Shown here piece by piece: positions 1-64,000 of a stretch of DNA of 64,000 nucleotides. Below the pieces are notes generated by a model. It made no database searches, was not told the DNA's origin, and saw only the letters and a program-made list of their open reading frames with translations. The position numbers and the translations under genes were made by a program. The stretch's first letter is position 1. Each line of letters begins with the position of its first letter. Origin of the DNA: Sphingobacteriales bacterium 46-32 (GTDB lineage: Bacteria; Bacteroidota; Bacteroidia; Chitinophagales; Chitinophagaceae); the NCBI GenBank assembly GCA_001898485.1, contig MKTY01000020.1:1695203-1759202 (forward strand), read 5' to 3'.

Positions 1-423
1 GCTGCTGGCCGGGCCAGTTTTGAATTTGGCCGCGTGGGGTTTGCTCCCCTTGTACTGGGGCGCATTCATCGCCGGTTTCGTACACCAGCCAATGCGCTGA
101 TCCTGAATATGGGTATTGGTATAGTGGCATTATATTTCGGCAATACACAGGAAATCATCAAGCTCTCTGTATTCGGCGCGCTTACTTTATATATTCTCTC
201 TATGTGGGCCCTAATAAGGCTAAGAAAGCAGGAGCCTGAATTGCACCGTCCGTTCAAAGCTCCGTTGTATCCGGTAGCGCCTATTGTAGCCCTGGTCATA
301 GCCTGTATTTCATTTATTGCCATGACAATCTATAATTTTAATTTAGCACTTATCTATACAGGCTTCCTGGCGGTGAGTTACTTATTGTTTAAGCTATTTT
401 ATAAAAAGAAATTTTCTGTATGA
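1..423 (+). CDS. APC-family amine/amino acid permease, C-terminal part
   Basis: The reading frame is open from base 1, so the 5' part lies outside the window. About 140 residues remain, with four hydrophobic helices and, between the second and third, the RKQEPELHRPFKAPLYP loop typical of amino acid-polyamine-organocation (APC) permeases. A GTG at 34 is internal and probably not the true start. The stop overlaps the ATG of the next gene (ATGA), so translation is probably coupled to the glutamine-synthetase-like ligase. That context suggests an inner-membrane importer for the amine that the operon degrades, most likely ethanolamine; substrate is inferred, not seen. A different amino acid or polyamine is possible. 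Confidence 0.85.
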   Translation, partial: AAGRASFEFGRVGFAPLVLGRIHRRFRTPANALILNMGIGIVALYFGNTQEIIKLSVFGALTLYILSMWALIRLRKQEPELHRPFKAPLYPVAPIVALVIACISFIAMTIYNFNLALIYTGFLAVSYLLFKLFYKKKFSV

Positions 424-1778
424 CTTCCCGTGAAATATTGCAGTATGTAAAAGAACATCCTTCGGGCCGGGTAAAAATTGCCTATGCAGATATTGATGGC
501 GTTTTGCGGGGAAAATATGTTTCGGCTGAAAAATTCCTGGCGATAGCCGGATCAGCTACCAGTTTCTGCGATGTGATATTCGGCTGGGATATGGCTGATG
601 TTGCATACGACAATGCCGGCTATACCGGATGGCATACCGGATACCCCGATGCCCCTGCCCGGATTGACCTCAGTACTTTCCGCAGGATACCCTGGGAGAA
701 TGATCTTCCTTTTTTCCTGGGCGAAATAACAGATACACGCGGCCGTGCTGCTGCTGTATGTCCACGGCAGCTGCTGAAACAGGTGGTGAAGGAGGCTGGA
801 GACCTGGGCTGCCTTCCATATTTTTCACAGGAATTTGAGTGGTACAATTTTGCCGAAACGCCACAGTCGGCACATGAAAAACAATACCGTAACCTTACAC
901 CCATTACACCGGGTATGTTTGGCTACTCTGTACTGCGTACCACACTGGAACAGCCGTATTTTAATGATCTGTTTGAAGGACTAAAAAAATTCGGCGTGCC
1001 GCTGGAGGGGTTGCATACAGAAACCGGACCGGGTACATTTGAAGCAGCGATCAACTATGCCACTCTTCCCGAAGCCGGTGACAGGGCAGTATTGTTTAAG
1101 ACTGCCGTCAAAGAGATTGCCTACCGCCATGGCATCATGGCTACTTTTATGGCAAAGGTAAATGAACAGTTGCCGGGTTGTGGTGGACACATACACCAGA
1201 GCTTGTGGGACAGGGAGGGGAAACAAAATCTGTTTTTTGATGGTAAAGACAAGACCCGGATGAGTGCGATCATGAAGCAATACCTGGCGGGGCAACTATA
1301 TTGCCTCCCTTACCTGCTGCCTATGTATGCGCCTACCATCAACAGCTATAAACGACTGGTAGAAGGGGCCTGGGCGCCTACCACTCTTACCTGGGGTATT
1401 GACAACCGCACCGTAGCTATCCGCGTGTTGAATGGCGGATCCAATAGCTGCCGCATTGAAACAAGAGTAGTGGGTGCCGATGCCAATCCTTACCTGGCGA
1501 TGGCTGCCGCACTGGCATCGGGTTTATATGGCATCAGGAATAAGCTACGACTGAGCCAGGCACCTGTGAGTGGGAATGGATACCAGGAAGAAAGAAACGG
1601 CCGATTGCCGGCTACACTCGATGCTGCCACCCGTAATATGAAAGAGTCGGGGCTTGCTGCCGAACTCTTTGGGAAAAATTTTGCGGAACATTTTATCGCT
1701 ACCCGTGAATGGGAATGGCGCCAGCACCTGAAGCCCGTGACAGACTGGGAAATGCGCCGTTATTTTGAGATCATCTGA
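420..1778 (+). CDS. Glutamine synthetase family gamma-glutamylamine ligase
   Basis: This 452-residue protein belongs to the glutamine synthetase superfamily. Visible motifs are HTETGPGTFEAA (about 199-210), GCGGHIHQSL (253-262, the counterpart of the GS ATP/glutamate-binding loop) and NPYLAMAAALASG near residue 357. It is shorter and more divergent than housekeeping GlnA and lacks the usual adenylylation-site context, as in PuuA and GlnA3/GlnA4-type enzymes that join glutamate to an amine using ATP. It starts on the stop codon of the permease gene. With an alcohol dehydrogenase, aldehyde dehydrogenase and C26 hydrolase behind it, the likely reaction is glutamate plus ethanolamine to gamma-glutamylethanolamide. 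Polyamine substrates cannot be excluded. Confidence 0.85.
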   Translation: MTSREILQYVKEHPSGRVKIAYADIDGVLRGKYVSAEKFLAIAGSATSFCDVIFGWDMADVAYDNAGYTGWHTGYPDAPARIDLSTFRRIPWENDLPFFLGEITDTRGRAAAVCPRQLLKQVVKEAGDLGCLPYFSQEFEWYNFAETPQSAHEKQYRNLTPITPGMFGYSVLRTTLEQPYFNDLFEGLKKFGVPLEGLHTETGPGTFEAAINYATLPEAGDRAVLFKTAVKEIAYRHGIMATFMAKVNEQLPGCGGHIHQSLWDREGKQNLFFDGKDKTRMSAIMKQYLAGQLYCLPYLLPMYAPTINSYKRLVEGAWAPTTLTWGIDNRTVAIRVLNGGSNSCRIETRVVGADANPYLAMAAALASGLYGIRNKLRLSQAPVSGNGYQEERNGRLPATLDAATRNMKESGLAAELFGKNFAEHFIATREWEWRQHLKPVTDWEMRRYFEII

Positions 1779-1837
1779 TCCTTCTCTGCCGATTGCCAAC
1801 TGCCATTATTATTATTCAATTGTAAAAATTGACCTAC

Positions 1838-2986
1838 ATGTCATTTGATCAGGTTTACCAGTACAATTTTCCTACTACGATCCGCTTTGGTGCAGGGGCC
1901 AGTGGCGAGTTGCCAGCTTATCTGAAGACACAGGGATTAAGCCGCCCGCTGATTGTGACGGATCCTGTGGTGGCGCAGTTGCCCTTCTTCCGGTCACTGG
2001 TGTCGGCTATTCAGGCCGCAGGCATTTCTGCAGAAGTGTTTGCTGATATTCACAAAAATCCCGTGAAGTCTGATGTGTACAGGGGTGGTGATGCTTATGA
2101 TGCTACTGAGCGCGATAGTATCATAGGCATTGGAGGCGGGGCCGCTCTTGATGTGGCACGGGCCATAGCCTTACGCATTCATCATCGCGAAGATCTTTTT
2201 GTATACGATGATCTTATTGGAGGTGATATATATGTGACCAACGATGTGCCGCACTTTATTACCATTCCCACTACTGCCGGCACCGGTAGTGAAGTAGGGC
2301 GTAGTGCTATCATTGCTGATGATGAAACCCATCAGAAAAAAATTCTCTTTTCGCCCAAGTTGCTTGCTAAAATAGTATTTGCAGATCCGTTGCTTACCAT
2401 GGATCTGCCGGCAGCTGTTACTGCCGCTACCGGTATGGATGCGCTTACGCATAATATGGAAGCGTACCTGGCCAAAATGCCTCATCCGTTGTGTGAAGGC
2501 ATTGCGCTGGAAGGCATATCGCTTATTCACCGGTCGATTGAAAAAGCCGTCTTAAATCCCGACCTGCAGTCGCGCAGCCAGATGCTGATTGCATCGCTGA
2601 TGGGAGCTGTAGCTTTTCAGAAGGGTTTGGGCGTAGTGCATTCCCTGGCACATCCGCTTTCTTCACTGCTGGATACGCACCACGGATTGGCCAATGCAGT
2701 AAACCTTCCTTATGGTATGCGGTTTAATATAACAGGGAGTGAAGAGAAATTCAGACGTATGGCGCAGGTACTGGACCTGCCCGGTTTAAATGGAGAGGCT
2801 GTTGTGAACTATTTATTTGAACTGAACAACCGCATTGGGATTCCTCACAAGCTGCGTGCAATAGGTGTGGAAGAAAAACACCTTGATACACTTGCAGATC
2901 TCGCCATTGCAGATTTTGCTCATCCCAATAATCCCAAACCCGTAAACCGTCAACAGTTCAGAGACCTTTATGCAGAAGCGTTATGA
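1838..2986 (+). CDS. Iron-containing alcohol dehydrogenase
   Basis: A group III (Fe-ADH) dehydrogenase of 382 residues. It shows the NAD-binding GIGGGAALD motif near residue 95, TTAGTGSEV near 145, and the metal ligands in DALTHNMEAY and VVHSLAHPL...DTHHG (about 195-283). I prefer the ATG at 1838, which gives MSFDQVYQYNFPTTIRFG; the frame also has a TTG at 1829. In this operon it would oxidise the hydroxyl group of a gamma-glutamylated amino alcohol to an aldehyde. This is informative, because a polyamine (Puu) route uses an oxidase at this step rather than an alcohol dehydrogenase. The physiological substrate is inferred from neighbours only. Confidence 0.9.
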   Translation: MSFDQVYQYNFPTTIRFGAGASGELPAYLKTQGLSRPLIVTDPVVAQLPFFRSLVSAIQAAGISAEVFADIHKNPVKSDVYRGGDAYDATERDSIIGIGGGAALDVARAIALRIHHREDLFVYDDLIGGDIYVTNDVPHFITIPTTAGTGSEVGRSAIIADDETHQKKILFSPKLLAKIVFADPLLTMDLPAAVTAATGMDALTHNMEAYLAKMPHPLCEGIALEGISLIHRSIEKAVLNPDLQSRSQMLIASLMGAVAFQKGLGVVHSLAHPLSSLLDTHHGLANAVNLPYGMRFNITGSEEKFRRMAQVLDLPGLNGEAVVNYLFELNNRIGIPHKLRAIGVEEKHLDTLADLAIADFAHPNNPKPVNRQQFRDLYAEAL

Positions 2987-3699
2987 AAATTGCATTAACC
3001 TATACCGGATCAGAAGAAAAGCATCTTAACTATATGCGCTGGCTGCGCGGTGCTGATGAAGTGGAGGTAATTACCCTAAGTGAAGAAGCGGCCAACCTCG
3101 ACGATTTGTTGCATTGCGATGCGCTGGTCATATCAGGCGGAGTAGATGTGCATCCCTCTTTTTATGACAAGAAAAAGGAGTATGCTCATGCGCCTCAGAA
3201 ATTTAATAAGAAGCGTGACAAATTCGAATCGGCGGCTTTTTTACAAAGCCAGGAGCGGCAGATTCCATTGCTGGCCGTATGCCGTGGCATGCAGCTGATC
3301 AATTGCATACTGGGTGGAGACCTGGTGCAGGATCTTGGGCACAGGGGTAATGCCATTCACCGCGCAGGCGATGTGGGCGATAAGGCACACGGTGCCACTG
3401 TAGAGCCTGGTACACAACTGGCCGCAATCCTTGGTACCAGACGGATTGTTGTAAACAGTGCACACCATCAGTGTGTGCATCATGCAGGCCAGGGATTAAG
3501 GATCAACTGCCTGGCAGATGACGGCACGCCCGAAGGCTGGGAATGGAAAGAGCCTGCGGACAAATCTTTTTTGCTGGGTGTACAATGGCACCCCGAACGC
3601 ATGTTTCGTTTCGGACTGGAAGCAACTGCTCCGGCTATGGCCCTGCGTGCGCATTTTATAGAGGCAATCATTCAATCAAAAAAAAATGAACGTAATTAA
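2983..3699 (+). CDS. Class I glutamine amidotransferase-like gamma-glutamyl hydrolase (peptidase C26)
   Basis: A 238-residue PuuD-like hydrolase. The nucleophile elbow reads LLAVCRGMQL with Cys100, and the rest of the triad is in GVQWHPE (His203, Glu205). The ATG overlaps the stop of the alcohol dehydrogenase (ATGA), and the 3' end overlaps the aldehyde dehydrogenase start by 14 bases, so the operon is tightly coupled. Family members cleave gamma-glutamyl amides, for example gamma-glutamyl-GABA. Here the last step would release glutamate and, if ethanolamine is the substrate, glycine. The family is clear; the substrate is inferred. Confidence 0.88.
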   Translation: MKIALTYTGSEEKHLNYMRWLRGADEVEVITLSEEAANLDDLLHCDALVISGGVDVHPSFYDKKKEYAHAPQKFNKKRDKFESAAFLQSQERQIPLLAVCRGMQLINCILGGDLVQDLGHRGNAIHRAGDVGDKAHGATVEPGTQLAAILGTRRIVVNSAHHQCVHHAGQGLRINCLADDGTPEGWEWKEPADKSFLLGVQWHPERMFRFGLEATAPAMALRAHFIEAIIQSKKNERN

Positions 3700-5050
3700 T
3701 CCCGCTACAGGCGAGCTCCTTGCCACCCTGCAGGAAGATACGGCGTCAACATTGATACAGAAATATGAGTTATTAAAAGAAGCACAGCCGCAATGGGCGG
3801 CGGAATCCCTTGAGCAGCGTATTACCGTGCTGCAGCGCTTCGAACAACTGCTTCAGCAACATACCGAAAGGCTGGCTGCCGTCCTTACCAGCGAAGTGGG
3901 TAAGCCACTACAGCAATCGGTCAACGAAATCAATGGAGCGCGGACCCGTATTCAATGGCTTACCAGCCATGCTGCCGCTTATCTGCAGCCCGAAGTAATG
4001 ACGTCTACCGATACGCTCGAAGAGCGTATCGTATATGAACCTCTGGGCGTCATAGGAAATATATCTGCCTGGAATTATCCTTACCTCGTGGGGGTAAATG
4101 TATTTGTACCGGCCCTGCTGGCAGGGAATGCCGTTTTATATAAACCGTCAGAATTTGCCAGCCTTACCGGTTTAGAGATCGGCCGCCTGCTGTATGAGGC
4201 GGGTGTACCGGAGCATGTTTTTCAAGTAGCAATTGGGGGTGGCTCGACTGGGGAGGGGATGCTGGAGTTGCCGCTGAGTGGTTATTTCTTTACCGGCAGT
4301 TATAAGACCGGTCAGTATATCTACGAAAAAGTGGCTCCAAAAATGGTGCCCTGTCAATGTGAGCTGGGTGGCAAAGATCCGCTCTATGTTGCAGACGATG
4401 TGGCGGATGTAGCGGCTGTGGCAGCTGCTACAGCTGATGGTGCTTTTTACAACAACGGGCAGAGCTGCTGTGCCGTAGAACGTATCTATGTACAGGAAAA
4501 AATATATGATGCTTATGTGGAAGCTTTTGTGAAAGAAGTAAAATCGTGGAAAATGGGGCTGCCTACTGAGCCAGGTGTATATATAGGAGCTCTTACGCGG
4601 CCGGCACAGATAGAATTACTGAGCCATCAGATAGCGGATGCCCGGGCCAAAGGCGCTTCCGTGCTTACCGGCGGTGAAGCTGTGAATGGCCCTGGCAATT
4701 ATTTTGAACCTACTGTATTGGTCAACGTGAATCATAGTATGGATCTGATGCAGGAAGAATCATTTGGGCCCATCATTGGCATTATGAAAGTAAAAGACGA
4801 TGCCGAGGCAATACGGCAAATGGCCGATACGCAATACGGTCTTACCGCAGCAGTATACAGCAGTTCTGCCGGGCGTGCGCAGCAAATTCTGGCGCAACTC
4901 AATACTGGTACCGGCTACTGGAACTGCTGCGACCGGGTAAGTGCTGCATTGCCCTGGAGCGGGCGTGGACATTCGGGGTTTGGTGCCACGCTGTCGCATG
5001 CAGGGTTACGTGCTTTTACCCATCCCAAGGCTTATCATCTCAGAAAATAG
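3686..5050 (+). CDS. Aldehyde dehydrogenase, NAD(P)-dependent
   Basis: A 454-residue ALDH-superfamily protein. The cofactor fold is seen in FFTGSYKTGQYI, the general base in CELGGKDP (about 226-233) and the catalytic cysteine in NNGQSCCA (Cys261, followed by a second Cys). It starts within the hydrolase gene and ends the operon; a hairpin terminator lies about 100 bp downstream. Its place after an Fe-ADH suggests oxidation of the gamma-glutamylated amino aldehyde to the acid. It is slightly shorter than the roughly 480 residues usual for ALDHs but appears complete. Confidence 0.9.
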   Translation: MNVINPATGELLATLQEDTASTLIQKYELLKEAQPQWAAESLEQRITVLQRFEQLLQQHTERLAAVLTSEVGKPLQQSVNEINGARTRIQWLTSHAAAYLQPEVMTSTDTLEERIVYEPLGVIGNISAWNYPYLVGVNVFVPALLAGNAVLYKPSEFASLTGLEIGRLLYEAGVPEHVFQVAIGGGSTGEGMLELPLSGYFFTGSYKTGQYIYEKVAPKMVPCQCELGGKDPLYVADDVADVAAVAAATADGAFYNNGQSCCAVERIYVQEKIYDAYVEAFVKEVKSWKMGLPTEPGVYIGALTRPAQIELLSHQIADARAKGASVLTGGEAVNGPGNYFEPTVLVNVNHSMDLMQEESFGPIIGIMKVKDDAEAIRQMADTQYGLTAAVYSSSAGRAQQILAQLNTGTGYWNCCDRVSAALPWSGRGHSGFGATLSHAGLRAFTHPKAYHLRK

Positions 5051-5085
5051 TTGAAATAGTGCCATAGCTTTTTGCGGGGCAGTGT

Positions 5086-5093
5086 TACCTTTG
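5086..5093 (+). promoter_or_regulatory. Candidate Bacteroidota -7 promoter element for cydAB
   Basis: TACCTTTG matches the Bacteroidota sigma-factor -7 consensus TAnnTTTG exactly. No TTG lies at the usual 17-23 bp upstream, so an activator may be needed or the call may be wrong. A start point about 6 bp downstream would give a leader of roughly 90 nt before cydA that contains a short ORF and a terminator hairpin. Confidence 0.45.
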
Positions 5094-5106
5094 CAACATC
5101 AATGCT

Positions 5107-5145
5107 ATGATACTTTTTTCTTACGATATCATTTTGCTTAATTGA
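5107..5145 (+). other. Possible 12-codon leader ORF upstream of cydA
   Basis: An ATG opens a 12-codon frame ([12 protein letters not shown]) that stops 2 bp before the left arm of the terminator hairpin. Its position between the -7 box and the hairpin is like a transcription attenuator leader. Such a short frame can occur by chance and has no obvious codon bias, so it is only noted as a possibility. Confidence 0.2.
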
Positions 5146-5147
5146 CG

Positions 5148-5174
5148 AAGGCGGGCTGTATGTCCGCCTTTTTT
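5148..5174 (+). terminator. Rho-independent terminator or attenuator just before cydA
   Basis: Arms AAGGCGG (5148-5154) and CCGCCTT (5164-5170) form a perfect 7-bp stem with a 9-nt loop, followed by a run of T. It ends only 17 bp before the cydA ATG. It may end transcription of the amine operon, or act as an attenuator if the -7 box at 5086 is real. Confidence 0.7.
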
Positions 5175-5191
5175 ATTTTAATAAAATAACT

Positions 5192-6571
5192 ATGGACGTT
5201 GAAATACTTTCCCGCGTTCAGTTTGCCTTCACTATTGCATTCCATTATATCTATCCGCCATTGAGTATCGGGCTGGGGCTTATACTGGTGATCATGGAAG
5301 GAATGTACCTGCGTACCGGCAATAAACTGTATGAACGAATGACCCGCTTCTGGATCCGTATTTTTGCGCTGATATTTGGCATTGGCGTGGCTACGGGTAT
5401 CATCATGGAGTTTGAGTTCGGAACCAACTGGGCTACTTATTCCCGTTATGTAGGCGACATTTTTGGCAGTGCTCTTGCAGCAGAAGGCATTTTTGCATTT
5501 GCTCTGGAGAGTGGTTTCCTGGGTATCCTGTTATTTGGCTGGAACCGGGTAGGTCCCAAAGTGCATTTCTTTTCGACCGTGATGGTTTTTTTCGGCTCAC
5601 TCTTCAGTGCTGTATGGATAGTGGTAGCCAATAGCTGGCAGCAGACTCCGGCCGGTTATCATATCGTGGGCGAAGGAATGAATGCACGAGCCGAGATCAC
5701 CGATTTCTGGGCCATGGTCTTTAATCCTTCCAGCGTAGATCGCTTACTGCATGTGTGGATAGGGGCTTTCCTGGCCGGTGCATTCCTGGTTATGAGCGTA
5801 AACGCCTATTATATCATTAAGAAAAAGCATCTGGAGATAGCGCGGCCTTCGTTTAAGATCGCATTGCTGGTGGCTACTTTTTTTTCGCTTGCACAGTTAT
5901 TTGTTGGTCACCGCAGTGCTGAAGGGGTGGCAAAATATCAGCCGGCCAAACTTGCAGCCATGGAGGGGCATTATGATTCCAGCGCAGCCGCAGATATGTT
6001 TCTGCTGGGATGGGTAAACGATAAAACGCAAACGACCAGTGGTATCAAAATACCCGGAGGGCTCAGCTTCTTACTGCACCAGGATTTTAAAGCGCCGGTG
6101 CAGGGATTGAATGCTATTGCGCCGGCCGACAGACCCGGTCAGGTAAATGCCGTATTCCAGTTTTATCATATCATGGTGGCAATAGGCATGCTCATGATCG
6201 GCCTCACACTTTTTGCCTGTCTGCAATGGAAAAGGGGGAAATTGTTTGAGATGCGCTGGCTCATGCTGGTATTTGCCTGGGCTGTATTGCTGCCACAGAT
6301 TGCCAACCAGGCGGGTTGGTTTGCAGCCGAAATGGGACGCCAGCCCTGGGTGGTGTATGGATTACTCCGTACATCGGATGCGTTATCGGCTACTGTAAAA
6401 GCAGAGCAGGTTGTTTTTTCACTGATATTGTTTCTGCTGGTGTATACCACACTATTAGCGCTCTTTTTATATCTGCTCAATAAAAAGATCAAACATGGCC
6501 CGGTAGATGCCGGCTATCCGGAGCCGATAGATGAAGGCTCAAAACGCGATAACCCCATTTTATCACATTAA
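5192..6571 (+). CDS. cydA: Cytochrome bd ubiquinol oxidase subunit I
   Basis: CydA of 459 residues, an inner-membrane quinol oxidase subunit that binds haems b558, b595 and d and reduces oxygen with high affinity. Recognisable parts are [15 protein letters not shown] with the haem ligand His18, the acidic helix [32 protein letters not shown] (b558 ligand His), [12 protein letters not shown] (Met ligand) and GRQPWVVYG. It is about 60 residues shorter than E. coli CydA, which fits the short Q-loop form. cydB follows after 9 bp. The terminator-like hairpin directly upstream suggests transcriptional control. Confidence 0.96.
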
Positions 6572-6580
6572 TACCTGACA

Positions 6581-7615
6581 ATGGAAAGTTTTCTCGGAAT
6601 AGATCATAATGTATGGTGGTTTCTGGTATTTGGAGCCGTGATCTCCGGTTATGCCATCCTGGATGGGTTTGACCTTGGGGCAGGGGCACTTCATCTTTTT
6701 CTGAAGAAAGAACAAAGCCGCCGCATTGCACTCAATGCCATTGGTCCGGTATGGGATGGCAATGAAGTGTGGCTGGTCATTGGTGGCGGAGCACTGTTTG
6801 CCGGTTTTCCTGTGGCCTATGCAGCTATCTTCTCTGCATTTTATGTACCCTTCTTTGTATTCCTGGTGGGGCTTATCTGGAGAGGCGTGGCGATCGAATT
6901 CCGCAGTAAGGAGCCGGGCAGGATATGGCGGCTTACCTGGGATTTTATTTACTCTTTTTCCTGTATTGTAATAGCGCTTTCACTGGGGCTTATGCTGGGC
7001 AATGTTGCGCAGGGTCTGCCCCTTAACGAGGCGCATGATTATACCGGTAGCTGGACCAGTTTTTTTAACCCATTTTCTATCATGGTGGCGGTGACCACGC
7101 TGGCCCTGTTTATGATGCATGGGGCTATCTTTCTGGCAATGAAAACCGAGAACCGTTTATATACTAAACTCACAATCCTGGCAAAAAACTTCACCATCTT
7201 TTTTGTAATGACCTTTGCCATTACTACTGTATATACATTGCTGTATGTACCTCACCTGAGCGATTGTATTAAAAGTACCCCTGTATTCTTTGTGTTTCCG
7301 CTCATCATGATGCTGGCAATTGCCAATATACCACGACTGCTCAATAAAGGCAGGTACCGGCATGCATTTGTCAGTTCAGCCATTACTATAGCAGCACTGC
7401 TGATCATGGTGGCGGTAGAGATATTTCCCAATCTTTTATATGCTGTAAATAACCCGGCCAACAGTATTACTGTTCATAATGCATCTTCTTCACCCAAAAC
7501 CATGAAGATATTACTCACCATTGCATTGATTGGCACACCACTGGTAGCCATTTATACCAGTTTTGTGTTCTGGACATTTAAAGGAAAGGTGAAGCTGGAT
7601 GAGATGAGTTACTGA
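6581..7615 (+). CDS. cydB: Cytochrome bd ubiquinol oxidase subunit II
   Basis: CydB of 344 residues with about eight membrane helices, the partner of CydA in the bd oxidase. The N-terminal family signatures GYAILDGFDLGAG and GPVWDGNEVWLV are present. It lies 9 bp after cydA. I see no CydX-like small subunit directly downstream; the next 150 bp hold only a repeat array. Confidence 0.96.
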   Translation: MESFLGIDHNVWWFLVFGAVISGYAILDGFDLGAGALHLFLKKEQSRRIALNAIGPVWDGNEVWLVIGGGALFAGFPVAYAAIFSAFYVPFFVFLVGLIWRGVAIEFRSKEPGRIWRLTWDFIYSFSCIVIALSLGLMLGNVAQGLPLNEAHDYTGSWTSFFNPFSIMVAVTTLALFMMHGAIFLAMKTENRLYTKLTILAKNFTIFFVMTFAITTVYTLLYVPHLSDCIKSTPVFFVFPLIMMLAIANIPRLLNKGRYRHAFVSSAITIAALLIMVAVEIFPNLLYAVNNPANSITVHNASSSPKTMKILLTIALIGTPLVAIYTSFVFWTFKGKVKLDEMSY

Positions 7616-7616
7616 G

Positions 7617-7764
7617 CAATGTGCTAATGTTTATCCGTCTACGGCCGGAACGCTTTTTTGCTTATTGAATTATTGCTTAACAGAATAGTGCAGTGTCTGC
7701 AGGACTTTTCAACTAATATCATTAGTACATCAGCATATCAGCACATCAGCACATTAGCACATTG
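7617..7764. repeat. Intergenic inverted repeat pair with CATYAGCA tandem units (family A, copy 1)
   Basis: CAATGTGCTAATG (7617-7629) and its exact reverse complement CATTAGCACATTG (7752-7764) bracket about 120 bp. The right side is a tandem array of 8-bp units (7720-7764): CATTAGTA, CATCAGCA, TATCAGCA, CATCAGCA, CATTAGCA. The same unit recurs in inverted arrangement near 17580-17746 and 57573-58243 and singly at 37413. It fills the gap between the convergent cydB and DUF983 genes. Confidence 0.8.
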
Positions 7765-7769
7765 AACTC

Positions 7770-8228
7770 TCACCAGTTGTTTGCCTGATCTGTATTTATT
7801 CTTTCCGACACATCTACGGGGCCGGTTTCGCGCCAGTAGGGATCATGTTTTACAAACCAGGATATCCAGAGACTACGACTGAGGCGCATGAGCCAGGGCT
7901 GGAGTAATAAAAGGAATACCGCATTGAACCCCATCCAGTAAAAAAAACGGTTGTCGGTAGTGGAGAGGCCGATGATGGCCCACCATGCTACCAGGCTGGC
8001 CACACTCAATGCTACCGTGAGCGCATAGCTCACATAGCTGGTGCCGTAATAAAACCCAACTTCAATCTCGGTAGGCTGTCCGCAAACGGGACAGTTTTTG
8101 TTCATTTCCATGTTTTTCTTAAAACGAAATGTAACAGGGTTCTTAAACAGTTTGCCTTCGCGGCAGCGGGGGCAATAGCAGCCGATTGAAGAGGCGAGAT
8201 AACCACGTGAAGTTGAAGGTTGAGCCAT
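7770..8228 (-). CDS. DUF983 family membrane protein
   Basis: A 152-residue protein starting MAQPSTSRGYL. It has two CxxC pairs, CPRCREGKLF and CPVCGQPTE, typical of the zinc-ribbon-like N-terminus of DUF983, then two hydrophobic helices (SYALTVALSVASLVAWWAI and a second near YWMGFNAVFLLLLQPW). I chose the ATG at 8228 because it lies 7 bp after the thioredoxin stop; the frame remains open upstream into that gene. It is the last gene of the sulfide oxidoreductase operon. Its molecular function is unknown. Confidence 0.8.
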   Translation of the reverse strand: MAQPSTSRGYLASSIGCYCPRCREGKLFKNPVTFRFKKNMEMNKNCPVCGQPTEIEVGFYYGTSYVSYALTVALSVASLVAWWAIIGLSTTDNRFFYWMGFNAVFLLLLQPWLMRLSRSLWISWFVKHDPYWRETGPVDVSERINTDQANNW

Positions 8229-8235
8229 GGTAGGG

Positions 8236-8556
8236 TTAGTATGCGTGTTGTTGAATGATTTGTTGCAGTTGTGCAGCCGGCACCACACCTGACTGGCGCC
8301 ATAAAGCTTTCCCTTTTTTGAAAAGCATGAGCGTCGGTACACTTTGTATTTGCAGCTGCGCGGCAGCGGCAGGACTTTTATCGATGTCAATTTTGAGTAT
8401 GCGTACAGATGATCCCATGCGCTGATGCAATTCGTCCAGCACCGGTTTCATCATTTTGCAGGGGCCACACCATTCTGCAAAGAAATCGACCAGTACGGGT
8501 GTATCGCCCTGGATGATCTCTGCAAATGTCTCTCGTTTAGGATTTGCTGTTTCCAT
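8236..8556 (-). CDS. Thioredoxin
   Basis: A 106-residue cytoplasmic thioredoxin with the canonical active site AEWCGPCKMMKP (Cys30, Cys33) and cis-proline context SVPTLMLF. It overlaps the preceding DUF6132 gene by 20 bases, so they are likely co-translated. Placement in the sulfide:quinone oxidoreductase operon suggests a role in reducing protein or low-molecular-weight persulfides. That role is inferred; a general disulfide reductase role is equally compatible. Confidence 0.92.
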   Translation of the reverse strand: METANPKRETFAEIIQGDTPVLVDFFAEWCGPCKMMKPVLDELHQRMGSSVRILKIDIDKSPAAAAQLQIQSVPTLMLFKKGKALWRQSGVVPAAQLQQIIQQHAY

Positions 8557-8749
8557 TTTTTGTACGTTTAAACAAACTGAATAAAAGAATACCCAGCAAT
8601 GCTCCGTATGCAGTGCTGTTGAGCCAGCGTGAAGTGATCATGCAGGTGCCATCTTTACAACCGATTTGCTGCCAGTACAGAAAACCCGCAAGTGCACCCA
8701 GCACAAATCCTGCAATGACCAACTTGTTATTTAGTATCCAGCTCTTCAT
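8537..8749 (-). CDS. DUF6132 family small membrane protein
   Basis: A 70-residue protein with two hydrophobic helices (LVIAGFVLGALAGFLYW and TAYGALLGILLFSLF). The loop between them holds the cysteine pair GCKDGTCMITS. This pattern matches the DUF6132 family. It overlaps the genes on both sides by 20-23 bases. The paired cysteines in a sulfide island make a sulfur-handling role attractive, but nothing in the sequence proves it. Confidence 0.75.
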   Translation of the reverse strand: MKSWILNNKLVIAGFVLGALAGFLYWQQIGCKDGTCMITSRWLNSTAYGALLGILLFSLFKRTKNGNSKS

Positions 8750-8972
8750 AGTGAATATCGGTTGTTTGATCTTTTTTAAGCGGTCCGGGTACGGAACAGG
8801 ATCCTGCCATGAAACAGGTACTGCTGGAAAAGAGCGACAGCAACAGAAACATGGCTCCCAGCACCATCAGTACCCATTGTGCGGTGGAGATAGCGCCCCA
8901 CAAAATTACCAAACCTGCAGCAACCCGCATAAATTTTATGATTCCCCATCCACTCAAAAGCTTATGTATCAT
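8727..8972 (-). CDS. Small membrane protein, DUF2892-like
   Basis: An 81-residue protein whose first half is two adjacent hydrophobic segments (FMRVAAGLVILWGAI and WVLMVLGAMFLLLSLF) followed by CFMAGSCSVP with two cysteines. The layout resembles the DUF2892/YgaP C-terminal membrane hairpin, but I am not certain of the family. It begins 40 bp after the sulfide:quinone oxidoreductase and overlaps DUF6132 by 23 bases, so it is the second gene of this operon. Confidence 0.65.
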   Translation of the reverse strand: MIHKLLSGWGIIKFMRVAAGLVILWGAISTAQWVLMVLGAMFLLLSLFSSSTCFMAGSCSVPGPLKKDQTTDIHYEELDTK

Positions 8973-9011
8973 ATAAAAAGTTTAAATAAGAAATTGTCTG
9001 TTATACTTGTT

Positions 9012-10208
9012 TTACATTTTACCCGGTAATATTTTATTCCAGTAAAGCCAGGGCAGAACCCGTTTTTTTAGCTGATACATACTCCACCGTTCACGGCTTT
9101 GGTCAAACGGGAAGGTTTCCACGGGCTCATTATTATAATTAAACTCGCAGAGCACCAGTTTGCCATAACCCGTCACTATCGGGCAGCTGGTATAGCCGTT
9201 ATAGGAAGCGGTTAGTGGCTGATGCTTCATGAGGCTGATCAGGTTGCTGACGAGCACCGGCGCCTGCTTGCGGATGGCGGCTCCCGTGCGCGAAGTAGGC
9301 AGTGATGAAGCATCGCCCAAGGAGAATATATTGGGATAACGCGTGTGCTGCAGTGTATGCCTGTCTACATCTACCCAGCCTGCAGAGTTGGCCAACGGGC
9401 TGTTTCGGACACAATCGGGTGCACTTTGCGGCGGAGTGACATGGATTATATCAAACGAAACCCAGTACTCCTGATCCCTGTTGTGAGGACCAATACCTAT
9501 AAACTTTGCTCTTTTACCGTCACCATCAATTTCTACCAGATTTGTATAGAAATGCAGGTCTGTGTGAGAACGATCTGCTACTTTTTTAAGAGTGCGTTCA
9601 TACTTGTCAACTGCAAAAAGCCGGGTGCCCCCACTCCAGAACTGAATACTGGTTTTATCAAACAAGCCGTGGCGCTTGAAATAATCAGCGGCCAGCCACA
9701 TAATCTTTTGCGGAGCACCGCCGCATTTAACCACCGTGGGAGGATTGGTAAAAAGTGCCGTACCTCCCTTGAAATTCCGGATACATTCCCAGGTATAGGG
9801 AGCCTGATCAAACCTGTAATTGGAGCAAACCCCATTTTTACCCAGTGTTGCTTTCAATCCCTTTATCTGATCCCAGTTAAGCTGTATGCCGGGAGCTACT
9901 ACCAGGTAGTCATACTTTACAAACGTATGATCATCGAGCTGTACCATATTATTCTCTGGTGAGAATGAAACAACTGCGCGCCTGAGCCAGCATACACTAT
10001 CTGGCATTACCGTTGCTTCCGGGCGTACTGTTTTATTTATATCAAAAGCTCCGGCTCCTACGAGGGTCCATGCAGGCTGATAGTAATGTTGGGTTGAAGG
10101 CTCGATAATGGCAATATCCAAACGTTTGTCTTTGCGTAGTAATTGTGCTGCAACAGCAATTCCGGCATTGCCACCTCCTACTATTACAATCTGATGATGA
10201 GCTGACAT
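9012..10208 (-). CDS. sqr: Sulfide:quinone oxidoreductase, mitochondrial type (type II)
   Basis: A flavoprotein of 398 residues that oxidises sulfide and passes electrons to quinone. The FAD fold VIVGGGNAG is at the N-terminus, and HYYQPAWTLVGAGA follows. The redox cysteines sit in VKCGGAPQKIM (Cys162) and GYTSCPIVTGY (Cys342), matching the active-site pair of human SQOR. DVDRHTLQHTRYPN and ETFPFDQSRERWSMY are also shared with the mitochondrial enzyme. An in-frame ATG at 10217 would add three residues. It heads an operon with two small membrane proteins, thioredoxin and DUF983. A Crp/Fnr-like palindrome lies about 60 bp upstream. Acceptor may be bacillithiol, since bshA is present nearby. Confidence 0.92.
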   Translation of the reverse strand: MSAHHQIVIVGGGNAGIAVAAQLLRKDKRLDIAIIEPSTQHYYQPAWTLVGAGAFDINKTVRPEATVMPDSVCWLRRAVVSFSPENNMVQLDDHTFVKYDYLVVAPGIQLNWDQIKGLKATLGKNGVCSNYRFDQAPYTWECIRNFKGGTALFTNPPTVVKCGGAPQKIMWLAADYFKRHGLFDKTSIQFWSGGTRLFAVDKYERTLKKVADRSHTDLHFYTNLVEIDGDGKRAKFIGIGPHNRDQEYWVSFDIIHVTPPQSAPDCVRNSPLANSAGWVDVDRHTLQHTRYPNIFSLGDASSLPTSRTGAAIRKQAPVLVSNLISLMKHQPLTASYNGYTSCPIVTGYGKLVLCEFNYNNEPVETFPFDQSRERWSMYQLKKRVLPWLYWNKILPGKM

Positions 10209-10256
10209 AACTGGCATTTATTTAAGACAGCAAGGTATACTATGACAACATGTATA

Positions 10257-10276
10257 CTTGTGATCAAAGTCACAAG
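10257..10276. promoter_or_regulatory. Crp/Fnr-type operator upstream of sqr
   Basis: CTTGTGA-N6-TCACAAG is a perfect inverted repeat that matches the TGTGA-N6-TCACA layout of Crp/Fnr-family sites. Its centre lies 36 bp upstream of a weak -7-like sequence (reverse complement of 10231-10238), which would put it near -42 relative to the start of sqr transcription, a typical activator position. A related site with nearly the same spacing lies upstream of the second persulfide dioxygenase gene. Confidence 0.7.
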
Positions 10277-10327
10277 AGCGCGGAATGAAAACGGAAAAAA
10301 AACAGTCAGGATGACCGGCTGATCATA

Positions 10328-10368
10328 CTCAACCGGAATGGTGACAATTGTCATACAGCACGGTTGAG
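10328..10368. promoter_or_regulatory. Nested palindrome in the sqr / ETHE1-rhodanese divergent promoter region
   Basis: The 12-bp palindrome TGACAATTGTCA (10342-10353) is enclosed by CTCAACCG (10328-10335) and CGGTTGAG (10361-10368), an exact 8-bp inverted repeat placed almost symmetrically around it. There is no T run, so a terminator is unlikely. A regulator-binding site or a cruciform is possible. The remainder of this 296-bp intergenic region shows nothing else I can name. Confidence 0.4.
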
Positions 10369-10513
10369 ATGCATTGCACATTTGTAAATGAACTGGCGGG
10401 TAATTAAAATCAGCTAAACAGAGAATGCACCAGTCGATGTCCGTGATGAGCTATCTGAAAAAGACATAGACGACTTTAATTAACATATTTTCTACTATTA
10501 AAAACGATCAGTA

Positions 10514-11938
10514 ATGCGAATAGAACAAATTTATACAGGTTGCCTTGCCGAGGCTGCCTATTACATTGAAAGCAATGGCGAAGCTGCTATTATAGATCCT
10601 TTGCGCGATACGGCGCCTTATATTGAAAAGGCTGCACGGGACGGGGCAAAGATTAAATACATCCTGGAAACACATTTTCATGCTGATTTTGTAAGTGGTC
10701 ATCTCGACCTGGCCCGCAAGACCGGCGCAGCAATTGTATACGGACCTACGGCATCGCCTGCCTTTCCTGCGCATATTGCAACGGATGGGGAGGAATTGAA
10801 ATTGGGTAATGTGCGTATTAAAGTATTGCACACACCTGGCCATACCCTTGAAAGTTCTACTTTTCTGCTGCTGAACGAAGAAGGGCAGGAGAAAGCTATT
10901 TTCACAGGCGATACATTGTTTATTGGCGATGTGGGACGTCCTGATCTGGTGCAGAAAGTAAAAGCAGACATCACACCGGAATTGCTGGCCGGATACCTGT
11001 ATGACTCTTTACGGAGTAAGATAATGCCCCTGCCAGACGATGTAATTGTTTACCCGGGACATGGAGCTGGCAGCGCCTGCGGCAAGAATATGAGCAGGGA
11101 GACTACAGACACGCTGGGCCATCAGAAAATGACCAACTATGCATTGCGCGCCGGTATGACACGTGATGAGTTTGTGAAGGAAGTGCTGGAAGGCCTGGTA
11201 GAACCGCCCCAGTATTTTCCTGCCAATGTACTCATGAACCTGCGGGGTGGTATCGAAAGTGTAGATGATATTCTGAAGAAAGGCAACAGGGGCTGGAATG
11301 CTCGTGAGTTTGAAGCCGCCCGCGACAGTCTCGATGCATTGGTGATTGATACGAGGAGTAAAGAAGACTTTACCCGGGAACATATACCTGATTCGGTCTT
11401 TATTGGTCTTGACGACAATTTTGCACCCTGGGTAGGCACACTTGTTACCGATCTGAAGCAGCCTATATTATTCATTGCAGATGAAGGAAGAGAAGCAGAA
11501 GTAGTGACCCGCCTGGCCCGTGTAGGTTATGATAACTCACTCGGCTACCTGGCAGGCGGTATCGATATGTGGAAAGAAGCCGGATATGATACGGCCAGGC
11601 TCGAAGAGATCAGCGCAGCCGATTTTGCCAGCCTGTATCAGTCATCGGGCGATAAGATCAATCTGCTCGATGCCCGCAGACACAGTGAGTTTGAATCGGA
11701 ACATATTATTGGGGCAATCAACTTTCCGCTCGACTTTGTAAATCAACAGATGTCTGAGCTGGATCGCAATAAGCGTTATTATATCCATTGTGCAGGCGGA
11801 TACCGCTCTGTGATACTGGCTTCAATACTTAAGGCAAGAGGATTTGAGAAACTGGTAAATATCAGGGGAGGCTTCAAAGCATTAAGCCAGACCAGTCTGA
11901 AGCGTTCTCATTATAAAGCTCCTGTCACACAACTCTGA
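10514..11938 (+). CDS. Persulfide dioxygenase-rhodanese fusion (CstB/ETHE1-like), copy 1
   Basis: A 474-residue protein with an ETHE1-type metallo-beta-lactamase domain (about 1-240; metal motif THFHADFVSGH with His54, His56, Asp58, His63) and two rhodanese domains. The first rhodanese domain (about 260-360) ends in DEGREAEVV and has no catalytic cysteine; the second has the active loop HCAGGYRS (Cys426). This layout matches CstB, which oxidises low-molecular-weight persulfide to sulfite and makes thiosulfate. It is transcribed away from sqr and closely related to the gene at 14151-15569. A hairpin terminator follows. Substrate could be bacillithiol persulfide. Confidence 0.9.
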   Translation: MRIEQIYTGCLAEAAYYIESNGEAAIIDPLRDTAPYIEKAARDGAKIKYILETHFHADFVSGHLDLARKTGAAIVYGPTASPAFPAHIATDGEELKLGNVRIKVLHTPGHTLESSTFLLLNEEGQEKAIFTGDTLFIGDVGRPDLVQKVKADITPELLAGYLYDSLRSKIMPLPDDVIVYPGHGAGSACGKNMSRETTDTLGHQKMTNYALRAGMTRDEFVKEVLEGLVEPPQYFPANVLMNLRGGIESVDDILKKGNRGWNAREFEAARDSLDALVIDTRSKEDFTREHIPDSVFIGLDDNFAPWVGTLVTDLKQPILFIADEGREAEVVTRLARVGYDNSLGYLAGGIDMWKEAGYDTARLEEISAADFASLYQSSGDKINLLDARRHSEFESEHIIGAINFPLDFVNQQMSELDRNKRYYIHCAGGYRSVILASILKARGFEKLVNIRGGFKALSQTSLKRSHYKAPVTQL

Positions 11939-11960
11939 ACCGTATTTTACATACCACCTG

Positions 11961-11998
11961 CCGCCATCAGTGCTTAACGACTGGTGGCGGTATCTTTT
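11961..11998 (+). terminator. Terminator of the first persulfide dioxygenase gene
   Basis: CCGCCATCAG (11961-11970) and CTGGTGGCGG (11981-11990) form a 10-bp stem with one G-T pair and a 10-nt loop, followed by TATCTTTTT. The hairpin contains the last codons and stop of the TlpA-like gene on the other strand. Confidence 0.75.
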
Positions 11999-12504
11999 TG
12001 TGCCAGCAGATCTGTAAAGTAGGGTGTATCGTAGTTGAATGCACCGTCTTTGCGGTAAATAAGTTCTCCGGCTTCATTAAATACATACGTGACGGGAATA
12101 CCCTGTACCTGAAACAGCGGGGGCAGTGCAGCGGTAGCACCATAAACAGGGAGTGTCATTTTATTGTTGCTGGCATATTTTATGGCTTGCTCAAAATTAT
12201 CATCCAGCGAGAGCATGACAAATGCTGTTTTGCTGCTATCCACTTTTGACTGCAGACGTTGTATAGAAGGAATTTCTTCACGGCATGGGCCGCACCAGGT
12301 GGCCCAGAGGTTTACAAATACTTTTTTGCCTCGGAAGCTGGCGAGTGACAGGCTTTGTCCGTTTGCTGCCGTCAATGCCAGGTCAGGGATGGTGGGTACT
12401 ACCGGTTTAAAATTGGCGGAAGCAGTTTCGGCAGGCGCGGTTTCTTCTGCATTGTTGCAGGCAGAAAATAAAACAAGGGAAAGTAAAATGAATGGTAGAC
12501 GCAT
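11974..12504 (-). CDS. TlpA/ResA-like thioredoxin-fold lipoprotein
   Basis: A 176-residue periplasmic-facing thioredoxin-fold protein. The N-terminus is a lipoprotein signal with FSAC (Cys16) as lipobox. The active site is NLWATWCGPCREEIP (Cys71, Cys74), and GIPVTYVF supplies the cis-proline. TlpA/ResA relatives reduce exported thiol groups. It lies downstream of the YeeE pair, separated by a large AT-rich hairpin repeat that spans the space right up to its start codon. Its 3' end lies inside the terminator of the convergent gene. A role in handling periplasmic sulfur is inferred from position. Confidence 0.88.
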   Translation of the reverse strand: MRLPFILLSLVLFSACNNAEETAPAETASANFKPVVPTIPDLALTAANGQSLSLASFRGKKVFVNLWATWCGPCREEIPSIQRLQSKVDSSKTAFVMLSLDDNFEQAIKYASNNKMTLPVYGATAALPPLFQVQGIPVTYVFNEAGELIYRKDGAFNYDTPYFTDLLAQKDTATSR

Positions 12505-12508
12505 AATA

Positions 12509-12605
12509 AGTATAAAGAGTTTAAAGGGTATAAGGAGTTTAAAGGGTATAAGGAGTTTAAAGATAATCCTTAAACTTTTTAAACTCTTTATACCCTTTAA
12601 ACTTG
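12509..12605. repeat. AT-rich palindromic repeat (family B, copy 1)
   Basis: The left half contains two and a half tandem copies of an 18-bp unit, AGTTTAAAGGGTATAAGG. The right half (12569-12605) is its inverse (CTTTATACCCTTTAAACTT), so the region can fold into a long hairpin. It fills the space between the YeeE-like stop and the TlpA start. Related hairpins lie at 24792-24914 and 46818-46908, and a half copy at 41661-41702. Confidence 0.85.
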
Positions 12606-13124
12606 TTAATGTGGCAACCGGTTGCTGAATTTCCCATACACCCAGGTGCCGGCAATTGCACTAAGCAATGTTACTGTTATCACCAGGGCTCCCGTACCAA
12701 TTTGTGCAAAGAGAGGTCCGGGGCAGGCGCCGGTCATGGCCCAGCCAAGTCCGAAGAGGATACCACCATAGATCTGTCCTTTATTGAATTTTTTGGATTC
12801 AATCCTAATGGGTTCACCCTCTATAGATCGGGCGCCGGATTTTTTAATTAAAAACACACTGAGCATGCCCACTACAACGGCAGAGCCTATCACGCCATAC
12901 ATGTGAAAGCTTTGCAGCCGAAACATTTCCTGGATGCGAAACCAGCTGACGATTTCTGCTTTTACGAATACAATGCCAAACAGCATCCCCAGCAGTGCAT
13001 ACTTGATATTGGTATAAAGCGGCCGGTCAAGTGTACTTTCATTTACACACATAGCATGATCGGCTCTTACTTCGTAATCGGTATTTTCTTTTTTTATAGA
13101 AGAGGCAGACATGTCTGGATTCAT
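12606..13124 (-). CDS. YeeE/YedE-type sulfur transporter, half 2 (DUF6691-like)
   Basis: A 172-residue membrane protein with about four helices and the family motif GWAMTGACPGPLFAQIG containing the conserved cysteine. About 45 soluble residues precede the first helix. It starts directly at the stop of the partner gene, so the two probably form one split transporter. YeeE/YedE proteins import thiosulfate (TsuA) or related sulfur species. In this island thiosulfate made by the persulfide dioxygenases is a likely cargo; direction and substrate are inferred. Confidence 0.85.
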   Translation of the reverse strand: MNPDMSASSIKKENTDYEVRADHAMCVNESTLDRPLYTNIKYALLGMLFGIVFVKAEIVSWFRIQEMFRLQSFHMYGVIGSAVVVGMLSVFLIKKSGARSIEGEPIRIESKKFNKGQIYGGILFGLGWAMTGACPGPLFAQIGTGALVITVTLLSAIAGTWVYGKFSNRLPH

Positions 13125-13688
13125 TTAGAGTTGCAGAATAAAAGGAAGTATGAGGTTGGCCATAATAAAACCACCAATCATAAAACAGCAGGTGGCTACC
13201 AGGCTGGGCCATTGCAGGTTGCTAAGTCCCATAATGGAGTGGCCTGAAGTACAACCGCCCGCATAACGGGTGCCAAAACCTATCAGGAAACCACCCACAA
13301 CCATCAGCAAAAAACCACGCAGAGTGAGCAACGACGGCCATGAAAAAAGATCGGCAGGTACAATGCTGCTGTAATTATGAATACCGTATGCACCCAGCTC
13401 TGATACGAGCTGTGGATTAACCGCTACAGGTTTGGGGTTATTGAGCCATACTGAAGCAATGATGCCTCCGACCAGGATACCTCCCACGAAAAAAAGATTC
13501 CAAACCTCTTTTTTCCAGTCATAGCGGAAGAAAGGAATTCTGGCAGGTATACAGGCTGCACAGATATGGCGCAGGGAAGAAGATATCCCAAACGTTTTAT
13601 TGCCTAATAAAAGAAGTGCAGGTACAGTAAGACCAATCAGCGGACCTGCCACATACCAGGGCCAGGGCTGCCGTAGAAAATCCAGCAT
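13125..13688 (-). CDS. YeeE/YedE-type sulfur transporter, half 1
   Basis: A 187-residue membrane protein with about five helices and the signature [20 protein letters not shown], whose cysteine binds thiosulfate in known family members. I chose the ATG at 13688 ([11 protein letters not shown]); the frame extends upstream without a family match. A strong promoter (TTG-N18-TACCTTTG) lies 26 bp upstream of this ATG. The second half follows with no gap. Confidence 0.88.
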
Positions 13689-13713
13689 AGTAGGTTCTCG
13701 TTTTTTTGACCTG

Positions 13714-13742
13714 CAAAGGTACAACGAGTCCTGATTCTACAA
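13714..13742 (-). promoter_or_regulatory. Bacteroidota promoter of the YeeE/YedE pair
   Basis: On the minus strand TTG (13740-13742), 18 bp and TACCTTTG (13714-13721) match the Bacteroidota consensus TTG-N17-23-TAnnTTTG. It is the best-matching full promoter I see in the window. It gives a leader of about 20 nt and overlaps nothing else. Confidence 0.7.
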
Positions 13743-13753
13743 GGCGATATTGA

Positions 13754-14083
13754 TCACCGGCTATTCGCCTGAATCTGTTGCTGTATTTGTGTCCATGCTC
13801 CGCCATTGTAGGCCTCCAAACCGGCATTGCGCAACTGTTTATGAGCCAGGCTGCTGCGCATGCCACTGCGGCATACCACGATTATGGGTTGTTTTATTTT
13901 CTTTAGTTCGTTCATTTTCCCGGCAAGCATGTCTAACGGGTAATTGCGGGAACCTTTGATATGCCCAGATTGAAATTCGCCGGGTGTGCGAACATCTATG
14001 ATTACGGCGCCCTGTTGCAGAAGATCCGCCATATTGGAAGCAGCAGCGGGCTGCCCCAGTATTTTCCTGAGGAATGATAACAT
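13754..14083 (-). CDS. Single-domain rhodanese
   Basis: A 109-residue rhodanese-domain protein, IIDVRTPGEFQSGHIKGSRNYP followed by the active loop VVCRSGMRSS with catalytic Cys71. It has no signal peptide and is probably cytoplasmic. It is 67 bp downstream of the second persulfide dioxygenase gene and probably in its operon. Such proteins carry persulfide sulfur between donors and acceptors, for example to cyanide, thiols or thioredoxin. Confidence 0.9.
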   Translation of the reverse strand: MLSFLRKILGQPAAASNMADLLQQGAVIIDVRTPGEFQSGHIKGSRNYPLDMLAGKMNELKKIKQPIIVVCRSGMRSSLAHKQLRNAGLEAYNGGAWTQIQQQIQANSR

Positions 14084-14150
14084 GATAATAAGAGTTAAAG
14101 GGTGAAAAGCTGCCGGAATACGGAATTGTTTTCCGGCAGAATAAATCAGT

Positions 14151-15569
14151 TTATAGCAGGGTAGAGGGGCATACGTAATCGGTGAGTGTAAACTGGCCCG
14201 ATTCCCGGATGGATTTGAATCCGCCTTTTACATCAATCAGATTATCGTATCCTCTTGCCCGTAGTATCGAGTTGAATATCATAGAACGGTAGCCGCCGGC
14301 ACAATGCACATAATAGGTTTTATTTTTGTCTACCTGCAGCATGCTTTCATTAATAAAATCGAGTGGGGCATTTTCTGCATCCACAATATGTTCGCTTATG
14401 AACTCACTGTTTTTCCTTACGTCAAGGATGTTGAGATCATTTTGTTTCATTCGCTGTGCCAGTTCTCCGGCGCTGATCGATTCAATCTGATCGATTTCTT
14501 TACCGGCTTCTTTCCAGGCTTCAAAACCACCTGCCAGATAGCCGATCGTATGGTCATATCCTACACGAGCCAGGCGGGTGACCACTTCTTCTTCGCGGCC
14601 TTTTTCGGCTACAATCAGCAATTCCTGTTTGATATCGGGGATCAGGGTGCCTACCCAGGGAGCAAAACTGCCATCAATACCAATATTGATGGAGTTGGGT
14701 ACAAAGCCTTTGGCAAAGGTCTGCGGATCGCGGGTGTCGAGGATCAGTGCACCCGTTTCATTGGCTGCTGTTTCAAAAGCTTCAGGAGTAAGTGCATGCT
14801 GACCGCGTTGTAATACCTGGTCAATGCTTTCGTAGCCCTGGCTGTTCATCATTACATTAAGGGGGAAATATGCCGGCGGCGCCACGAGTCCTGATGTTAC
14901 TTCCTTAATAAACTCTTCGCGTGTCATATCGGCGCGCAGTGCATAATTGGTCATTTTCTGATGACCAAGTGTATCGGAGGTTTCCTTACTCATATTCTTG
15001 CCACAGGCGCTGCCGGCGCCATGGGCCGGATATACAATGATATCATCTGCCAGGGGCATGATCTTATTGCGCAGTGAATCGTACAGACTGGAAGCAAGCT
15101 TCTCCTGTGTAAGATCGGCTACAACTTTCTGCGCCAGGTCGGGGCGGCCTACATCGCCTATAAACAGTGTGTCTCCGGAAAACAGTGCCACATCTTTACC
15201 CTGCTCATCGCGCAGCAGATAGCAGGTACTTTCCATTGTGTGTCCGGGTGTATGTAACACTTTTAATGTTACCTGTCCGAGTTTCAGTTCTTCCCCATCC
15301 TCGGCGATATGTGCCTCGAAGGCCGGCGCAGCCAGCGGTCCATATACTATAGGGGCGCCTGTTTTTTTGCTAAGATCAAGATGGCCGCTTACAAAATCAG
15401 CATGAAAATGAGTTTCCAGCACATATTTGATGCGGGCATTATTTCTCGCGGCACGATCAATATAGGGTTGCACTTCGCGCAGGGGATCGATTACGGCGGC
15501 TTCACCATCGCTTTCGATATAATAAGCACCCTGTGCCAGGCATCCTGTATAGATTTGTTCAATTTTCAT
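14151..15569 (-). CDS. Persulfide dioxygenase-rhodanese fusion (CstB/ETHE1-like), copy 2
   Basis: A 472-residue paralogue of the protein at 10514-11938, similar along its whole length. It has the same order: ETHE1-like metallo-beta-lactamase domain with THFHADFVSGH, a first rhodanese domain lacking the cysteine (AEKGREEEVV), and a second with HCAGGYRS (Cys423). The gene is preceded by a -7 box (15592-15599) and a Crp/Fnr-like palindrome, and the Crp/Fnr gene itself lies immediately upstream. Two such copies in one island suggest different expression conditions or substrates. Confidence 0.9.
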   Translation of the reverse strand: MKIEQIYTGCLAQGAYYIESDGEAAVIDPLREVQPYIDRAARNNARIKYVLETHFHADFVSGHLDLSKKTGAPIVYGPLAAPAFEAHIAEDGEELKLGQVTLKVLHTPGHTMESTCYLLRDEQGKDVALFSGDTLFIGDVGRPDLAQKVVADLTQEKLASSLYDSLRNKIMPLADDIIVYPAHGAGSACGKNMSKETSDTLGHQKMTNYALRADMTREEFIKEVTSGLVAPPAYFPLNVMMNSQGYESIDQVLQRGQHALTPEAFETAANETGALILDTRDPQTFAKGFVPNSINIGIDGSFAPWVGTLIPDIKQELLIVAEKGREEEVVTRLARVGYDHTIGYLAGGFEAWKEAGKEIDQIESISAGELAQRMKQNDLNILDVRKNSEFISEHIVDAENAPLDFINESMLQVDKNKTYYVHCAGGYRSMIFNSILRARGYDNLIDVKGGFKSIRESGQFTLTDYVCPSTLL

Positions 15570-15591
15570 TGCTCACTTTTTTATTTGAATT

Positions 15592-15599
15592 CAAAACTA
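15592..15599 (-). promoter_or_regulatory. -7 promoter element of persulfide dioxygenase copy 2
   Basis: The minus strand reads TAGTTTTG, matching TAnnTTTG. There is no TTG at the expected -33 position; instead the palindrome at 15619-15638 is centred about 36 bp upstream of the box, consistent with an activator-dependent promoter. Confidence 0.5.
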
Positions 15600-15618
15600 C
15601 TTTATCCGTAAAACAGAA

Positions 15619-15638
15619 ATGGTGACCTGTATCACATT
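15619..15638. promoter_or_regulatory. Crp/Fnr-type operator upstream of persulfide dioxygenase copy 2
   Basis: ATGGTGA-N6-TCACATT is a near-palindrome sharing the GTGA-N6-TCAC core with the site at 10257-10276. It lies between the Crp/Fnr gene stop (15645) and the dioxygenase promoter. Its distance from the -7 box matches that of the sqr site to within one base. Confidence 0.6.
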
Positions 15639-15644
15639 ACCCCG

Positions 15645-16265
15645 TCAGCTTAGCCATTCTATCATATTACGCTGCAGCTTTACCCGGCCGCGCTGCTCCA
15701 TTTTTTTAAGTAAACGCGATATTACTTCTCGTGAACTATTGAGGTCGTCTGCAATCTGCTGATGTGATAGTTCTATCTGTTTGTTACCGGTATTTTTTAC
15801 ATAGCGGATCAGGTAAAACTCAAGCCGTTCATCCATATTACGGAAAGCAATATTGTCAACCACTGTGAGCAGTTCATCAAAACGGCTTCTGTAGGTACGG
15901 ATTACAAACTGGTACCAGCTTTTGTATTCATTCATCAGCTGATCCATCAATTGCACAGGCAGCATCAGTACTTCTGTTTCTTCTTCTGCCTGTGCCATCA
16001 CTTCACTTGTCTGTGATTGCAGTGTGCAGATCATAGAAACGGCACAAGCTTCGCCGGGCCCGAGGTAGTACATGAGAAATTCACTTCCTTCTTCGTTTTC
16101 CCTGTATATCTTAATACGTCCGCTTAAGACCAGCACAGTCGACTTGATATACTGGCCGGTACGCATAATCACATCGCCGGCTCTGAAGTTGCGTTCCACA
16201 CCCTCTTTCTCCAACTGCTCAAGCAGGGCGGGTTCAAATTGAGGAAATAATTCTTTCCAGTTCAT
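15645..16265 (-). CDS. Crp/Fnr-family transcriptional regulator with paired cysteines
   Basis: A 206-residue regulator with an N-terminal cyclic-nucleotide-binding-like domain (about 1-125) and a C-terminal winged helix whose recognition region is LSHQQIADDLNSSREVISRLLKK. There is no Fnr-type N-terminal cysteine cluster. Two cysteines, Cys74 and Cys80, lie in GEACAVSMICTLQSQ, where the domain would hold its ligand. The genomic setting between persulfide dioxygenase and murF, and nearby GTGA-N6-TCAC sites, point to control of the sulfide genes. A persulfide-sensing role for the cysteines is a hypothesis. Confidence 0.88.
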   Translation of the reverse strand: MNWKELFPQFEPALLEQLEKEGVERNFRAGDVIMRTGQYIKSTVLVLSGRIKIYRENEEGSEFLMYYLGPGEACAVSMICTLQSQTSEVMAQAEEETEVLMLPVQLMDQLMNEYKSWYQFVIRTYRSRFDELLTVVDNIAFRNMDERLEFYLIRYVKNTGNKQIELSHQQIADDLNSSREVISRLLKKMEQRGRVKLQRNMIEWLS

Positions 16266-16273
16266 AATATAGA

Positions 16274-17560
16274 TTAAGGCTCCAGTATCTTTTCCATCTG
16301 CATACTACGGCTTCCCTTGATCAGAAAACTTGTATGGGTAAACTGTTGCGCCTGCCACCAGCTCCGGGCCTCTGCTACATTGGCAAAACGGTGATAAGGA
16401 TGTTCGAAGCGGAGAAAGTCACCTCCTACCAGTGCTACATCTTTCCACTGATACTGTGCAATGAGGTCAACGATAGCTTTATGTTCATCAATACTTCCTG
16501 CGCCCAGCTCAGCCATTGCTCCCAGCAACAATACTTTATCTGAAGCCTGCAGGCGGGCAAAATTTTCGATTGCCAGTTTCATACTGCTTGGGTTGGCATT
16601 GTAGGCATCGAGAATAATCGTGTTGGTGTCTTTACGGAGCAATTGCGAGCGGCTATTGGAAGGCGTATACTGCCCGAGCGCGCTTACAATTGTTTTTTCC
16701 GGCACATTAAAATGTTTTCCCACGGCAACGGCTGCCAGCACATTGGGGAGGTTGTAAGCACCAACCAGCTGTGTTGGGATTTTTTTTATTGAAAATTCCG
16801 TTTCCATATTTACAACCAGGAAGGGATCGCTTTGCAAAATGTTGCCCTGAACCTGCACACCAGCCTGGGTGCCATATTTTACGATTGTGTTAATTCCTTT
16901 GCTCATATCATGCAGGTAGTCGTAATCCCAGTTAACAAACACGGTGCCATCTGCAATTGTTCGCAGGTAGTCAAACAGTTCACCTTTGCCTTTGCGTACA
17001 CCCTCTTCGCCGCCAAAGCCTTCGAGGTGGGCTTTACCTACGTTGGTAATAAGGCCATGTGTAGGCAGGGCATAGCGGCAGTAACCGGCAATTTCGCGCT
17101 GATGATTGGCGCCCATTTCGATAACGGCCATTTCTGCATCGGACCGCACTTTGAGTAGTGTAAGCGGAATGCCGATATGGTTGTTGAGATTACCCTCTGT
17201 AGTATAAGTGCGGTAATGCGCAGAGAGAACGGCGTGTATCAGTTCTTTGGTGGTAGTTTTTCCATTGCTGCCGGTGATGGCTATAAAGGGAATTTTGAAC
17301 TGGCTGCGGTGATGACGTGCCAGCTCCTGCAGAGTGGTGAGCACATCGTTTACGAGGATGGTCTTTCCATCGATAACATAAGCAGGATCATCGATCACCG
17401 CTGCTACTGCACCGGCATCAATTGCCTGGCGGGCAAAAGTATTGCCATTAAAATTGCCACCTTTGAGTGCAAAGAAAATAGTGCCGGGTCTGAGTTTGCG
17501 TGTATCTGTCTCCACAGCCGGATGCTGCAGATAAAGGGCGTATAGTTCTTCTATTGGCAT
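16274..17560 (-). CDS. murF: UDP-N-acetylmuramoyl-tripeptide--D-alanyl-D-alanine ligase
   Basis: MurF of 428 residues, the cytoplasmic ATP-dependent ligase that adds D-Ala-D-Ala to the peptidoglycan precursor. The ATP-binding loop AITGSNGKTTTKEL lies at 94-107, followed by the Mur-ligase signatures EGNLNNHIGIPLTLL and VIEMGANHQREI. LDAYNANPSSM marks the C-terminal domain. The Crp/Fnr gene begins 8 bp after its stop, so the regulator may be co-transcribed. gldJ lies upstream on the same strand, but a terminator and a family A repeat intervene. Confidence 0.95.
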   Translation of the reverse strand: MPIEELYALYLQHPAVETDTRKLRPGTIFFALKGGNFNGNTFARQAIDAGAVAAVIDDPAYVIDGKTILVNDVLTTLQELARHHRSQFKIPFIAITGSNGKTTTKELIHAVLSAHYRTYTTEGNLNNHIGIPLTLLKVRSDAEMAVIEMGANHQREIAGYCRYALPTHGLITNVGKAHLEGFGGEEGVRKGKGELFDYLRTIADGTVFVNWDYDYLHDMSKGINTIVKYGTQAGVQVQGNILQSDPFLVVNMETEFSIKKIPTQLVGAYNLPNVLAAVAVGKHFNVPEKTIVSALGQYTPSNSRSQLLRKDTNTIILDAYNANPSSMKLAIENFARLQASDKVLLLGAMAELGAGSIDEHKAIVDLIAQYQWKDVALVGGDFLRFEHPYHRFANVAEARSWWQAQQFTHTSFLIKGSRSMQMEKILEP

Positions 17561-17578
17561 GAAACAAATGTAGGAAGG

Positions 17579-17746
17579 AATGTGCTAATGTTCTAATGTG
17601 CTGATAGCTATGTACCAATTAGGATACAATTGAAAACCTTTTCAATCAATAGCGATACTATTCATTATTAATTTGATAAATTAAGAAACATACCGGTTTA
17701 TATATTACTACTCATTAGCACACCAGCACATTAATCGATTAGCACA
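17579..17746. repeat. Family A inverted repeat pair, copy 2
   Basis: ATGTGCTAATGTTCTAATG (from 17580) on the left faces CATTAGCACACCAGCACATTA (17713-17733) and GATTAGCACA on the right, around an AT-rich core of about 100 bp. The organisation is the same as copy 1 at 7617-7764. It lies between gldJ and murF, both on the minus strand. Confidence 0.75.
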
Positions 17747-17751
17747 TTTTC

Positions 17752-17786
17752 CAAAAAAGCGTTGCCCCGCTTTGTGGGCGGGGCAA
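17752..17786 (-). terminator. Terminator of gldJ
   Basis: TTGCCCCGC (17762-17770) and GCGGGGCAA (17778-17786) make a perfect 9-bp stem. On the minus strand it is followed by a run of six T (AAAAAA at 17752-17757 on the plus strand). It sits 30 bp beyond the gldJ stop. Confidence 0.85.
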
Positions 17787-17816
17787 TTAGCTTACTGTAG
17801 GTTTATGAACTCGTAT

Positions 17817-19385
17817 TTACCTTTTCTGACGTTTGGAGGGGAATTGCTGTCCCACTTTGCGACCATTACCTTCGGGGCTACCCATGCGATCCATTGCGCA
17901 ACGGAAACCGAGGGTGCTGAGTGACTGATCTTCTTCGAGGAAGCGGCGTGCGCCGGGGCTCAGCCAGTAGGCACGGTCATTCCAGCTACCACCTTTAAAT
18001 ACACGCGATTTGTCGCTGATGAGGGTGGTTTTACCGTAGCCATAAGCAACCAGTGAGGAAGAGTCACCATCCAGATAGTTGATTACATTACCGCGCTGAT
18101 AGTTGCGGCGGTTTTTGCTTTCTTCATCCGTAACATCCACCATGCGTACACGGCCGGTAGTATCATTGATCTGTGCTTCGCCGGTAGCAGGATCTTTGTA
18201 GATCTTGGTGTATTTGTTACCACGCATAGGAGCAGGAAGATCGTCAAAGTCGAGGCTCGACATGGGGCGATATACGTCCTGTACCCATTCGCTCACGTTG
18301 CCGGCCATGTTATACAGACCGAAACCGTTGGGGTAGAAAGATTTTACTTCAGCTGTGTAGAAAGCACGGTCGTTCAAACCACCGGCCACACCAGCGTTAT
18401 CACCTGAACCGCGTTTGAAGTTGGCCAGGAACTGACCCTGCCAGCTGCCATGACGCGTGTCGCGCAGACCGTTCACGTTAACTGACCAGGGATAAATTTG
18501 TTTGTTTGACTGCAGCTCTTCACCACGCTTACCTTCTTTTTTGCTGGGGCGGGGGTTTTGATCGATCAGACCATAAGCCGCATATTCCCATTCTGCTTCT
18601 GAAGGCAGGCGGTAATCAGGCATCAGCAGACCGTCTTCGAATGAAACTTTTGTACGGGGCTGGCCCTGCGCTGTTTTCAGCGGATTCTTTTTGGAAGTAG
18701 CTGTTTTGCCAGGAGCTGTCTGATACAGATCCAGCAAATATGATTTGGTAGTAAAGTTATTGCTACCCTGCTGGCCCTGCAGACCCTGTGCATTGATATA
18801 TCCTTTTTTCATCAGGATGCCTTCATTTACCCGATCACTGCGCCAGAGACAGAAATCGCTGGCCTGTTTCCAGGTAACACCAACTACAGGGTAGTAGTTA
18901 AAGCCGGGGTGACGGAAATAGTATTCTACCATGGGCTCGTTGTAGCTAAGCTCGCTACGCCAAACCAGGGTATCGGGCAATGCGCCTTCAATGATGGGCA
19001 CATTTACAGGATCAGAAGGATCGAATACACGTTGCAGCCAGTACAGGTATTCACGATAGTGAACGTTGGCTACCTCTGTACGGTCAATATAAAAAGATGG
19101 AACAGAAACACGACGGGGTATATTGTTCCAGTCGCCCATAACGTCCTCATCTGTCTGGCCCATGGTGAACGTACCACCCTGAACAAACACGAGACCGGGA
19201 CCAGTTTCCTGATCTTTGGCTTTGGCAACCTGGAAGCCACCCATTTTTTTGTCATTGTAATTCCATCCCGTTACATCTGACTGGGTGTTCTTTTTCTTGA
19301 ACAGACCCCCGTTCTTACAGGATGCGAGCAGCATCACACAGGATAAAAGGATTAATAAGTTTTTCACGCTCATTGTTTTTTGCAT
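17817..19385 (-). CDS. gldJ: Gliding motility / type IX secretion lipoprotein GldJ
   Basis: A 522-residue lipoprotein with signal LLSCVMLLASC (Cys23) and a formylglycine-generating-enzyme (SUMF1/FGE) fold. Near the start it has TGWNYNDKKMGGFQV and GPGLVFVQGGTFTMG, and at the end FKGGSWNDRAYWLSPGARRF and LGFRCAMD. The N-terminal segment and length fit GldJ better than GldK. GldJ is an outer-membrane-associated part of the type IX secretion system. porU is divergent 167 bp away and porV follows it. An alternative start is ATG at 19373 (MSVKNL). Confidence 0.88.
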   Translation of the reverse strand: MQKTMSVKNLLILLSCVMLLASCKNGGLFKKKNTQSDVTGWNYNDKKMGGFQVAKAKDQETGPGLVFVQGGTFTMGQTDEDVMGDWNNIPRRVSVPSFYIDRTEVANVHYREYLYWLQRVFDPSDPVNVPIIEGALPDTLVWRSELSYNEPMVEYYFRHPGFNYYPVVGVTWKQASDFCLWRSDRVNEGILMKKGYINAQGLQGQQGSNNFTTKSYLLDLYQTAPGKTATSKKNPLKTAQGQPRTKVSFEDGLLMPDYRLPSEAEWEYAAYGLIDQNPRPSKKEGKRGEELQSNKQIYPWSVNVNGLRDTRHGSWQGQFLANFKRGSGDNAGVAGGLNDRAFYTAEVKSFYPNGFGLYNMAGNVSEWVQDVYRPMSSLDFDDLPAPMRGNKYTKIYKDPATGEAQINDTTGRVRMVDVTDEESKNRRNYQRGNVINYLDGDSSSLVAYGYGKTTLISDKSRVFKGGSWNDRAYWLSPGARRFLEEDQSLSTLGFRCAMDRMGSPEGNGRKVGQQFPSKRQKR

Positions 19386-19552
19386 AAACCTATGAATTGG
19401 AATATTTTTAACGGCCGTTTAGGTATTATTATTGTCTGGATAAAAGATTTTACTGCCGTAAACGCGAATATAGTGACTTTCAGAAAATTACATTTTAGCA
19501 TAAATACCTTTTTTCCTAAGTGATTCTCCGGTAAACCCATCGTTGATTTGCT

Positions 19553-22500
19553 ATGCTGCTTAACCACCGAAACTGGCTGACCTGCTTACTGGTGCTGGCG
19601 CTGCTGCCAGCCCTGGCGCAACGCCAGTATCGTGACCATTCGGTACTGGCTACGGGTGCCTGGTATAAACTGGGAGTGACCGAAACGGGTATTTATAAAA
19701 TAGATCTGCCATTGCTGCAGGCTCTGGGCGCTGGCGGTAGCTCCATCCCCTCCGGATCGGTTCGGGTTTTCGGAAACGGCGGGCAAATGCTGCCTGAAGC
19801 CAATAATGCCAACCGGCCCGACGATCTGCAGGAGCTTGCCACCTGGATCGAAGATGGGGGAGACGGGGTGCTGAATGCCGGAGATTACATACTTTTTTAT
19901 GCAACCGGCCCCCATGCCTGGATCAAAGATTCGGCTAATCAAACGTTTCACCATCAACGTAATTTATATTCCAAACAGTCCTTCTATTTTCTGACCGTTG
20001 GAGGTGCCGGACGCCGTATAGCCACGGCGCCTGCCCTGCCGGCTGCCGCGGTAAGCATTGACCGGTCGCAGGCTCGTTATTTTTATGAGCTGGATACCTT
20101 CAACTTCCTGGCCAGTGGCAAAGAATGGTATGGTGAAGAATTTGCCGATGCTCCGGGCAAATTAACCAGCCGCAGCTTTAACCTTACTACTCCCCGGGCC
20201 GTAAACGGCTCGTTGTGGACCCTGCGTACTGCCTGCATTGCTCGCTCGGTAGGTAGTGCCAGCCGTTTTGAAATTGGAATCAATGGTCAGCAGGTACCGG
20301 CCTTAACCATCCTGCCGACCGGAGCCAGCCAGTACGATGCTTTTGCCCAGGAAGGCGCTGGTAATTATACATTTACGCCTGCTTCGAACAGCACCCAGGC
20401 CAATTACCGCTTTGTACCGGGAAGCTTTAACGCCCAGGGCTGGCTCAACTGGATGGAGTGGCTGGGGCCGCAGCAACTTATATTGGGAAATACCGGACAG
20501 CTATTGTTTCGCAGTTGGGAAGCAGTGAGTCCGTCTGTGGCCGAGTTTGTAATAGGTCAGGCTACCGCAGCCACCCGCGTATGGGATATTACAGACAGGG
20601 ATGCGCCGGTCAACATGCCGGGTACATTGACTGGCAGCAACTGGCAGTTCAGACAGGAGGGCGGCCGTCTTCGCGAATATGTGGCTTTTGAGCCTGGCAG
20701 CACCATGCAGCCGCAGGCACTGGGACGTATTGCCAATCAGGACCTGCATGCGGCACCACCAGTTGATCATATAATAATATATCACCCCTCACTGGCGGCA
20801 CAGGCACAGCGGCTGGGCGACTTTCACCGCCGCAATACCGGTCTGCGTTCGTTGCCGGTAAGTACCGAATCCATTTATAATGAGTTTGCCAGCGGCAGTG
20901 CCGATCCCGTAGCTATCCGTGATTTTGTAAAAATGTATTTTGATAAATACCATCAATCGCCCGACAACCGGCTCCGGTATCTGTTGCTGCTGGGCGATGC
21001 CAGTTATGATTACCTCGATCGGTTGACCGGCAATACCAACCTGGTGCCCGCTTATCAGAACAATTTTTCGCTGCAGATACTTTCTTCATATGCTACTGAC
21101 GATTTTTATGGGTTTCTGGAAGATGATGAAGATATCAATGCCGGTCTGGTGTTAAATGATCTCGACATTGGCATAGGTCGCGTGCCGGCAGGCAATGCTG
21201 TGGAAGCAGCCCAGTTTATTGACAAACTTGAAGCGTATGCCGGCCCCGGTTCACGGGGCCCCTGGCGTACACAACTGACGCTGGTAGCAGATGACGAAGA
21301 CGACAACCTGCATCTGCAGGATGCCGAGTCGGTGTCGGCAACAGCAATATCGGCCATGCCTCAGCTCGATCAGCAAAAGATTTATCTCGATGCATATCCG
21401 CAGGAAAGTAATGCCTCCGGCAGCCGTTATCCGCAAGTGGTACAGGCCCTGGACAACCAGGTTATGAGCGGTACGCTTATACTCAACTATTCAGGGCATG
21501 GTGGCGCAAGGAGGCTTGCAGAAGAAAGTATACTCGATCAGGATATCATCAACGGATGGAATAATGCGCAGCAGTTGCCATTGGTGATAACAGCTACCTG
21601 CGATTTTGCTCCGTACGACAACCCGCTCCTGCCATCACTGGGAGAAAATCTGCTGTTGCGGAAAAATACCGGTGCCATTGCCCTTATGACTACCACAAGG
21701 ATTGTATTTTCTTACAGCAACCGGGTTATGAATAATAACTATCTGCGTTATGCGCTTACTCCCGATGCAGATGGCCGGTTGCGTCGCCTGGGAGATGCGG
21801 TTCGGGAGGCCAAAAATTATACCTATCAAACTTCGGGCGATGTAGCCAACAACCGCAAGTTTACCCTGCTTGGCGATCCGGGCCTGACCCTTGCTTTTCC
21901 GGTTATGCGGGTGCAGATGAGCCGGCTCAACGGGCTGCCTCTGGGCGTGAGCGATACCTTACGTGCAGGGGAAAAGATAACGCTTGAAGGCCAGGTAACA
22001 GATACGCAAGGGCAACTGCTGTCTGATTTTAACGGTACCGTGTATCCGGTATTTTATGACAAACAAAACCAGGTGTCTACGCGGGGCAACGATCCAGGCA
22101 GCCAGGTGACCCGGTTCGATGCCTGGCAGCATATCATTTTCAGGGGAAGTGCTACTGTGAAGCAGGGACAGTTCAGTTTTAGTTTCAAGGTTCCCATGGA
22201 TATTAAATATGCTTATGGTCCCGGCCGCCTGAGTCTTTACGCCGCAGGTGCTGCTACCGATGCTGCCGGGCTGGTGAGCCAGTTGCAGGTAGGAGGTTCA
22301 TCTGCGGCAGCGGATGCCGACAAGGAGGGGCCGGTGATACGAGCTTATCTCAATGACGAAAAATTTGTAAACGGCAGTATTACTAATGAGCGACCGGTTT
22401 TATTCCTGAAACTGACAGATTCATCGGGAATCAATACAATGGGCACTGCTATTGGTCATGATCTGCTGGCAGTGCTGGACGGCGACCCCGATCAGTATTT

Positions 22501-22978
22501 TGTGCTGAATGAATGGTACCAGGCCAGTAAAGACCGGTATCAGGAGGGAGTGGTGCGCTTTCAGTTGCCGCAGATGGCGCCCGGCCCCCATCAGCTCCGG
22601 ATCAGGGCCTGGGATGCCGTCAATAACTCAAGTGAAGTCCTGCTCGACTTTGTAGTCGCCGATGATCAGGGGTTAACCCTTAGCCATGTATTGAATTACC
22701 CTAATCCCTTCACCACGCATACCAGTTTTTGGTTCGAGCATAATAAGCCCGGACAGGACTTGCAGGTTCGTTTACAAGTATTTACAGTGTCCGGACGTGT
22801 AATAAAAATGTTGCAGCAAACAATAAACACACCCGGCAACCGTTCATGTGATCTGGAATGGGATGGAAGGGATGAGTACGGTCAAAAGGTGGCCAGAGGG
22901 GTATACCTCTACAAGCTTTCTGTCACAGCTCCGGGTAAACAAAGAAAAGAACGGATTGAAAAGCTCGTAGTCTTTTAG
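19553..22978 (+). CDS. porU: Type IX secretion system sortase PorU
   Basis: A 1141-residue gingipain-like peptidase (C25 family) that removes C-terminal signals from type IX cargo and attaches cargo to the cell surface. A signal peptide ends near LLPALAQ. The catalytic His is in YSGHGGARR (His649) and the Cys in ITATCDFAPY (Cys683). The C-terminus, from NYPNPFTTHTSFWFEH to GVYLYKLSV, is a FlgD-like/type IX sorting domain. porV, its outer-membrane partner, starts 86 bp downstream, and gldJ is divergent. Confidence 0.93.
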   Translation: MLLNHRNWLTCLLVLALLPALAQRQYRDHSVLATGAWYKLGVTETGIYKIDLPLLQALGAGGSSIPSGSVRVFGNGGQMLPEANNANRPDDLQELATWIEDGGDGVLNAGDYILFYATGPHAWIKDSANQTFHHQRNLYSKQSFYFLTVGGAGRRIATAPALPAAAVSIDRSQARYFYELDTFNFLASGKEWYGEEFADAPGKLTSRSFNLTTPRAVNGSLWTLRTACIARSVGSASRFEIGINGQQVPALTILPTGASQYDAFAQEGAGNYTFTPASNSTQANYRFVPGSFNAQGWLNWMEWLGPQQLILGNTGQLLFRSWEAVSPSVAEFVIGQATAATRVWDITDRDAPVNMPGTLTGSNWQFRQEGGRLREYVAFEPGSTMQPQALGRIANQDLHAAPPVDHIIIYHPSLAAQAQRLGDFHRRNTGLRSLPVSTESIYNEFASGSADPVAIRDFVKMYFDKYHQSPDNRLRYLLLLGDASYDYLDRLTGNTNLVPAYQNNFSLQILSSYATDDFYGFLEDDEDINAGLVLNDLDIGIGRVPAGNAVEAAQFIDKLEAYAGPGSRGPWRTQLTLVADDEDDNLHLQDAESVSATAISAMPQLDQQKIYLDAYPQESNASGSRYPQVVQALDNQVMSGTLILNYSGHGGARRLAEESILDQDIINGWNNAQQLPLVITATCDFAPYDNPLLPSLGENLLLRKNTGAIALMTTTRIVFSYSNRVMNNNYLRYALTPDADGRLRRLGDAVREAKNYTYQTSGDVANNRKFTLLGDPGLTLAFPVMRVQMSRLNGLPLGVSDTLRAGEKITLEGQVTDTQGQLLSDFNGTVYPVFYDKQNQVSTRGNDPGSQVTRFDAWQHIIFRGSATVKQGQFSFSFKVPMDIKYAYGPGRLSLYAAGAATDAAGLVSQLQVGGSSAAADADKEGPVIRAYLNDEKFVNGSITNERPVLFLKLTDSSGINTMGTAIGHDLLAVLDGDPDQYFVLNEWYQASKDRYQEGVVRFQLPQMAPGPHQLRIRAWDAVNNSSEVLLDFVVADDQGLTLSHVLNYPNPFTTHTSFWFEHNKPGQDLQVRLQVFTVSGRVIKMLQQTINTPGNRSCDLEWDGRDEYGQKVARGVYLYKLSVTAPGKQRKERIEKLVVF

Positions 22979-23064
22979 TTTCGGCTAAAATTCAATATTT
23001 TGGAATGGCTTTCTAACCAAAACTTATACTTTTACACTAATTACACTATAAAACACACTATCTA

Positions 23065-24183
23065 ATGAGACCAACTGCTTTAAAACTAACTGCGGGAATC
23101 CTGTTTTTTTGCGGCCTTGCTCCGGTAGCAAAAGCACAGGTGGATCCAATCAATGTGGTGACCACCGCTGTTCCTTTCCTTCGAATTTCTCCTGATGCCC
23201 GTGCCGGTGGTATGGGTGATCTCGGAATAGCTACCTCTCCTGATGCCAGCGCAGGCTTTTGGAATATGGGTAAAGTAGCTTTCAATCAATCTAAAGGAGG
23301 CATTGCTGCCACTTATACTCCCTGGCTGAAAGACGTAGTAAATGATGTATACCTGGCTGCCTTGTCAGGGTACTATAAAATTGATGATGATCAGGCTATC
23401 AGCGCCAACCTGCGCTATTTCAACCTGGGTCAGATTCAGTTTACCGATATGAACGGTAACTCTGTGGGTAATGGTAAGCCCCGGGAATTTGGTATCGATG
23501 TAGGCTACTCACGCAAACTTTCCAGCAAAGTAGGCCTGGGTGTTGCGCTGCGTTATATCAACTCAGACCTCGCTTCAGGTACTGTCAACAGTGGCAATAC
23601 CTACAAAGTAGGTACTTCTGTAGCCGGTGATATCGGTTTCTATTATGACAATAAGAACACTGCCGGCGACGGATTCACTTTTGGCGCTACCCTTACCAAC
23701 CTGGGTGCCAAGATCGCTTATACAGATAATGCCGATCAGAAAGATTTCATCCCTGCCAATTTTGGTCTGGGTGTTACCTGGAACAAAGCATTTGATGAGT
23801 CAAACAAACTCATGATCGGTGCTGATTTCAATAAATTGCTGGTGCCTGCTTTGGAAGATGCGTCTCCCTCCGGTGTTGCTGATTATCGCAACAAAGGCGT
23901 GGTTAGCAGCTGGTTCAGCTCTTTCAGCGATTTCCCTGGCCAGGCCAACGTATCAATTGGTGCTGAGTACTGGTACAATAACCAGTTTGCCCTGCGCGGC
24001 GGTTATTTCTGGGAAGATAAATCACGTGGCAACCGTCGTTACTTCACTGCGGGCGTAGGTCTTAAATACAATGTATTTGGCCTCAACTTCTCTTACCTGG
24101 CTCCTTCAGGTTCAGGTGTTACCCGCAACCCGCTGTCAAACACACTGCGTTTCTCTGTTCTGTTTGACATCGATGGCGAATAA
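23065..24183 (+). CDS. porV: Type IX secretion system outer membrane protein PorV
   Basis: A 372-residue beta-barrel protein with signal peptide MRPTALKLTAGILFFCGLAP ending at AKA. It has the PorV opening VVTTAVPFLRISPDARAGGMGD and alternating strands to a C-terminal LRFSVLFDIDGE. PorV (LptO) brings cargo to PorU for sortase processing. The 86-bp gap after porU contains TACTTTTA at 23027, a near -7 box, so porV may have its own promoter. A 19-bp hairpin terminator follows. Confidence 0.93.
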   Translation: MRPTALKLTAGILFFCGLAPVAKAQVDPINVVTTAVPFLRISPDARAGGMGDLGIATSPDASAGFWNMGKVAFNQSKGGIAATYTPWLKDVVNDVYLAALSGYYKIDDDQAISANLRYFNLGQIQFTDMNGNSVGNGKPREFGIDVGYSRKLSSKVGLGVALRYINSDLASGTVNSGNTYKVGTSVAGDIGFYYDNKNTAGDGFTFGATLTNLGAKIAYTDNADQKDFIPANFGLGVTWNKAFDESNKLMIGADFNKLLVPALEDASPSGVADYRNKGVVSSWFSSFSDFPGQANVSIGAEYWYNNQFALRGGYFWEDKSRGNRRYFTAGVGLKYNVFGLNFSYLAPSGSGVTRNPLSNTLRFSVLFDIDGE

Positions 24184-24211
24184 GCTATAGTGCTCCGGCA
24201 CTTTATCAATA

Positions 24212-24253
24212 AAAGCAGCAGGCCTTCCGCAATCGCGGAAGGCCTGCTGCTTT
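24212..24253. terminator. Strong terminator downstream of porV
   Basis: AAAGCAGCAGGCCTTCCGC (24212-24230) and its exact complement (24235-24253) form a perfect 19-bp stem with loop AATC. Flanking A and T make it potentially bidirectional. It isolates the porU-porV unit from ispF. Confidence 0.9.
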
Positions 24254-24317
24254 CTGATGACTGCTATTGCATGGGCTTCGTTATTTTTGCAGTTTTCACT
24301 GCATCAATTTAATTTTT

Positions 24318-24800
24318 ATGTCGTTTCGTATTGGTTCGGGTATAGACTTTCATCAGCTGGCCGAAGGCCGCGAGTTATGGATTGGCGGTGTGCAGATACC
24401 TTTTCACAAAGGAGGGGTAGGCCACAGCGATGCAGATGTACTGCTGCATGCTATTTGTGATGCCATGCTGGGGGCACTTTCACTCGGAGATATCGGTCTT
24501 CATTTTCCTGATACCGACGATGCTTATAAGGGAATTGACAGTAAAATATTGTTGCGCCGCACCGTGCAGCTGATTGGAGAAAAGGGATATGAAGTAGTAA
24601 ATATCGATTCCTCGCTTTGCCTGGAAGCGCCGAAAATAAAACCCTGGGTACCTGCTATGCTCGAAGCTATAGCAAGTATAGTAGGAGTAAGCACCGAAGA
24701 TGTATCTGTGAAAGCCACCACTACAGAAAAAATGGGCTTTGTAGGAAGAGGGGAAGGGTTGGTGGCGTATGCGACCGTGTTGTTGAAGAAACGAGTTTAA
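24318..24800 (+). CDS. ispF: 2-C-methyl-D-erythritol 2,4-cyclodiphosphate synthase
   Basis: IspF of 160 residues, the cyclisation step of the MEP isoprenoid pathway. Metal ligands lie in GSGIDFHQL (Asp10, His12) and GHSDADVLLHAICDA (His44), followed by IGLHFPDTD and the C-terminal KATTTEKMGFVGRGEG. The frame is open further upstream, but ATG at 24318 gives the family N-terminus MSFRIGSGID. Its 3' end runs into a family B repeat, which supplies the last codons. Confidence 0.96.
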   Translation: MSFRIGSGIDFHQLAEGRELWIGGVQIPFHKGGVGHSDADVLLHAICDAMLGALSLGDIGLHFPDTDDAYKGIDSKILLRRTVQLIGEKGYEVVNIDSSLCLEAPKIKPWVPAMLEAIASIVGVSTEDVSVKATTTEKMGFVGRGEGLVAYATVLLKKRV

Positions 24801-24914
24801 AGGGTATAAAGGGTTTAACGAGTTTAAAGCGGGAATGGAGGCACTATCAATATCTCCCTATCCCTTTAAACCCTTTATACCTTTAAACTCTTTATACTCA
24901 TAATACCCGTTATA
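24792..24914. repeat. AT-rich palindromic repeat (family B, copy 2)
   Basis: GAGTTTAAAGGGTATAAAGG on the left (from 24793) faces CCCTTTAAACCCTTTATACC and CTTTAAACTCTTTATACTC on the right. The last three codons of ispF lie inside the left arm. The right arm ends next to the -7 box of dut. Confidence 0.8.
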
Positions 24915-24918
24915 CTTT

Positions 24919-24926
24919 TATATTTG
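24919..24926 (+). promoter_or_regulatory. -7 promoter element of dut
   Basis: TATATTTG matches TAnnTTTG and ends 5 bp before the dut ATG. A start point 4-7 bp downstream of the box would make the transcript leaderless or nearly so. Confidence 0.45.
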
Positions 24927-24931
24927 CACCA

Positions 24932-25375
24932 ATGGCAGCACTTCAGATCAAGATCATCAACCGGTCAGCACACGCATTACCCTCTTATGCCACTACCGGT
25001 TCTTCTGGCATGGATATCAGAGCTAATATTGATGAACCGCAGGTACTGAAACCCCTCGAACGGGCACTGGTTCCCACTGGTTTGTTTATAGAATTGCCCG
25101 AAGGATATGAAGCCCAGATCCGCCCCCGCAGCGGACTGGCTGTAAAACAGGGAATTACCTGTCTCAATACACCTGGCACCATTGATGCAGATTATCGGGG
25201 AGAAATTAAGGTAATCTTAATCAACCTTTCGCAGGACGAACAGGTCATACAACCGGGCGACCGCATTGCCCAGATGGTGATTCAGCAAATAACCCAGATC
25301 AGCTGGCTGCAGGTAGAAGAACTGGAAGTGACAGAAAGAAATGCCGGCGGTTTTGGTCATACAGGTAAACAATAA
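24932..25375 (+). CDS. dut: dUTP diphosphatase (dUTPase)
   Basis: A trimeric-type dUTPase of 147 residues that hydrolyses dUTP to dUMP. All five motifs are visible: [43 protein letters not shown] and the C-terminal P-loop-like GGFGHTGK. The next gene starts 13 bp after its stop, so the two are probably co-transcribed. Confidence 0.97.
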
Positions 25376-25388
25376 ACAAGAAGTCTAC

Positions 25389-26216
25389 ATGAAGATGATG
25401 CGTACTATTGTTTTGCTCACATTAGTTGCCGGTTTGCTCATGGCCTCCTGCCGTTCTACGCGTAAGATACAGACCGCTATTGCCAAAAAAGATACGGTTA
25501 TAGCTCCGGTGGCTACTGTGGGGCCAACCCATGAAGATACTATGCAGTTTATTGGTCAGACTATGAATAAACTGAGCAATCAGCGTATCTCCTTCACCAC
25601 TTTTTCTGCCAAAATCAATGTAGACTACCAGGGTGCCGATGGAAAAAAATATGATGTAAATGCCAATCTTCGGATGTATAAGGATAGCGTGATCTGGATA
25701 TCCATAACCGCCATTTTCGGTATAGAGGGATTAAGGGCTTATATTACTAAAGACTCTGTCAAGATACTTAACAAGCAGGATAAAATCTATACAGCCCGCA
25801 GCGTAAATTACCTGCAGGAAGTGACGGCTTTGCCGCTTACACTCAGCTCACTCCAGGATGTCTTGCTGGGTAACCCGGTGTTTGTTGACAGCAATACCGT
25901 ATCATATACACGTGGCGATAATAATTCCGTATCCCTGCTCAGCATTGGCGACTGGTTCAAAAACCTGCTTACCATCAATGGCAGCGGAAACCTCGAAAAC
26001 AGCAAGCTCGATGATATAGATCGCAACCGAAGTCGTACCTGCAACCTGAGCTATGCTGATTATGAAACAAAGAAGGGAGTCAATTTCTCTACACGCCGCC
26101 GGATTACTGTGGCCGAGAAATCGAAACTGGATATAAAGCTCGATTTCAAATCATATGATTTTAATGAAACGTTAAGTTTCCCGTTTTCGGTGCCACGCAG
26201 CTACAAAACGGAATGA
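25389..26216 (+). CDS. DUF4292 family lipoprotein
   Basis: A 275-residue predicted lipoprotein: signal TIVLLTLVAGLLMASC with Cys21. The rest is rich in beta-strand-like segments (FTTFSAKINVDYQGADGKKY, DVNANLRMYKDSVIWISI), as in DUF4292 and LolA/LolB-like folds. I chose ATG at 25389 because it gives a proper signal sequence; the frame extends upstream into dut. It lies before a LytM-domain envelope protein, a pairing that suggests a role at the cell envelope. The exact function is unknown. Confidence 0.82.
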   Translation: MKMMRTIVLLTLVAGLLMASCRSTRKIQTAIAKKDTVIAPVATVGPTHEDTMQFIGQTMNKLSNQRISFTTFSAKINVDYQGADGKKYDVNANLRMYKDSVIWISITAIFGIEGLRAYITKDSVKILNKQDKIYTARSVNYLQEVTALPLTLSSLQDVLLGNPVFVDSNTVSYTRGDNNSVSLLSIGDWFKNLLTINGSGNLENSKLDDIDRNRSRTCNLSYADYETKKGVNFSTRRRITVAEKSKLDIKLDFKSYDFNETLSFPFSVPRSYKTE

Positions 26217-26299
26217 TCCGATAAAATTTAACGTGCAATTGCCCGTTATACTTTTCCCCGATCCGGCCCCGATTTTTGAACCAATACAAAAATGGACGT

Positions 26300-27619
26300 A
26301 TGAAAAAACAGTTCCTGATTTTTTTATTATGCCTGGGTACTATGGCCAGTGCACAACCTCCTTCCAATGAGCGTGCAGAACTGGAAAGAGAAAAAAAGGA
26401 AATTCAGGATGAGCTGCGTGAGATACAGCAGGTATATGATAAAGTGAAAGGTCAAACCCGCCAGTCGCTCAGTCAGCTCAATATGGTGAAACGGAAAATT
26501 GCCCTGCAGGAGCGTTATATCAGCAATATCAATAAAGAGCTGAAATATATCGATGACGATATTTACCTCAGCAACCTGGAGATATATCGCCTGCAGAAAC
26601 AACTGGATACACTTAAATCTCAGTATGCCCGCACGGTGGTATATGCTTACAAGAACCGCAGCAGCTTTGATTATGTAAACTTCATTTTTTCTGCCACCAG
26701 TTTCAACGATGCCCTGCGCCGCGTGGCTTATCTGAAAAGCTATCGTTCTTATCGTGAAAAGCAGGTGAGTACCATCAATGAAACTCAGGCACTGATTGCC
26801 AAACGCCAACAGCAACAGCTGGTACGCAAGGAACAAAAAAGCCAGGCACTGGAAACACAGAATAAACAACGAAGCGAGCTGGCCGATCAGAAAAAGGAAA
26901 AGGATGCAGTCGTATCCAAATTAAAGACCCAGGAAAATGATCTGAAGAAACAGATTGCTACAAAGAAAAAACGTGACCGCGATATTCAGAATGCAATCGC
27001 AGCCATCATTCGCAGAGAGATAGAAACAGCCAAGAAAGAAGAGGTGGCCCGTAAGGAAGCCGAGCGAAAAGCACTGGCAGCCAATAACACTCCCGTTACA
27101 CGTACACCCAATAACTCCAATAGCAATTCAGCACCCACTACACCAGCAGCCACACCGCCGGCGAGTAAACCCGCCAGCTACCTCGAGTTGAATGCAACAG
27201 ATGTGGCGCTGGGCAAAAACTTTGCAGAGAACAGGGGCAAACTACCCTGGCCGGTTGACAATGGTTTTGTGAAAGTGCCCTTTGGACGGTATACGATCGA
27301 GAAGACGGATCTTGTAGGCGACAATCCCGGGCTTACCATTGGTACACAGGTAGGTGCTTCGGTAAAAGCCATTTTTGATGGCGAGATTTCAGCGATTCAC
27401 AATTATGGAGACGGTGCAGCAGTGGTAATCCGTCATGGTAAATATTTTACTTCTTACAGTAACCTTTCTTCAGTTAATGTAAGCAAAGGCACTGTGGTGA
27501 AACGCGGTCAGGTCATTGGTCGCGCCGGCGAATCAGATGATGGAGCAGGTGGCCAGGTTGATTTTATGCTTATGATCGAGACCAATAATGTGAATCCTGC
27601 TGCCTGGTTGCGCCGCTAA
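26300..27619 (+). CDS. EnvC/NlpD-like coiled-coil protein with degenerate LytM (M23) domain
   Basis: A 439-residue exported protein: signal peptide to ASAQ, a long coiled coil (about 25-240, rich in K, E, Q and R), a Pro/Asn/Ser/Thr-rich linker (about 265-300) and a C-terminal LytM domain. In active M23 peptidases the HxH zinc motif reads like YAHL; here it reads YSNL, so zinc ligands seem lost. That matches regulatory LytM proteins such as EnvC, which activate amidases during division. I chose the ATG at 26300 (MKKQFL) because it starts the signal peptide. Confidence 0.87.
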   Translation: MKKQFLIFLLCLGTMASAQPPSNERAELEREKKEIQDELREIQQVYDKVKGQTRQSLSQLNMVKRKIALQERYISNINKELKYIDDDIYLSNLEIYRLQKQLDTLKSQYARTVVYAYKNRSSFDYVNFIFSATSFNDALRRVAYLKSYRSYREKQVSTINETQALIAKRQQQQLVRKEQKSQALETQNKQRSELADQKKEKDAVVSKLKTQENDLKKQIATKKKRDRDIQNAIAAIIRREIETAKKEEVARKEAERKALAANNTPVTRTPNNSNSNSAPTTPAATPPASKPASYLELNATDVALGKNFAENRGKLPWPVDNGFVKVPFGRYTIEKTDLVGDNPGLTIGTQVGASVKAIFDGEISAIHNYGDGAAVVIRHGKYFTSYSNLSSVNVSKGTVVKRGQVIGRAGESDDGAGGQVDFMLMIETNNVNPAAWLRR

Positions 27620-27623
27620 TCAT

Positions 27624-28742
27624 TTATAAAAAACGGCTGTATAATGCCTCGTACTGAGGCACGATATTGTGAATATCGTATTGTTTTGCGTGTATGGCTG
27701 CCCGCTGTTTGAAGCCCTGTAGTACATCATCTTTTCGGATTATTTCGAGTGCCTGACGGCTCATGGAAGCTACATCGCCAATATTTGACATGAATCCTGT
27801 AACGCCATCGATATTGATTTCACGTAAACCACCGGCATTGGTAGAGACCACTGGTACACCAGAGGCCATGGCTTCAAGTGCAGCCAGTCCAAAACTTTCA
27901 TAATCGGAGGTCAGCAAAAACAGGTCAGCAATAGCGAGGATGTCTTCCATCTGTTCCTGCTTGCCTACAAAACGCACTTCATCGCATACGCCAAGCTCAC
28001 GGGCCAGATCTTCGGCCGTACTGCGTTCCGGACCATCGCCTACAAACAACAGCTTGGCGGGAACTTCTTTTTGTACGTTATAGAAAATCTTCACCACATC
28101 CTGCACGCGCTTAATCTTTCTGAAATTGGATGCGTGCAGCAGGATTCGCTCACCATGCGGGGCAATCACTTTGCGGAAAGCATCGATAGGCTTGCGGCTG
28201 AAACGCTCCACATCAACAAAATTGTAGATGACCTCTATTTCTTTCTCGATGGGAAATATTTTAAAGGTCTCATCGCGCAGGTTTTGGGATACCGCCGTGA
28301 TAGCGTCACTTTGATTGATCGAAAAAGCGACTACGGGTGCATATGTCTTATCACGTCCTACCAGCGTAATATCGGTGCCATGAAGGGTAGTGATAACCGG
28401 AATATTTTTCCCTTCTTTTTGCAGGATTTGTTTGGCCATATAGGCCGCTGAGGCATGCGGAATGGCATAGTGCACATGCAGGAGGTCGAGATGATTGTTT
28501 TTGATCACATCCACCATCGTACTGGCCAGGGCCGTTTCGTAGGGAGGGTAGTCAAAAAGCGGGTAGGTGGGTACCTGCACCTCGTGATAGAATATATTGG
28601 GGATAAACCCATTGAGCCTTACAGGCTGCTGATAAGTGATAAAATGAACCTGATGTCCCTTTTGTGCGAGTGCTTTTCCTAATTCAGTTGCCAGTACACC
28701 ACTACCGCCAAAAGTTGGGTAACATACAATTCCGATATTCAT
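27624..28742 (-). CDS. bshA: N-acetyl-alpha-D-glucosaminyl L-malate synthase
   Basis: A GT4-family glycosyltransferase of 372 residues with the BshA start MNIGIVCYPTFGGSGVLATELG, HYAIPHASAAYMAKQIL, and the nucleotide-sugar region LLTSDYESFGLAALEAMASG. BshA makes the first intermediate of bacillithiol from UDP-GlcNAc and malate. Bacillithiol is the main low-molecular-weight thiol of many Bacteroidota, and its persulfide would be a natural substrate for the two persulfide dioxygenases in this window. It is convergent with the LytM gene, 4 bp apart. Confidence 0.92.
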   Translation of the reverse strand: MNIGIVCYPTFGGSGVLATELGKALAQKGHQVHFITYQQPVRLNGFIPNIFYHEVQVPTYPLFDYPPYETALASTMVDVIKNNHLDLLHVHYAIPHASAAYMAKQILQKEGKNIPVITTLHGTDITLVGRDKTYAPVVAFSINQSDAITAVSQNLRDETFKIFPIEKEIEVIYNFVDVERFSRKPIDAFRKVIAPHGERILLHASNFRKIKRVQDVVKIFYNVQKEVPAKLLFVGDGPERSTAEDLARELGVCDEVRFVGKQEQMEDILAIADLFLLTSDYESFGLAALEAMASGVPVVSTNAGGLREINIDGVTGFMSNIGDVASMSRQALEIIRKDDVLQGFKQRAAIHAKQYDIHNIVPQYEALYSRFL

Positions 28743-28862
28743 AATAGTAAGCTGCTGTTAAAGCAACCCTAAGGTAACAGTTTTGACGGAGGAAGGTTTA
28801 CCGTTCAACTGAATTCTTTATTTTCACGATCCAATCCATCATTTATAGAAAAAATAACTTAC

Positions 28863-30233
28863 ATGAGAAGGGGACCGTTCTTAATGGGTCTGTTGCTGCT
28901 GGCGGCCAGTGCCGGCGCCCAGACAGATGACTCGCTGATGATCCGTCGCATTGCCGACGAAATACTGGTAAATGGTAAAGCATATGACAACCTGCATCAC
29001 CTCACCAAGAAGATCGGTCCCAGGCTGGCAGGATCGTCTGGCATGGTGAAGGCCGAAAAATGGGGCCTCGAACTCATGAAAACTACTGGCGCCGATAAAG
29101 CCTGGCTGCAGCAATGTATGGTGCCTCACTGGGTAAGAGGCGGAAAAGACGAAGTGCTAATGCAGACAAAGGGTCAGGCGAAATGGACAGCTTTAGACGT
29201 AGTGGCGCTCGGTAATTCGAAAGGAAGCGGCAAGGCAGGCGTTACAGCCGAAGTGTTGCTCGTAAATTCCTTCGAAGAACTGGATGCAAAAAAAGAACAG
29301 GCAAAAGGGAAAATTGTTTTTTATAATTATAAGTTCGACCCCCGGTTTGTAAAAACCTTTGCTGCATATAATGATGCAGGAAAATATCGTGGTCAGGGTC
29401 CCAGTGCTGCAGCCAAATATGGAGCGGTGGGTGTTATTGTGCGCAGCATGAGTCACAGCACCGACAACAACCCGCATACAGGCGGCACCCGTTACGATAC
29501 TGCTTACCCGCAGATACCTGCCGTAGCAATCGGTCTGCGCGATGCAGACCGCCTAAGCCAGGTGGCGACCGCGGGCGCTGTAAAAGTAAAACTAACCACG
29601 CATGGTTATTTTCTGCCCGATACCATCGGTAATAATGTGATAGGTGAAATAAAAGGTTCCGAATTTCCGGACGAGATTATAACAGTAGGCGGCCACCTCG
29701 ATAGCTGGGATAATTGTGAAGGAGCACACGATGATGGCGCCGGCTGCGTACAGACAGTAGAGATACTGCGGGCATTTAAAGCTATCGGCTATAAACCACG
29801 CCGCACCATCAGGTTTGTGTTGTTTGCCAATGAAGAAAACGGTTTGCGCGGGGGCAACAAATATGCAGAAGAAGCGAAAACCAACAAAGAGAAACATGTA
29901 TTTGCACTGGAAAGCGATGCAGGCGGATTTACGCCGCGTGGATTCGGATTCACGCTCACTGATGCACAGTTTACAAAAGTAATGAGCTGGCAACCGTTAC
30001 TGGCCCCTTATGGCGCCAGCGAGTTTACTAAGGGCGGTGGCGGCGCCGACATTGGTCCGCTCAACAGGGCATTCGGCACTCCGCTGGCGGGCCTTACTCC
30101 TGACTCACAACGCTATTTCGACATTCACCATGCTCGCAATGATACATTCGAAGCGGTGAATAAACGGGAACTGGAACTGGGCGCGGTAAACATGGCAGCC
30201 CTCATTTATCTGGCAGATAAATATGGACTTTAG
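28863..30233 (+). CDS. M28-family metallopeptidase with PA domain, exported
   Basis: A 456-residue aminopeptidase/carboxypeptidase Q-like enzyme. The signal peptide is LMGLLLLAASAGAQ. A protease-associated insert (about 110-240) precedes the catalytic domain with zinc motifs GGHLDSWDNCEGAHDDGAG, FANEENGLRGG, ESDAGGF and IHHARNDTFEAV. It probably trims peptides in the periplasm or at the cell surface. It stands alone, with a hairpin overlapping its 3' side that may end transcription. Confidence 0.9.
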   Translation: MRRGPFLMGLLLLAASAGAQTDDSLMIRRIADEILVNGKAYDNLHHLTKKIGPRLAGSSGMVKAEKWGLELMKTTGADKAWLQQCMVPHWVRGGKDEVLMQTKGQAKWTALDVVALGNSKGSGKAGVTAEVLLVNSFEELDAKKEQAKGKIVFYNYKFDPRFVKTFAAYNDAGKYRGQGPSAAAKYGAVGVIVRSMSHSTDNNPHTGGTRYDTAYPQIPAVAIGLRDADRLSQVATAGAVKVKLTTHGYFLPDTIGNNVIGEIKGSEFPDEIITVGGHLDSWDNCEGAHDDGAGCVQTVEILRAFKAIGYKPRRTIRFVLFANEENGLRGGNKYAEEAKTNKEKHVFALESDAGGFTPRGFGFTLTDAQFTKVMSWQPLLAPYGASEFTKGGGGADIGPLNRAFGTPLAGLTPDSQRYFDIHHARNDTFEAVNKRELELGAVNMAALIYLADKYGL

Positions 30234-30256
30234 AAAATAACGATAGCGATATCGGC

Positions 30257-30302
30257 AAAGCGCTGTTTAACCAGGTTGTACCAGGTTTTGCAGCGCTTTT
30301 TC
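30257..30302 (+). terminator. Probable terminator after the M28 peptidase
   Basis: AAAGCGCTG (30257-30265) and CAGCGCTTT (30291-30299) form a 9-bp stem around a 25-nt loop, followed by TTCT. The right arm lies within the last codons of argH on the other strand. The long loop lowers confidence. Confidence 0.5.
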
Positions 30303-31604
30303 TATTGCATCGAAGGGGAATGACTGATAAACTGTTTGCATACGCTGGCGGATTGCCTCTGTACACAGATTGCCGATAGAGCCTTCATGTGTATGATGAA
30401 TGCCGGTCTGATAAGTGAACTGGCCGTTTTCAATCGCCATACCTATCTGCTTATAGGCATCACGGAAAGGAACACCCTGCAATACCAGTTTATTGACCTC
30501 TTCCACGCTGAAGAGATATTTATATTTCTCATCGTTCAGCAGGTTTTCTTTTACCTGCATATGCGACAGCATAAGTCCGGCCATTTCGATACAGCTGCGT
30601 AAAGTGGCAAAGGAAGGAAAGAGATGCTCTTTCAGCAATTGCAGATCACGGTGATAACCAGATGGCAAATTGGTAGTCATGAGCATGATCTCGTTGGGCA
30701 GGGCTTTGATGCGGTTGCAATGGGAACGGATCAGCTCAAATACATCGGGATTCTTTTTATGCGGCATGATACTGCTGCCTGTAGTAAGCTCGGCCGGAAA
30801 GCTGATAAAATCGAAATTCTGATTCAGATACAGACAGGCATCCATACTCAGGCGTGCCAGTGTATCGGCTACATTGGCCAGCGCCTGTGCTACCACGCGT
30901 TCTGCCTTACCCCGTCCCATCTGGGCGTATACCACATTGTAATTAAGATCAGCAAAACCCAGCAGCTGTGTTGTAAGAGTGCGATTGATCGGAAAAGAGG
31001 AACCATACCCTGCGGCAGAGCCTAATGGGTTTTTATTTACTATATCGAAGGCTGCGTGGAGCGTAATGCAGTCATCGACCAGACTCTCGGCATAAGCTCC
31101 CAGCCAAAGGCCGGCTGAGGAAGGCATGGCCAGTTGCAAATGGGTATAACCGGGCAGCAAATGATCTTTTAGTTCTTCACTGCGCGATTGCAGTAACCCG
31201 AAAAGTGGTTGAATAGCTTTGACAGTAAGTTCGAGTTCATGCCGCAGATACAATTTGATATCTACCAGCACCTGGTCATTACGACTGCGCGCGCTATGAA
31301 TTTTTTTACCTGTATCTCCCAGTTTTTGCGTGAGCAGCAGCTCAACCTGAGAATGGATATCTTCCACATCTTCCTGCAATTGAAAATCGCCTGCACTGAT
31401 GCGACTGTAAATGTCACGTAAAGCCGCCTGCAGGGTTTTCAGTTCGCCGGCAGTGAGTAATCCCACTGTTTCCAGCATCTGTATATGTGCCAGTGAGCCC
31501 AGCACATCAAAGGCCGCCAGGTAGAGGTCCATCTCACGGTCTTTGCCCACAGTGAAGCTTTCTACTTCTTTAAGCGATGCTTTGTCTTTTTGCCAGAGTT
31601 TCAT
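30267..31604 (-). CDS. argH: Argininosuccinate lyase
   Basis: ArgH of 445 residues, which splits argininosuccinate to arginine and fumarate, the last step of arginine synthesis. The fumarase/aspartase-superfamily signature GSSIMPHKKNPD is near residue 277, with HSARSRNDQV and GYTHLQLAMPSS earlier. It is the last gene of the arginine operon, 32 bp after argE'. Confidence 0.95.
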   Translation of the reverse strand: MKLWQKDKASLKEVESFTVGKDREMDLYLAAFDVLGSLAHIQMLETVGLLTAGELKTLQAALRDIYSRISAGDFQLQEDVEDIHSQVELLLTQKLGDTGKKIHSARSRNDQVLVDIKLYLRHELELTVKAIQPLFGLLQSRSEELKDHLLPGYTHLQLAMPSSAGLWLGAYAESLVDDCITLHAAFDIVNKNPLGSAAGYGSSFPINRTLTTQLLGFADLNYNVVYAQMGRGKAERVVAQALANVADTLARLSMDACLYLNQNFDFISFPAELTTGSSIMPHKKNPDVFELIRSHCNRIKALPNEIMLMTTNLPSGYHRDLQLLKEHLFPSFATLRSCIEMAGLMLSHMQVKENLLNDEKYKYLFSVEEVNKLVLQGVPFRDAYKQIGMAIENGQFTYQTGIHHTHEGSIGNLCTEAIRQRMQTVYQSFPFDAIEKALQNLVQPG

Positions 31605-31636
31605 GGCGTATAGTTTATACCGGGTTTAAGAAATAA

Positions 31637-32722
31637 TTATGCTGTTGGCGGCAATACTACCTGATCCAGCAATTTTATATAAAGTTCAATCCCTGCATTT
31701 ATCTCATCCACATATATAAATTCATCTGCAGTGTGGCTACGGGCCGAGTCGCCTGGCCCCATTTTAAGTGCCGGAAAAGGCATGAGTGCTTTGTCTGATG
31801 TGGTGGGCGATCCATAATAGCTGCGCTCCAGTTTAAGGCCGGCAGCAACCAGCGGATGATCCAGTGCAATTGATGTAGAGCGCATCCGCATGCTGCGGGG
31901 GGTAACCTCACATTTCACATGACTGCGAATCCATTCTACTACTTCCTCAAACCTGTACAATTCATTGATGCGGGTGTCTACCACGAAGCGGCAGGTGGCG
32001 GGCACTACATTGTGTGCCTTATTTTCCGTTTCAATAACGGTGACACTCATTTTAGATGGTCCAAGCAAGGGCGATATCCTTTCAAGTGTAGCCGTCCTGA
32101 ACCATTCAATATCTTCCAGTGCTTTATAAAGAGCATTATCCCCCTCATTGCGGGCTGCATGACCGGCTTTACCGTGGCTCACACAATCCAGTACCATGAG
32201 TCCACGCTCGGCCACAGCCATCTGCATAAGCGTTGGTTCGCCTACAATGGCACAATCTATTGGTGGCAGGTACTGCAGGGCATATTCAATGCCCCCGGTG
32301 CCTGATATTTCTTCTTCTGCAGTGGCCGCCAGCACCAGGTTATACTGCAGATTATTAATAGCGTAGTAATGCAGAAAGGTGGCAATCAGCGATACCAGGC
32401 AACCGCCGGCATCGTTGCTGCCCAATCCATACAGGCGGCCATCTGCCTCATCGGGTGCAAAAGGGTTACGGCTGTATTGAGGGTTGGGTTTTACCGTATC
32501 ATGATGCGAGTTGAGCAGGATGCTGGGCTTGGTCGGGTCGAAGTATTTATTCTTTGCGAATACATTGTTACCAACCCGTGAAGCTTCTATCTGGCGCACT
32601 GCCAGAAATTTGGCGATAGCAGATGCTGTGCCATCTTCTTCCCTGCTAAAGGAGGGAATGCTGATGAGCTCTTTGAGCAGCAAAAGCGCATCCTGCTGCA
32701 GTGTATTTAACGAATTATTCAT
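31637..32722 (-). CDS. argE: M20-family N-acylornithine/N-acylcitrulline deacylase
   Basis: A 361-residue zinc-dependent deacylase. Metal-site motifs are ILLNSHHDTV, LGSNDAGGCL, AATAEEEISGTGG and AIVGEPT. The frame extends upstream, but ATG at 32722 (MNNSLNTLQQDA) overlaps the argB stop by 8 bases, as argB itself overlaps argF', so this is the likely start. In Bacteroidota, where ArgF' carbamoylates an N-acylated ornithine, this enzyme would act on N-acylcitrulline. The acyl group, acetyl or succinyl, cannot be read from this gene. Confidence 0.9.
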   Translation of the reverse strand: MNNSLNTLQQDALLLLKELISIPSFSREEDGTASAIAKFLAVRQIEASRVGNNVFAKNKYFDPTKPSILLNSHHDTVKPNPQYSRNPFAPDEADGRLYGLGSNDAGGCLVSLIATFLHYYAINNLQYNLVLAATAEEEISGTGGIEYALQYLPPIDCAIVGEPTLMQMAVAERGLMVLDCVSHGKAGHAARNEGDNALYKALEDIEWFRTATLERISPLLGPSKMSVTVIETENKAHNVVPATCRFVVDTRINELYRFEEVVEWIRSHVKCEVTPRSMRMRSTSIALDHPLVAAGLKLERSYYGSPTTSDKALMPFPALKMGPGDSARSHTADEFIYVDEINAGIELYIKLLDQVVLPPTA

Positions 32723-33500
32723 TGATAATGGTCGTACCGGACTGTCCCTCGATAAGGCTTGGCAGGTTTTCAGCCTTGCCAATGATGACCCTGCCTACGC
32801 CGCTGTCAAGTGCAGCAAATGCATTATCGAGTTTGGGCAGCATACCGGCAAATATTTTTTGTTTCGCCTTCAGTTGCTGGTAATATTCACGATTCAGTAC
32901 AGCAATGACGGTATTATCGTCGGCGGCATCCAGCAATACGCCGCTTTTTTCAAAACTATATATCAGCGATACATCGTAGTGATGGCTTAGCCCCTTTGCC
33001 AGTTCCTGAGCAATCGTATCTGCGTTGGTATTGAGCAGCTGTCCCTGCTGATCGTGTGTGATGGGGGCAAATACAATGCTTATCTGCTGATCAAGCAGCA
33101 GGCTGATCAGCGGCTGGTTGATGGCATCTACATCGCCTACAAATCCGTAATCCAGTACAGGATGTTTGCGTTTATGCGCCAGTATGGCATCTCCATCTGC
33201 ACCGCAGAGCCCGATTGCGTTGCACTGAAAGGCCTGCAGTTGCGCCACGATATTCTTATTCACATAGCCGGCATATACCATGGTCACAATCTTAAGCGTC
33301 TCCGCATCGGTTATACGGCGGCCATCGACCAGTTGCTGCTCCACGCCCATTTTTTCTGCCAGCCGCGTGGCCAATTTGCCTCCACCATGTACCAGTATCT
33401 TGCGGCCAGGGATGGCTGCAAAATGTGCAAGAAACTGATTGAGCTTGGCCTCATCATCAATAATGTTGCCGCCTATCTTAACGATATATAGTTTATCCAT
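32715..33500 (-). CDS. argB: N-acetylglutamate (or N-succinylglutamate) kinase
   Basis: An amino-acid kinase of 261 residues that phosphorylates N-acylglutamate. KIGGNIID and VHGGGKLATRLAEKMG form the nucleotide and substrate sites, and IGLCGADGDAI and NTNADTIAQELAKGL follow. It overlaps argF' upstream and argE' downstream by 8 bases each, showing tight coupling. Confidence 0.93.
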   Translation of the reverse strand: MDKLYIVKIGGNIIDDEAKLNQFLAHFAAIPGRKILVHGGGKLATRLAEKMGVEQQLVDGRRITDAETLKIVTMVYAGYVNKNIVAQLQAFQCNAIGLCGADGDAILAHKRKHPVLDYGFVGDVDAINQPLISLLLDQQISIVFAPITHDQQGQLLNTNADTIAQELAKGLSHHYDVSLIYSFEKSGVLLDAADDNTVIAVLNREYYQQLKAKQKIFAGMLPKLDNAFAALDSGVGRVIIGKAENLPSLIEGQSGTTIINE

Positions 33501-34458
33501 TTGACTGTAAAATGGTGGAGAGTACGGCCTGGGCTGCCCATACCCGGTTGCCGGCTTCCTGCGTTACGAGACTATTGGGCCCATCGAGCACTTCGTCGCT
33601 CAGCTCTACATTTCGGCGCACAGGCAGGCAGTGCATGACCTTGGCATTGTTGGTTGCCGCAAGTTTTTCCTGTGTCAGCATCCAGTCGGGGTCATTGGAA
33701 TAGATGCGGCCGTAGTCATTAAACGTACTCCAGTTTTTTACATATACGAAATCGGCATCGCGTAATGCTTCGTCCTGGTTGGTGGTGATAGTTGCCCCTT
33801 TTGTAAATTGTTCACTCAACTCATAGTCTTCGGGGTGAGTAATTACAAAATCGGCTTTTCCCCAGGCAGTCATCCATTGAGAAAAGCTGTTGGCTACACA
33901 CTGGGGCAGCTGTTTTACATGTGGTGCCCAGGTGAGTACGATTTTGGGTTTACGGCCACCGGCCAGCTGCGGATAATTTTCCGTAATCGTAATCACATCC
34001 GTGAGGCTTTGCAGCGGATGCAGTGTGGCGCTTTCCAGGCTTACTACCGGAATGCCGGCATATTTGATAAATTGTTTAATGTAGAGTTCGCTGTAATCAT
34101 CTTCGCGGTTTTTGAGCGAAGGAAAGGTTCGGATAGCCAGGATATCAAAATACTTTCCGAAAATAGGAGCCGCATCTTTTACATGTTCTACCGTGTTGCC
34201 ACTCATGATGGCTTCTTCTTCAAACTCAAGTGCCCAACCTTCACTGCCTACATTAAATACAATTGACTCCATGCCCAGGTTATGTGCGGCAATCTGTGTA
34301 CTGAGGCGCGTGCGCATACTGGGATTAAGAAATAAACAACCGATACGTTTATTAGCCCCCAGGGCCTTATCGATCAGTGGTTGAGATTTGTAGGCCAGTG
34401 CTTTTTGTACCAGCCCGTCAATATCGGGCACATCATCAACGGAAATAAACTGTTTCAT
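33493..34458 (-). CDS. argF': N-acylornithine carbamoyltransferase (ArgF')
   Basis: A 321-residue transcarbamylase. The carbamoyl-phosphate loop reads NPSMRTRLSTQ, HPLQSLTD follows, and HCLPVRRNVELSDEV is the C-terminal signature. It belongs to the Bacteroidota/Xanthomonas branch acting on N-acylated ornithine rather than ornithine. The residue known to choose between acetyl and succinyl substrates (Pro90 in the Bacteroides enzyme, Glu92 in Xanthomonas) aligns by my count with Val90 in SGNTVEHV; a small residue here would favour succinylornithine. That alignment was done by eye. Confidence 0.92.
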   Translation of the reverse strand: MKQFISVDDVPDIDGLVQKALAYKSQPLIDKALGANKRIGCLFLNPSMRTRLSTQIAAHNLGMESIVFNVGSEGWALEFEEEAIMSGNTVEHVKDAAPIFGKYFDILAIRTFPSLKNREDDYSELYIKQFIKYAGIPVVSLESATLHPLQSLTDVITITENYPQLAGGRKPKIVLTWAPHVKQLPQCVANSFSQWMTAWGKADFVITHPEDYELSEQFTKGATITTNQDEALRDADFVYVKNWSTFNDYGRIYSNDPDWMLTQEKLAATNNAKVMHCLPVRRNVELSDEVLDGPNSLVTQEAGNRVWAAQAVLSTILQSNG

Positions 34459-34460
34459 TC

Positions 34461-34709
34461 TTACTTCGGTTTGAGCTTGTTGATCTCTTTTTTTAATTCG
34501 GTAAAAAAATACTTTTTGATCAGGTAGTACAGATAAAACGGCAATATTAATAACTCATATACGATAATAACCCTGCTTAATTTATATATTCTGTTGGCAG
34601 AGGGCACTACTAAACCGGTAATCAGGTCAAGCAATAATGGCAGTACCACCAGGATAGTCAACACCACCAGTGGGCCTGCACTGCTTTTATTATTACGCTC
34701 ATCAGTCAA
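34461..34709 (-). CDS. Small two-helix membrane protein within the arginine operon
   Basis: An 82-residue frame that fits exactly between argD and argF', 2 bp from each, so it is very likely translated. It has two hydrophobic segments (PLVVLTILVVLPLLLDLI and VIIVYELLILPFYLYYLI) and a basic C-terminus rich in Lys. I do not recognise a family. It could be a membrane anchor or small regulator, or a passenger gene with no link to arginine. Confidence 0.65.
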   Translation of the reverse strand: MTDERNNKSSAGPLVVLTILVVLPLLLDLITGLVVPSANRIYKLSRVIIVYELLILPFYLYYLIKKYFFTELKKEINKLKPK

Positions 34710-34711
34710 GC

Positions 34712-35872
34712 TTATGCATTAGCAGCTTCAGCTTCTGTCAGCAAAGCGATCTCTTCTTTCAATGCTTCGATAAAATCTTCGGCATCTCTTTTCTTCAATG
34801 CCAGCGAGGGAAGCAAACGGATGACATTGGGTTTTGCTTCGCCGGTAAATATCTTCTGATTCCAGAGCAGGTTGCGCTTCAGGTCTTTCAACTCTTCGGG
34901 CACATCAAAACCAATCATAAGGCCACGTCCGCGTACATTACTGATCTGGGGAATTTCTTCCAGGGCATCGCGCAGGTATTTTCCTACCATTACGGCATTG
35001 CCCATGAGCTTTTCTTCCTCAATGATCTCCAGCACAGCCAGTGCGGCAGCACAGGCCAGGTGATTGCCGCCAAACGTAGTGCCCAGTTGAAAGTGTTTGG
35101 GTTTGATATGCGGCGCTACAATAATGCCTGCTACGGGGAAGCCATTGCCCATGCCCTTGGCCATGGTATAGATATCTGCATTTACGCCGGCAAAATCATG
35201 GCTAAAAAATTTGCCGCTGCGGCCATATCCGCATTGTACGCTGTCGGCAATATATACGGCACCATATTCATCGCACAGTGTGCGAATGGCTTTCAGAAAA
35301 CTTTCATCGGCTACATTAATACCACCTACACCCTGTATGCCTTCAACGATTACAGCGGCTATTTCTTTGCCCTCGCCGGCAAAGCAGGCCTTCAGCGCTT
35401 TGGTATCATTGAAAGGCAAAAAGATTACATTGTCGGTTTCATTTACGGGGGCTACATAGTTCTTATTGTCGGTCACCGCTACGGCGAGTGAGGTACGGCC
35501 GTGGAATGATTTGGTGAATGCCACGACCTTTTTGCGGCCGGTATGGAATGATGCGAGCTTAAGCGCATTTTCATTGGCTTCGGCTCCGCTATTGCACAGG
35601 AAAAGCTGGTAATCTTCTTTTCCCGAAAGTTTGCCCAGCTTCTGAGCCAGCTGTTGCTGAATGGGTATGCGAACGGAGTTGGAATAAAAAGCCAGTTTTT
35701 CAAGTTGCTCTTCGATACGTTTTACCCAGTGGGGGTGGGTATGGCCAATGCTGATCACCGCATGGCCGCCATACATATCCAGATACTGCTCGCCTTTATC
35801 GTCCCACACATAGGAGCCTTTGGCTTTAACGATCGTGATCTCGTTGATTGGGTAAACGTCGAATAAATTCAT
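34712..35872 (-). CDS. argD: N-acylornithine aminotransferase
   Basis: A class III PLP aminotransferase of 386 residues converting N-acylglutamate semialdehyde to N-acylornithine. Substrate and cofactor motifs include NSGAEANENALKLAS, IADSVQCGYGRSGKF and the PLP lysine in TMAKGMGNGFPV. The start overlaps the stop of the four-helix-bundle gene (ATGA). Confidence 0.93.
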   Translation of the reverse strand: MNLFDVYPINEITIVKAKGSYVWDDKGEQYLDMYGGHAVISIGHTHPHWVKRIEEQLEKLAFYSNSVRIPIQQQLAQKLGKLSGKEDYQLFLCNSGAEANENALKLASFHTGRKKVVAFTKSFHGRTSLAVAVTDNKNYVAPVNETDNVIFLPFNDTKALKACFAGEGKEIAAVIVEGIQGVGGINVADESFLKAIRTLCDEYGAVYIADSVQCGYGRSGKFFSHDFAGVNADIYTMAKGMGNGFPVAGIIVAPHIKPKHFQLGTTFGGNHLACAAALAVLEIIEEEKLMGNAVMVGKYLRDALEEIPQISNVRGRGLMIGFDVPEELKDLKRNLLWNQKIFTGEAKPNVIRLLPSLALKKRDAEDFIEALKEEIALLTEAEAANA

Positions 35873-36273
35873 GTTATAGAAGGTTGGGGGTTGAAGGAAG
35901 GGGGTTGAGGGTTATTATTTTTTCTGAGAAAGCGGATGAATGAAATAAGCATCGCTCTCGTTTCATTAATATACTTATGTATTGATTTGTAATCATTTTC
36001 TGAAATATAGTTTAACTCAAAAGCGGCAAAACAACAGTAGTCAACTTCATTGGCAGAGCCTAAAGCATTATCAAGGAAATGGGCAAAATCTTTGTCAGAA
36101 GCTCTGCCACATCCTTCTACGATATTCAATACCACGGATAACGATGCTCTTTGCAGTTGTGAACTTAATTCAAATCGTTCTGAAGGAGGGAAGTTTTTAG
36201 CTATTGATCGCTTCACAAACAAGTATTGTTCGTGAGCTTTTTTCCATACAGCTAATTTTCTGAAGTCTCTCAT
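35869..36273 (-). CDS. Four-helix-bundle protein of the 23S rRNA intervening-sequence family
   Basis: A protein of about 134 residues beginning MRDFRKLAVWKKAHE, with the hallmark NIVEGCGRASDKDFAHFL and LGSANEVDYC of S23/IVP proteins. These were first seen encoded in rRNA intervening sequences, but many lie free in chromosomes; their function is unknown. It is inserted between argC and argD. A Shine-Dalgarno sequence AGGAGGTGA, unusual for this phylum, precedes it. The tail NNNPQPPSFNPQPSIT is encoded by a simple CAACCCCC/TTC-rich repeat, so the C-terminus may have been altered by repeat insertion. A GTG at 36276 is an alternative start. Confidence 0.85.
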   Translation of the reverse strand: MRDFRKLAVWKKAHEQYLFVKRSIAKNFPPSERFELSSQLQRASLSVVLNIVEGCGRASDKDFAHFLDNALGSANEVDYCCFAAFELNYISENDYKSIHKYINETRAMLISFIRFLRKNNNPQPPSFNPQPSIT

Positions 36274-36285
36274 CACATAATCATT

Positions 36286-36294
36286 TCACCTCCT
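36286..36294 (-). promoter_or_regulatory. Strong Shine-Dalgarno sequence before the four-helix-bundle gene
   Basis: AGGAGGTGA on the minus strand, 9 bp before GTG 36276 and 12 bp before ATG 36273. I see no comparable full anti-16S match before the other genes, which fits the weak Shine-Dalgarno use of Bacteroidota and suggests a separate origin for this gene. Confidence 0.6.
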
Positions 36295-36365
36295 AAAATT
36301 AGTCTATTATCCAGATACAACCTTATCGTATTCCTTTTTCCTTCAACCATTCACCTTTTACCTCT

Positions 36366-37355
36366 CTAAAAATAGGCTGCTTTTAATTTCAGCCCCGCCT
36401 CCTCATTGAGCCCAAACATCAAATTCATATTCTGTACAGCCTGGCCACTGGCACCTTTCAGCAGGTTGTCGAGTGCTGAATGAACGACCAGTTTGGTGCC
36501 GGCTTTTTCCAGTTGCACCACTGCTTTATTCGTATTCACTACCTGCTTCAGGAAAATAGCATCGCGGCTCACTTTCGTGAAGGGGTGATCCTTATAATAA
36601 TTGGTAAATAAAGTATAGAGTTCTTCAACGCTCAGATCGCAATGAATAGTTGAACTTACAAAAATGCCCCGCGTAAAATCGCCACGCCAGGGTACAAAGC
36701 TGATATCAATATCAGTATTCGGTTGCAGTTGCAGAAGAGACTGGCCAATCTCGCCCAGGTGCTGATGCGTAAGTGTTTTATAGGCCTGGATGTTGTTGGC
36801 ACGCCAGCTGAAATGGGAAGTGGTGCTGAGTGACTGGCCGGCTCCGGTTGACCCGGTAATACCGGTTGTATAGATATCGCCCAGTAAACCTGCTTCTGCA
36901 AGTGGCAGTAATCCCAGTTGAAGTGCAGTGGCAAAGCAACCCGGGTTGGCCACATTCTGTGCCGTACGGATAGCATCGCGGTTGAGTTCGGGCAGACCAT
37001 ATACAAACTGCCGGCCGGCGATGCTGGATTGTGGTGCCAGCCTGAAGTCATTGGCAAGGTCAATGATACGCGTATGCGCAGCAATTTTATGTTCGGTCAG
37101 GAAATTGCGCGATTCGCCATGACCCAGGCAAAGAAATAGTACATCAATATCGCTGCTCAGTGTATCGGTAAAAAGTAAACCGGTATCGCCGAGCAGGTCC
37201 TGGTGAATACTCGAAACAGGTTTACCTGCATTGCTGCGGCTGTGAACAAAGGAGATACTCGCCTGTGGATGTTGAACCAGCAGACGTATAAGCTCACCGC
37301 CGGTATAACCAGCGCCACCAATGATCCCAACCCGTATATTGTTAAGCGTACTCAT
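36366..37355 (-). CDS. argC: N-acetyl-gamma-glutamyl-phosphate reductase
   Basis: ArgC of 329 residues, an NADPH-dependent semialdehyde dehydrogenase. The nucleotide fold is VGIIGGAGYTGGELIRLL and the catalytic cysteine lies in ANPGCFATALQLG; HLGEIGQSL contributes later. Third gene of the arginine operon. The gap to argG (91 bp) holds a family A repeat, and the gap after it leads into the four-helix-bundle gene. Confidence 0.95.
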   Translation of the reverse strand: MSTLNNIRVGIIGGAGYTGGELIRLLVQHPQASISFVHSRSNAGKPVSSIHQDLLGDTGLLFTDTLSSDIDVLFLCLGHGESRNFLTEHKIAAHTRIIDLANDFRLAPQSSIAGRQFVYGLPELNRDAIRTAQNVANPGCFATALQLGLLPLAEAGLLGDIYTTGITGSTGAGQSLSTTSHFSWRANNIQAYKTLTHQHLGEIGQSLLQLQPNTDIDISFVPWRGDFTRGIFVSSTIHCDLSVEELYTLFTNYYKDHPFTKVSRDAIFLKQVVNTNKAVVQLEKAGTKLVVHSALDNLLKGASGQAVQNMNLMFGLNEEAGLKLKAAYF

Positions 37356-37412
37356 TTTTCAAGATTCAAAATTTGATAATTTGAAGATGAAATCAAATCC
37401 GAACTTCAAATT

Positions 37413-37448
37413 CATCAGCACATTTCCACATTAGCACATCAGCATATT
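37413..37448. repeat. Family A repeat array, copy 3
   Basis: CATCAGCACATTTCCACATT and AGCACATCAGCAT repeat the CATYAGCA unit in the argG-argC gap. Beside it (37356-37412) is an AT-rich imperfect repeat of TTCAAAATTTGATAATTTGAA type. Confidence 0.65.
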
Positions 37449-38643
37449 ATTCATTGTCTGTTTTCACCAGATGATACATCATGGTTTGGTTGCCGAAGAT
37501 GCGGCTGAATCCGCGAACATCTTCACCGGTGAATCCTGTATTCATTTCACCGTATTTGCCAAACTTGCTGTTCATAAGATCAAATTTGCTTTCGATGCCG
37601 ATGATCTGGAAGCGATAAGGCTGCAGTTGCACAAATACATCGCCGGTTACATTACGCTGACTGCTTTCGAGGAAGGCTTCAATGTCGCGCATTACCGGAT
37701 CCAGAATCTGGCCTTCATGCAGCCAGTTGCCATAGAACTGAGCCAGCTGGTCTTTCCAGTTGAGCTGCCATTTGGTGAGCACATGTTTTTCGAGTGCATG
37801 GTGTGCCTTGAGAATTACCATGGGAGCTGCGGCTTCAAAACCCACGCGGCCCTTGATGCCAATGATGGTATCGCCTACGTGAATGTCGCGACCCAGGCCA
37901 TAAGGACCGGCAATCTGCTGCAGGTGCTGAATGGCTTCGGAAGGGTGGCTGAAGCTTTGATCATTTACTTTGCGCAGTTCTCCTTTTTCAAAATGCAGGG
38001 TTACTTCTTCGCTGCCTGTGCGGGTGACCTGGGTGGGCCAGGCTTCTTCGGGCAGTATACCTTTTGAGGAGAGTGTTTCGCGGCCCCCCACGCTGGTACC
38101 CCAGAGCCCTTTATTGATGGAGTAGGCGGCTTTGGCAAAGTTCATGTCCACGTTTTTACCTTTCAGGTATTCGATCTCTGCCTCGCGGCTCAGTTTCAGG
38201 TCGCGGATAGGGGTGATGATCTCCACACCCGGTATCATGATATGAAAGATCATATCGAAACGAACCTGGTCATTGCCTGCACCGGTACTGCCATGTGCCA
38301 CTGCATCGGCATTCAGTTCCTTGGCATGATCGGCAATATGAAGAGCCTGGCTGAGGCGTTCGGCAGATACGCTGAGGGGGTAGGTATTATTCTTAAGCAC
38401 ATTACCGTAAATCAGAAAGCGGATGATGCTGTCGTAATAGCTCTTTACAGCGTTGACGGTTTTGTGTGTTTTAACGCCCAGTTTATAGGCATGTGCTTCT
38501 ATCTGGCGGAGTTCTTCATCAGAAAAGCCACCTGTGTTCACGATGATGCTGTGCACTTCGTAGCCCAGGTCATCGGTCAGGTATTTAACACAGAAGGAAG
38601 TATCTAATCCGCCACTGAAACCCAGTACAACTTTTTTTGCCAT
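37447..38643 (-). CDS. argG: Argininosuccinate synthase
   Basis: ArgG of 398 residues, which joins citrulline and aspartate using ATP. The PP-loop LGFSGGLDTSFCVKYL lies at 7-22. AHGSTGAGNDQVRFD and YSINKGLWGTSVGGRE are further family signatures. It follows the GNAT gene by 16 bp and is the second gene of the operon. Confidence 0.96.
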   Translation of the reverse strand: MAKKVVLGFSGGLDTSFCVKYLTDDLGYEVHSIIVNTGGFSDEELRQIEAHAYKLGVKTHKTVNAVKSYYDSIIRFLIYGNVLKNNTYPLSVSAERLSQALHIADHAKELNADAVAHGSTGAGNDQVRFDMIFHIMIPGVEIITPIRDLKLSREAEIEYLKGKNVDMNFAKAAYSINKGLWGTSVGGRETLSSKGILPEEAWPTQVTRTGSEEVTLHFEKGELRKVNDQSFSHPSEAIQHLQQIAGPYGLGRDIHVGDTIIGIKGRVGFEAAAPMVILKAHHALEKHVLTKWQLNWKDQLAQFYGNWLHEGQILDPVMRDIEAFLESSQRNVTGDVFVQLQPYRFQIIGIESKFDLMNSKFGKYGEMNTGFTGEDVRGFSRIFGNQTMMYHLVKTDNE

Positions 38644-38659
38644 CGTTTATTCAACAGAT

Positions 38660-39379
38660 TTATAAATGAAATAAATGGTGCAATAATGATTTTGGTTTGC
38701 TGCCACCTCCATTACTCTGGCCATTTGAGTCGCGCTTGAGGAAGGGGCGCAGCAGTTTCCATTGTTTAAAGCGAAGCAATCGTTCAAAGCCTTTGGCGTT
38801 TTCCTTGAAGTATTTCTTTGTTTCTTCAGGCTGGTAATGATCTTTGGGATCAAACAGCATGGCGGTGCACATGCAGTTTTTCCGGTCCTTACTCATCAGG
38901 ATTTCATAGTTCACACAGCTTTTACAGCCTGCCCAGAACGCGTCATCCTGCGTAAGTTCGGAATAAGTTACGGGTTCATACCCCAAATCGGAGTTGATTT
39001 TCATCACGGCCAGCCCGGTAGTAAGTCCAAAGATTTTGGCTTCGGGATATTTCTGGCGTGAAAGGTTGAAAATCTTTTGTTTAATAGATTTTGCCACACC
39101 GCTTTTGCGGAAAGCGGGGGCAACGATGAGACCGGAATTGGCCACGTATTCGCCATGACTCCAGGTTTCGATATAGCAAAAGCCCACCCATTCGCCGCTG
39201 CGGGTAAGGGCAATGACTGCTTTTCCTTCGTCGATTTTTTCGTCAATATAAGATGGGCTTCGTTTGGCAATACCGGTACCACGGGCTTTAGCCGACGACT
39301 CCATCTCCTCGGTAATGAGGGTTGAATATTTTTTATCATCAGGGGTTGCTACCCTTACGATGATCTCTTGATTGTCCAC
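38660..39379 (-). CDS. GNAT-family acyltransferase, probable N-acylglutamate synthase
   Basis: A 239-residue GNAT protein starting with GTG at 39379; a later ATG would remove the first beta strand. The acetyl-CoA region is SGLIVAPAFRKSGVAKSIKQKI, and the C-terminal part is Cys-rich (GCKSCVNYEILMSKDRKNC). It is the first structural gene of the arginine operon, which has no argA or argJ, so it probably makes N-acetyl- or N-succinylglutamate. Bacteroides uses a GNAT protein for this step. Operon position is the main evidence here. Confidence 0.8.
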   Translation of the reverse strand: MDNQEIIVRVATPDDKKYSTLITEEMESSAKARGTGIAKRSPSYIDEKIDEGKAVIALTRSGEWVGFCYIETWSHGEYVANSGLIVAPAFRKSGVAKSIKQKIFNLSRQKYPEAKIFGLTTGLAVMKINSDLGYEPVTYSELTQDDAFWAGCKSCVNYEILMSKDRKNCMCTAMLFDPKDHYQPEETKKYFKENAKGFERLLRFKQWKLLRPFLKRDSNGQSNGGGSKPKSLLHHLFHL

Positions 39380-39440
39380 TCTGAAAGATTAAAATTGTGC
39401 GCGGATGACCAGTCCTGAAGTTGTTGCCGGAGAAAGTTCA

Positions 39441-39476
39441 CTGACAGGGACCGTGGTTAGGGGTTCGTCCTGTCAG
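39441..39476 (-). promoter_or_regulatory. Hairpin in the arginine operon leader overlapping the leader peptide stop
   Basis: In the transcript CTGACAGG(AC) (39467-39476) pairs with (GT)CCCTGTCAG (39441-39451), with one bulge and a 15-nt loop. The leader peptide stop codon lies in the 5' arm. The 3' arm can instead pair with CAGGAC at 39410-39417, giving two exclusive folds. There is no T run, so the control may be on translation of the GNAT gene. Confidence 0.6.
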
Positions 39477-39595
39477 CATTCAGGGCGGCGTCGCGGGCGG
39501 GAAAAGGTAAACACATCAAATCCTACAGCATACACTCCACTGGTAATGGGTGCATGGAAGGCAAATTGTTTTGTATGTGTCAAAATATTGCTCAC
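39473..39595 (-). CDS. Arginine-rich leader peptide of the arginine operon
   Basis: A frame of about 40 codons, starting at GTG 39595 or TTG 39583, that ends FTFSRPRRRPEC. Five of nine consecutive codons before the end include four arginine codons (CGC CCG CGA CGC CGC). It lies in the long leader between a -7 box (39623) and the first arginine gene. Its stop codon falls inside the hairpin at 39441-39476. This is the arrangement of an attenuation leader in which ribosome stalling at scarce arginyl-tRNA changes RNA folding. No ATG start is present, so the exact start is uncertain. Confidence 0.6.
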   Translation of the reverse strand: MSNILTHTKQFAFHAPITSGVYAVGFDVFTFSRPRRRPEC

Positions 39596-39622
39596 CTCTA
39601 AAAGGTTTCTTAAATTGGATTA

Positions 39623-39656
39623 CAAATGTATAATAATAATCGGGTTATATCCACAA
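39623..39656 (-). promoter_or_regulatory. Promoter of the arginine operon
   Basis: On the minus strand TTG (39654-39656), 23 bp and TACATTTG (39623-39630) fit TTG-N17-23-TAnnTTTG at the long end. A start near 39616 gives a leader of about 237 nt. The rest of the 300-bp gap to the divergent gene shows only AT-rich sequence. Confidence 0.5.
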
Positions 39657-39681
39657 AATTTTTTGTTATAAAACAGAATCC

Positions 39682-40101
39682 ATGACCAGCGGAAACCTTA
39701 ATCCCCGGCCGGCATTTACAGGCATGCGAAAATTTCTCCGAACGTTTGTTATAATCCTGATTCTACTGCTGGCATTATTTATATATTGGAAATATTACTA
39801 TGTAATCGGTGATGGGGTAAAATCAGGGTATCTCAATTTTGCCGTGAGAAAAGGCCAGCTTTTTAAGACCTACGAAGGCAAACTGATTCAGGAGGGATTA
39901 CGCAGCAAGGTAGCGGGCTCCATTCAGTCGAATGAGTTTGAATTTTCTATCAGCAACAAACGGGTTTATGATACGCTGTCTCTCAACAGCGGAAAGATTT
40001 TTGACCTTCATTATAAAGAGTATAACGGTGCAATTCCCTGGCGTGGCTATACCCGCTATATAGTTGACAGCATCATCTCCATGCGCGATCCGGATCGTTG
40101 A
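39682..40101 (+). CDS. Conserved single-pass membrane protein
   Basis: A 139-residue protein. If it starts at ATG 39724 (MRKFLRTFVIILILL), it begins with one membrane helix, followed by a small soluble domain with EGVKSG-like DGVKSGYLNFAVRKG, FKTYEGKLIQEG and HYKEYNGAIPWRG. I recognise this as a Bacteroidota conserved family with no proven function; some database entries give it a misleading enzyme name. It is divergent from the arginine operon and stands alone. Confidence 0.7.
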   Translation: MTSGNLNPRPAFTGMRKFLRTFVIILILLLALFIYWKYYYVIGDGVKSGYLNFAVRKGQLFKTYEGKLIQEGLRSKVAGSIQSNEFEFSISNKRVYDTLSLNSGKIFDLHYKEYNGAIPWRGYTRYIVDSIISMRDPDR

Positions 40102-40112
40102 TTACATTCTAA

Positions 40113-40823
40113 TTACTTACCAGCAAGCAGGAGGAAGATAGCCGGTTGTTTATGAAAAACCGGTTGCTGGTTTTTCCATTGGGCAATGGTGTAGGTACGC
40201 ACCCACTCATCAGGTCCGGTAAGGTTTACGGCAATACAAAGCCTGGTTTGAGGCTGGCAGGTTTTAAGGAGGGTTTCCAGCATCTGCTGATTGCGATAAG
40301 GCGTTTCAATAAACAGTTGAGTACACTGGTAACGGGCCGAATATGCTTCCAGATCGCGGATAGTGCGTGTTCGCTCCTGATTATCAATGGGCAGGTATCC
40401 GATAAACTGAAACCGTTGTCCATTCATGCCGCTGGCCATGAGGGCGAGCAGCAAGGAACTGGGGCCTACCAGGGGATGCACCCGTGCTCCCATGTCCTGG
40501 GCAGCACCTACCAGCAGCTGACCGGGGTCGGCAATACCGGGGCAACCGGCTTCGCTCAGAATGCCGATGTTTTTACCAGCCTTAAGTTCCTGCCGGAATG
40601 AGCTGATCACTTCCGGCTCGGCTTTATGAATCGTATACCAGCGAAAATCGTCAATGGGCATTTCCTTCCAGATCCGCTTCAGGAAACGGCGGGCTGTGCG
40701 TTCATTTTCTACAAAGAAGACCTGGCATTGTTTGACAGCTTCCACCAGGTAGGGTGCAGGTAAAGCCGCCAGACCATCGTCGTGCAGCAGGGAAGGGATA
40801 AGATATACCTGGCCTGTGCTCAT
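40113..40823 (-). CDS. RsmI-like SAM-dependent methyltransferase (tetrapyrrole methylase fold)
   Basis: A 236-residue protein with VYLIPSLLHDDG, VFFVENERTARRFL, ILSEAGCPGIADPGQ and HPLVGPSSLLLALMASG, the SAM-binding motifs of the RsmI branch of tetrapyrrole methylases. RsmI methylates the 2'-OH of C1402 in 16S rRNA. This is a shorter version common in Bacteroidota; whether it has the same target is uncertain. It starts 1 bp after the EI24 gene stop. Confidence 0.82.
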   Translation of the reverse strand: MSTGQVYLIPSLLHDDGLAALPAPYLVEAVKQCQVFFVENERTARRFLKRIWKEMPIDDFRWYTIHKAEPEVISSFRQELKAGKNIGILSEAGCPGIADPGQLLVGAAQDMGARVHPLVGPSSLLLALMASGMNGQRFQFIGYLPIDNQERTRTIRDLEAYSARYQCTQLFIETPYRNQQMLETLLKTCQPQTRLCIAVNLTGPDEWVRTYTIAQWKNQQPVFHKQPAIFLLLAGK

Positions 40824-40824
40824 A

Positions 40825-41571
40825 CTAGTTGCCTTTTACTTTATGCGCCGTGAGTGTACCTGCAACGATAGCGTAGGCTGGGGCAAAGATCACCACCACA
40901 TGCATCAGGTAAAATAAGATACCATTGCCAATAGCCAGGCCTTTATGACGCCCAATATAATGAGTGCTTTGTGAAGCACTGAATTGTTTGCGTGCAAGCC
41001 CGTAATCGACCATCGAAAAACCATAATAATAGCACTCCATAAACAATACAATAAGCGGAGTGATCCAGCCAATGAGCGGAATGAGGGCCAGGAATAAAAG
41101 CGCCACCAGGTACACGGTTTGCCATCCGCAATTGCGCAGGGCCATTTTTATTCCGCGCACTGCTTCGGGCCAGATGGCATCCCAGCCGGGATTGCTTTCA
41201 TTGTTTTCAATAATTGACTCGGTCTTGCGGCTGAGATAGGCAAAGACCGGTGCACCAATGATGAGACAGAGATATTTAAGGAAAGAAAAGTAAAATAGTA
41301 ATAACGTAAGCCAGATGGTAATACCGGCAAAGGTGAACAGGAAGCCGAGAAAACTGTTATGAAAACGCTGACTCCAGTCGCCCAGGTGAAGAATATGTGT
41401 AATATAACCTACCACATCAGTGGCAGAGCGGCCGAAGAAATAGATACCTATTACAAAGAGAATGGTATAGATGAGACCGGGTATCAGCACCCACTTCCAA
41501 AGCTTGTGCTTCAAAATAAAGTGATGGGCTTCTCCCCAGGATTGGATCGCTATAACTATTTCCTTGAGCAA
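40825..41571 (-). CDS. EI24/CysZ-like membrane protein
   Basis: A 248-residue protein with about four long helices and the family opening FILKHKLWKWVLIPGLIY. It appears to start with TTG at 41571, since no ATG fits the conserved N-terminus. EI24-domain proteins include CysZ, a sulfate channel, but CysZ identity is not supported by specific residues here. It is upstream of and nearly touching the RsmI-like gene. Confidence 0.78.
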   Translation of the reverse strand: MLKEIVIAIQSWGEAHHFILKHKLWKWVLIPGLIYTILFVIGIYFFGRSATDVVGYITHILHLGDWSQRFHNSFLGFLFTFAGITIWLTLLLFYFSFLKYLCLIIGAPVFAYLSRKTESIIENNESNPGWDAIWPEAVRGIKMALRNCGWQTVYLVALLFLALIPLIGWITPLIVLFMECYYYGFSMVDYGLARKQFSASQSTHYIGRHKGLAIGNGILFYLMHVVVIFAPAYAIVAGTLTAHKVKGN

Positions 41572-41608
41572 GGGTTATTTTTGAGTGGGTAAATATAGGG
41601 AATAGTGG

Positions 41609-41702
41609 TCAGTTGGCAGTGGATAGTTGACAGTTGACAGATGTACAGTTGACAGAAAAAAAACCTTTATACCCTTATACATTTAATCCTTTAAACTTAT
41701 TA
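41609..41702. repeat. Short direct repeats and half of a family B hairpin upstream of the glycosylase gene
   Basis: AGTTGACAG occurs three times within 41627-41655 beside the degenerate GTCAGTTGGCAG. CTTTATACCCTTATACATTT and CCTTTAAACTTATTAAT (41664-41702) match one arm of family B. No other gene signal is present in the gap. Confidence 0.65.
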
Positions 41703-42308
41703 ATGCCCATACTTCCTTATTCTTTTTACCGCCGCCCGGATGTGCTGCAAGTAGCAGCCGACCTCATGGGCAAACTGCTGGTGACGCGGTGGAATGCTGT
41801 GGTTACTTCGGGACGTATTGTGGAATGTGAAGCATATGCCGGAATTGGCGACCGGGCTTCGCATGCCTTCGGTGGCAGACGCACCGCCCGCAATGAACCT
41901 ATGTATGCTGCAGGTGGCAGATCCTATGTATATCTGTGCTACGGAATTCATCATTTATTTAATGTAGTGACCAATGAAGCAGAAATACCGCATGCCATTC
42001 TTATACGTGCGCTGGAGCCGGTAGAAGGAGTGGAAGAAATGCGGAAACGTGTGGGCAAACCCCGGCCTGATCCGTCACTCACCCGTGGCCCGGGCAACCT
42101 CAGCAAGGCATTGGGTATAGTAACGGCGCACAGCAATCTCTCGCTGAAAAGTGCAGAGCTTTTTATAGCCGATGATGGTTACAGGCTGCAGCCTGGCTGG
42201 TTGGCCTGGTCTCCACGTATCGGCGTGGATTATGCCGGCGAAGATGCTTTGCTCCCTTACCGTTTATATGTAAAAGGAAATGTGTATGTAAGCGGCCGGC
42301 CGCGTTAA
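41703..42308 (+). CDS. 3-methyladenine DNA glycosylase (AAG/MPG family)
   Basis: A 201-residue base-excision glycosylase. Signature segments are AADLMGKLLVTRW, GRIVECEAYAGIGDRASHA, GGRSYVYLCYGIHHLFNVV and LTRGPGNLSKALGI. I chose the ATG at 41703 (MPILPYSFYRRP); the upstream extension is only repeat sequence. It removes alkylated purines from DNA. It is convergent with the symporter gene, overlapping by 4 bases. Confidence 0.93.
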   Translation: MPILPYSFYRRPDVLQVAADLMGKLLVTRWNAVVTSGRIVECEAYAGIGDRASHAFGGRRTARNEPMYAAGGRSYVYLCYGIHHLFNVVTNEAEIPHAILIRALEPVEGVEEMRKRVGKPRPDPSLTRGPGNLSKALGIVTAHSNLSLKSAELFIADDGYRLQPGWLAWSPRIGVDYAGEDALLPYRLYVKGNVYVSGRPR

Positions 42309-43663
42309 GAGCGGTCTTCGGGGCGCTCCGGCGGATTAATTGTACTTGCCCTGATATTGTCGTCAACAATATCTTCGGTAACAGCTATTTCCGAAAAGGC
42401 AACCAACATCTTCTGCCGGTCAAACTCCTTTTCATTATTGGCGATCCATACAGTGGCTACCCCGTTACCAATGAAATTGGTGATAGCCCTGGCCTCCGAC
42501 ATAAAGCGATCCACGCCAAGTAGCAGGGCCAACCCTTCGATTGGGACGACCTTAATGGTGCTGAGTGTAGAAGCCAGCACCACAAATCCACTGCCTGTAA
42601 CGCCCGCCGCACCCTTGGAGGTGAGCATAAGGATACCGATAATACTGGCGATCTGTGCCAGCGACAGATCCACATGAAACACCTGCGCCAGGAAGATCAT
42701 ACACATCGAAAGATAGATAGTAGTGCCATCGAGGTTAAATGAGTAACCGGTGGGCACCACCAGGCCCACAATGGATTTGGAACATCCCATCCGCTCCAGT
42801 TTTTCCATAAGCGAAGGCAGTGCTGCCTCTGACGAAGAAGTACCCAGTACCACCAGCAATTCTTCCCGTATGTAGCGCAAAAAACGGGATATGCGTATTC
42901 GGTACATACGCAGTATAAAGTAGAGAACTACAAAAATGAAAATGGCCATTGTCGCATAAACCGTACCCATCAGCATGGCAAGCGGGCGCAAGGTATCGAT
43001 ACCGTATTTGCTGATGGTGTAAGCCATGCCGCCCAACGCTCCGAGAGGGGCCAGCAGCATTACTTTATGCAATGCTTTGAAGATTACTTTGGAGATACGC
43101 TGTAAGGGCGCTATAATATCATTTCTGCCCGCATAAAAGCTCAGACCAATGCCGAAGCAAAGGGCCAGCAGCAGCACCTGAAGTGTAGAATTGTCTTTAA
43201 AGAACTGCCACCAGCTGAAATGATCGCTTTGCCGGGTATAAGCCGATATATCTGCCTGTTTTATATGACTGGTATCAACACCTGAGCCGGGTTTGATAAG
43301 GAGTGCTACTACTACTCCGATGATAAGCGCCAGCGTGGTCACTACTTCAAAATAGAGCAGGGCCTTGGCACCCACGCGGCCTACCTTGCGCAGGTTGCCC
43401 ATACTTACTATGCCCAGGGTAATGGTAAGAAAAATGATAGGATTGATAAACAGTTTTACAATACTGATAAAACCTGTACCCAGCATTTCGCTCAATGTGG
43501 CGCCAAGACTCAGGTCCTGGCCCAGGAAGCGTGTTTTGAGTGGCTCATCCAGAACCCGCATGAGTGCCAGTTGCGGATAATAATGACCAATAAGTACACC
43601 TGTTGTTATAGCCAGCAATACCCAGAAGGTAAGATTGCGGAGGAGCCTTTTTAGCAGTGCCAT
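42305..43663 (-). CDS. Dicarboxylate/amino acid:cation symporter (DAACS family)
   Basis: A 452-residue membrane protein of the GltP/DctA family with about eight helices. Characteristic parts are the serine-rich GTSSSEAALPSLMEKL, YSFNLDGTTIYLSMCMIFLAQ and the C-terminal FMSEARAITNFIGNGVATVWIA. It takes up glutamate, aspartate or C4-dicarboxylates with protons or sodium. Specificity cannot be read here. Confidence 0.92.
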   Translation of the reverse strand: MALLKRLLRNLTFWVLLAITTGVLIGHYYPQLALMRVLDEPLKTRFLGQDLSLGATLSEMLGTGFISIVKLFINPIIFLTITLGIVSMGNLRKVGRVGAKALLYFEVVTTLALIIGVVVALLIKPGSGVDTSHIKQADISAYTRQSDHFSWWQFFKDNSTLQVLLLALCFGIGLSFYAGRNDIIAPLQRISKVIFKALHKVMLLAPLGALGGMAYTISKYGIDTLRPLAMLMGTVYATMAIFIFVVLYFILRMYRIRISRFLRYIREELLVVLGTSSSEAALPSLMEKLERMGCSKSIVGLVVPTGYSFNLDGTTIYLSMCMIFLAQVFHVDLSLAQIASIIGILMLTSKGAAGVTGSGFVVLASTLSTIKVVPIEGLALLLGVDRFMSEARAITNFIGNGVATVWIANNEKEFDRQKMLVAFSEIAVTEDIVDDNIRASTINPPERPEDRS

Positions 43664-43705
43664 GATTGGTCTGTAAGATAAGGCAAATGTGCAAAGCGAA
43701 AAGGC

Positions 43706-44719
43706 TTAGAACTTGGGACAGTTCAGCTTTTTCATGTTGGGGTCTGTATATTTTTTTACATAGATAAGCGATACTTCCACTCCTCCGCGTGAATTGGAGG
43801 CTGCTTTGAGCGCAGAAGTATTTACATCGTAAGAAGCTCCAAAATGCCACTCTCCGAATTCAAGCCCTACATAAGGAATGAGGGCATCCTGAAAACGGTA
43901 CCAGCTGCCGATATAAAAGTTGGTGGGATTTTCTTCATCGTTATTCACATTAAGACAGAAAGCACCGCCCAGCATGGTATTGTGCGCTTTTGCCTGTATA
44001 CTGTGATTGGCTGCTACATGCAGTGAGTTGTAGGTGCCTACAGGTATTTTGGCTCCGCCCTGGATAGTTACCCGCGAGTTGAGCAGAAAATCGCCTTTTT
44101 GAAAGGTTTCTTTGGGGCGGTTGATATGATACATGGAAGCTCCGAGGTAAAAATTGTTGTAACCGTTGGTAGAACCATTATAGATGATGCCGGCATTAAG
44201 ATCAAAATAATGCAGATTGACCTGCTGGCTGGAGAAGCTTTCGCGGGTTACGCCGGTAAAACCCATGGGTGTAAGCTGATCCTGAAAAGTGAGTTTTTCG
44301 GTATTGAGCCGTTTATTCATGTAGGTGCCCTGAAAACCTGCTCCCAACTGATGGTAACCGTTTTCATCAAGTGCTTTGTGATAGGCTACAGAAAGACCGA
44401 GGTAATTGCTGTTAAGAGCACCATTGCCGGCTTTGTCGCTATAGGCCATGATACCGATCCCAAACTGATCATATTCCGGAATCCGGTTTTTCATGATGCC
44501 CATGTCGAGCGATGCAGTCATGGTAGTGTAGGCATTATTGATAGAGGGCCATTGATTACGGTAATTGGCGGCAAACCGCATTACGCCATCAAACTTGCCG
44601 GTAAGTGCCGGATTGAGGGTGAGCGGAGAAGCGAAGAATTGTGAAAAATTAGGATCCTGAGCGTTTGAGGTGGTCGTCAGCAGAACAGAAACAGTCAGAA
44701 TGGATAGTAATTTCTTCAT
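43706..44719 (-). CDS. PorP/SprF-family type IX secretion membrane protein
   Basis: A 337-residue outer-membrane protein. Signal peptide MKKLLSILTVSVLLTTTSNA is followed by QDPNFSQFFASPLTLNPALTG and MRFAANYRNQWPSI, the PorP/SprF opening. The rest is typical beta-barrel sequence ending GGVEVSLIYVKKY. Such proteins anchor or help export a specific large surface adhesin, normally encoded next to them. No adhesin gene is adjacent here, so it is an orphan copy. The 227-bp gap upstream to upp shows nothing recognisable. Confidence 0.9.
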   Translation of the reverse strand: MKKLLSILTVSVLLTTTSNAQDPNFSQFFASPLTLNPALTGKFDGVMRFAANYRNQWPSINNAYTTMTASLDMGIMKNRIPEYDQFGIGIMAYSDKAGNGALNSNYLGLSVAYHKALDENGYHQLGAGFQGTYMNKRLNTEKLTFQDQLTPMGFTGVTRESFSSQQVNLHYFDLNAGIIYNGSTNGYNNFYLGASMYHINRPKETFQKGDFLLNSRVTIQGGAKIPVGTYNSLHVAANHSIQAKAHNTMLGGAFCLNVNNDEENPTNFYIGSWYRFQDALIPYVGLEFGEWHFGASYDVNTSALKAASNSRGGVEVSLIYVKKYTDPNMKKLNCPKF

Positions 44720-44946
44720 TTCAGCAATTAAGTTTTTTCACTGGTTAGCCACCGGTTGGGGGTTGACACACAGACTTCTTATAAACGTTGCAGCCTGCAG
44801 CAAATTGTTCGTCAGGGAAACCACCCGGTATGTCCGGATACGAAAAGGGAAAATACAACAAAATAAAGACCCGCAAAAATGTGGCTCCGCTGCTTCGTAC
44901 TTTCTTAAAAAAGGGGCAAAAACGGTATTGCCAGGCAGTTGCCGGT

Positions 44947-45597
44947 TTACATCTGCACCTTGTTACCAAAAGCCAGGTCGCCGGCATCGCCCAGGCCGGG
45001 AACGATGTATCCTTTAGCCGTAAGTTCATCATCAATATCACCACACCATATCGTAACAGACGGCTCCTCTCTCTTCACATATTCAATGCCAACCGTACAG
45101 GCAATAGCCGCCACAATATGAATTTCTTTAGGATTTCCTTCCTCTTTCAGAAAATGAATGGTTTTTACGAGGGAAGATCCCGTGGCGAGCATCGGGTCAC
45201 TTACAATAATAGTACGGTTTTCGAGCTCCGGACAGGAAATGTAGTCGAGACTGATCTCAAAGCTGCCATCCTTGTTATGTTTACGATAAGCAGAAATAAA
45301 TGCATTATCGGCCTTATCAAAATAATTGAGCATGCCCTGATGCAATGGCAGACCAGCCCGCAGTATGGTAGCCAGTACGGGCTGGCTTGCCAGCAGCTTG
45401 GAGTTGGCTATACCCAATGGCGTTTGCACTTCTTTTTCTACAAACGGCAGCACTTTACTGATTTCATAAGCCGCTACTTCCCCGATGCGCTCGAGGTTGC
45501 GACGAAACCGCATACGGTCATTCTGTACATCTACATCGCGCAATTCGCTCACCCAGTTGCTTACCAGGCTGTGTTGTTCACTCAGATTAATAACCAT
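44947..45597 (-). CDS. upp: Uracil phosphoribosyltransferase
   Basis: A 216-residue pyrimidine salvage enzyme that makes UMP from uracil and PRPP. The PRPP loop reads IIVSDPMLATGSSLVKTI, and ILRAGLPLHQGML and GYIVPGLGDAGDLAFG are further family motifs. I chose the ATG at 45597 (MVINLSEQHS), as the upstream frame adds a segment without similarity. Divergent from anmK, with overlapping promoter elements between them. Confidence 0.94.
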   Translation of the reverse strand: MVINLSEQHSLVSNWVSELRDVDVQNDRMRFRRNLERIGEVAAYEISKVLPFVEKEVQTPLGIANSKLLASQPVLATILRAGLPLHQGMLNYFDKADNAFISAYRKHNKDGSFEISLDYISCPELENRTIIVSDPMLATGSSLVKTIHFLKEEGNPKEIHIVAAIACTVGIEYVKREEPSVTIWCGDIDDELTAKGYIVPGLGDAGDLAFGNKVQM

Positions 45598-45691
45598 AAT
45601 GCCGCTGTTTTGGTGGGTAGAAAAGTTTGAAAATCTGTTGTTTGAAGGCCATTGCTCCGGGTATGTTCCTATCAGTACCAACTGAAACAAC

Positions 45692-45708
45692 TAATTTTGG
45701 CAAATCTA
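45692..45708. promoter_or_regulatory. Overlapping divergent -7 elements for anmK and upp
   Basis: TAATTTTG on the plus strand (45692-45699) and TAGATTTG on the minus strand (45701-45708) both match TAnnTTTG and point away from each other. Neither has a clear TTG at -33. If both work, the two promoters would compete for the same DNA. Confidence 0.35.
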
Positions 45709-45724
45709 AACCAAAATCAGTTTC

Positions 45725-46813
45725 ATGCTGTACCGTGCAATTGGATTAATGAGCGGAAGCTCGCTGGACGGGCTTGATATCGCCTATGTTGAACTTCACG
45801 AAAGTGGCGGAAAATGGACCTATGAAATCCAGGAAGCAGCCTGCTATCCCTACCCGCAGGACTGGGTAAACCGCCTGCGCGATGCCGTGAAGCTATCTGC
45901 TTTTGATTATCAGCTGCTGCATAGTGAGTACGGGCATTACCTTGGGCATGCAGTCAACCGGTTTATAGAAGAATATGACCTGCATTTTAAAGTAGCCCTC
46001 ATTTCCTCTCATGGTCATACCACCTTTCATGTGCCAGCGCGGGGCATGACCGCACAGTTGGGCGACGGGGCTGCGTTGGCCGCTGAAACTCAGCTGCCTG
46101 TAGTTACCGATCTCCGCGCAATGGATGTGGCATTGGGTGGTCAGGGTGCACCAATTGTACCGGTAGGCGAACGCCTGCTGTTGGGCAGCTACGACTATTT
46201 CCTAAATCTGGGCGGTATCGCCAATCTTTCGGCCAACCGCGATCCATATATCGCTTTCGACTGCTGCCCGGCCAACCGGGTACTGAATCTGTTAAGTCAG
46301 CTCACGGGACAGGAATATGATGCAGGGGGAGCGCTGGCTGCTACGGGTCATACAGATCAGCCACTGTTGCAAAAACTAAATGACCTGCCTTTTTATCAGC
46401 AGCCCTGGCCGCGCTCGCTGGCCAACGACTTTGGGACCGATATTGTTTTCCCGCTTATCTGCGAGGCAAAACTGGCTGTTGCAGATGCTTTGTGTACTTA
46501 TACAGAGCATATCGCCCGGCAAATAAGCCGATCGGTAGCAGCGTTGCAGACTGGAGAATCAGCAACCCGAAAACTGCTGGTCACCGGTGGAGGGGCCTTC
46601 AATACTTTCCTGGTGCAGCGCATCAGCACGCTGCTGCAACCGCTAAATGTGGAAGTAGTACTGCCTGAACCTCGACTGATTGAATACAAAGAAGCCCTGA
46701 TCATGGCTCTTGCCGGCGTACTGCGCTGGCGCGAAGACAATAACGTATTTGCATCCGTTACAGGAGCAGGCAGAGATAGTGTGGGAGGAGCGTTGTGGAT
46801 AGGAAAGTCGTAA
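45725..46813 (+). CDS. anmK: Anhydro-N-acetylmuramic acid kinase
   Basis: AnmK of 362 residues, which phosphorylates and opens anhydro-MurNAc released during cell-wall recycling. The N-terminal IGLMSGSSLDGLDIAYVEL, SSHGHTTFHVP, LNLGGIANLS and VTGGGAFNTFLVQRI mark the ASKHA fold. It stands alone; a family B hairpin begins 5 bp after its stop. Confidence 0.94.
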   Translation: MLYRAIGLMSGSSLDGLDIAYVELHESGGKWTYEIQEAACYPYPQDWVNRLRDAVKLSAFDYQLLHSEYGHYLGHAVNRFIEEYDLHFKVALISSHGHTTFHVPARGMTAQLGDGAALAAETQLPVVTDLRAMDVALGGQGAPIVPVGERLLLGSYDYFLNLGGIANLSANRDPYIAFDCCPANRVLNLLSQLTGQEYDAGGALAATGHTDQPLLQKLNDLPFYQQPWPRSLANDFGTDIVFPLICEAKLAVADALCTYTEHIARQISRSVAALQTGESATRKLLVTGGGAFNTFLVQRISTLLQPLNVEVVLPEPRLIEYKEALIMALAGVLRWREDNNVFASVTGAGRDSVGGALWIGKS

Positions 46814-46817
46814 GGAC

Positions 46818-46908
46818 AGTATAAAGGGTATAAAAGTATAAAGGGTTTAAAGAGTATACAGAAATGCTTTAAACCCTTTATACTTTTATACCCTTTAAAC
46901 CTTTTATA
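46818..46908. repeat. AT-rich palindromic repeat (family B, copy 3)
   Basis: GGGTATAAAAGTATAAAGG with flanks (46818-46852) is the near-perfect inverse of CCTTTATACTTTTATACCC and flanks (46867-46908). The stem is about 27-30 bp with a loop of about 14 nt. It lies between the convergent anmK and LytTR genes and covers the last codons of the latter. It may serve as a bidirectional terminator. Confidence 0.85.
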
Positions 46909-47644
46909 ATCCGAGCACCAGCTTCAGTTTGGCATACCCTCCTCTGCTTACCGGTACTTTCGCGCCGGTACGAAGAATAGCCACATGATTATCTTTTTCG
47001 TAAGGATCGATACGAGTGATCTGCTGCACATTTACGATAAAGGAACGGTGTGAGCGTACAAACTGTTGCGCGTCCAGCACCTGTTCAAAATAAGACATGG
47101 TCTTATTTTTCAGGAAATATCCTTCCTGGGTATGAATTTTCACATAATCATCTGCAGCCTCCAGAAAAAAAACATCGTGAGCGGGAATGATCTTTATTTT
47201 ACTGCCATTCTTTACAACGATACGGTTGTTTTGCGCAGGCGACTGTGCAGCCGTAGCCAGCAACTCTTTTGTGACTGCTTCGGATGCAGGTGTTTTATTG
47301 TCGGCCCATTTGGCCAGCGCCCTGTCAAACCGCTCCTGGTTAAAGGGTTTGAGCAGGTAATCCACTGCATGCGCTTCAAAAGCGCGGATCGCATATTCAT
47401 CAAATGCAGTAGTGAAAATAACTGATGGTGGTTGCTCAATGAGTTCAAGCATTTCAAAACCATTAATCTTGGGCATTTGTATATCCAGGAAGATCAGGTC
47501 GGGATGAAACTGCTGAATCGCTTTTACTCCTTCAAATCCATCGCCACATTCTGCCACCAGCTCCAGTTGCGGATGCTGCTGCAGGTATTCTTTTACAATA
47601 CTGCGGGCCAGCGGTTCATCGTCTATGATAATAACTTTGCTCAT
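46904..47644 (-). CDS. LytTR-family response regulator
   Basis: A 246-residue regulator. The receiver domain has DDEPLAR at the start, phospho-acceptor Asp54 in IFLDIQMP, and YLLKPF. A LytTR DNA-binding domain (about 140-246) ends VPVSRGGYAKLKLVLGL. It is the last gene of an operon with a histidine kinase, a DUF4288 protein and a LiaF-like membrane protein, 40 bp after the kinase. Targets are unknown; an envelope-stress role is suggested by the LiaF-like gene. Confidence 0.93.
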   Translation of the reverse strand: MSKVIIIDDEPLARSIVKEYLQQHPQLELVAECGDGFEGVKAIQQFHPDLIFLDIQMPKINGFEMLELIEQPPSVIFTTAFDEYAIRAFEAHAVDYLLKPFNQERFDRALAKWADNKTPASEAVTKELLATAAQSPAQNNRIVVKNGSKIKIIPAHDVFFLEAADDYVKIHTQEGYFLKNKTMSYFEQVLDAQQFVRSHRSFIVNVQQITRIDPYEKDNHVAILRTGAKVPVSRGGYAKLKLVLGL

Positions 47645-47684
47645 ATTATAGGTTCATATAGCCGGCTTGCCGGCAGGTTTAGAT

Positions 47685-48740
47685 TTATTTATCGGGCGTG
47701 GCCGTTGGCTGCGGCACCTTTACCCGGGTGATAAAAGTATGGTCAGTTGCTTCTGTCTGCAACAGATCTGCACGGGCAAAAAGCAGGTAGAGTCTTCGTT
47801 GTACCGATTTGAGACCAAAACCTGTACCTTTTTGAGGCGAAGATGTTTCGGGATCAAACGGATTGCTCACTTCTACCAACAACTCCTGGTCTGCTACACG
47901 GGTGCGCAATCTGATCACTGTTTCACCTACTGTATCATAAAGACCAAATTTGATCGCGTTCTCAACAATGGGTTGCAATAGCAATGCCGGTAACCTTAGA
48001 TTAAGCGTAGCGGGATCGACATTCACTTCTGTTGACAGCCGGTTGCCAAAACGTACTTTTTCTATCTCCAGGTAAAGCTGCAGGTATTGCAGTTCCTCTT
48101 CGAGTGTTACCCATTGTGTCTCTTCTTTGCGAATGGTGCCACGTAAAAAGTCAGACAGTTGCTGTACCATTTTTCGGGCTTCTGCAGGCCGCGAGCCAAT
48201 CAGCGCATTGATAGAGTTAAGGCTGTTAAATAAAAAATGTGGTTGAAGTTGCTGGCGCAGTTTGAACAGCTCTGCTTCCCGGGCCAGTTTTTCCGCATCG
48301 GTCTTGCGTTGCTCAGTAGCTTTTTGTTCCTGCCAGGTAAACCAGTTGATCGACATCATGGTCACAATACCCACTACCAGTATGCCAATGCTGAAACGTA
48401 TGATGAGTGATTTATTAAGAAATGAATTGTAATCGTCAATGCCGGTAATACTGATGCTTAATAGCCATTTCACCACAAACAGCCAGATGAGCGTGAGTGC
48501 CACACACATCATGAGTATGTTCATAAACTGCTCCCGTCCCGGCAGGTAATACCGGATCGTATTCATAATAAGCAGGCATATTCCCAGCAACAGCAGATTG
48601 CTGATGACGCTGTCTACCACAGCTACCTGCAGGGTAAAGTCAAACCAGTAAAACAGCAGGGCATGATCCATCATCAGAACCAGCCAGGCGATACTGAATA
48701 TGATGAGGAAACGGCGTGCCGAAAAGGGTGAAGCAGTCAT
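47685..48740 (-). CDS. LytS/YehU-type sensor histidine kinase
   Basis: A 351-residue kinase with about four N-terminal membrane helices (10-130), a linker and the His_kinase domain. The phospho-histidine lies in QLQPHFLFNSLNSINALI (His168), and the ATP-binding part has PALLLQPIVENAIKFGL and GTGFGLKSVQRRL. It is the partner of the LytTR regulator just downstream. No extracytoplasmic sensor domain is evident, so the signal may be sensed in the membrane. Confidence 0.92.
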   Translation of the reverse strand: MTASPFSARRFLIIFSIAWLVLMMDHALLFYWFDFTLQVAVVDSVISNLLLLGICLLIMNTIRYYLPGREQFMNILMMCVALTLIWLFVVKWLLSISITGIDDYNSFLNKSLIIRFSIGILVVGIVTMMSINWFTWQEQKATEQRKTDAEKLAREAELFKLRQQLQPHFLFNSLNSINALIGSRPAEARKMVQQLSDFLRGTIRKEETQWVTLEEELQYLQLYLEIEKVRFGNRLSTEVNVDPATLNLRLPALLLQPIVENAIKFGLYDTVGETVIRLRTRVADQELLVEVSNPFDPETSSPQKGTGFGLKSVQRRLYLLFARADLLQTEATDHTFITRVKVPQPTATPDK

Positions 48741-48747
48741 GAATTGA

Positions 48748-49107
48748 TCAGGCCAGTTTCAGCAACTGGGGTGTTTGGGTATAAAAAAGATTTTTTGCCT
48801 TTTGGTTGATAGAATAGATATAGGCATCGGCATTTTCTTTTTCTTCAATGCGTGAATAGAGCTCGGCACCATCAATCAGATCGCTGAGGCGGTACAGTTC
48901 ACTTACGTTTATAAACTGCCACTGCACCAGCTGTTCTTTGCGATTGTAGAAGGTGTCTTCCTCCCGTTTACCCATTTCCTGTGCACGAAGAAAAGCTTCT
49001 TCTTTGCTGCGACCCGATACGAGGCGCAGCTGTTCATCAAATTGTGGGGTGTGAAGCCCTTCGCCACACACAATCTGGAATACGATTTTTGCGAGATACC
49101 AATTCAT
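48748..49107 (-). CDS. DUF4288 family protein
   Basis: A small soluble protein of 119 residues beginning MNWYLAKIVFQIVCGEG, which fits DUF4288. It contains FDEQLRLVSGRSKEEAFLRAQEMG and no membrane segment. An ATG at 49113 would add two residues. It starts the gene pair with the histidine kinase (8 bp apart) and follows the LiaF-like gene. Function unknown. Confidence 0.75.
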   Translation of the reverse strand: MNWYLAKIVFQIVCGEGLHTPQFDEQLRLVSGRSKEEAFLRAQEMGKREEDTFYNRKEQLVQWQFINVSELYRLSDLIDGAELYSRIEEKENADAYIYSINQKAKNLFYTQTPQLLKLA

Positions 49108-49188
49108 AGTCATTCGTTTAGGTAGTTAACAAGTGGTTGATCACAGATTGGATAGTGGTGGGGTGGTAGGAATGTATCTGAATGGTGA

Positions 49189-50013
49189 TTAGTAACTCTT
49201 GATCTCCATGCCGCCAAAAATCATCGTACCCTTCAATACCAGCGTGCGGGAAGGAGACTCCTGCATATGCATGATTTTTCGTTTGTCATCAATGCCGCCA
49301 AAGATGGTAACAGCTTCCGATTTGATGGCCCAGTTAGAAGGCACCAGCAGGGTGGCTCCGCCAAAGATGGCTGTTACTTCCACCACAGCAGGTGCAGTCA
49401 TGTCTGCCTGCGTGAGGTCTATTTCGCAACCGCCAAATACATTTACCAGTTCTCCTCCCTTAAAGTTTTTAGAAAGGATCACTTTTTTGGCACCACTGAA
49501 GACGCAGGTACTGGTCACATAATCATCTGAAGTGGGTTCAAAATCACTATGCGGTATATCGATCGGATCGGAAGAAATATTTGCCGAAGTTCCCTGGCTA
49601 TCATTGTCGTTCTGAAAAGGCTGATTACGGATAAAGCTGCGTCTGCCACGCGGACGTATCAGGAATAACAGACCGACTGTAATAATAATGACGGGCCAGA
49701 TATGGCGTCGCATATCGCCGAAGATGAAATAGTCATTGATCAGGAATGCGCCACCGATGATGATGGGTACAAACCAGCCGCCATCGCGGAAGCCTCTGCG
49801 CAGGCCGATGAACAAACCGACGCCGATCAGCAGCATCTGCCACGAAAACAACCAGCGTGGCATTGGTATGTCGAAACTTCTGGTCAGGGCCAGGCCGCCC
49901 ACAATAAGCAGGAAAATCCCCGTCCACACATGGCCGTTGTTGTCTCCCTGGCGGCCCCGGCTTTCCCAGCGCTGTCTGCGCCGCTCACGCCTGTATTCTC
50001 TGAAAGTGCTCAT
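49189..50013 (-). CDS. LiaF-like membrane protein (DUF5668 / cell-wall-active antibiotic response)
   Basis: A 274-residue protein: a basic N-terminus (YRRERRRQRW), four membrane helices (about 30-130) and a C-terminal beta-rich domain with GCEIDLTQADMTAPAVVEVT and FGGATLLVPSNW, as in LiaF/YvqF. In Firmicutes LiaF controls a two-component system that responds to cell-wall stress. Here the same operon also has a kinase and LytTR regulator, so a similar inhibitory role is plausible. Confidence 0.82.
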   Translation of the reverse strand: MSTFREYRRERRRQRWESRGRQGDNNGHVWTGIFLLIVGGLALTRSFDIPMPRWLFSWQMLLIGVGLFIGLRRGFRDGGWFVPIIIGGAFLINDYFIFGDMRRHIWPVIIITVGLLFLIRPRGRRSFIRNQPFQNDNDSQGTSANISSDPIDIPHSDFEPTSDDYVTSTCVFSGAKKVILSKNFKGGELVNVFGGCEIDLTQADMTAPAVVEVTAIFGGATLLVPSNWAIKSEAVTIFGGIDDKRKIMHMQESPSRTLVLKGTMIFGGMEIKSY

Positions 50014-50131
50014 ATACTATGTTTCTATTTTTATGTAAAACTATAGTGAGCTTTGCCTTCGAGCAAGCGCAGATGGGCCATTTTCAGGAGTTTCTCGGTA
50101 AAAGGCCGTATGTGGGCGGTGAATGACGGCT

Positions 50132-50638
50132 TTATTGCACGGGCGCCGGCACCAGGCAGATACCTTCCAGTTCTTCTGTCATCCGGAGCAGCTGCAACCC
50201 GGCATCATAATCTGCGTGAAAGGCAAAGGGGCGACCATCCACAATGTACTGGTAGATGAACCAGTCTGTAGGGGGCGTGGGTACCTGCAGTACCTCGTCA
50301 AGCGTAATCCATTCGAGTGTGCCTTCATTGCAGGGGGGTGGTGGTATATCATCAATAGAAGCTACATATACAAAGCCGGTCCAGTTATAATCTGTAGGCG
50401 AGGTTTCTACCAGCACACCGGCATAACGCATATGTTCTACCCGGATGCCGGTTTCTTCCCAGGTTTCACGAAGGGCCGCCTCCAGTGGGCTTTCGAAAGG
50501 ATCAAGCTTGCCGCCTACCGGCGTATATTTATCACGATTTGGCTCTTTGAGCCGTCGCAACAACAAAAAACGATCGGCGTGCCGCAGTACACAGAGTACG
50601 GCAGTACGTTTTAATCCGGGTGCTACTTTATTATTCAT
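50132..50638 (-). CDS. NUDIX hydrolase
   Basis: A 168-residue protein with a complete Nudix box, GKLDPFESPLEAALRETWEE then TGI, near residues 37-60. It hydrolyses a nucleoside diphosphate linked to another group; substrate unknown. It lies 28 bp after the HAD hydrolase and both may act in nucleotide clean-up. Confidence 0.92.
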   Translation of the reverse strand: MNNKVAPGLKRTAVLCVLRHADRFLLLRRLKEPNRDKYTPVGGKLDPFESPLEAALRETWEETGIRVEHMRYAGVLVETSPTDYNWTGFVYVASIDDIPPPPCNEGTLEWITLDEVLQVPTPPTDWFIYQYIVDGRPFAFHADYDAGLQLLRMTEELEGICLVPAPVQ

Positions 50639-50666
50639 GGGTCGTAGGGTTAAGGCCGGCAGGCAT

Positions 50667-51350
50667 TTACAGAAAGGTAAGCACTTCGCTCATCCGGGTT
50701 ACTTCGCGGAAACGTTCATGCTCAATCCGGTGTTCTACCTTTTCATGTGCCCAGGTGGTATGATAAGGAATATGAACGGCATGGCCACCAATGGCCAGCA
50801 CAGGTAAGACATCTGATTTGAGAGAGTTGCCCAGCATCAGAAACTCATCGGGCGCTATGTCAAGATGTTTGATCAATGCCAGATAATCGCTTTCCATTTT
50901 TTCGGACATGATCTCTATATGATGAAAGTAATGCGAAATACCTGATTTGCGCAGCTTACGTTCCTGGTCGAGCAGATCTCCTTTTGTAGCTACTACCAGC
51001 CGGTATCTTCCAAAAAGTTGTTTTAATACATCTTCTACGCCATCCAGCATCTCGATAGGTTTGTCGAGCAGGTCTTTTCCATATTGAATGGCCTTTTCGA
51101 TTACCTCCATACTTACGGTATTGCGCGATACACGCAGGGCTGTTTCGATCATTGACAGCATAAAACCCTTTACACCGTAACCATAAAGGGTCAGGTTCTG
51201 GATCTCTGTTTTAAATAATTCCTGCGCAGCAGTATGGTGCGGCACATAATCTTCGAGCAATGCACAAAACTTCTTTTCCGTTTCCTGGAAATAAGGTTCA
51301 TTCACCCACAATGTATCGTCTGCATCAAATGCAATTACTTTAATAGCCAT
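50667..51350 (-). CDS. HAD-superfamily hydrolase
   Basis: A 227-residue phosphatase-like protein. Motif I is FDADDTLW (Asp9 nucleophile, Asp11), motif II VVATKGD, and motif IV lies in MLGNSLKSDVLPVLAIGG. A helical cap domain separates motifs I and II. Small-molecule phosphatase is likely; substrate unknown. The 175-bp gap upstream to the amidohydrolase shows no recognisable element. Confidence 0.9.
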   Translation of the reverse strand: MAIKVIAFDADDTLWVNEPYFQETEKKFCALLEDYVPHHTAAQELFKTEIQNLTLYGYGVKGFMLSMIETALRVSRNTVSMEVIEKAIQYGKDLLDKPIEMLDGVEDVLKQLFGRYRLVVATKGDLLDQERKLRKSGISHYFHHIEIMSEKMESDYLALIKHLDIAPDEFLMLGNSLKSDVLPVLAIGGHAVHIPYHTTWAHEKVEHRIEHERFREVTRMSEVLTFL

Positions 51351-51525
51351 AGTATTGTACTAAAAGAAGTGCAAGCTATTCATTTTGTACTTTTCTGCAA
51401 CTGATTTTCGTCTGGTTCGAATAAGCCGGTCATTCCGGCGGTTTATCTGCCCCTTACACCGCTCAACCCAGGTCCGGCTGTAATATCATTGTTTTCTTTA
51501 CCTTCCAGCCCCCAAAATCAATCAC

Positions 51526-54500
51526 ATGAAATTTTTCAGATCACTCATGACCGTATCTGCCAGCCTGTGTATACTGATGGCTTCGGGGCAGGATAAGAAA
51601 GACAGTAAAAAATGGGATGTCGGCAATCCCGGAGGGCCTTATCAGGATGTAAGTTTCAGCACGTCTGAAGGTACCTGGATGAATGTAGACATATCGCCCG
51701 ATGGAAAAGAGATCGTATTTGATCTGCTGGGTGATATTTATACAATTCCTGCCTCGGGCGGACAGGCCACCCTGTTACGGGGCGGACATGCATTTGAAGT
51801 ACAACCCCGCTATAGCCCCGATGGGAAAAAGATTCTTTTTACATCCGATGCCGGCGGTGGTGATAATATCTGGGTCATGAACCGCGATGGAAGTAATGCG
51901 AAGCAGGTGACAAAGGAAAACTTTCGCCTGCTCAACAATGCCTGCTGGACTCCCGACGGACAATATATAGTAGCCCGCAAGCACTTCACCTCATCGCGCT
52001 CACTGGGGGCAGGTGAAATGTGGCTTTATCACGTAACAGGGGGTAATGGACTGCAACTCACTGCACGTAAGAATGATCAGCAGGATGTGAATGAGCCCGT
52101 AGTATCGCCCGATGGACGATATGTTTACTTCAGTGAGGATATGTATCCCGGTGGATATTTTCAATATAATAAAGACCCTAACAACCAGATATTCGTAATT
52201 CGCCGTTATGACCGGCAAAAAGGCACACTGGAAAATATAACAGGAGGACCGGGGGGTGCAGTTCGTCCGCAGCTTTCGCATAACGGAAAATATCTTTCAT
52301 TTATCAAACGCGTGCGAACCAGTACGGTGCTGTACCTGCGCAATCTCGAAACAGCAGAGGAGTGGCCGGTGTATGATAAACTCTCCAAAGATCAGCAGGA
52401 GGCCTGGACTGTTTTCGGCAGTTATACCGGATATGCCTGGACACCCGACGACAAACAAATCATTATCTGGAGTGATGGTAAAATACTGAAGATTGATGTG
52501 GATGGTGTGAATAAAGCTACTGCTATTCCTTTTACCTGCCAGGTAAAACAGCGTGTATACGACGCAGTGCGTTTTCAGCAGGACATCAATCAGCCTTCTG
52601 TAGCAGTGAAAATGATTCGGCAGGCCATTACCTCACCTGACGGTAAATGGATGGTGTTTAATGCCGTGGGTTCTCTTTGGAAAAAAGAATTGCCGGCAGG
52701 CCAGCCGCAGCAGATCACCGCTGCCGCGCCAGCAGCCTACCGCGCAGCAGGATTTGAAATGGAGCCATCATTTTCTCCCGATGGCAAATCGCTTATCTAT
52801 ATAACCTGGAGCGACTCGGCCAGTGGAGCCATCTATAAAGTAAACCTGACGGGTGCGGCTAAACCGGTGAAGCTCACTGCAGCCAAAGGCATTTACCGTC
52901 AGCCAGCTTATTCTCCCGACGGAAAACAAATCGTATTCCGAAAAGAGGGAGGAAGCGATGCGCTGGGCGAAGCTTATACAGCACGGCCGGGTATTTATAT
53001 TATGGATGCAGAAGGGCGCCAGGAAAGTTTTGTGCGCGCCGGAGGCGATGCGCCGGTATTCACAGCTCAGAGCGATCGTATTTATTTTCAGACAGGCAGT
53101 GGCCTGGCCAGTTGCCGTCTCGACGGAGAGGATGTACGCCAGCACCTGAAGAGTACCTATGGCAACCAGTTTACGGTTTCTCCGGATGGCAACTGGATCG
53201 CTTTTGTAGATCTGCATAAAGCTTATGTAGCCGCATTTCCACAAACGGGTAAAACGCTTGATATCGGCAGCGGCACCAGCGATTTTCCGGTTAAACTCGT
53301 GTCGCGCGATGCCGGCTTCAATCTGCACTGGAGTACCGATAGCCGCCAGTTACATTATACACTGGGCAGCCAGTATTACACGATCAATCTCGATGAGCGT
53401 TTTGAATTTATTGCCAATAAACCCGATTCGCTGTTTAAGATACCGGAGAAGGGGATTGAGGTGGGTCTCACTGTACCTGCGGATAAACCACAGGGCACTA
53501 TTGCTTTTGTAAATGCCCGTATCATTACCATGAAAGGTGATGAGGTTATTGAAAATGGTACCGTGCTGGTAGAAAGCAACCTCATCAAAGCGGTGGGGGC
53601 ATCGTCTGCAGTAAGCGTACCCGCAGGTGCACTGAAAATCGATTGCCAGGGCAAGACTATTATGCCCGGCTTTATTGACGCGCATGCTCACGGTAACCAT
53701 TTCCGCAGTGGTATCACTCCGCAGAAACACTGGGCCTATTATGCCAACCTGGCCTATGGCGTTACAACTATGCATGACCCCTCTGCCAATAGTGAAATGG
53801 TATTTGCACAAAGCGAAATGATTAAGGCCGGTCGTATGACGGGGCCAAGAGTATTTTCAACCGGTACGGTACTGTATGGCGCAGACGGAAACTTCAAAGC
53901 AGTTGTGAACTCGATCGATGATGCGCGCAGTGCATTGCGGCGTACACAGGCGCTGGGTGCTTTTTCGGTAAAAAGTTATAATCAGCCCCGCCGTGAACAA
54001 AGACAGCAGATCATTCAGGCGGCCCGCGAGCTGAATATGGAAGTAGTGCCCGAAGGAGGTTCCTTCTTTTATCATAACCTGACTATGATCCTCGACGGTC
54101 ACACTACTGTCGAACATAACCTGCCGGTAGCCCCGCTCTTTAATGATGTGGTTCAGTTATGGAAAAATGCCAAAACAGGATATACACCTACATTGATTGT
54201 AAGCTACGCATCGGTGAGCGGCGAATACTACTGGTATCAGCATACCAATGTATGGGAAAAAGAACGCTTGCTTCGTTTTACGCCCCGTTCGGTTATTGAT
54301 ACCCGCAGCCGTCACCGTACCATGCTGCCCGAAGAAGAATATGTAAACGGTCATATCCTTATTTCCCAAAGTCTGAAGAAACTAATGGATGCAGGTGTGC
54401 TGGTGAATATGGGCGCACATGGACAAATACAGGGCATCGGCGCACACTGGGAAATCTGGATGATGCAGCAGGGTGGTATGACTAATCTGCAGGCACTGCG

Positions 54501-54801
54501 TACAGCCACCATGAACTCGGCGACCAGTCTGGGTCTTGATCGCTCTATTGGTTCGCTGGAGCCCGGCAAACTGGCCGACCTGCTGGTAATGGATAAGAAT
54601 CCGCTTGATAATATCCGCAATACGGAAAGTATCCGTTATACCATGGTAAATGGACGGCTTTATGATGCTGAGACCATGAATGAAATCGGCAACAATCCCC
54701 GCCCGCGCGGATTATTCTTCTGGGAAACCAATAAGAATGCGACGAGTTTCCCCTGGCACGATGCCACAGAGGTAGAAAGCTGTAGCTGCGGACAGCATTA
54801 A
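51526..54801 (+). CDS. Exported TolB-propeller amidohydrolase fusion
   Basis: A 1091-residue exported protein (signal peptide to MASGQ). Residues about 30-650 hold repeated WD40-like/TolB blades (for example YSPDGKKILFTSDAGGGDNIW, FSPDGKSLIYITW). The C-terminal part (about 660-1070) is an amidohydrolase with metal motif PGFIDAHAHGNH near 717, then VTTMHDPSA, TVEHNLPV and GSLEPGKLADLLVMDKNPL. Such fusions may hydrolyse cyclic peptides or related amides in the periplasm. The exact substrate is not known. The protein ends in a Cys-containing tail (CSCGQH). Confidence 0.9.
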   Translation: MKFFRSLMTVSASLCILMASGQDKKDSKKWDVGNPGGPYQDVSFSTSEGTWMNVDISPDGKEIVFDLLGDIYTIPASGGQATLLRGGHAFEVQPRYSPDGKKILFTSDAGGGDNIWVMNRDGSNAKQVTKENFRLLNNACWTPDGQYIVARKHFTSSRSLGAGEMWLYHVTGGNGLQLTARKNDQQDVNEPVVSPDGRYVYFSEDMYPGGYFQYNKDPNNQIFVIRRYDRQKGTLENITGGPGGAVRPQLSHNGKYLSFIKRVRTSTVLYLRNLETAEEWPVYDKLSKDQQEAWTVFGSYTGYAWTPDDKQIIIWSDGKILKIDVDGVNKATAIPFTCQVKQRVYDAVRFQQDINQPSVAVKMIRQAITSPDGKWMVFNAVGSLWKKELPAGQPQQITAAAPAAYRAAGFEMEPSFSPDGKSLIYITWSDSASGAIYKVNLTGAAKPVKLTAAKGIYRQPAYSPDGKQIVFRKEGGSDALGEAYTARPGIYIMDAEGRQESFVRAGGDAPVFTAQSDRIYFQTGSGLASCRLDGEDVRQHLKSTYGNQFTVSPDGNWIAFVDLHKAYVAAFPQTGKTLDIGSGTSDFPVKLVSRDAGFNLHWSTDSRQLHYTLGSQYYTINLDERFEFIANKPDSLFKIPEKGIEVGLTVPADKPQGTIAFVNARIITMKGDEVIENGTVLVESNLIKAVGASSAVSVPAGALKIDCQGKTIMPGFIDAHAHGNHFRSGITPQKHWAYYANLAYGVTTMHDPSANSEMVFAQSEMIKAGRMTGPRVFSTGTVLYGADGNFKAVVNSIDDARSALRRTQALGAFSVKSYNQPRREQRQQIIQAARELNMEVVPEGGSFFYHNLTMILDGHTTVEHNLPVAPLFNDVVQLWKNAKTGYTPTLIVSYASVSGEYYWYQHTNVWEKERLLRFTPRSVIDTRSRHRTMLPEEEYVNGHILISQSLKKLMDAGVLVNMGAHGQIQGIGAHWEIWMMQQGGMTNLQALRTATMNSATSLGLDRSIGSLEPGKLADLLVMDKNPLDNIRNTESIRYTMVNGRLYDAETMNEIGNNPRPRGLFFWETNKNATSFPWHDATEVESCSCGQH

Positions 54802-54815
54802 TAAAATAGTTAGTG

Positions 54816-54856
54816 ATAAACAAAGGGCGGTCCAAATAAGACCGCCCTTTGTTTAT
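54816..54856. terminator. Bidirectional terminator between convergent genes
   Basis: ATAAACAAAGGGCGGTC (54816-54832) and its exact complement (54840-54856) form a 17-bp stem with a 7-nt loop. A- and T-rich arm ends give T tracts in both directions. Confidence 0.9.
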
Positions 54857-55158
54857 TATGACAAACTACTGCACCAGGTAAGCCGGTAACTATCTTCATT
54901 TTCCTGAACACAGGTAAAAAGAAACTGGGTGATAAAAGGTGTACGTGCCACCTGATCGCCTTCGCTGGCTGCTTCATTGAGACTAAGTGTACCAGCCATA
55001 AAAGTTTCAGTACTGGCTGTTTCAACCGTGCGCAGGTCTTTGGAAATGCGGCGGTGGAGTGGCGGGTAACTGATCCGCTTCGTGGCCAGCTTTTCTACCA
55101 GGTTCTGGAGCAGGCCGGGCTGATCGATGCTTGTGCTTACGGAGAGTAACTTTTTCAT
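54856..55158 (-). CDS. Hypothetical protein
   Basis: A 100-residue soluble protein without signal peptide or membrane segment. Sequence runs MKKLLSVSTSIDQPGLLQNL to SYRLTWCSSLS; I recognise no motif. It ends at the terminator shared with the amidohydrolase and stands alone on this strand. Its codon use looks ordinary and it begins with ATG, so it is probably real, but low-confidence. Confidence 0.55.
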   Translation of the reverse strand: MKKLLSVSTSIDQPGLLQNLVEKLATKRISYPPLHRRISKDLRTVETASTETFMAGTLSLNEAASEGDQVARTPFITQFLFTCVQENEDSYRLTWCSSLS

Positions 55159-55243
55159 ATACCGGGAAGGTTGTTTTTGCCTGCAACCTTATTTCTTAGA
55201 TGCAGCAATGCCCCGGAATATTACTAACGAAATGTGAAAGCTG

Positions 55244-55903
55244 TCAGATGGTCCATTCATCCCTGATCACGGCAATAAGCCAGGTCTTCCCATTCGCTGA
55301 GCGAAATACAAGGCGCAGGGTTTTCCAGTCCAGGCCTTCATACTTGGGTTCAAAACCAGGGAAATAGTATTCAGTAAAACCTGCCTGCGGATAGATTGCT
55401 TTCAGATTATTGAGCGAGTTGCCACCACCCAAAAAACGGTTGAAGGCTTTTTGTGGCGCCTGTAGGTAATCCTTGTCATAGGCATACCTGTCCAGATATT
55501 CGGGTAAGGTCAACAGGCGGGGCTCGTCTGTTTCGGCATTATATACACCCCAGGTGGCGGGTTTGGGTTGCCTGATGGCCTGATAGTATGCAGCTGCACT
55601 CAGGAGTGGCTGATCTACGGTATCTACATACGCGGTAGGACTAAAGCGGATGCCCATGACCGGATGGATAAATGAAGTGAGCGAATCGTACTGTTTATTT
55701 TTTAAAAGTGTAAGAATATGCTGCGAAAGCGCAAAGAGTTGTACGCTGTCTGATGCAGCAGTTGTGTTGTTGCCGGGTGTTGCAACAGTGTTGCTGTCTG
55801 TAATCGGCTTTTCCGGCGTTTTTTTATTATCGCCCTGGTTACAGGACCAGATAATAAATGTTGTTAACAACAATAATGATACGTATCTCCGCATAACAGT
55901 CAT
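55244..55903 (-). CDS. Predicted lipoprotein of unknown function
   Basis: About 219 residues, starting MTVMRRYVSLLLLTTFIIWSC with the lipobox cysteine at residue 21. A Thr/Asn-rich spacer (about 25-55) precedes a domain with LLKNKQYDSLTSFIHPVMGI, somewhat like NTF2-type periplasmic proteins. The ATG at 55903 lies 1 bp after the ade stop, implying co-transcription. Function unknown. Confidence 0.7.
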   Translation of the reverse strand: MTVMRRYVSLLLLTTFIIWSCNQGDNKKTPEKPITDSNTVATPGNNTTAASDSVQLFALSQHILTLLKNKQYDSLTSFIHPVMGIRFSPTAYVDTVDQPLLSAAAYYQAIRQPKPATWGVYNAETDEPRLLTLPEYLDRYAYDKDYLQAPQKAFNRFLGGGNSLNNLKAIYPQAGFTEYYFPGFEPKYEGLDWKTLRLVFRSANGKTWLIAVIRDEWTI

Positions 55904-55904
55904 T

Positions 55905-57554
55905 TTAAGAAACAAAGGAAAAACTGTCACCGTCAAATAATCCTTTATCACTCAGTTTGAGATGTGGAATGACGAGTAGTGCCATAAATGAAAGGGTCAT
56001 AAACGGTGAGCCCAGTGTTGATCCGGCTTCTTTGGCGGCCCGGTCAATACTTGCATAGGCCTCTGCTACCTCATATCCATCGGCCTGACTCATAAGGCCG
56101 GCTACAGGTAATGCCAGTAATGCTGTTTGCATTCCGCTCGCTGTGGGTTGTGCAATGGATACGCCGCCTTTGGCGCCAATCACAGCATTTACCGCCGCAC
56201 AGATGCTTTCATCGTCAGCACCTACCGCCACAATATTATGACTGTCGTGTGCAACAGAAGAAGCAATGGCACCATGCCGCAAGCCGAAGTTGCGGATAAA
56301 CGCTTTGGAAACGGGTGCATCATTGTAGCGGTTGACAACTACAATTTTCAATATATCGCGTGCAGTATCAGCTTTTATATAGCCATCCTCAATCAGCGCA
56401 TTTTCATTCAGGCGGTTGGTGATCAGCTGGCCATCGAGGGCTTCAATAACGGGGATGGTCTGTTGATCAGTTCCGGTAACCTTAACAGCAAAATCTGCAG
56501 GTGTTTTAGGAGCGCAGGAAAAATTATTGACAATACCGGCGGCCGTTGTTTTAATCAGCGACTGGCCATCTTTGGCAACCAGCTGCCCATTGATATAGGT
56601 TTTGGTGACGATGAACTCTTCGAGATTCTTTACACAGATAAAGTCTGCCGGGTCGCCGGTACGCAGCAGTCCTACATCCAGTTTGTAATGATTGACCGGG
56701 TTGCTGCAGGCTGCTTTCAGGATATGAAACAGATCAATGCCTTTAGCAACAGCACGTGCACAAAGCTGGTTGATATGTCCCAGCACCAGGCTGTCAGGAT
56801 GTTTATCATCGCTGCAGAAAAGGATCATTTCAGGGTAATCACGCAGCAGATCGATGAGGGCTTCAAAGTTTTTTGCAGCGCTTCCTTCGCGAATGATGAT
56901 CTTCATGCCGGCTGCCAGTTTATCGAGGGCTTCTTCTGCCGTGAAGCACTCGTGATCGGTACTGATGCCGGCAGCGATATATTGCCGGGCAGTGTCGCCA
57001 CGCAGACCGGGCGCATGACCGTCTACGGGTTTGCCCAGCCGGTGAGCGGCAGCGATCTTCGCCATCACTTCGGGGTCACCATGCAGTACACCGGGAAAAT
57101 TCATCATCTCACTGAGGTAGCGGATATCTTCACTCTCGAGCAGTTGGGTCACAGCTTCGGCGTCGAGTGTGGCGCCGGCAGTCTCAAAAACAGTTGCCGG
57201 TACACAACTGGGGGCACCAAAGTTGAATTTGAAAGGAACCGTTTTGCCATTTTCAATCATGTACTGCACACCTTCCATGCCGCATACATTGGCAATTTCA
57301 TGCGGGTCACTTACCGTGGCTACTGTGCCATGTACTACAGCCAGCCGCGCAAACTCAGCAGGTACCAGCATGGAGCTTTCGATATGTACATGACTGTCGA
57401 TAAAACCAGGTAGTATGTAGTCATCGCCGTCCAGTTCACTGCTGTCGATTTCGGTGATATGAACAATGCGACTGTCGCTCACGTCCACACGTGCAGGATA
57501 AATGCGTTGCTGATGAATATCGGCCAGCCGGCCGGAGAGGGAGAATGATGCCAT
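55905..57554 (-). CDS. ade: Adenine deaminase
   Basis: A 549-residue amidohydrolase of the Ade family converting adenine to hypoxanthine and ammonia. The metal motif is [15 protein letters not shown] near residue 50, with [22 protein letters not shown] and the C-terminal [15 protein letters not shown]. The full family length is present. A lipoprotein gene follows directly. Confidence 0.94.
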
Positions 57555-57572
57555 ATAAATGCAAGGTACAGA

Positions 57573-57612
57573 CTAATGTGCTGGTGTGCTAATTTGCTGA
57601 TGTGCTAATGAC
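57573..57612. repeat. Family A repeat array, copy 4
   Basis: CTAATGTGCTGGTGTGCTAA and TTGCTGATGTGCTAATGAC are tandem TGCTRATG-type units just upstream of ade. They form the left edge of the 0.7-kb repeat island that also holds a deleted mobile element and copies at 57857, 58069 and 58206. Confidence 0.75.
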
Positions 57613-58068
57613 TAGTGTCCGGGAAAAATATTGGGAAAACCGTTGTTTTTATGTTGTATCTGAATAGATGTTTGCACACACTGGTTACCTGACCTTTTTG
57701 CTCCACGACCGGCGGGCCGACCTCGCCGCGTCGCGTCCGGTGCTGTGTTTTTCTCCGGCCTCTGCAAATGGTAGTATCCTTAAAGATTCAATCGGAGAAA
57801 ACAAGGCACCTTGCGAACCACAAGAAAAAATAAGGGAATATGGTTGGGAAATGTATTAATGTGCTAATGACCTTCGCGTCCTTAGCCTGCTTTGCGTTCT
57901 TTGCGATCTGAATACGACAGGGAAATAGCAATAAAATAGTTCGCACACTGTACTGAAATGCCAACAATGTTACAAGGGGGCTTGCTTTTCCCAAAGCCTG
58001 CAAAAGCATCTGTATAGATCTGATTATCAAATTTCTTTGTTGTCGCATTTCTTTTCCCCGGACAACAG
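57611..58068. mobile_element. Deleted insertion sequence or MITE-like element
   Basis: Left end ACTAGTGTCCGGGAAAA and right end CTGTTGTCCGGGGAAAA (minus strand from 58068) form imperfect terminal inverted repeats. The 13-bp sequence TGATGTGCTAATG flanks both ends (57598-57610 and 58069-58081) as a direct repeat. Inside, a minus-strand frame starts at ATG 58048 just inside the right end (MRQQRNLIIRSIQMLLQALG, then SPLVTLLAFQY) and could be the start of a lost transposase. At about 460 bp it is too short for a complete element. It contains a GC-rich patch (57705-57760) and a TTGCGTCCTTAGCC-type repeat (57872-57910). No family could be assigned. Confidence 0.5.
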
Positions 58069-58243
58069 TGATGTGCTAATGAAGAAGTCGCTGAAAAACA
58101 GACTGGTTAATGAATTAATGAAAAATGCTGGTTATTCCAGCATTTCAACAATAAAATTCGTAATAAATTTATTTACTGAAGCCTTTAATCTGACCAGCCT
58201 AAAAGACATCAGCACATCAGCAAATTAGCACATCAGCACATCA
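58069..58243. repeat. Family A inverted repeat pair, copies 5 and 6, with internal hairpin
   Basis: TGATGTGCTAATG (58069-58081) faces CATCAGCACATCAGCAAATT and AGCACATCAGCACATCAT (58206-58243) around about 125 bp. Within it AAATGCTGG (58123-58131) and CCAGCATTT (58137-58145) form a perfect 9-bp hairpin with no T run. The overall design equals copies 1 and 2. Short frames across this interval have no recognisable product. Confidence 0.7.
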
Positions 58244-58245
58244 TC

Positions 58246-59283
58246 TTACTGTCGCTTCATCGGTCTCGTCCGCTCCTTCATCACCGCTATCGCTTCTTCA
58301 CGGCTTGAGAACATGTTGTTGACATTGACGAGATTGTCGGCGAGTTTGTCGTAGCGTTTGGTCATGAGCCAGACAAAAATGTGGAGATAGTGAATACCGT
58401 CGAATACCAGGATTTTGCGTTCGGCAAATTTGTCTTTATTCTTCATAAACTCCACAGGTATTTCGGTATAGTGGAGGGCTGGGCGAAGGTGATGTACCGC
58501 ATGGTAGCCATCGTTCCAGCAGGTCTGGTTGTATTTGGTGTTGATGCAGTTGATCGTATTTTCTTCGGGATCGTTGGGGTCAACAAACGCGTGCTGCGCC
58601 CAGTTGCCCAGCATCATTACGATACGTGCAAATACAAACGGTATGATAAAAATAAAAAGAGTGGCTTTGAAGTTTACGAAGCACATGAGCACACAAAACG
58701 CATAAAACGACATTTCGCCGTAAGTAAGCCGCATGTAAAACTTTTTGCGCTTGCGCGAAAAGAGATACATGAATGTATCGCGGAAACCGAGAAACAGAAA
58801 GCGGGTTACATAGGCAATAAATCCACGAAGACTGTCACGGCGATAGTTGAGTGTGCTGCTGGCATCATCGTGCATGTTGTTCTCTACATGATGCATTGCC
58901 ATATGGTGCACAAAATATGTTTCGGGCGTGTGGCCGAAGAAGGGACAGATACCCCAGATTACCCAATGATAAATCCAGGTATAACCCTTTTTGAAAAGTT
59001 TACGATGACTGATGCAATGCAGCATGAGACCAAAACGGCCTTTGAAATAAAGCTGCGAAATATAGAAATAGGGAATGTAGAGCATCCACCAGTACCACCC
59101 CTGCAGCAGCGGAGTGTACAATACAATAGCGGAAGGAAGCACCAGCAGGTGTATGGCTGTCAGTAAATGAATAAACGGGAGGTCACGTTTATCGTTAATG
59201 TAGCGAAGCCAGAATCTTTCGTATGCGGTAAATTCTTCTTTGGCTACGTATACGGGATCTGTTATAGTGGTCAGGGCCTTCAT
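58246..59283 (-). CDS. Fatty acid desaturase-family membrane protein
   Basis: A 345-residue di-iron membrane enzyme with several hydrophobic helices and the three histidine boxes: HCISHRKLFKKGY, HHMAMHHVENNMH and GYHAVHHLRPALHY. Enzymes of this type introduce double bonds or hydroxyl groups into lipids or related substrates. The substrate cannot be read from the sequence. Its end adjoins a family A repeat array. Confidence 0.88.
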   Translation of the reverse strand: MKALTTITDPVYVAKEEFTAYERFWLRYINDKRDLPFIHLLTAIHLLVLPSAIVLYTPLLQGWYWWMLYIPYFYISQLYFKGRFGLMLHCISHRKLFKKGYTWIYHWVIWGICPFFGHTPETYFVHHMAMHHVENNMHDDASSTLNYRRDSLRGFIAYVTRFLFLGFRDTFMYLFSRKRKKFYMRLTYGEMSFYAFCVLMCFVNFKATLFIFIIPFVFARIVMMLGNWAQHAFVDPNDPEENTINCINTKYNQTCWNDGYHAVHHLRPALHYTEIPVEFMKNKDKFAERKILVFDGIHYLHIFVWLMTKRYDKLADNLVNVNNMFSSREEAIAVMKERTRPMKRQ

Positions 59284-59573
59284 GCAGTGGTCTTATTTCA
59301 TTTAACCGCCAACTGCCGGAAAATCAATTGTTTCTTTGCTCCGGATATTGGCAGAAACGCCGTGAAATTACTGTTTTCCCGTCTATAACGGCGCTCTTTT
59401 TTTTATTGTATAAGAAAAGTGCTAAATCCCTGAAAAAAAGCTAAAAGTGACGGCCACAAAACAAACCGGGGTGTCTTTAATGACAAACCTTTAGTCATCA
59501 AAAGCAGGGCGTATCTGATGGGTGGATGGCCTGATAAAATGTATGGTTTATTGCTGGTACTCAGCAGCACCGG
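59284..59573. other. Intergenic region between the desaturase and trmD
   Basis: No gene is supported. A plus-strand hairpin CGCCGT/ACGGCG with a 23-nt loop followed by seven T ends near 59408, but no plus-strand gene precedes it. ATGAC and GTCAT flank AAACCTTTA near 59480. Neither can be assigned a function. Confidence 0.4.
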
Positions 59574-60251
59574 TTATTCATCCAGCAGATCAGGACGACG
59601 CTCTTTTGTGCGTGCAACAGACTGGTCGTGACGCCATTCTTCTATTTTGCGGTGGTCGCCGCTCATCAGTACCGCCGGCACGGGCCAGCCACGAAACTCT
59701 ACCGGCCGTGTATATACAGGCGGTGCCAGCAGGTTGTCCTGGAAAGAATCAAACAGGGCCGATGTTTCATCATTAAGTACACCCGGCAGCAAACGGCCGA
59801 TGGCATCTACCAGTACAGCGGCCGGCAACTCGCCTCCACTCAGTACATAATCGCCAATAGATAGTTCGCGGGTTACATAATGCTCCCGTATGCGCTCATC
59901 GATACCCTTGTAGTGGCCACAGATGAGCAACAGGTTATTTTTTAATGAAAGCTGATTGGCTATTGACTGGTTAAGACGCTCGCCATCGGGAGTGAGGTAA
60001 ATAATCTCATCGTAGGTGCGCCGGGCAGAGAGCTGGTCGATCGCATTGGCCAGGGGTTCACACATCATTACCATACCGGCTCCGCCACCATACTGGTAGT
60101 CATCTATCTGACCGTACTCATTTACAGCCCAGTCACGCAGGTGATGAGTTACCACTTCGAGCAGCCCCTTGTCCTGGGCGCGCTTCATAATACTGTGTTC
60201 AAAAGGACTTTTCAGCAGTTCAGGTAGTACAGATAGAATGTCGATACGCAT
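59574..60251 (-). CDS. trmD: tRNA (guanine-N1)-methyltransferase
   Basis: TrmD of 225 residues, which methylates G37 next to the anticodon and prevents frameshifting. Signature parts are the start [35 protein letters not shown] and [14 protein letters not shown], which make the trefoil-knot SAM site. The frame extends upstream, but ATG at 60251 gives the family N-terminus. A TATCTTTG box ends 4 bp before it. The usual neighbours rpsP, rimM and rplS are absent here. Confidence 0.95.
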
Positions 60252-60255
60252 GCTG

Positions 60256-60263
60256 CAAAGATA
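60256..60263 (-). promoter_or_regulatory. -7 promoter element of trmD
   Basis: TATCTTTG on the minus strand matches TAnnTTTG and ends 4 bp before the trmD ATG, as in dut. If active it would give a leaderless or nearly leaderless transcript. Confidence 0.45.
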
Positions 60264-60376
60264 TAGGATGAACTTCTTTGTGAAGTGTGATCCGGCAGGT
60301 AAGAGTGAATTGGCAAACATTTACCCCGATTTGCCGTTACAGAGTATTATATTTAGTTAAATGCAAACGGATTATC

Positions 60377-61927
60377 ATGAGTACAGAAAAGATTCCGGCA
60401 AAACGTATACGTACGCGTGCCATTCGGCTCAGGGATTATGAAGCTATCTGCGCCCTGCAGTTAATCTGTTTTCCAGGCATGCTGCCCTGGAAAAAAGAAC
60501 AGTTTGAAAGTATCCTGAAAATTTTTCCGGAGGGACAGTTTTGTGTGGAATACAATAAGCAGATTGTAGCATCGAGCTGCAGTCTCATCATTCGTCGTAA
60601 TCAGTATTCGGCTACTGCCAGCTGGAATGAACTGACCGATAACGGATATATCCGCAATCACGATCCCGAAGGCGATACGTTATATGGAATGGAGATAATG
60701 GTGCATCCGGATTTCAGACAAATGAAACTGGCCCGGCGGCTTTATGATATGCGGAAAAAGCTGGTAAAGGATCGCAATCTTATGTGTATGCTCATCGGCG
60801 GCCGTCTGCCCAATTACCATAAGTACGCAGAGCGTATGCGTGTAGAACAGTATGTGGAGAGTGTGATTGACCGGAAGATTTATGATCCTGTACTTACCGC
60901 CCAGCTTTCCAACGGTTTTGTGTTGCAGCGGTTGCTTCCCAACTACCTGCCTAATGATAAGGAATCTATGGGCTACGGTACCTTCCTCGAATGGAATAAT
61001 CTGCTGTATGAGGAACGTAAAAGCCGGCAGCACCGAAAGGATCCCTATGTAAGGGTGGCCTGCATACAATACCAGATGCGCGACATCGGCAGTTTTGAAG
61101 AGTTTGCGGCCAACTGCGAATATTTTGTAGATGTAGCCTCCGATTATCGCGCCGACTTTGTTGCATTTCCGGAGATGATTACCATGCAACTGCTCACCTT
61201 CCTGCCCAAGAAGCATCCTGCCGAGGCGGTTCGTCAGCTCGATCAGTTTACAGGACAGTATATTGAGTTGTTTACACAACTGGCAATCAAGTATAATATC
61301 AATATTGTAGCAGGTTCACATTTCCTGATTGAAGACGATAATCTGTACAACGTTTCTTTCCTCTTTAAACGCGATGGTACATATGCCAAACAGTATAAGA
61401 TTCACATCACCCCGCATGAGCGTAAGTGGTGGGGCGTACAGCCGGGTCAGGAAGTGCGTGTTTTTGATACAGACTGCGGCAAAGTCAGCATAGCCATTTG
61501 TTATGATATCGAATTTCCGGAGCTGGCCCGCATTGCAACGTCTAAGGGTGCCCGGATTATTTTTGTTCCCTTTAATACAGATGAACGACGTTCTTACCTG
61601 CGGGTCCGTTATTGTTCCCAGGCCAGGGCAATCGAAAATCAGGTATATGTGGTGATAACAGGTTGCGTGGGCAACCTGCCCGATGTAGATAACCTCGATA
61701 TCCATTTTGCACAATCGGCCATTCTTACGCCCAGCGATATAGAGTTTCACCGGGAAGGACTGGCTGCGGAAGCGCCCCCCAATGTAGAAACCGCTATCGT
61801 ACAGGAGCTGGATATGAACCTTCTTAAGCGTAACCGCGAATATGGAAGTGTTCAGCCCTGGTCAGACAGGCGACTGGATCTGTATCAGTTGCAGTATCAG
61901 GAAAATAACAGGACCCGCCAGGCCTGA
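60377..61927 (+). CDS. GNAT acetyltransferase-nitrilase fusion
   Basis: A 516-residue two-domain protein. Residues about 10-200 form a GNAT domain (IMVHPDFRQMKLARRLYDMR); about 225-500 form a carbon-nitrogen hydrolase with the full triad Glu266 (AFPEM), Lys341 (YKIHITPHE) and Cys375 (AICYDIEFPE). I chose ATG at 60377 (MSTEKIPAKRIRTRAIRLRD). Known proteins with this layout combine acyl transfer with amide hydrolysis; the joint substrate is unknown. It is divergent from trmD. Confidence 0.9.
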   Translation: MSTEKIPAKRIRTRAIRLRDYEAICALQLICFPGMLPWKKEQFESILKIFPEGQFCVEYNKQIVASSCSLIIRRNQYSATASWNELTDNGYIRNHDPEGDTLYGMEIMVHPDFRQMKLARRLYDMRKKLVKDRNLMCMLIGGRLPNYHKYAERMRVEQYVESVIDRKIYDPVLTAQLSNGFVLQRLLPNYLPNDKESMGYGTFLEWNNLLYEERKSRQHRKDPYVRVACIQYQMRDIGSFEEFAANCEYFVDVASDYRADFVAFPEMITMQLLTFLPKKHPAEAVRQLDQFTGQYIELFTQLAIKYNINIVAGSHFLIEDDNLYNVSFLFKRDGTYAKQYKIHITPHERKWWGVQPGQEVRVFDTDCGKVSIAICYDIEFPELARIATSKGARIIFVPFNTDERRSYLRVRYCSQARAIENQVYVVITGCVGNLPDVDNLDIHFAQSAILTPSDIEFHREGLAAEAPPNVETAIVQELDMNLLKRNREYGSVQPWSDRRLDLYQLQYQENNRTRQA

Positions 61928-62308
61928 TCAGTTGCTGCTGATGCTGACGGTTGTTCTGCCTTCATTGGCACTATTGTCTTTGGCAATAACCTGTATACGG
62001 TAAGTGCCATTGCCCGGTATGGTAAAAGTTTCGTTAAGCGCATAATTACCTGTGCCGGGATACCGGTGTATATCTACCAGCAGACTGCCATTGTCTGTGT
62101 TGGATATGTGTATATGTACTTCCGCAATCTTTTCAGCATCGGTGATGGTGCCGGTAATGGCAACAACCTGGTTGCCGGCAAATGTCTGACCCTGTGCCGG
62201 GCTGCTGAGGGTAATGGCTGGTGCTACCCGGTCATCGCTGCTGCCATTGTTTTTGGAGCAGTACATGTTTGCCAATAAAAGCAGGAAAAAGGGGGCAATT
62301 TTTTTCAC
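61928..62308 (-). CDS. Lipoprotein with Ig-like domain
   Basis: A 126-residue protein with signal MKKIAPFFLLLLANMYC (Cys17, a loose lipobox) and one beta-sandwich domain (ITLSSPAQGQTFAGNQVVAI, TYRIQVIAKDNSANEG) like those found in Bacteroidota surface proteins (DUF4625-like). It ends exactly beside the stop of the convergent GNAT-nitrilase gene. Surface adhesion or binding is likely in general terms; no specific role. Confidence 0.75.
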   Translation of the reverse strand: MKKIAPFFLLLLANMYCSKNNGSSDDRVAPAITLSSPAQGQTFAGNQVVAITGTITDAEKIAEVHIHISNTDNGSLLVDIHRYPGTGNYALNETFTIPGNGTYRIQVIAKDNSANEGRTTVSISSN

Positions 62309-62346
62309 AAATTAAATCTACGAAGAATAGCAGATTTTGTACGCTG

Positions 62347-62390
62347 TTAAAAAGATAGGCGTGTCTTTTATGGAGAGTTTGTATGCAGGC
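62347..62390. repeat. Direct repeat upstream of the Rrf2 gene, copy 1
   Basis: This 44-bp stretch (TTAAAAAGATAGGCGTGTCT through TTGTATGCAGGC) is repeated at 62538-62588. Each copy contains AAAAGA-N8-TCTTTT-like symmetry (AAAAGATA...TGTCTTTT). No gene lies in this 362-bp gap. Confidence 0.75.
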
Positions 62391-62537
62391 AATGCTTCTC
62401 TTCGTCTTTTATTGTTTTTTATAAACCATATCGGCCGGCCGTGGAGCAAAGGAATACAATTAAATAAATACGCTAAACAGAAAGAGGATTTTGCAGCTGT
62501 TTTCTATGGATAATGTAATGGCAAAATCCGGTCTCTG

Positions 62538-62588
62538 CTAAAAGGATAGCCGTGTCTTTTATGAAAAGGAATTTGTATGCAGTCAGGC
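62538..62588. repeat. Direct repeat upstream of the Rrf2 gene, copy 2
   Basis: Second copy (CTAAAAGGATAGCCGTGTCT through TTGTATGCAGTCAGGC), about 85 percent like the first by eye. It ends 82 bp before the Rrf2 start and 57 bp before a -7 box, a suitable position for a regulator site. Confidence 0.75.
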
Positions 62589-62645
62589 TGATGTGCATCA
62601 ATTTTTACACTGAGATTCATCAGGCGCTTCGAGCCAAAGAGCCGA

Positions 62646-62653
62646 TAGATTTG
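62646..62653 (+). promoter_or_regulatory. -7 promoter element of the Rrf2 gene
   Basis: TAGATTTG matches TAnnTTTG and lies 17 bp before the start codon. No TTG is seen at -33. The two direct repeats lie upstream. Confidence 0.45.
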
Positions 62654-62670
62654 CTACTTTAATCTTTCGC

Positions 62671-63120
62671 ATGGTATTATCCAAATCATTCGGCTATGCA
62701 CTGAGAGGTGTGTTGTATGTATCGCTGATGAACGACGAACGCCGTAAAATACGTATCGAGGAAATTGCTGCCGCACTGGGCGTGCCGCGTCATTTTCTCG
62801 GAAAAATCATGAAACAGGTCGTAAAAGCTGGTATTATTAGCTCTACACGCGGACAGCAAGGGGGCTTTTATATCAATGAACAGACGCTGCAAACCCCGCT
62901 TGAAAAGATCATTCTGCTCACGGAAGGAGAGGCTTATTTTACAACATGCATGTTAAGTATGCGGCCCTGCAATGCGGCTGACCCCTGCCCCCTGCACAAT
63001 CGTCTGTATGGTTTTAAGACAGAAGTGCGTGAATTCTACCGGCAAACTACCATTGCCGATCTCCTGCAGACAGATAAGCCTCAGTTTATTCATAGCCTGT
63101 CTATTCACCAGGCCGTGTAA
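62671..63120 (+). CDS. Rrf2-family Fe-S transcriptional regulator (NsrR/IscR-like)
   Basis: A 149-residue winged-helix protein with KSFGYALRGVLYVSLM, IEEIAAALGVPRHFLGKIMK and STRGQQGGFYI, the Rrf2 DNA-binding part. Three cysteines, Cys93, Cys100 and Cys106 (CX6CX5C), can bind an iron-sulfur cluster. The downstream RIC/YtfE gene handles nitrosative and oxidative damage, so an NsrR-like nitric-oxide sensor is the best guess; IscR-like iron-sulfur control is possible. Confidence 0.9.
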   Translation: MVLSKSFGYALRGVLYVSLMNDERRKIRIEEIAAALGVPRHFLGKIMKQVVKAGIISSTRGQQGGFYINEQTLQTPLEKIILLTEGEAYFTTCMLSMRPCNAADPCPLHNRLYGFKTEVREFYRQTTIADLLQTDKPQFIHSLSIHQAV

Positions 63121-63170
63121 TATTTTCCATTTTTATTAACAACTCTTTTATTCAATTTATTCAATAAGAA

Positions 63171-63190
63171 ACCCCTGGAGAACCAGGGGT
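63171..63190 (+). ncRNA. Possible structured leader between Rrf2 and the small ORF
   Basis: ACCCCTGG (63171-63178) and CCAGGGGT (63183-63190) form a perfect 8-bp stem with an AGAA tetraloop and no T run. Next come GAGATT and AGTCTC (63192-63233), which pair with one mismatch around an A-rich loop. Together they suggest a folded RNA just before the ATG at 63251. A riboswitch or RNA thermometer is possible; I match no known class. Confidence 0.35.
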
Positions 63191-63250
63191 CGAGATTGAA
63201 ACGAAAACCAACGACTTCCACGGAGGAAAGTCTCAACTATACTATATTCT

Positions 63251-63403
63251 ATGTCAAAACTAACATTTGACCAGAGCAGGCAACTGACCTGGCTCAAGCA
63301 ACAGGCTGATATTGGTCATCAGACTGTCAGCAGTTGCTGTTCAGGTGAGCGACTGATGAAAATCAGTTTTTTCACCTGTGCCGAAAACTATCTTGCTTAC
63401 TGA
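63251..63403 (+). CDS. Possible 50-residue protein upstream of the RIC gene
   Basis: ATG at 63251 opens 50 codons (MSKLTFDQSRQLTWLKQQAD then IGHQTVSSCCSGERL) ending in CAENYLAY with a stop at 63401. It has a Cys-Cys pair and no membrane segment. It lies between the structured leader and the RIC gene, 25 bp before the latter. Chance occurrence is possible. I know no family. Confidence 0.35.
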   Translation: MSKLTFDQSRQLTWLKQQADIGHQTVSSCCSGERLMKISFFTCAENYLAY

Positions 63404-63428
63404 TATTAAACCAGCAGAAGTAGGAGCC

Positions 63429-64000
63429 ATGTTTTTGAAACCGATTCAGATAGGACGCGATTCGTTTGTAACCGATATAGTGAAACAGGATTACCGGACG
63501 GCTGCCGTATTTCAGCGGCACGGAATAGAGTACTGTTGCGGAGGCCGCTGGCCTTTATCTATTATTTGCGAAAATAAAGGAATAGAACTCGAAGACCTCC
63601 GGGTTGAGTTGGAAAATGCCATACGCCCCCTGCAGGTGTCTTCTGCATTACCATTTGAAGAATGGAGCATTGATTTTCTGACCGATTACATCATGCATGT
63701 ACATCACCAGTATTTGCGGGATAATATGCCTTTTATTGAAACTCACCTGGAACGTTTTGTGACAGGACATTCCAAAAAATATCCGCATCTCCAGGAACTC
63801 CAGAAACTGTTCCGGGATTTACAGGCCGATATAGAGCCGCATTTACGTCAGGAAGAAGAGGTGCTTTTCCCTTATGTACGTCAGATCGCACATGCATATG
63901 ACGACAGCGAACCGTATGCCGGCCTGCTGGTACGTACCCTGCGTAAACCGGTGGAGTCAATAATGAATCAGGAGCATGAAAAAATAATGCAGTTTCTGAC
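63429..64000 (+). CDS. RIC/YtfE/ScdA-family di-iron repair protein, 3' end outside window
   Basis: The frame runs from ATG 63429 to the window end, 190 codons. An N-terminal ScdA_N (DUF542) domain has the conserved GIEYCCGG (Cys36, Cys37). Then a hemerythrin-like domain follows with HVHHQYL, HLRQEEEVLFPYV and an HEK motif near the end, all iron ligands. These proteins repair iron-sulfur clusters damaged by nitric oxide or oxidants. Rrf2 upstream is the likely regulator. Confidence 0.88.
   Translation, partial: MFLKPIQIGRDSFVTDIVKQDYRTAAVFQRHGIEYCCGGRWPLSIICENKGIELEDLRVELENAIRPLQVSSALPFEEWSIDFLTDYIMHVHHQYLRDNMPFIETHLERFVTGHSKKYPHLQELQKLFRDLQADIEPHLRQEEEVLFPYVRQIAHAYDDSEPYAGLLVRTLRKPVESIMNQEHEKIMQFL

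Follow-up and report, generated by a model that had tools for sequence, protein, structure and literature searches.

The arginine biosynthesis operon of Sphingobacteriales bacterium 46-32, a member of the Chitinophagaceae, is preceded by a short reading frame that ends in a cluster of arginine codons and by a conserved RNA element that begins at the stop codon of this frame. Both lie on the minus strand of the stretch of 64,000 nucleotides analysed here (the window). Comparison with related loci indicates that together they probably form a ribosome-sensed arginine leader of the operon, in which stems P1 and P2 of the element would be folded when the ribosome stalls. The sensor part of this interpretation is well supported by the comparison, and the alignments demonstrate a selected reading frame, an arginine cluster with a marked choice of codons, the stems P1 and P2, and an association with the operon. 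An earlier proposal made from the letters of the window (the sequence-only reading) had described an arginine leader peptide of an arginine operon, and this agrees with the conserved codon type, peptide and position and with a genome that has no ArgR match.

Organization of the operon and its leader

The features of the region are listed in Table 1. The argF-like gene of the operon resembles N-acetylornithine carbamoyltransferase genes, and the argE-like gene encodes an M20 deacylase. The match of the GNAT protein (38660-39379) to the Pfam acetyltransferase family is weak (21.6 bits) and its nearest solved chain is PA4794; judged by position in the operon, the product is a candidate N-acetylglutamate synthase. 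A PF05635 gene (23S rRNA intervening sequence protein/four-helix bundle) lies within the operon at 35869-36276, with argC on one side and argD on the other.

The sequence-only reading had placed a -7 box at 39623, and a TAnnTTTG sequence is indeed found there. The strict promoter pattern (TTG plus TAnnTTTG) occurs upstream of the leader in 32 of 95 loci compared with 2.9% of mononucleotide shuffles, and the median distance from the promoter to the leader stop is 155 nt in the 32 loci that have the pattern. No match to ArgR (PF01316) was found in the genome of Sphingobacteriales bacterium 46-32, and 55 of 148 genomes of the phylum have one. In genome G222, five Arg_repressor matches of equal score lie at separate places on one contig and resemble a repeated mobile gene, not ArgR.

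Table 1. Positions of the operon, leader and RNA features in the window
Feature	Position	Strand	Basis or remark
argG, argC, PF05635 gene, argD, argF-like, argB, argE-like, argH	30267..38643	-	Downstream of GNAT
GNAT acetyltransferase gene	38660..39379	-	GTG start, heads the arginine operon; Pfam PF00583, 21.6 bits
P3 hairpin GGACTGGTCATCC, GGT in loop	39403..39415	-	82.3% of cells paired, some compensatory changes
Linker: conserved TGAA, then C-rich, G-poor stretch	39416..39440	-	Alignment
P1 3' arm CCTGTCAG	39441..39448	-	Pairs with 39469-39476
P2 3' arm	39450..39452	-	Covariation
ACC in P2 loop, may form a loop-loop contact with the P3 GGT (39408-39410)	39455..39457	-	Complementary columns
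P2 5' arm	39462..39464	-	Covariation
Internal ACGA, mostly conserved	39465..39468	-	Alignment
P1 5' arm CTGACAGG, holds the leader stop codon	39469..39476	-	100% of cells paired, 81 distinct sequences
Leader peptide ORF	39473..39595	-	GTG start, 40 aa, VSNILTHTKQFAFHAPITSGVYAVGFDVFTFSRPRRRPEC*; stop TGA 39473-39475
Regulatory codons CGC CCG CGA CGC CGC (R P R R R)	39485..39499	-	Window sequence
-7 box TACATTTG (TAnnTTTG)	39623..39630	-	Sequence; recurrent pattern
-33-like TTTG, Bacteroidota-type promoter	39654..39657	-	Sequence; strict pattern (TTG + TAnnTTTG) recurrent in loci

Loci compared

A GNAT match was obtained in 155 of 195 Chitinophagaceae genomes, from which 30 loci were retained, the window's own among them, and the best 80 of 544 confirmed GNAT places in named genomes were added. 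Removal of 14 duplicates left 96 loci; L018 is N-masked, so 95 were readable, including the window's own. These 95 loci are not independent, and L001 and L002 are near identical across the leader region. The stop codon in P1 fixed the leader in 84 of the 95 loci; in the remaining 11 the leader was selected by its arginine count from a range of distances. For an outer set, the sequence preceding argG was taken from 40 genomes that belong to other families, orders and classes; nine of these had no GNAT match (one of them, L167, has just 377 bases), which left 31 loci for scoring. A further family set was taken upstream of GNAT in 20 Chitinophagaceae genomes outside the covariance-model positives. 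In both of these sets, which lack the RNA element, every leader was chosen by arginine count within the distance range, and the same picking was applied to shuffles and to the reverse strand as a control. The control for arginine counts in the 95 loci comprised 18,648 segments from other reading frames. Mononucleotide shuffles were the control for pairing energies, terminators, the promoter and the leaders of the outer loci.

Conservation and choice of arginine codons

The minus-strand frame at 39473-39595, for which four arginine codons in five had been noted, is present, and its arginine-rich end recurs among the relatives. The leader frames stop 90-123 nt ahead of GNAT, and in 79 of the 95 loci their final 12 codons include three or more arginines, compared with 8.0% of control segments. 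At least two arginines are found in 93 of the 95 loci (23.6% of control segments), and the two leaders with a single arginine are those of L024 and L081. The choice of codons is also narrow. The 95 leaders contain 121 CGA, 90 CGC, 77 CGT, four AGA, three CGG and three AGG codons, and CGA followed by CGA, CGC or CGT occurs in 82 loci. Thus CGA, CGC and CGU make up 288 of 298 arginine codons in the leaders and 464 of 922 in the GNAT genes, where the counts are AGA 208, CGT 195, CGC 189, AGG 139, CGG 111 and CGA 80. CGU, CGC and CGA are decoded by one tRNA. In the genome of the window, of which 30 of 38 tRNA matches were examined, ACG, CCG, CCT and TCT are each represented by a single tRNA-Arg gene. 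Because 288 of 298 leader arginine codons fall to one tRNA, codon identity, beyond the amino acid alone, appears to be under selection in the leader.

Arginine-rich leaders extend beyond the loci that carry the RNA element. In the outer loci, at least three arginines occur in the last 12 codons of the upstream reading frame in 24 of 31 cases, compared with 2.8 expected from shuffles and three on the reverse strand. Chitinophagaceae loci without the element have an arginine-rich leader in 18 of 20 cases (1.8 expected from shuffles, none on the reverse strand). The C-terminal ends vary by clade and include RRRP*, RRP*, RRPRI*, VRR* and IPRRR*. Five of the 31 outer loci (L149, L150, L151, L155 and L156) have no arginine-rich leader within the expected range. 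Another conserved small reading frame, MNKxSLHITSLSRTxxPxTSPEVRxL, is found about 230 nt upstream of GNAT in L150, L151 and L156, shortly after the promoter-like sequence TGTACTTTTGCACC. Among the genomes behind the 31 outer loci, that of L154 alone is ArgR-positive (about 27 bits), a count that assumes the same draw of 148 genomes; operon type and phylogeny are confounders of this split.

Selection on the peptide body

Window-type peptides, picked by the pattern L/F-x-H-T-K-Q/H, were found in 55 of the 95 loci. In all 55 the start codon lies four codons ahead of the motif (ATG 36, GTG 17, TTG 2). For the 27 codons of the body, the reading frame itself gives a pN/pS of 0.171 and the two alternative frames give 2.41 and 2.49 (800 pairs), where the fixed H, T and K of the selecting pattern lower pN slightly; the value for GNAT is 0.135 (400 pairs). 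It is therefore the frame that is conserved, with synonymous sites varying freely, which is the opposite of a DNA segment kept with its frame lost. Residues F, Y, V, D and P are invariant at five positions of the body and end in the 55 sequences; H, T and K are invariant as well, but belonged to the selecting pattern. A profile of the body detects just two of 86 other leaders, L098 and L187, above shuffled decoys, and similarity of the leader body across clades was rejected. Since pN/pS is as low as 0.171 within the group and the profile matches so few leaders outside it, the body is conserved inside the group and for the most part replaced across groups, with the arginine cluster retained. 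The window peptide has no Pfam or NCBIfam match, and no Pfam match to PF10940 (SpeFL/ORF34) was obtained up to E 1.

Pure codon sensing would not predict that the peptide body is under selection. TnaC and SpeFL are arrest peptides that respond to their ligands, and the leader could likewise act as a nascent-chain arrest peptide, in which the conserved body in the exit tunnel and the RPRR end would sense free arginine or a related metabolite and cause arrest near the end of the reading frame. A body conserved like an enzyme, the five invariant positions and the similarity that extends to L098 and L187 outside the group all point in this direction. However, the apparent selection on codon identity would be needless for a peptide sensor, and the body is not recognizably the same in 84 of 86 other leaders, where the arginine cluster stays. 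As the explanation of the leader, the arrest peptide is considered unlikely.

A conserved RNA element at the leader stop codon

The leader stop codon begins a conserved element in 84 of 96 loci and lies within its 8-bp P1 stem. The consensus over the 84 loci is C-TGA-YAGG-ACGA-RCC...GGY-CC-CTRTCAG-TGAA. A stem containing the stop codon had been predicted by the sequence-only reading with arms at 39467-39476 and 39441-39451; such a stem is present, and its exact arms are 39469-39476 and 39441-39448. The conserved RNA is larger than this stem and comprises P1, P2, a linker and P3. In 81 distinct sequences, seven of the eight P1 pairs never vary and the eighth changes from C-G to U-A in nine sequences and to U-G in eight. 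P2 is paired in 96.7% of cells and shows A-U/G-C and C-G/A-U exchanges. Taken together, the structure is 95.8% paired, a value reached by none of 500 shuffles, and RNAalifold recovers P1 and P2 unaided. In a blind covariation scan the second and fourth ranks went to P2 pairs and the tenth to the variable P1 pair; the top pair and several others touch the coding region and seem to track the type of peptide. The folding energy of the window element alone is not unusual (z 0.05), and the case for the RNA element is comparative. As seven invariant pairs of eight exceed the need of a simple stem, sequence-specific recognition of the P1 letters is possible.

The core of the element is followed by the C-rich linker and by GGAYTGGTnnYCC or near variants in 73 of 84 loci, and P3 is missing in 11. 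The linker has a mean of 30% C and 10% G in the 73 loci, and the distance from the end of P3 to the GNAT start is 20-28 nt in 68 of the 69 loci scored. A contact between the P2 loop (ACC) and the P3 loop (GGT) is possible. The two are complementary at their columns in 72 of the 73 loci that have P3, with L022 shifted by one, and the same columns are also complementary in five of the 11 loci without P3 (AAA/TTT or GCA/TGT). A clear compensatory change, GCC/GGC, occurs in L017 and L028 only, both of one genus (g23); otherwise the contact involves largely invariant letters. The pair counts at columns 39-112 and 40-111 include A-U cells of the loci without P3, so the contact is weaker than these counts suggest.

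Alternative folds and the output step

The sequence-only reading had proposed an attenuator in which the P1 3' arm is released from P1 and pairs with CAGGAC. This pairing is possible in the window, where CAGGAC lies at 39412-39417, and shows no covariation across relatives; as a switch it is not supported, with one pair broken in 33 of 80 scorable sequences. The corresponding 3:4 structure (the P1 3' arm and P2 with P3) does surpass shuffles as a whole (none of 500 as high). It has the ACC/GGT pairs in common with the P1-P2-P3 model, and 81.2% of cells are paired in the part that is its own. No compensatory change is seen in the 3:4 helix at columns 47-48 with 106-107, the broken pair is that of columns 46-108, and changes in L066 and L106 preserve P3 and break the helix, as the alignment is read. 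The 3:4 helix was therefore rejected as a competing fold, and of the covarying stems that had been looked for, P1 and P2 covary and this helix does not. An upstream 1:2 hairpin (columns 8-13 with 22-27) was also rejected, being paired in 70.4% of cells compared with 70.5% in shuffles. Covariation thus supports none of the alternative folds between which the ribosome position would select.

In a classical transcription attenuator, an intrinsic terminator would form ahead of GNAT except when the ribosome is stalled at the arginine codons. The leader, arginine codons and stems of such a system are present. A terminator-like site occurs between leader and GNAT in 17 of 95 loci compared with 10.4 in mononucleotide shuffles, and the same loose scan, on a set that has no shuffle control, gave a site in 28 of 46 additional loci (26 from outer genomes and 20 from the family). 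In L147, a GACCC/GGGTC hairpin followed by a T run lies over the leader end. However, 78 of the 95 loci have no terminator-like site before GNAT, and the window leader has no intrinsic terminator; as the sequence-only reading had noted, no T run follows the stem. Classical attenuation is regarded as quite improbable.

The switch had alternatively been suggested to act on translation of GNAT. This is possible, with GNAT start codons being GUG in 43, UUG in 32 and AUG in nine of 84 loci (the start is at the aligned position in 76 and was assigned nearby in eight), but the folding tests gave no support. Mean accessibility of the start region over the 84 loci was 0.545 with the ribosome at the arginine codons and 0.553 with the ribosome at the stop, and a shift above 0.1 between the two positions was found upward in four loci and downward in seven. 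Average duplex energies between the linker or P3 and the start were -8.26 for real, -8.27 for shuffled and -9.03 for mismatched partners. Sequestration of the start codon by P3 or the linker was dropped, as accessibility did not shift consistently with the position of the ribosome and the duplexes are no better than shuffled ones. Complementarity of the P1 3' arm exceeds that of shuffles in 66 of 84 loci for the start region and in 65 for the linker/P3 region, and in comparison with the regions of other loci its own is better in 42 and 45 of 84, respectively. Because the letters involved hardly vary, these counts neither support nor exclude pairing of the P1 3' arm with the start or with the linker/P3 region.

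Two further ways of coupling the leader to GNAT were rejected. A second reading frame from the conserved GTG after P1 (39441) stays open beyond the start of GNAT in 30 of 84 loci, by estimate about the share expected for random sequence of this length. Reinitiation after the leader does not fit, as the distances from leader stop to GNAT (90-123 nt) are far from the peak of 11-14 bp given for Bacteroidetes in the available part of the source (PMC4833913).

Distribution of the element

A covariance model of the element gave one strong match in the genome of the window (E 1.5e-18), the next being at 0.33. Under stricter filters, one copy each was found in 35 of 117 Chitinophagaceae genomes, all 35 directly upstream of GNAT, and four of 247 genomes of the phylum matched, all four of them Chitinophagaceae. 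The element is absent from all 60 further loci (40 outer, 20 Chitinophagaceae). Rfam gave no match for the whole window at the gathering threshold or for 39300-39700 up to E 5. Since the copies are confined to Chitinophagaceae and all lie upstream of GNAT among the genomes searched, the element looks like a family-level partner to a more widespread leader. Other structures were also seen. In a clade-specific element of L161, L163, L164, L165 and L172, a short hairpin over the RRP-stop codons is followed by a conserved loop AGGTGAGTCC with a GGAAC/GTTCC-like closing stem, and L152 and L154 have a weaker form of it. Loci with VRR-stop leaders (L099, L101, L103, L186 and L204) share, beyond the stop codon of the leader, a hairpin resembling CATAGTRTYC...GGAACTATG.

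The invariant P1 letters and the conserved ACGA and TGAA would also suit a metabolite-binding riboswitch or a protein-binding site formed by P1-P2-P3, with the leader merely setting the timing. This reading is highly improbable, as every one of the 84 loci with the element has the stop codon within P1, all 35 copies in the family genomes sit at GNAT, and loci without the element retain the arginine leader. That the frame encodes an ordinary small protein, placed in the leader by chance, is hardly credible: its body is under purifying selection, but it changes by clade and has no Pfam or NCBIfam match, and position, arginine cluster and operon link stay constant.

Proposed mode of action

In the ribosome-sensed leader, a ribosome on the 40-residue reading frame would read the CGN cluster served by one tRNA-Arg. 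Scarcity of charged tRNA-Arg would stall it at the arginine codons, just upstream of P1, so that P1-P2 could fold and perhaps touch P3 near the GNAT start. The footprint of a ribosome reaches about 12-15 nt ahead of the decoded codon. With plentiful arginine the ribosome would reach the stop codon and, because this codon is part of P1, would have to melt the stem. We infer that stalling tracks arginine and that P3 may contact P2. The expected sign is that folded P1-P2 corresponds to the operon being on, because a biosynthetic operon should be expressed when its amino acid is short. As the output, initiation of GNAT translation or Rho-dependent termination would be favoured over an intrinsic terminator. 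Regulated initiation would fit the end of P3 at 20-28 nt before GNAT and the predominance of GUG and UUG starts (75 of 84). Involvement of Rho would fit the C-rich, G-poor linker, as in the Salmonella speF leader, and is only a lead. To our knowledge, Bacteroidota hardly use Shine-Dalgarno pairing. A broader version, tentative and rather unlikely as a whole, is an arginine sensor found across the phylum Bacteroidota that reads arginine codons and nascent peptide jointly; in Chitinophagaceae, the stop codon of the leader would be a structural part of a fold (P1-P2, perhaps a pseudoknot with P3) that signals arrival of the ribosome at the end of the frame, and occupancy of the stop codon would be the readout, instead of a terminator or Shine-Dalgarno masking.

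Relation to known leaders and significance

In attenuators of the trp and his type, a leader peptide with clustered codons for the amino acid of the pathway lies ahead of the biosynthetic operon. The leader described here shares the clustered codons and their position; unlike that type, its intrinsic terminators are not clearly enriched, the proposed competing helix lacks covariation, and the peptide body is selected. The nearest system in logic appears to be the orf34 leader of Salmonella speF. According to the available part of its report, consecutive arginine codons in orf34/speFL cause pausing at low arginine that picks an alternative fold, and the leader has no intrinsic terminator and acts via Rho, sequestration of the ribosome binding site and RNase G (PMC6386406). 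The window leader is similar in its short reading frame with arginine codons, conserved peptide and lack of an intrinsic terminator. In contrast, orf34/speFL controls ornithine decarboxylase and not arginine synthesis, its peptide belongs to PF10940, to which the window leader has no match, and a stop codon inside an invariant stem, as in the window, is not described for speFL in that part of the report (PMC6386406). The available text on Staphylococcus aureus rbfL describes another leader with arginine codons and translational control under arginine limitation; it differs in that stalling covers the ribosome binding site of a biofilm regulator and so represses it, in another phylum and at another gene (PMC13009471). 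In Flavobacterium psychrophilum, of the same phylum, leader-peptide candidates have been reported with a general statement on amino-acid operons, and the available part of the main text names no arginine case and no such RNA element (PMC9723704). The available part of a survey of structured RNAs and uORF motifs has no mention of argG or Bacteroidetes (PMC8632094). Among the open-access papers listed, titles and abstract openings describe no arginine leader in Bacteroidota, and no account of arginine control in Bacteroidota without ArgR was found in the open-access literature.

Overall, the leader is judged to be a new, arginine-specific variant of leader-peptide control, in which the peptide appears widespread in the phylum and the RNA specific to the family. 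A codon-counting leader present in several classes is a testable answer to how arginine synthesis may be controlled without ArgR, and would extend the range of pathways under leader-peptide sensing to arginine synthesis. It may also provide a compact model of control without a terminator and without Shine-Dalgarno masking, in which the stop codon is built into the regulatory stem.
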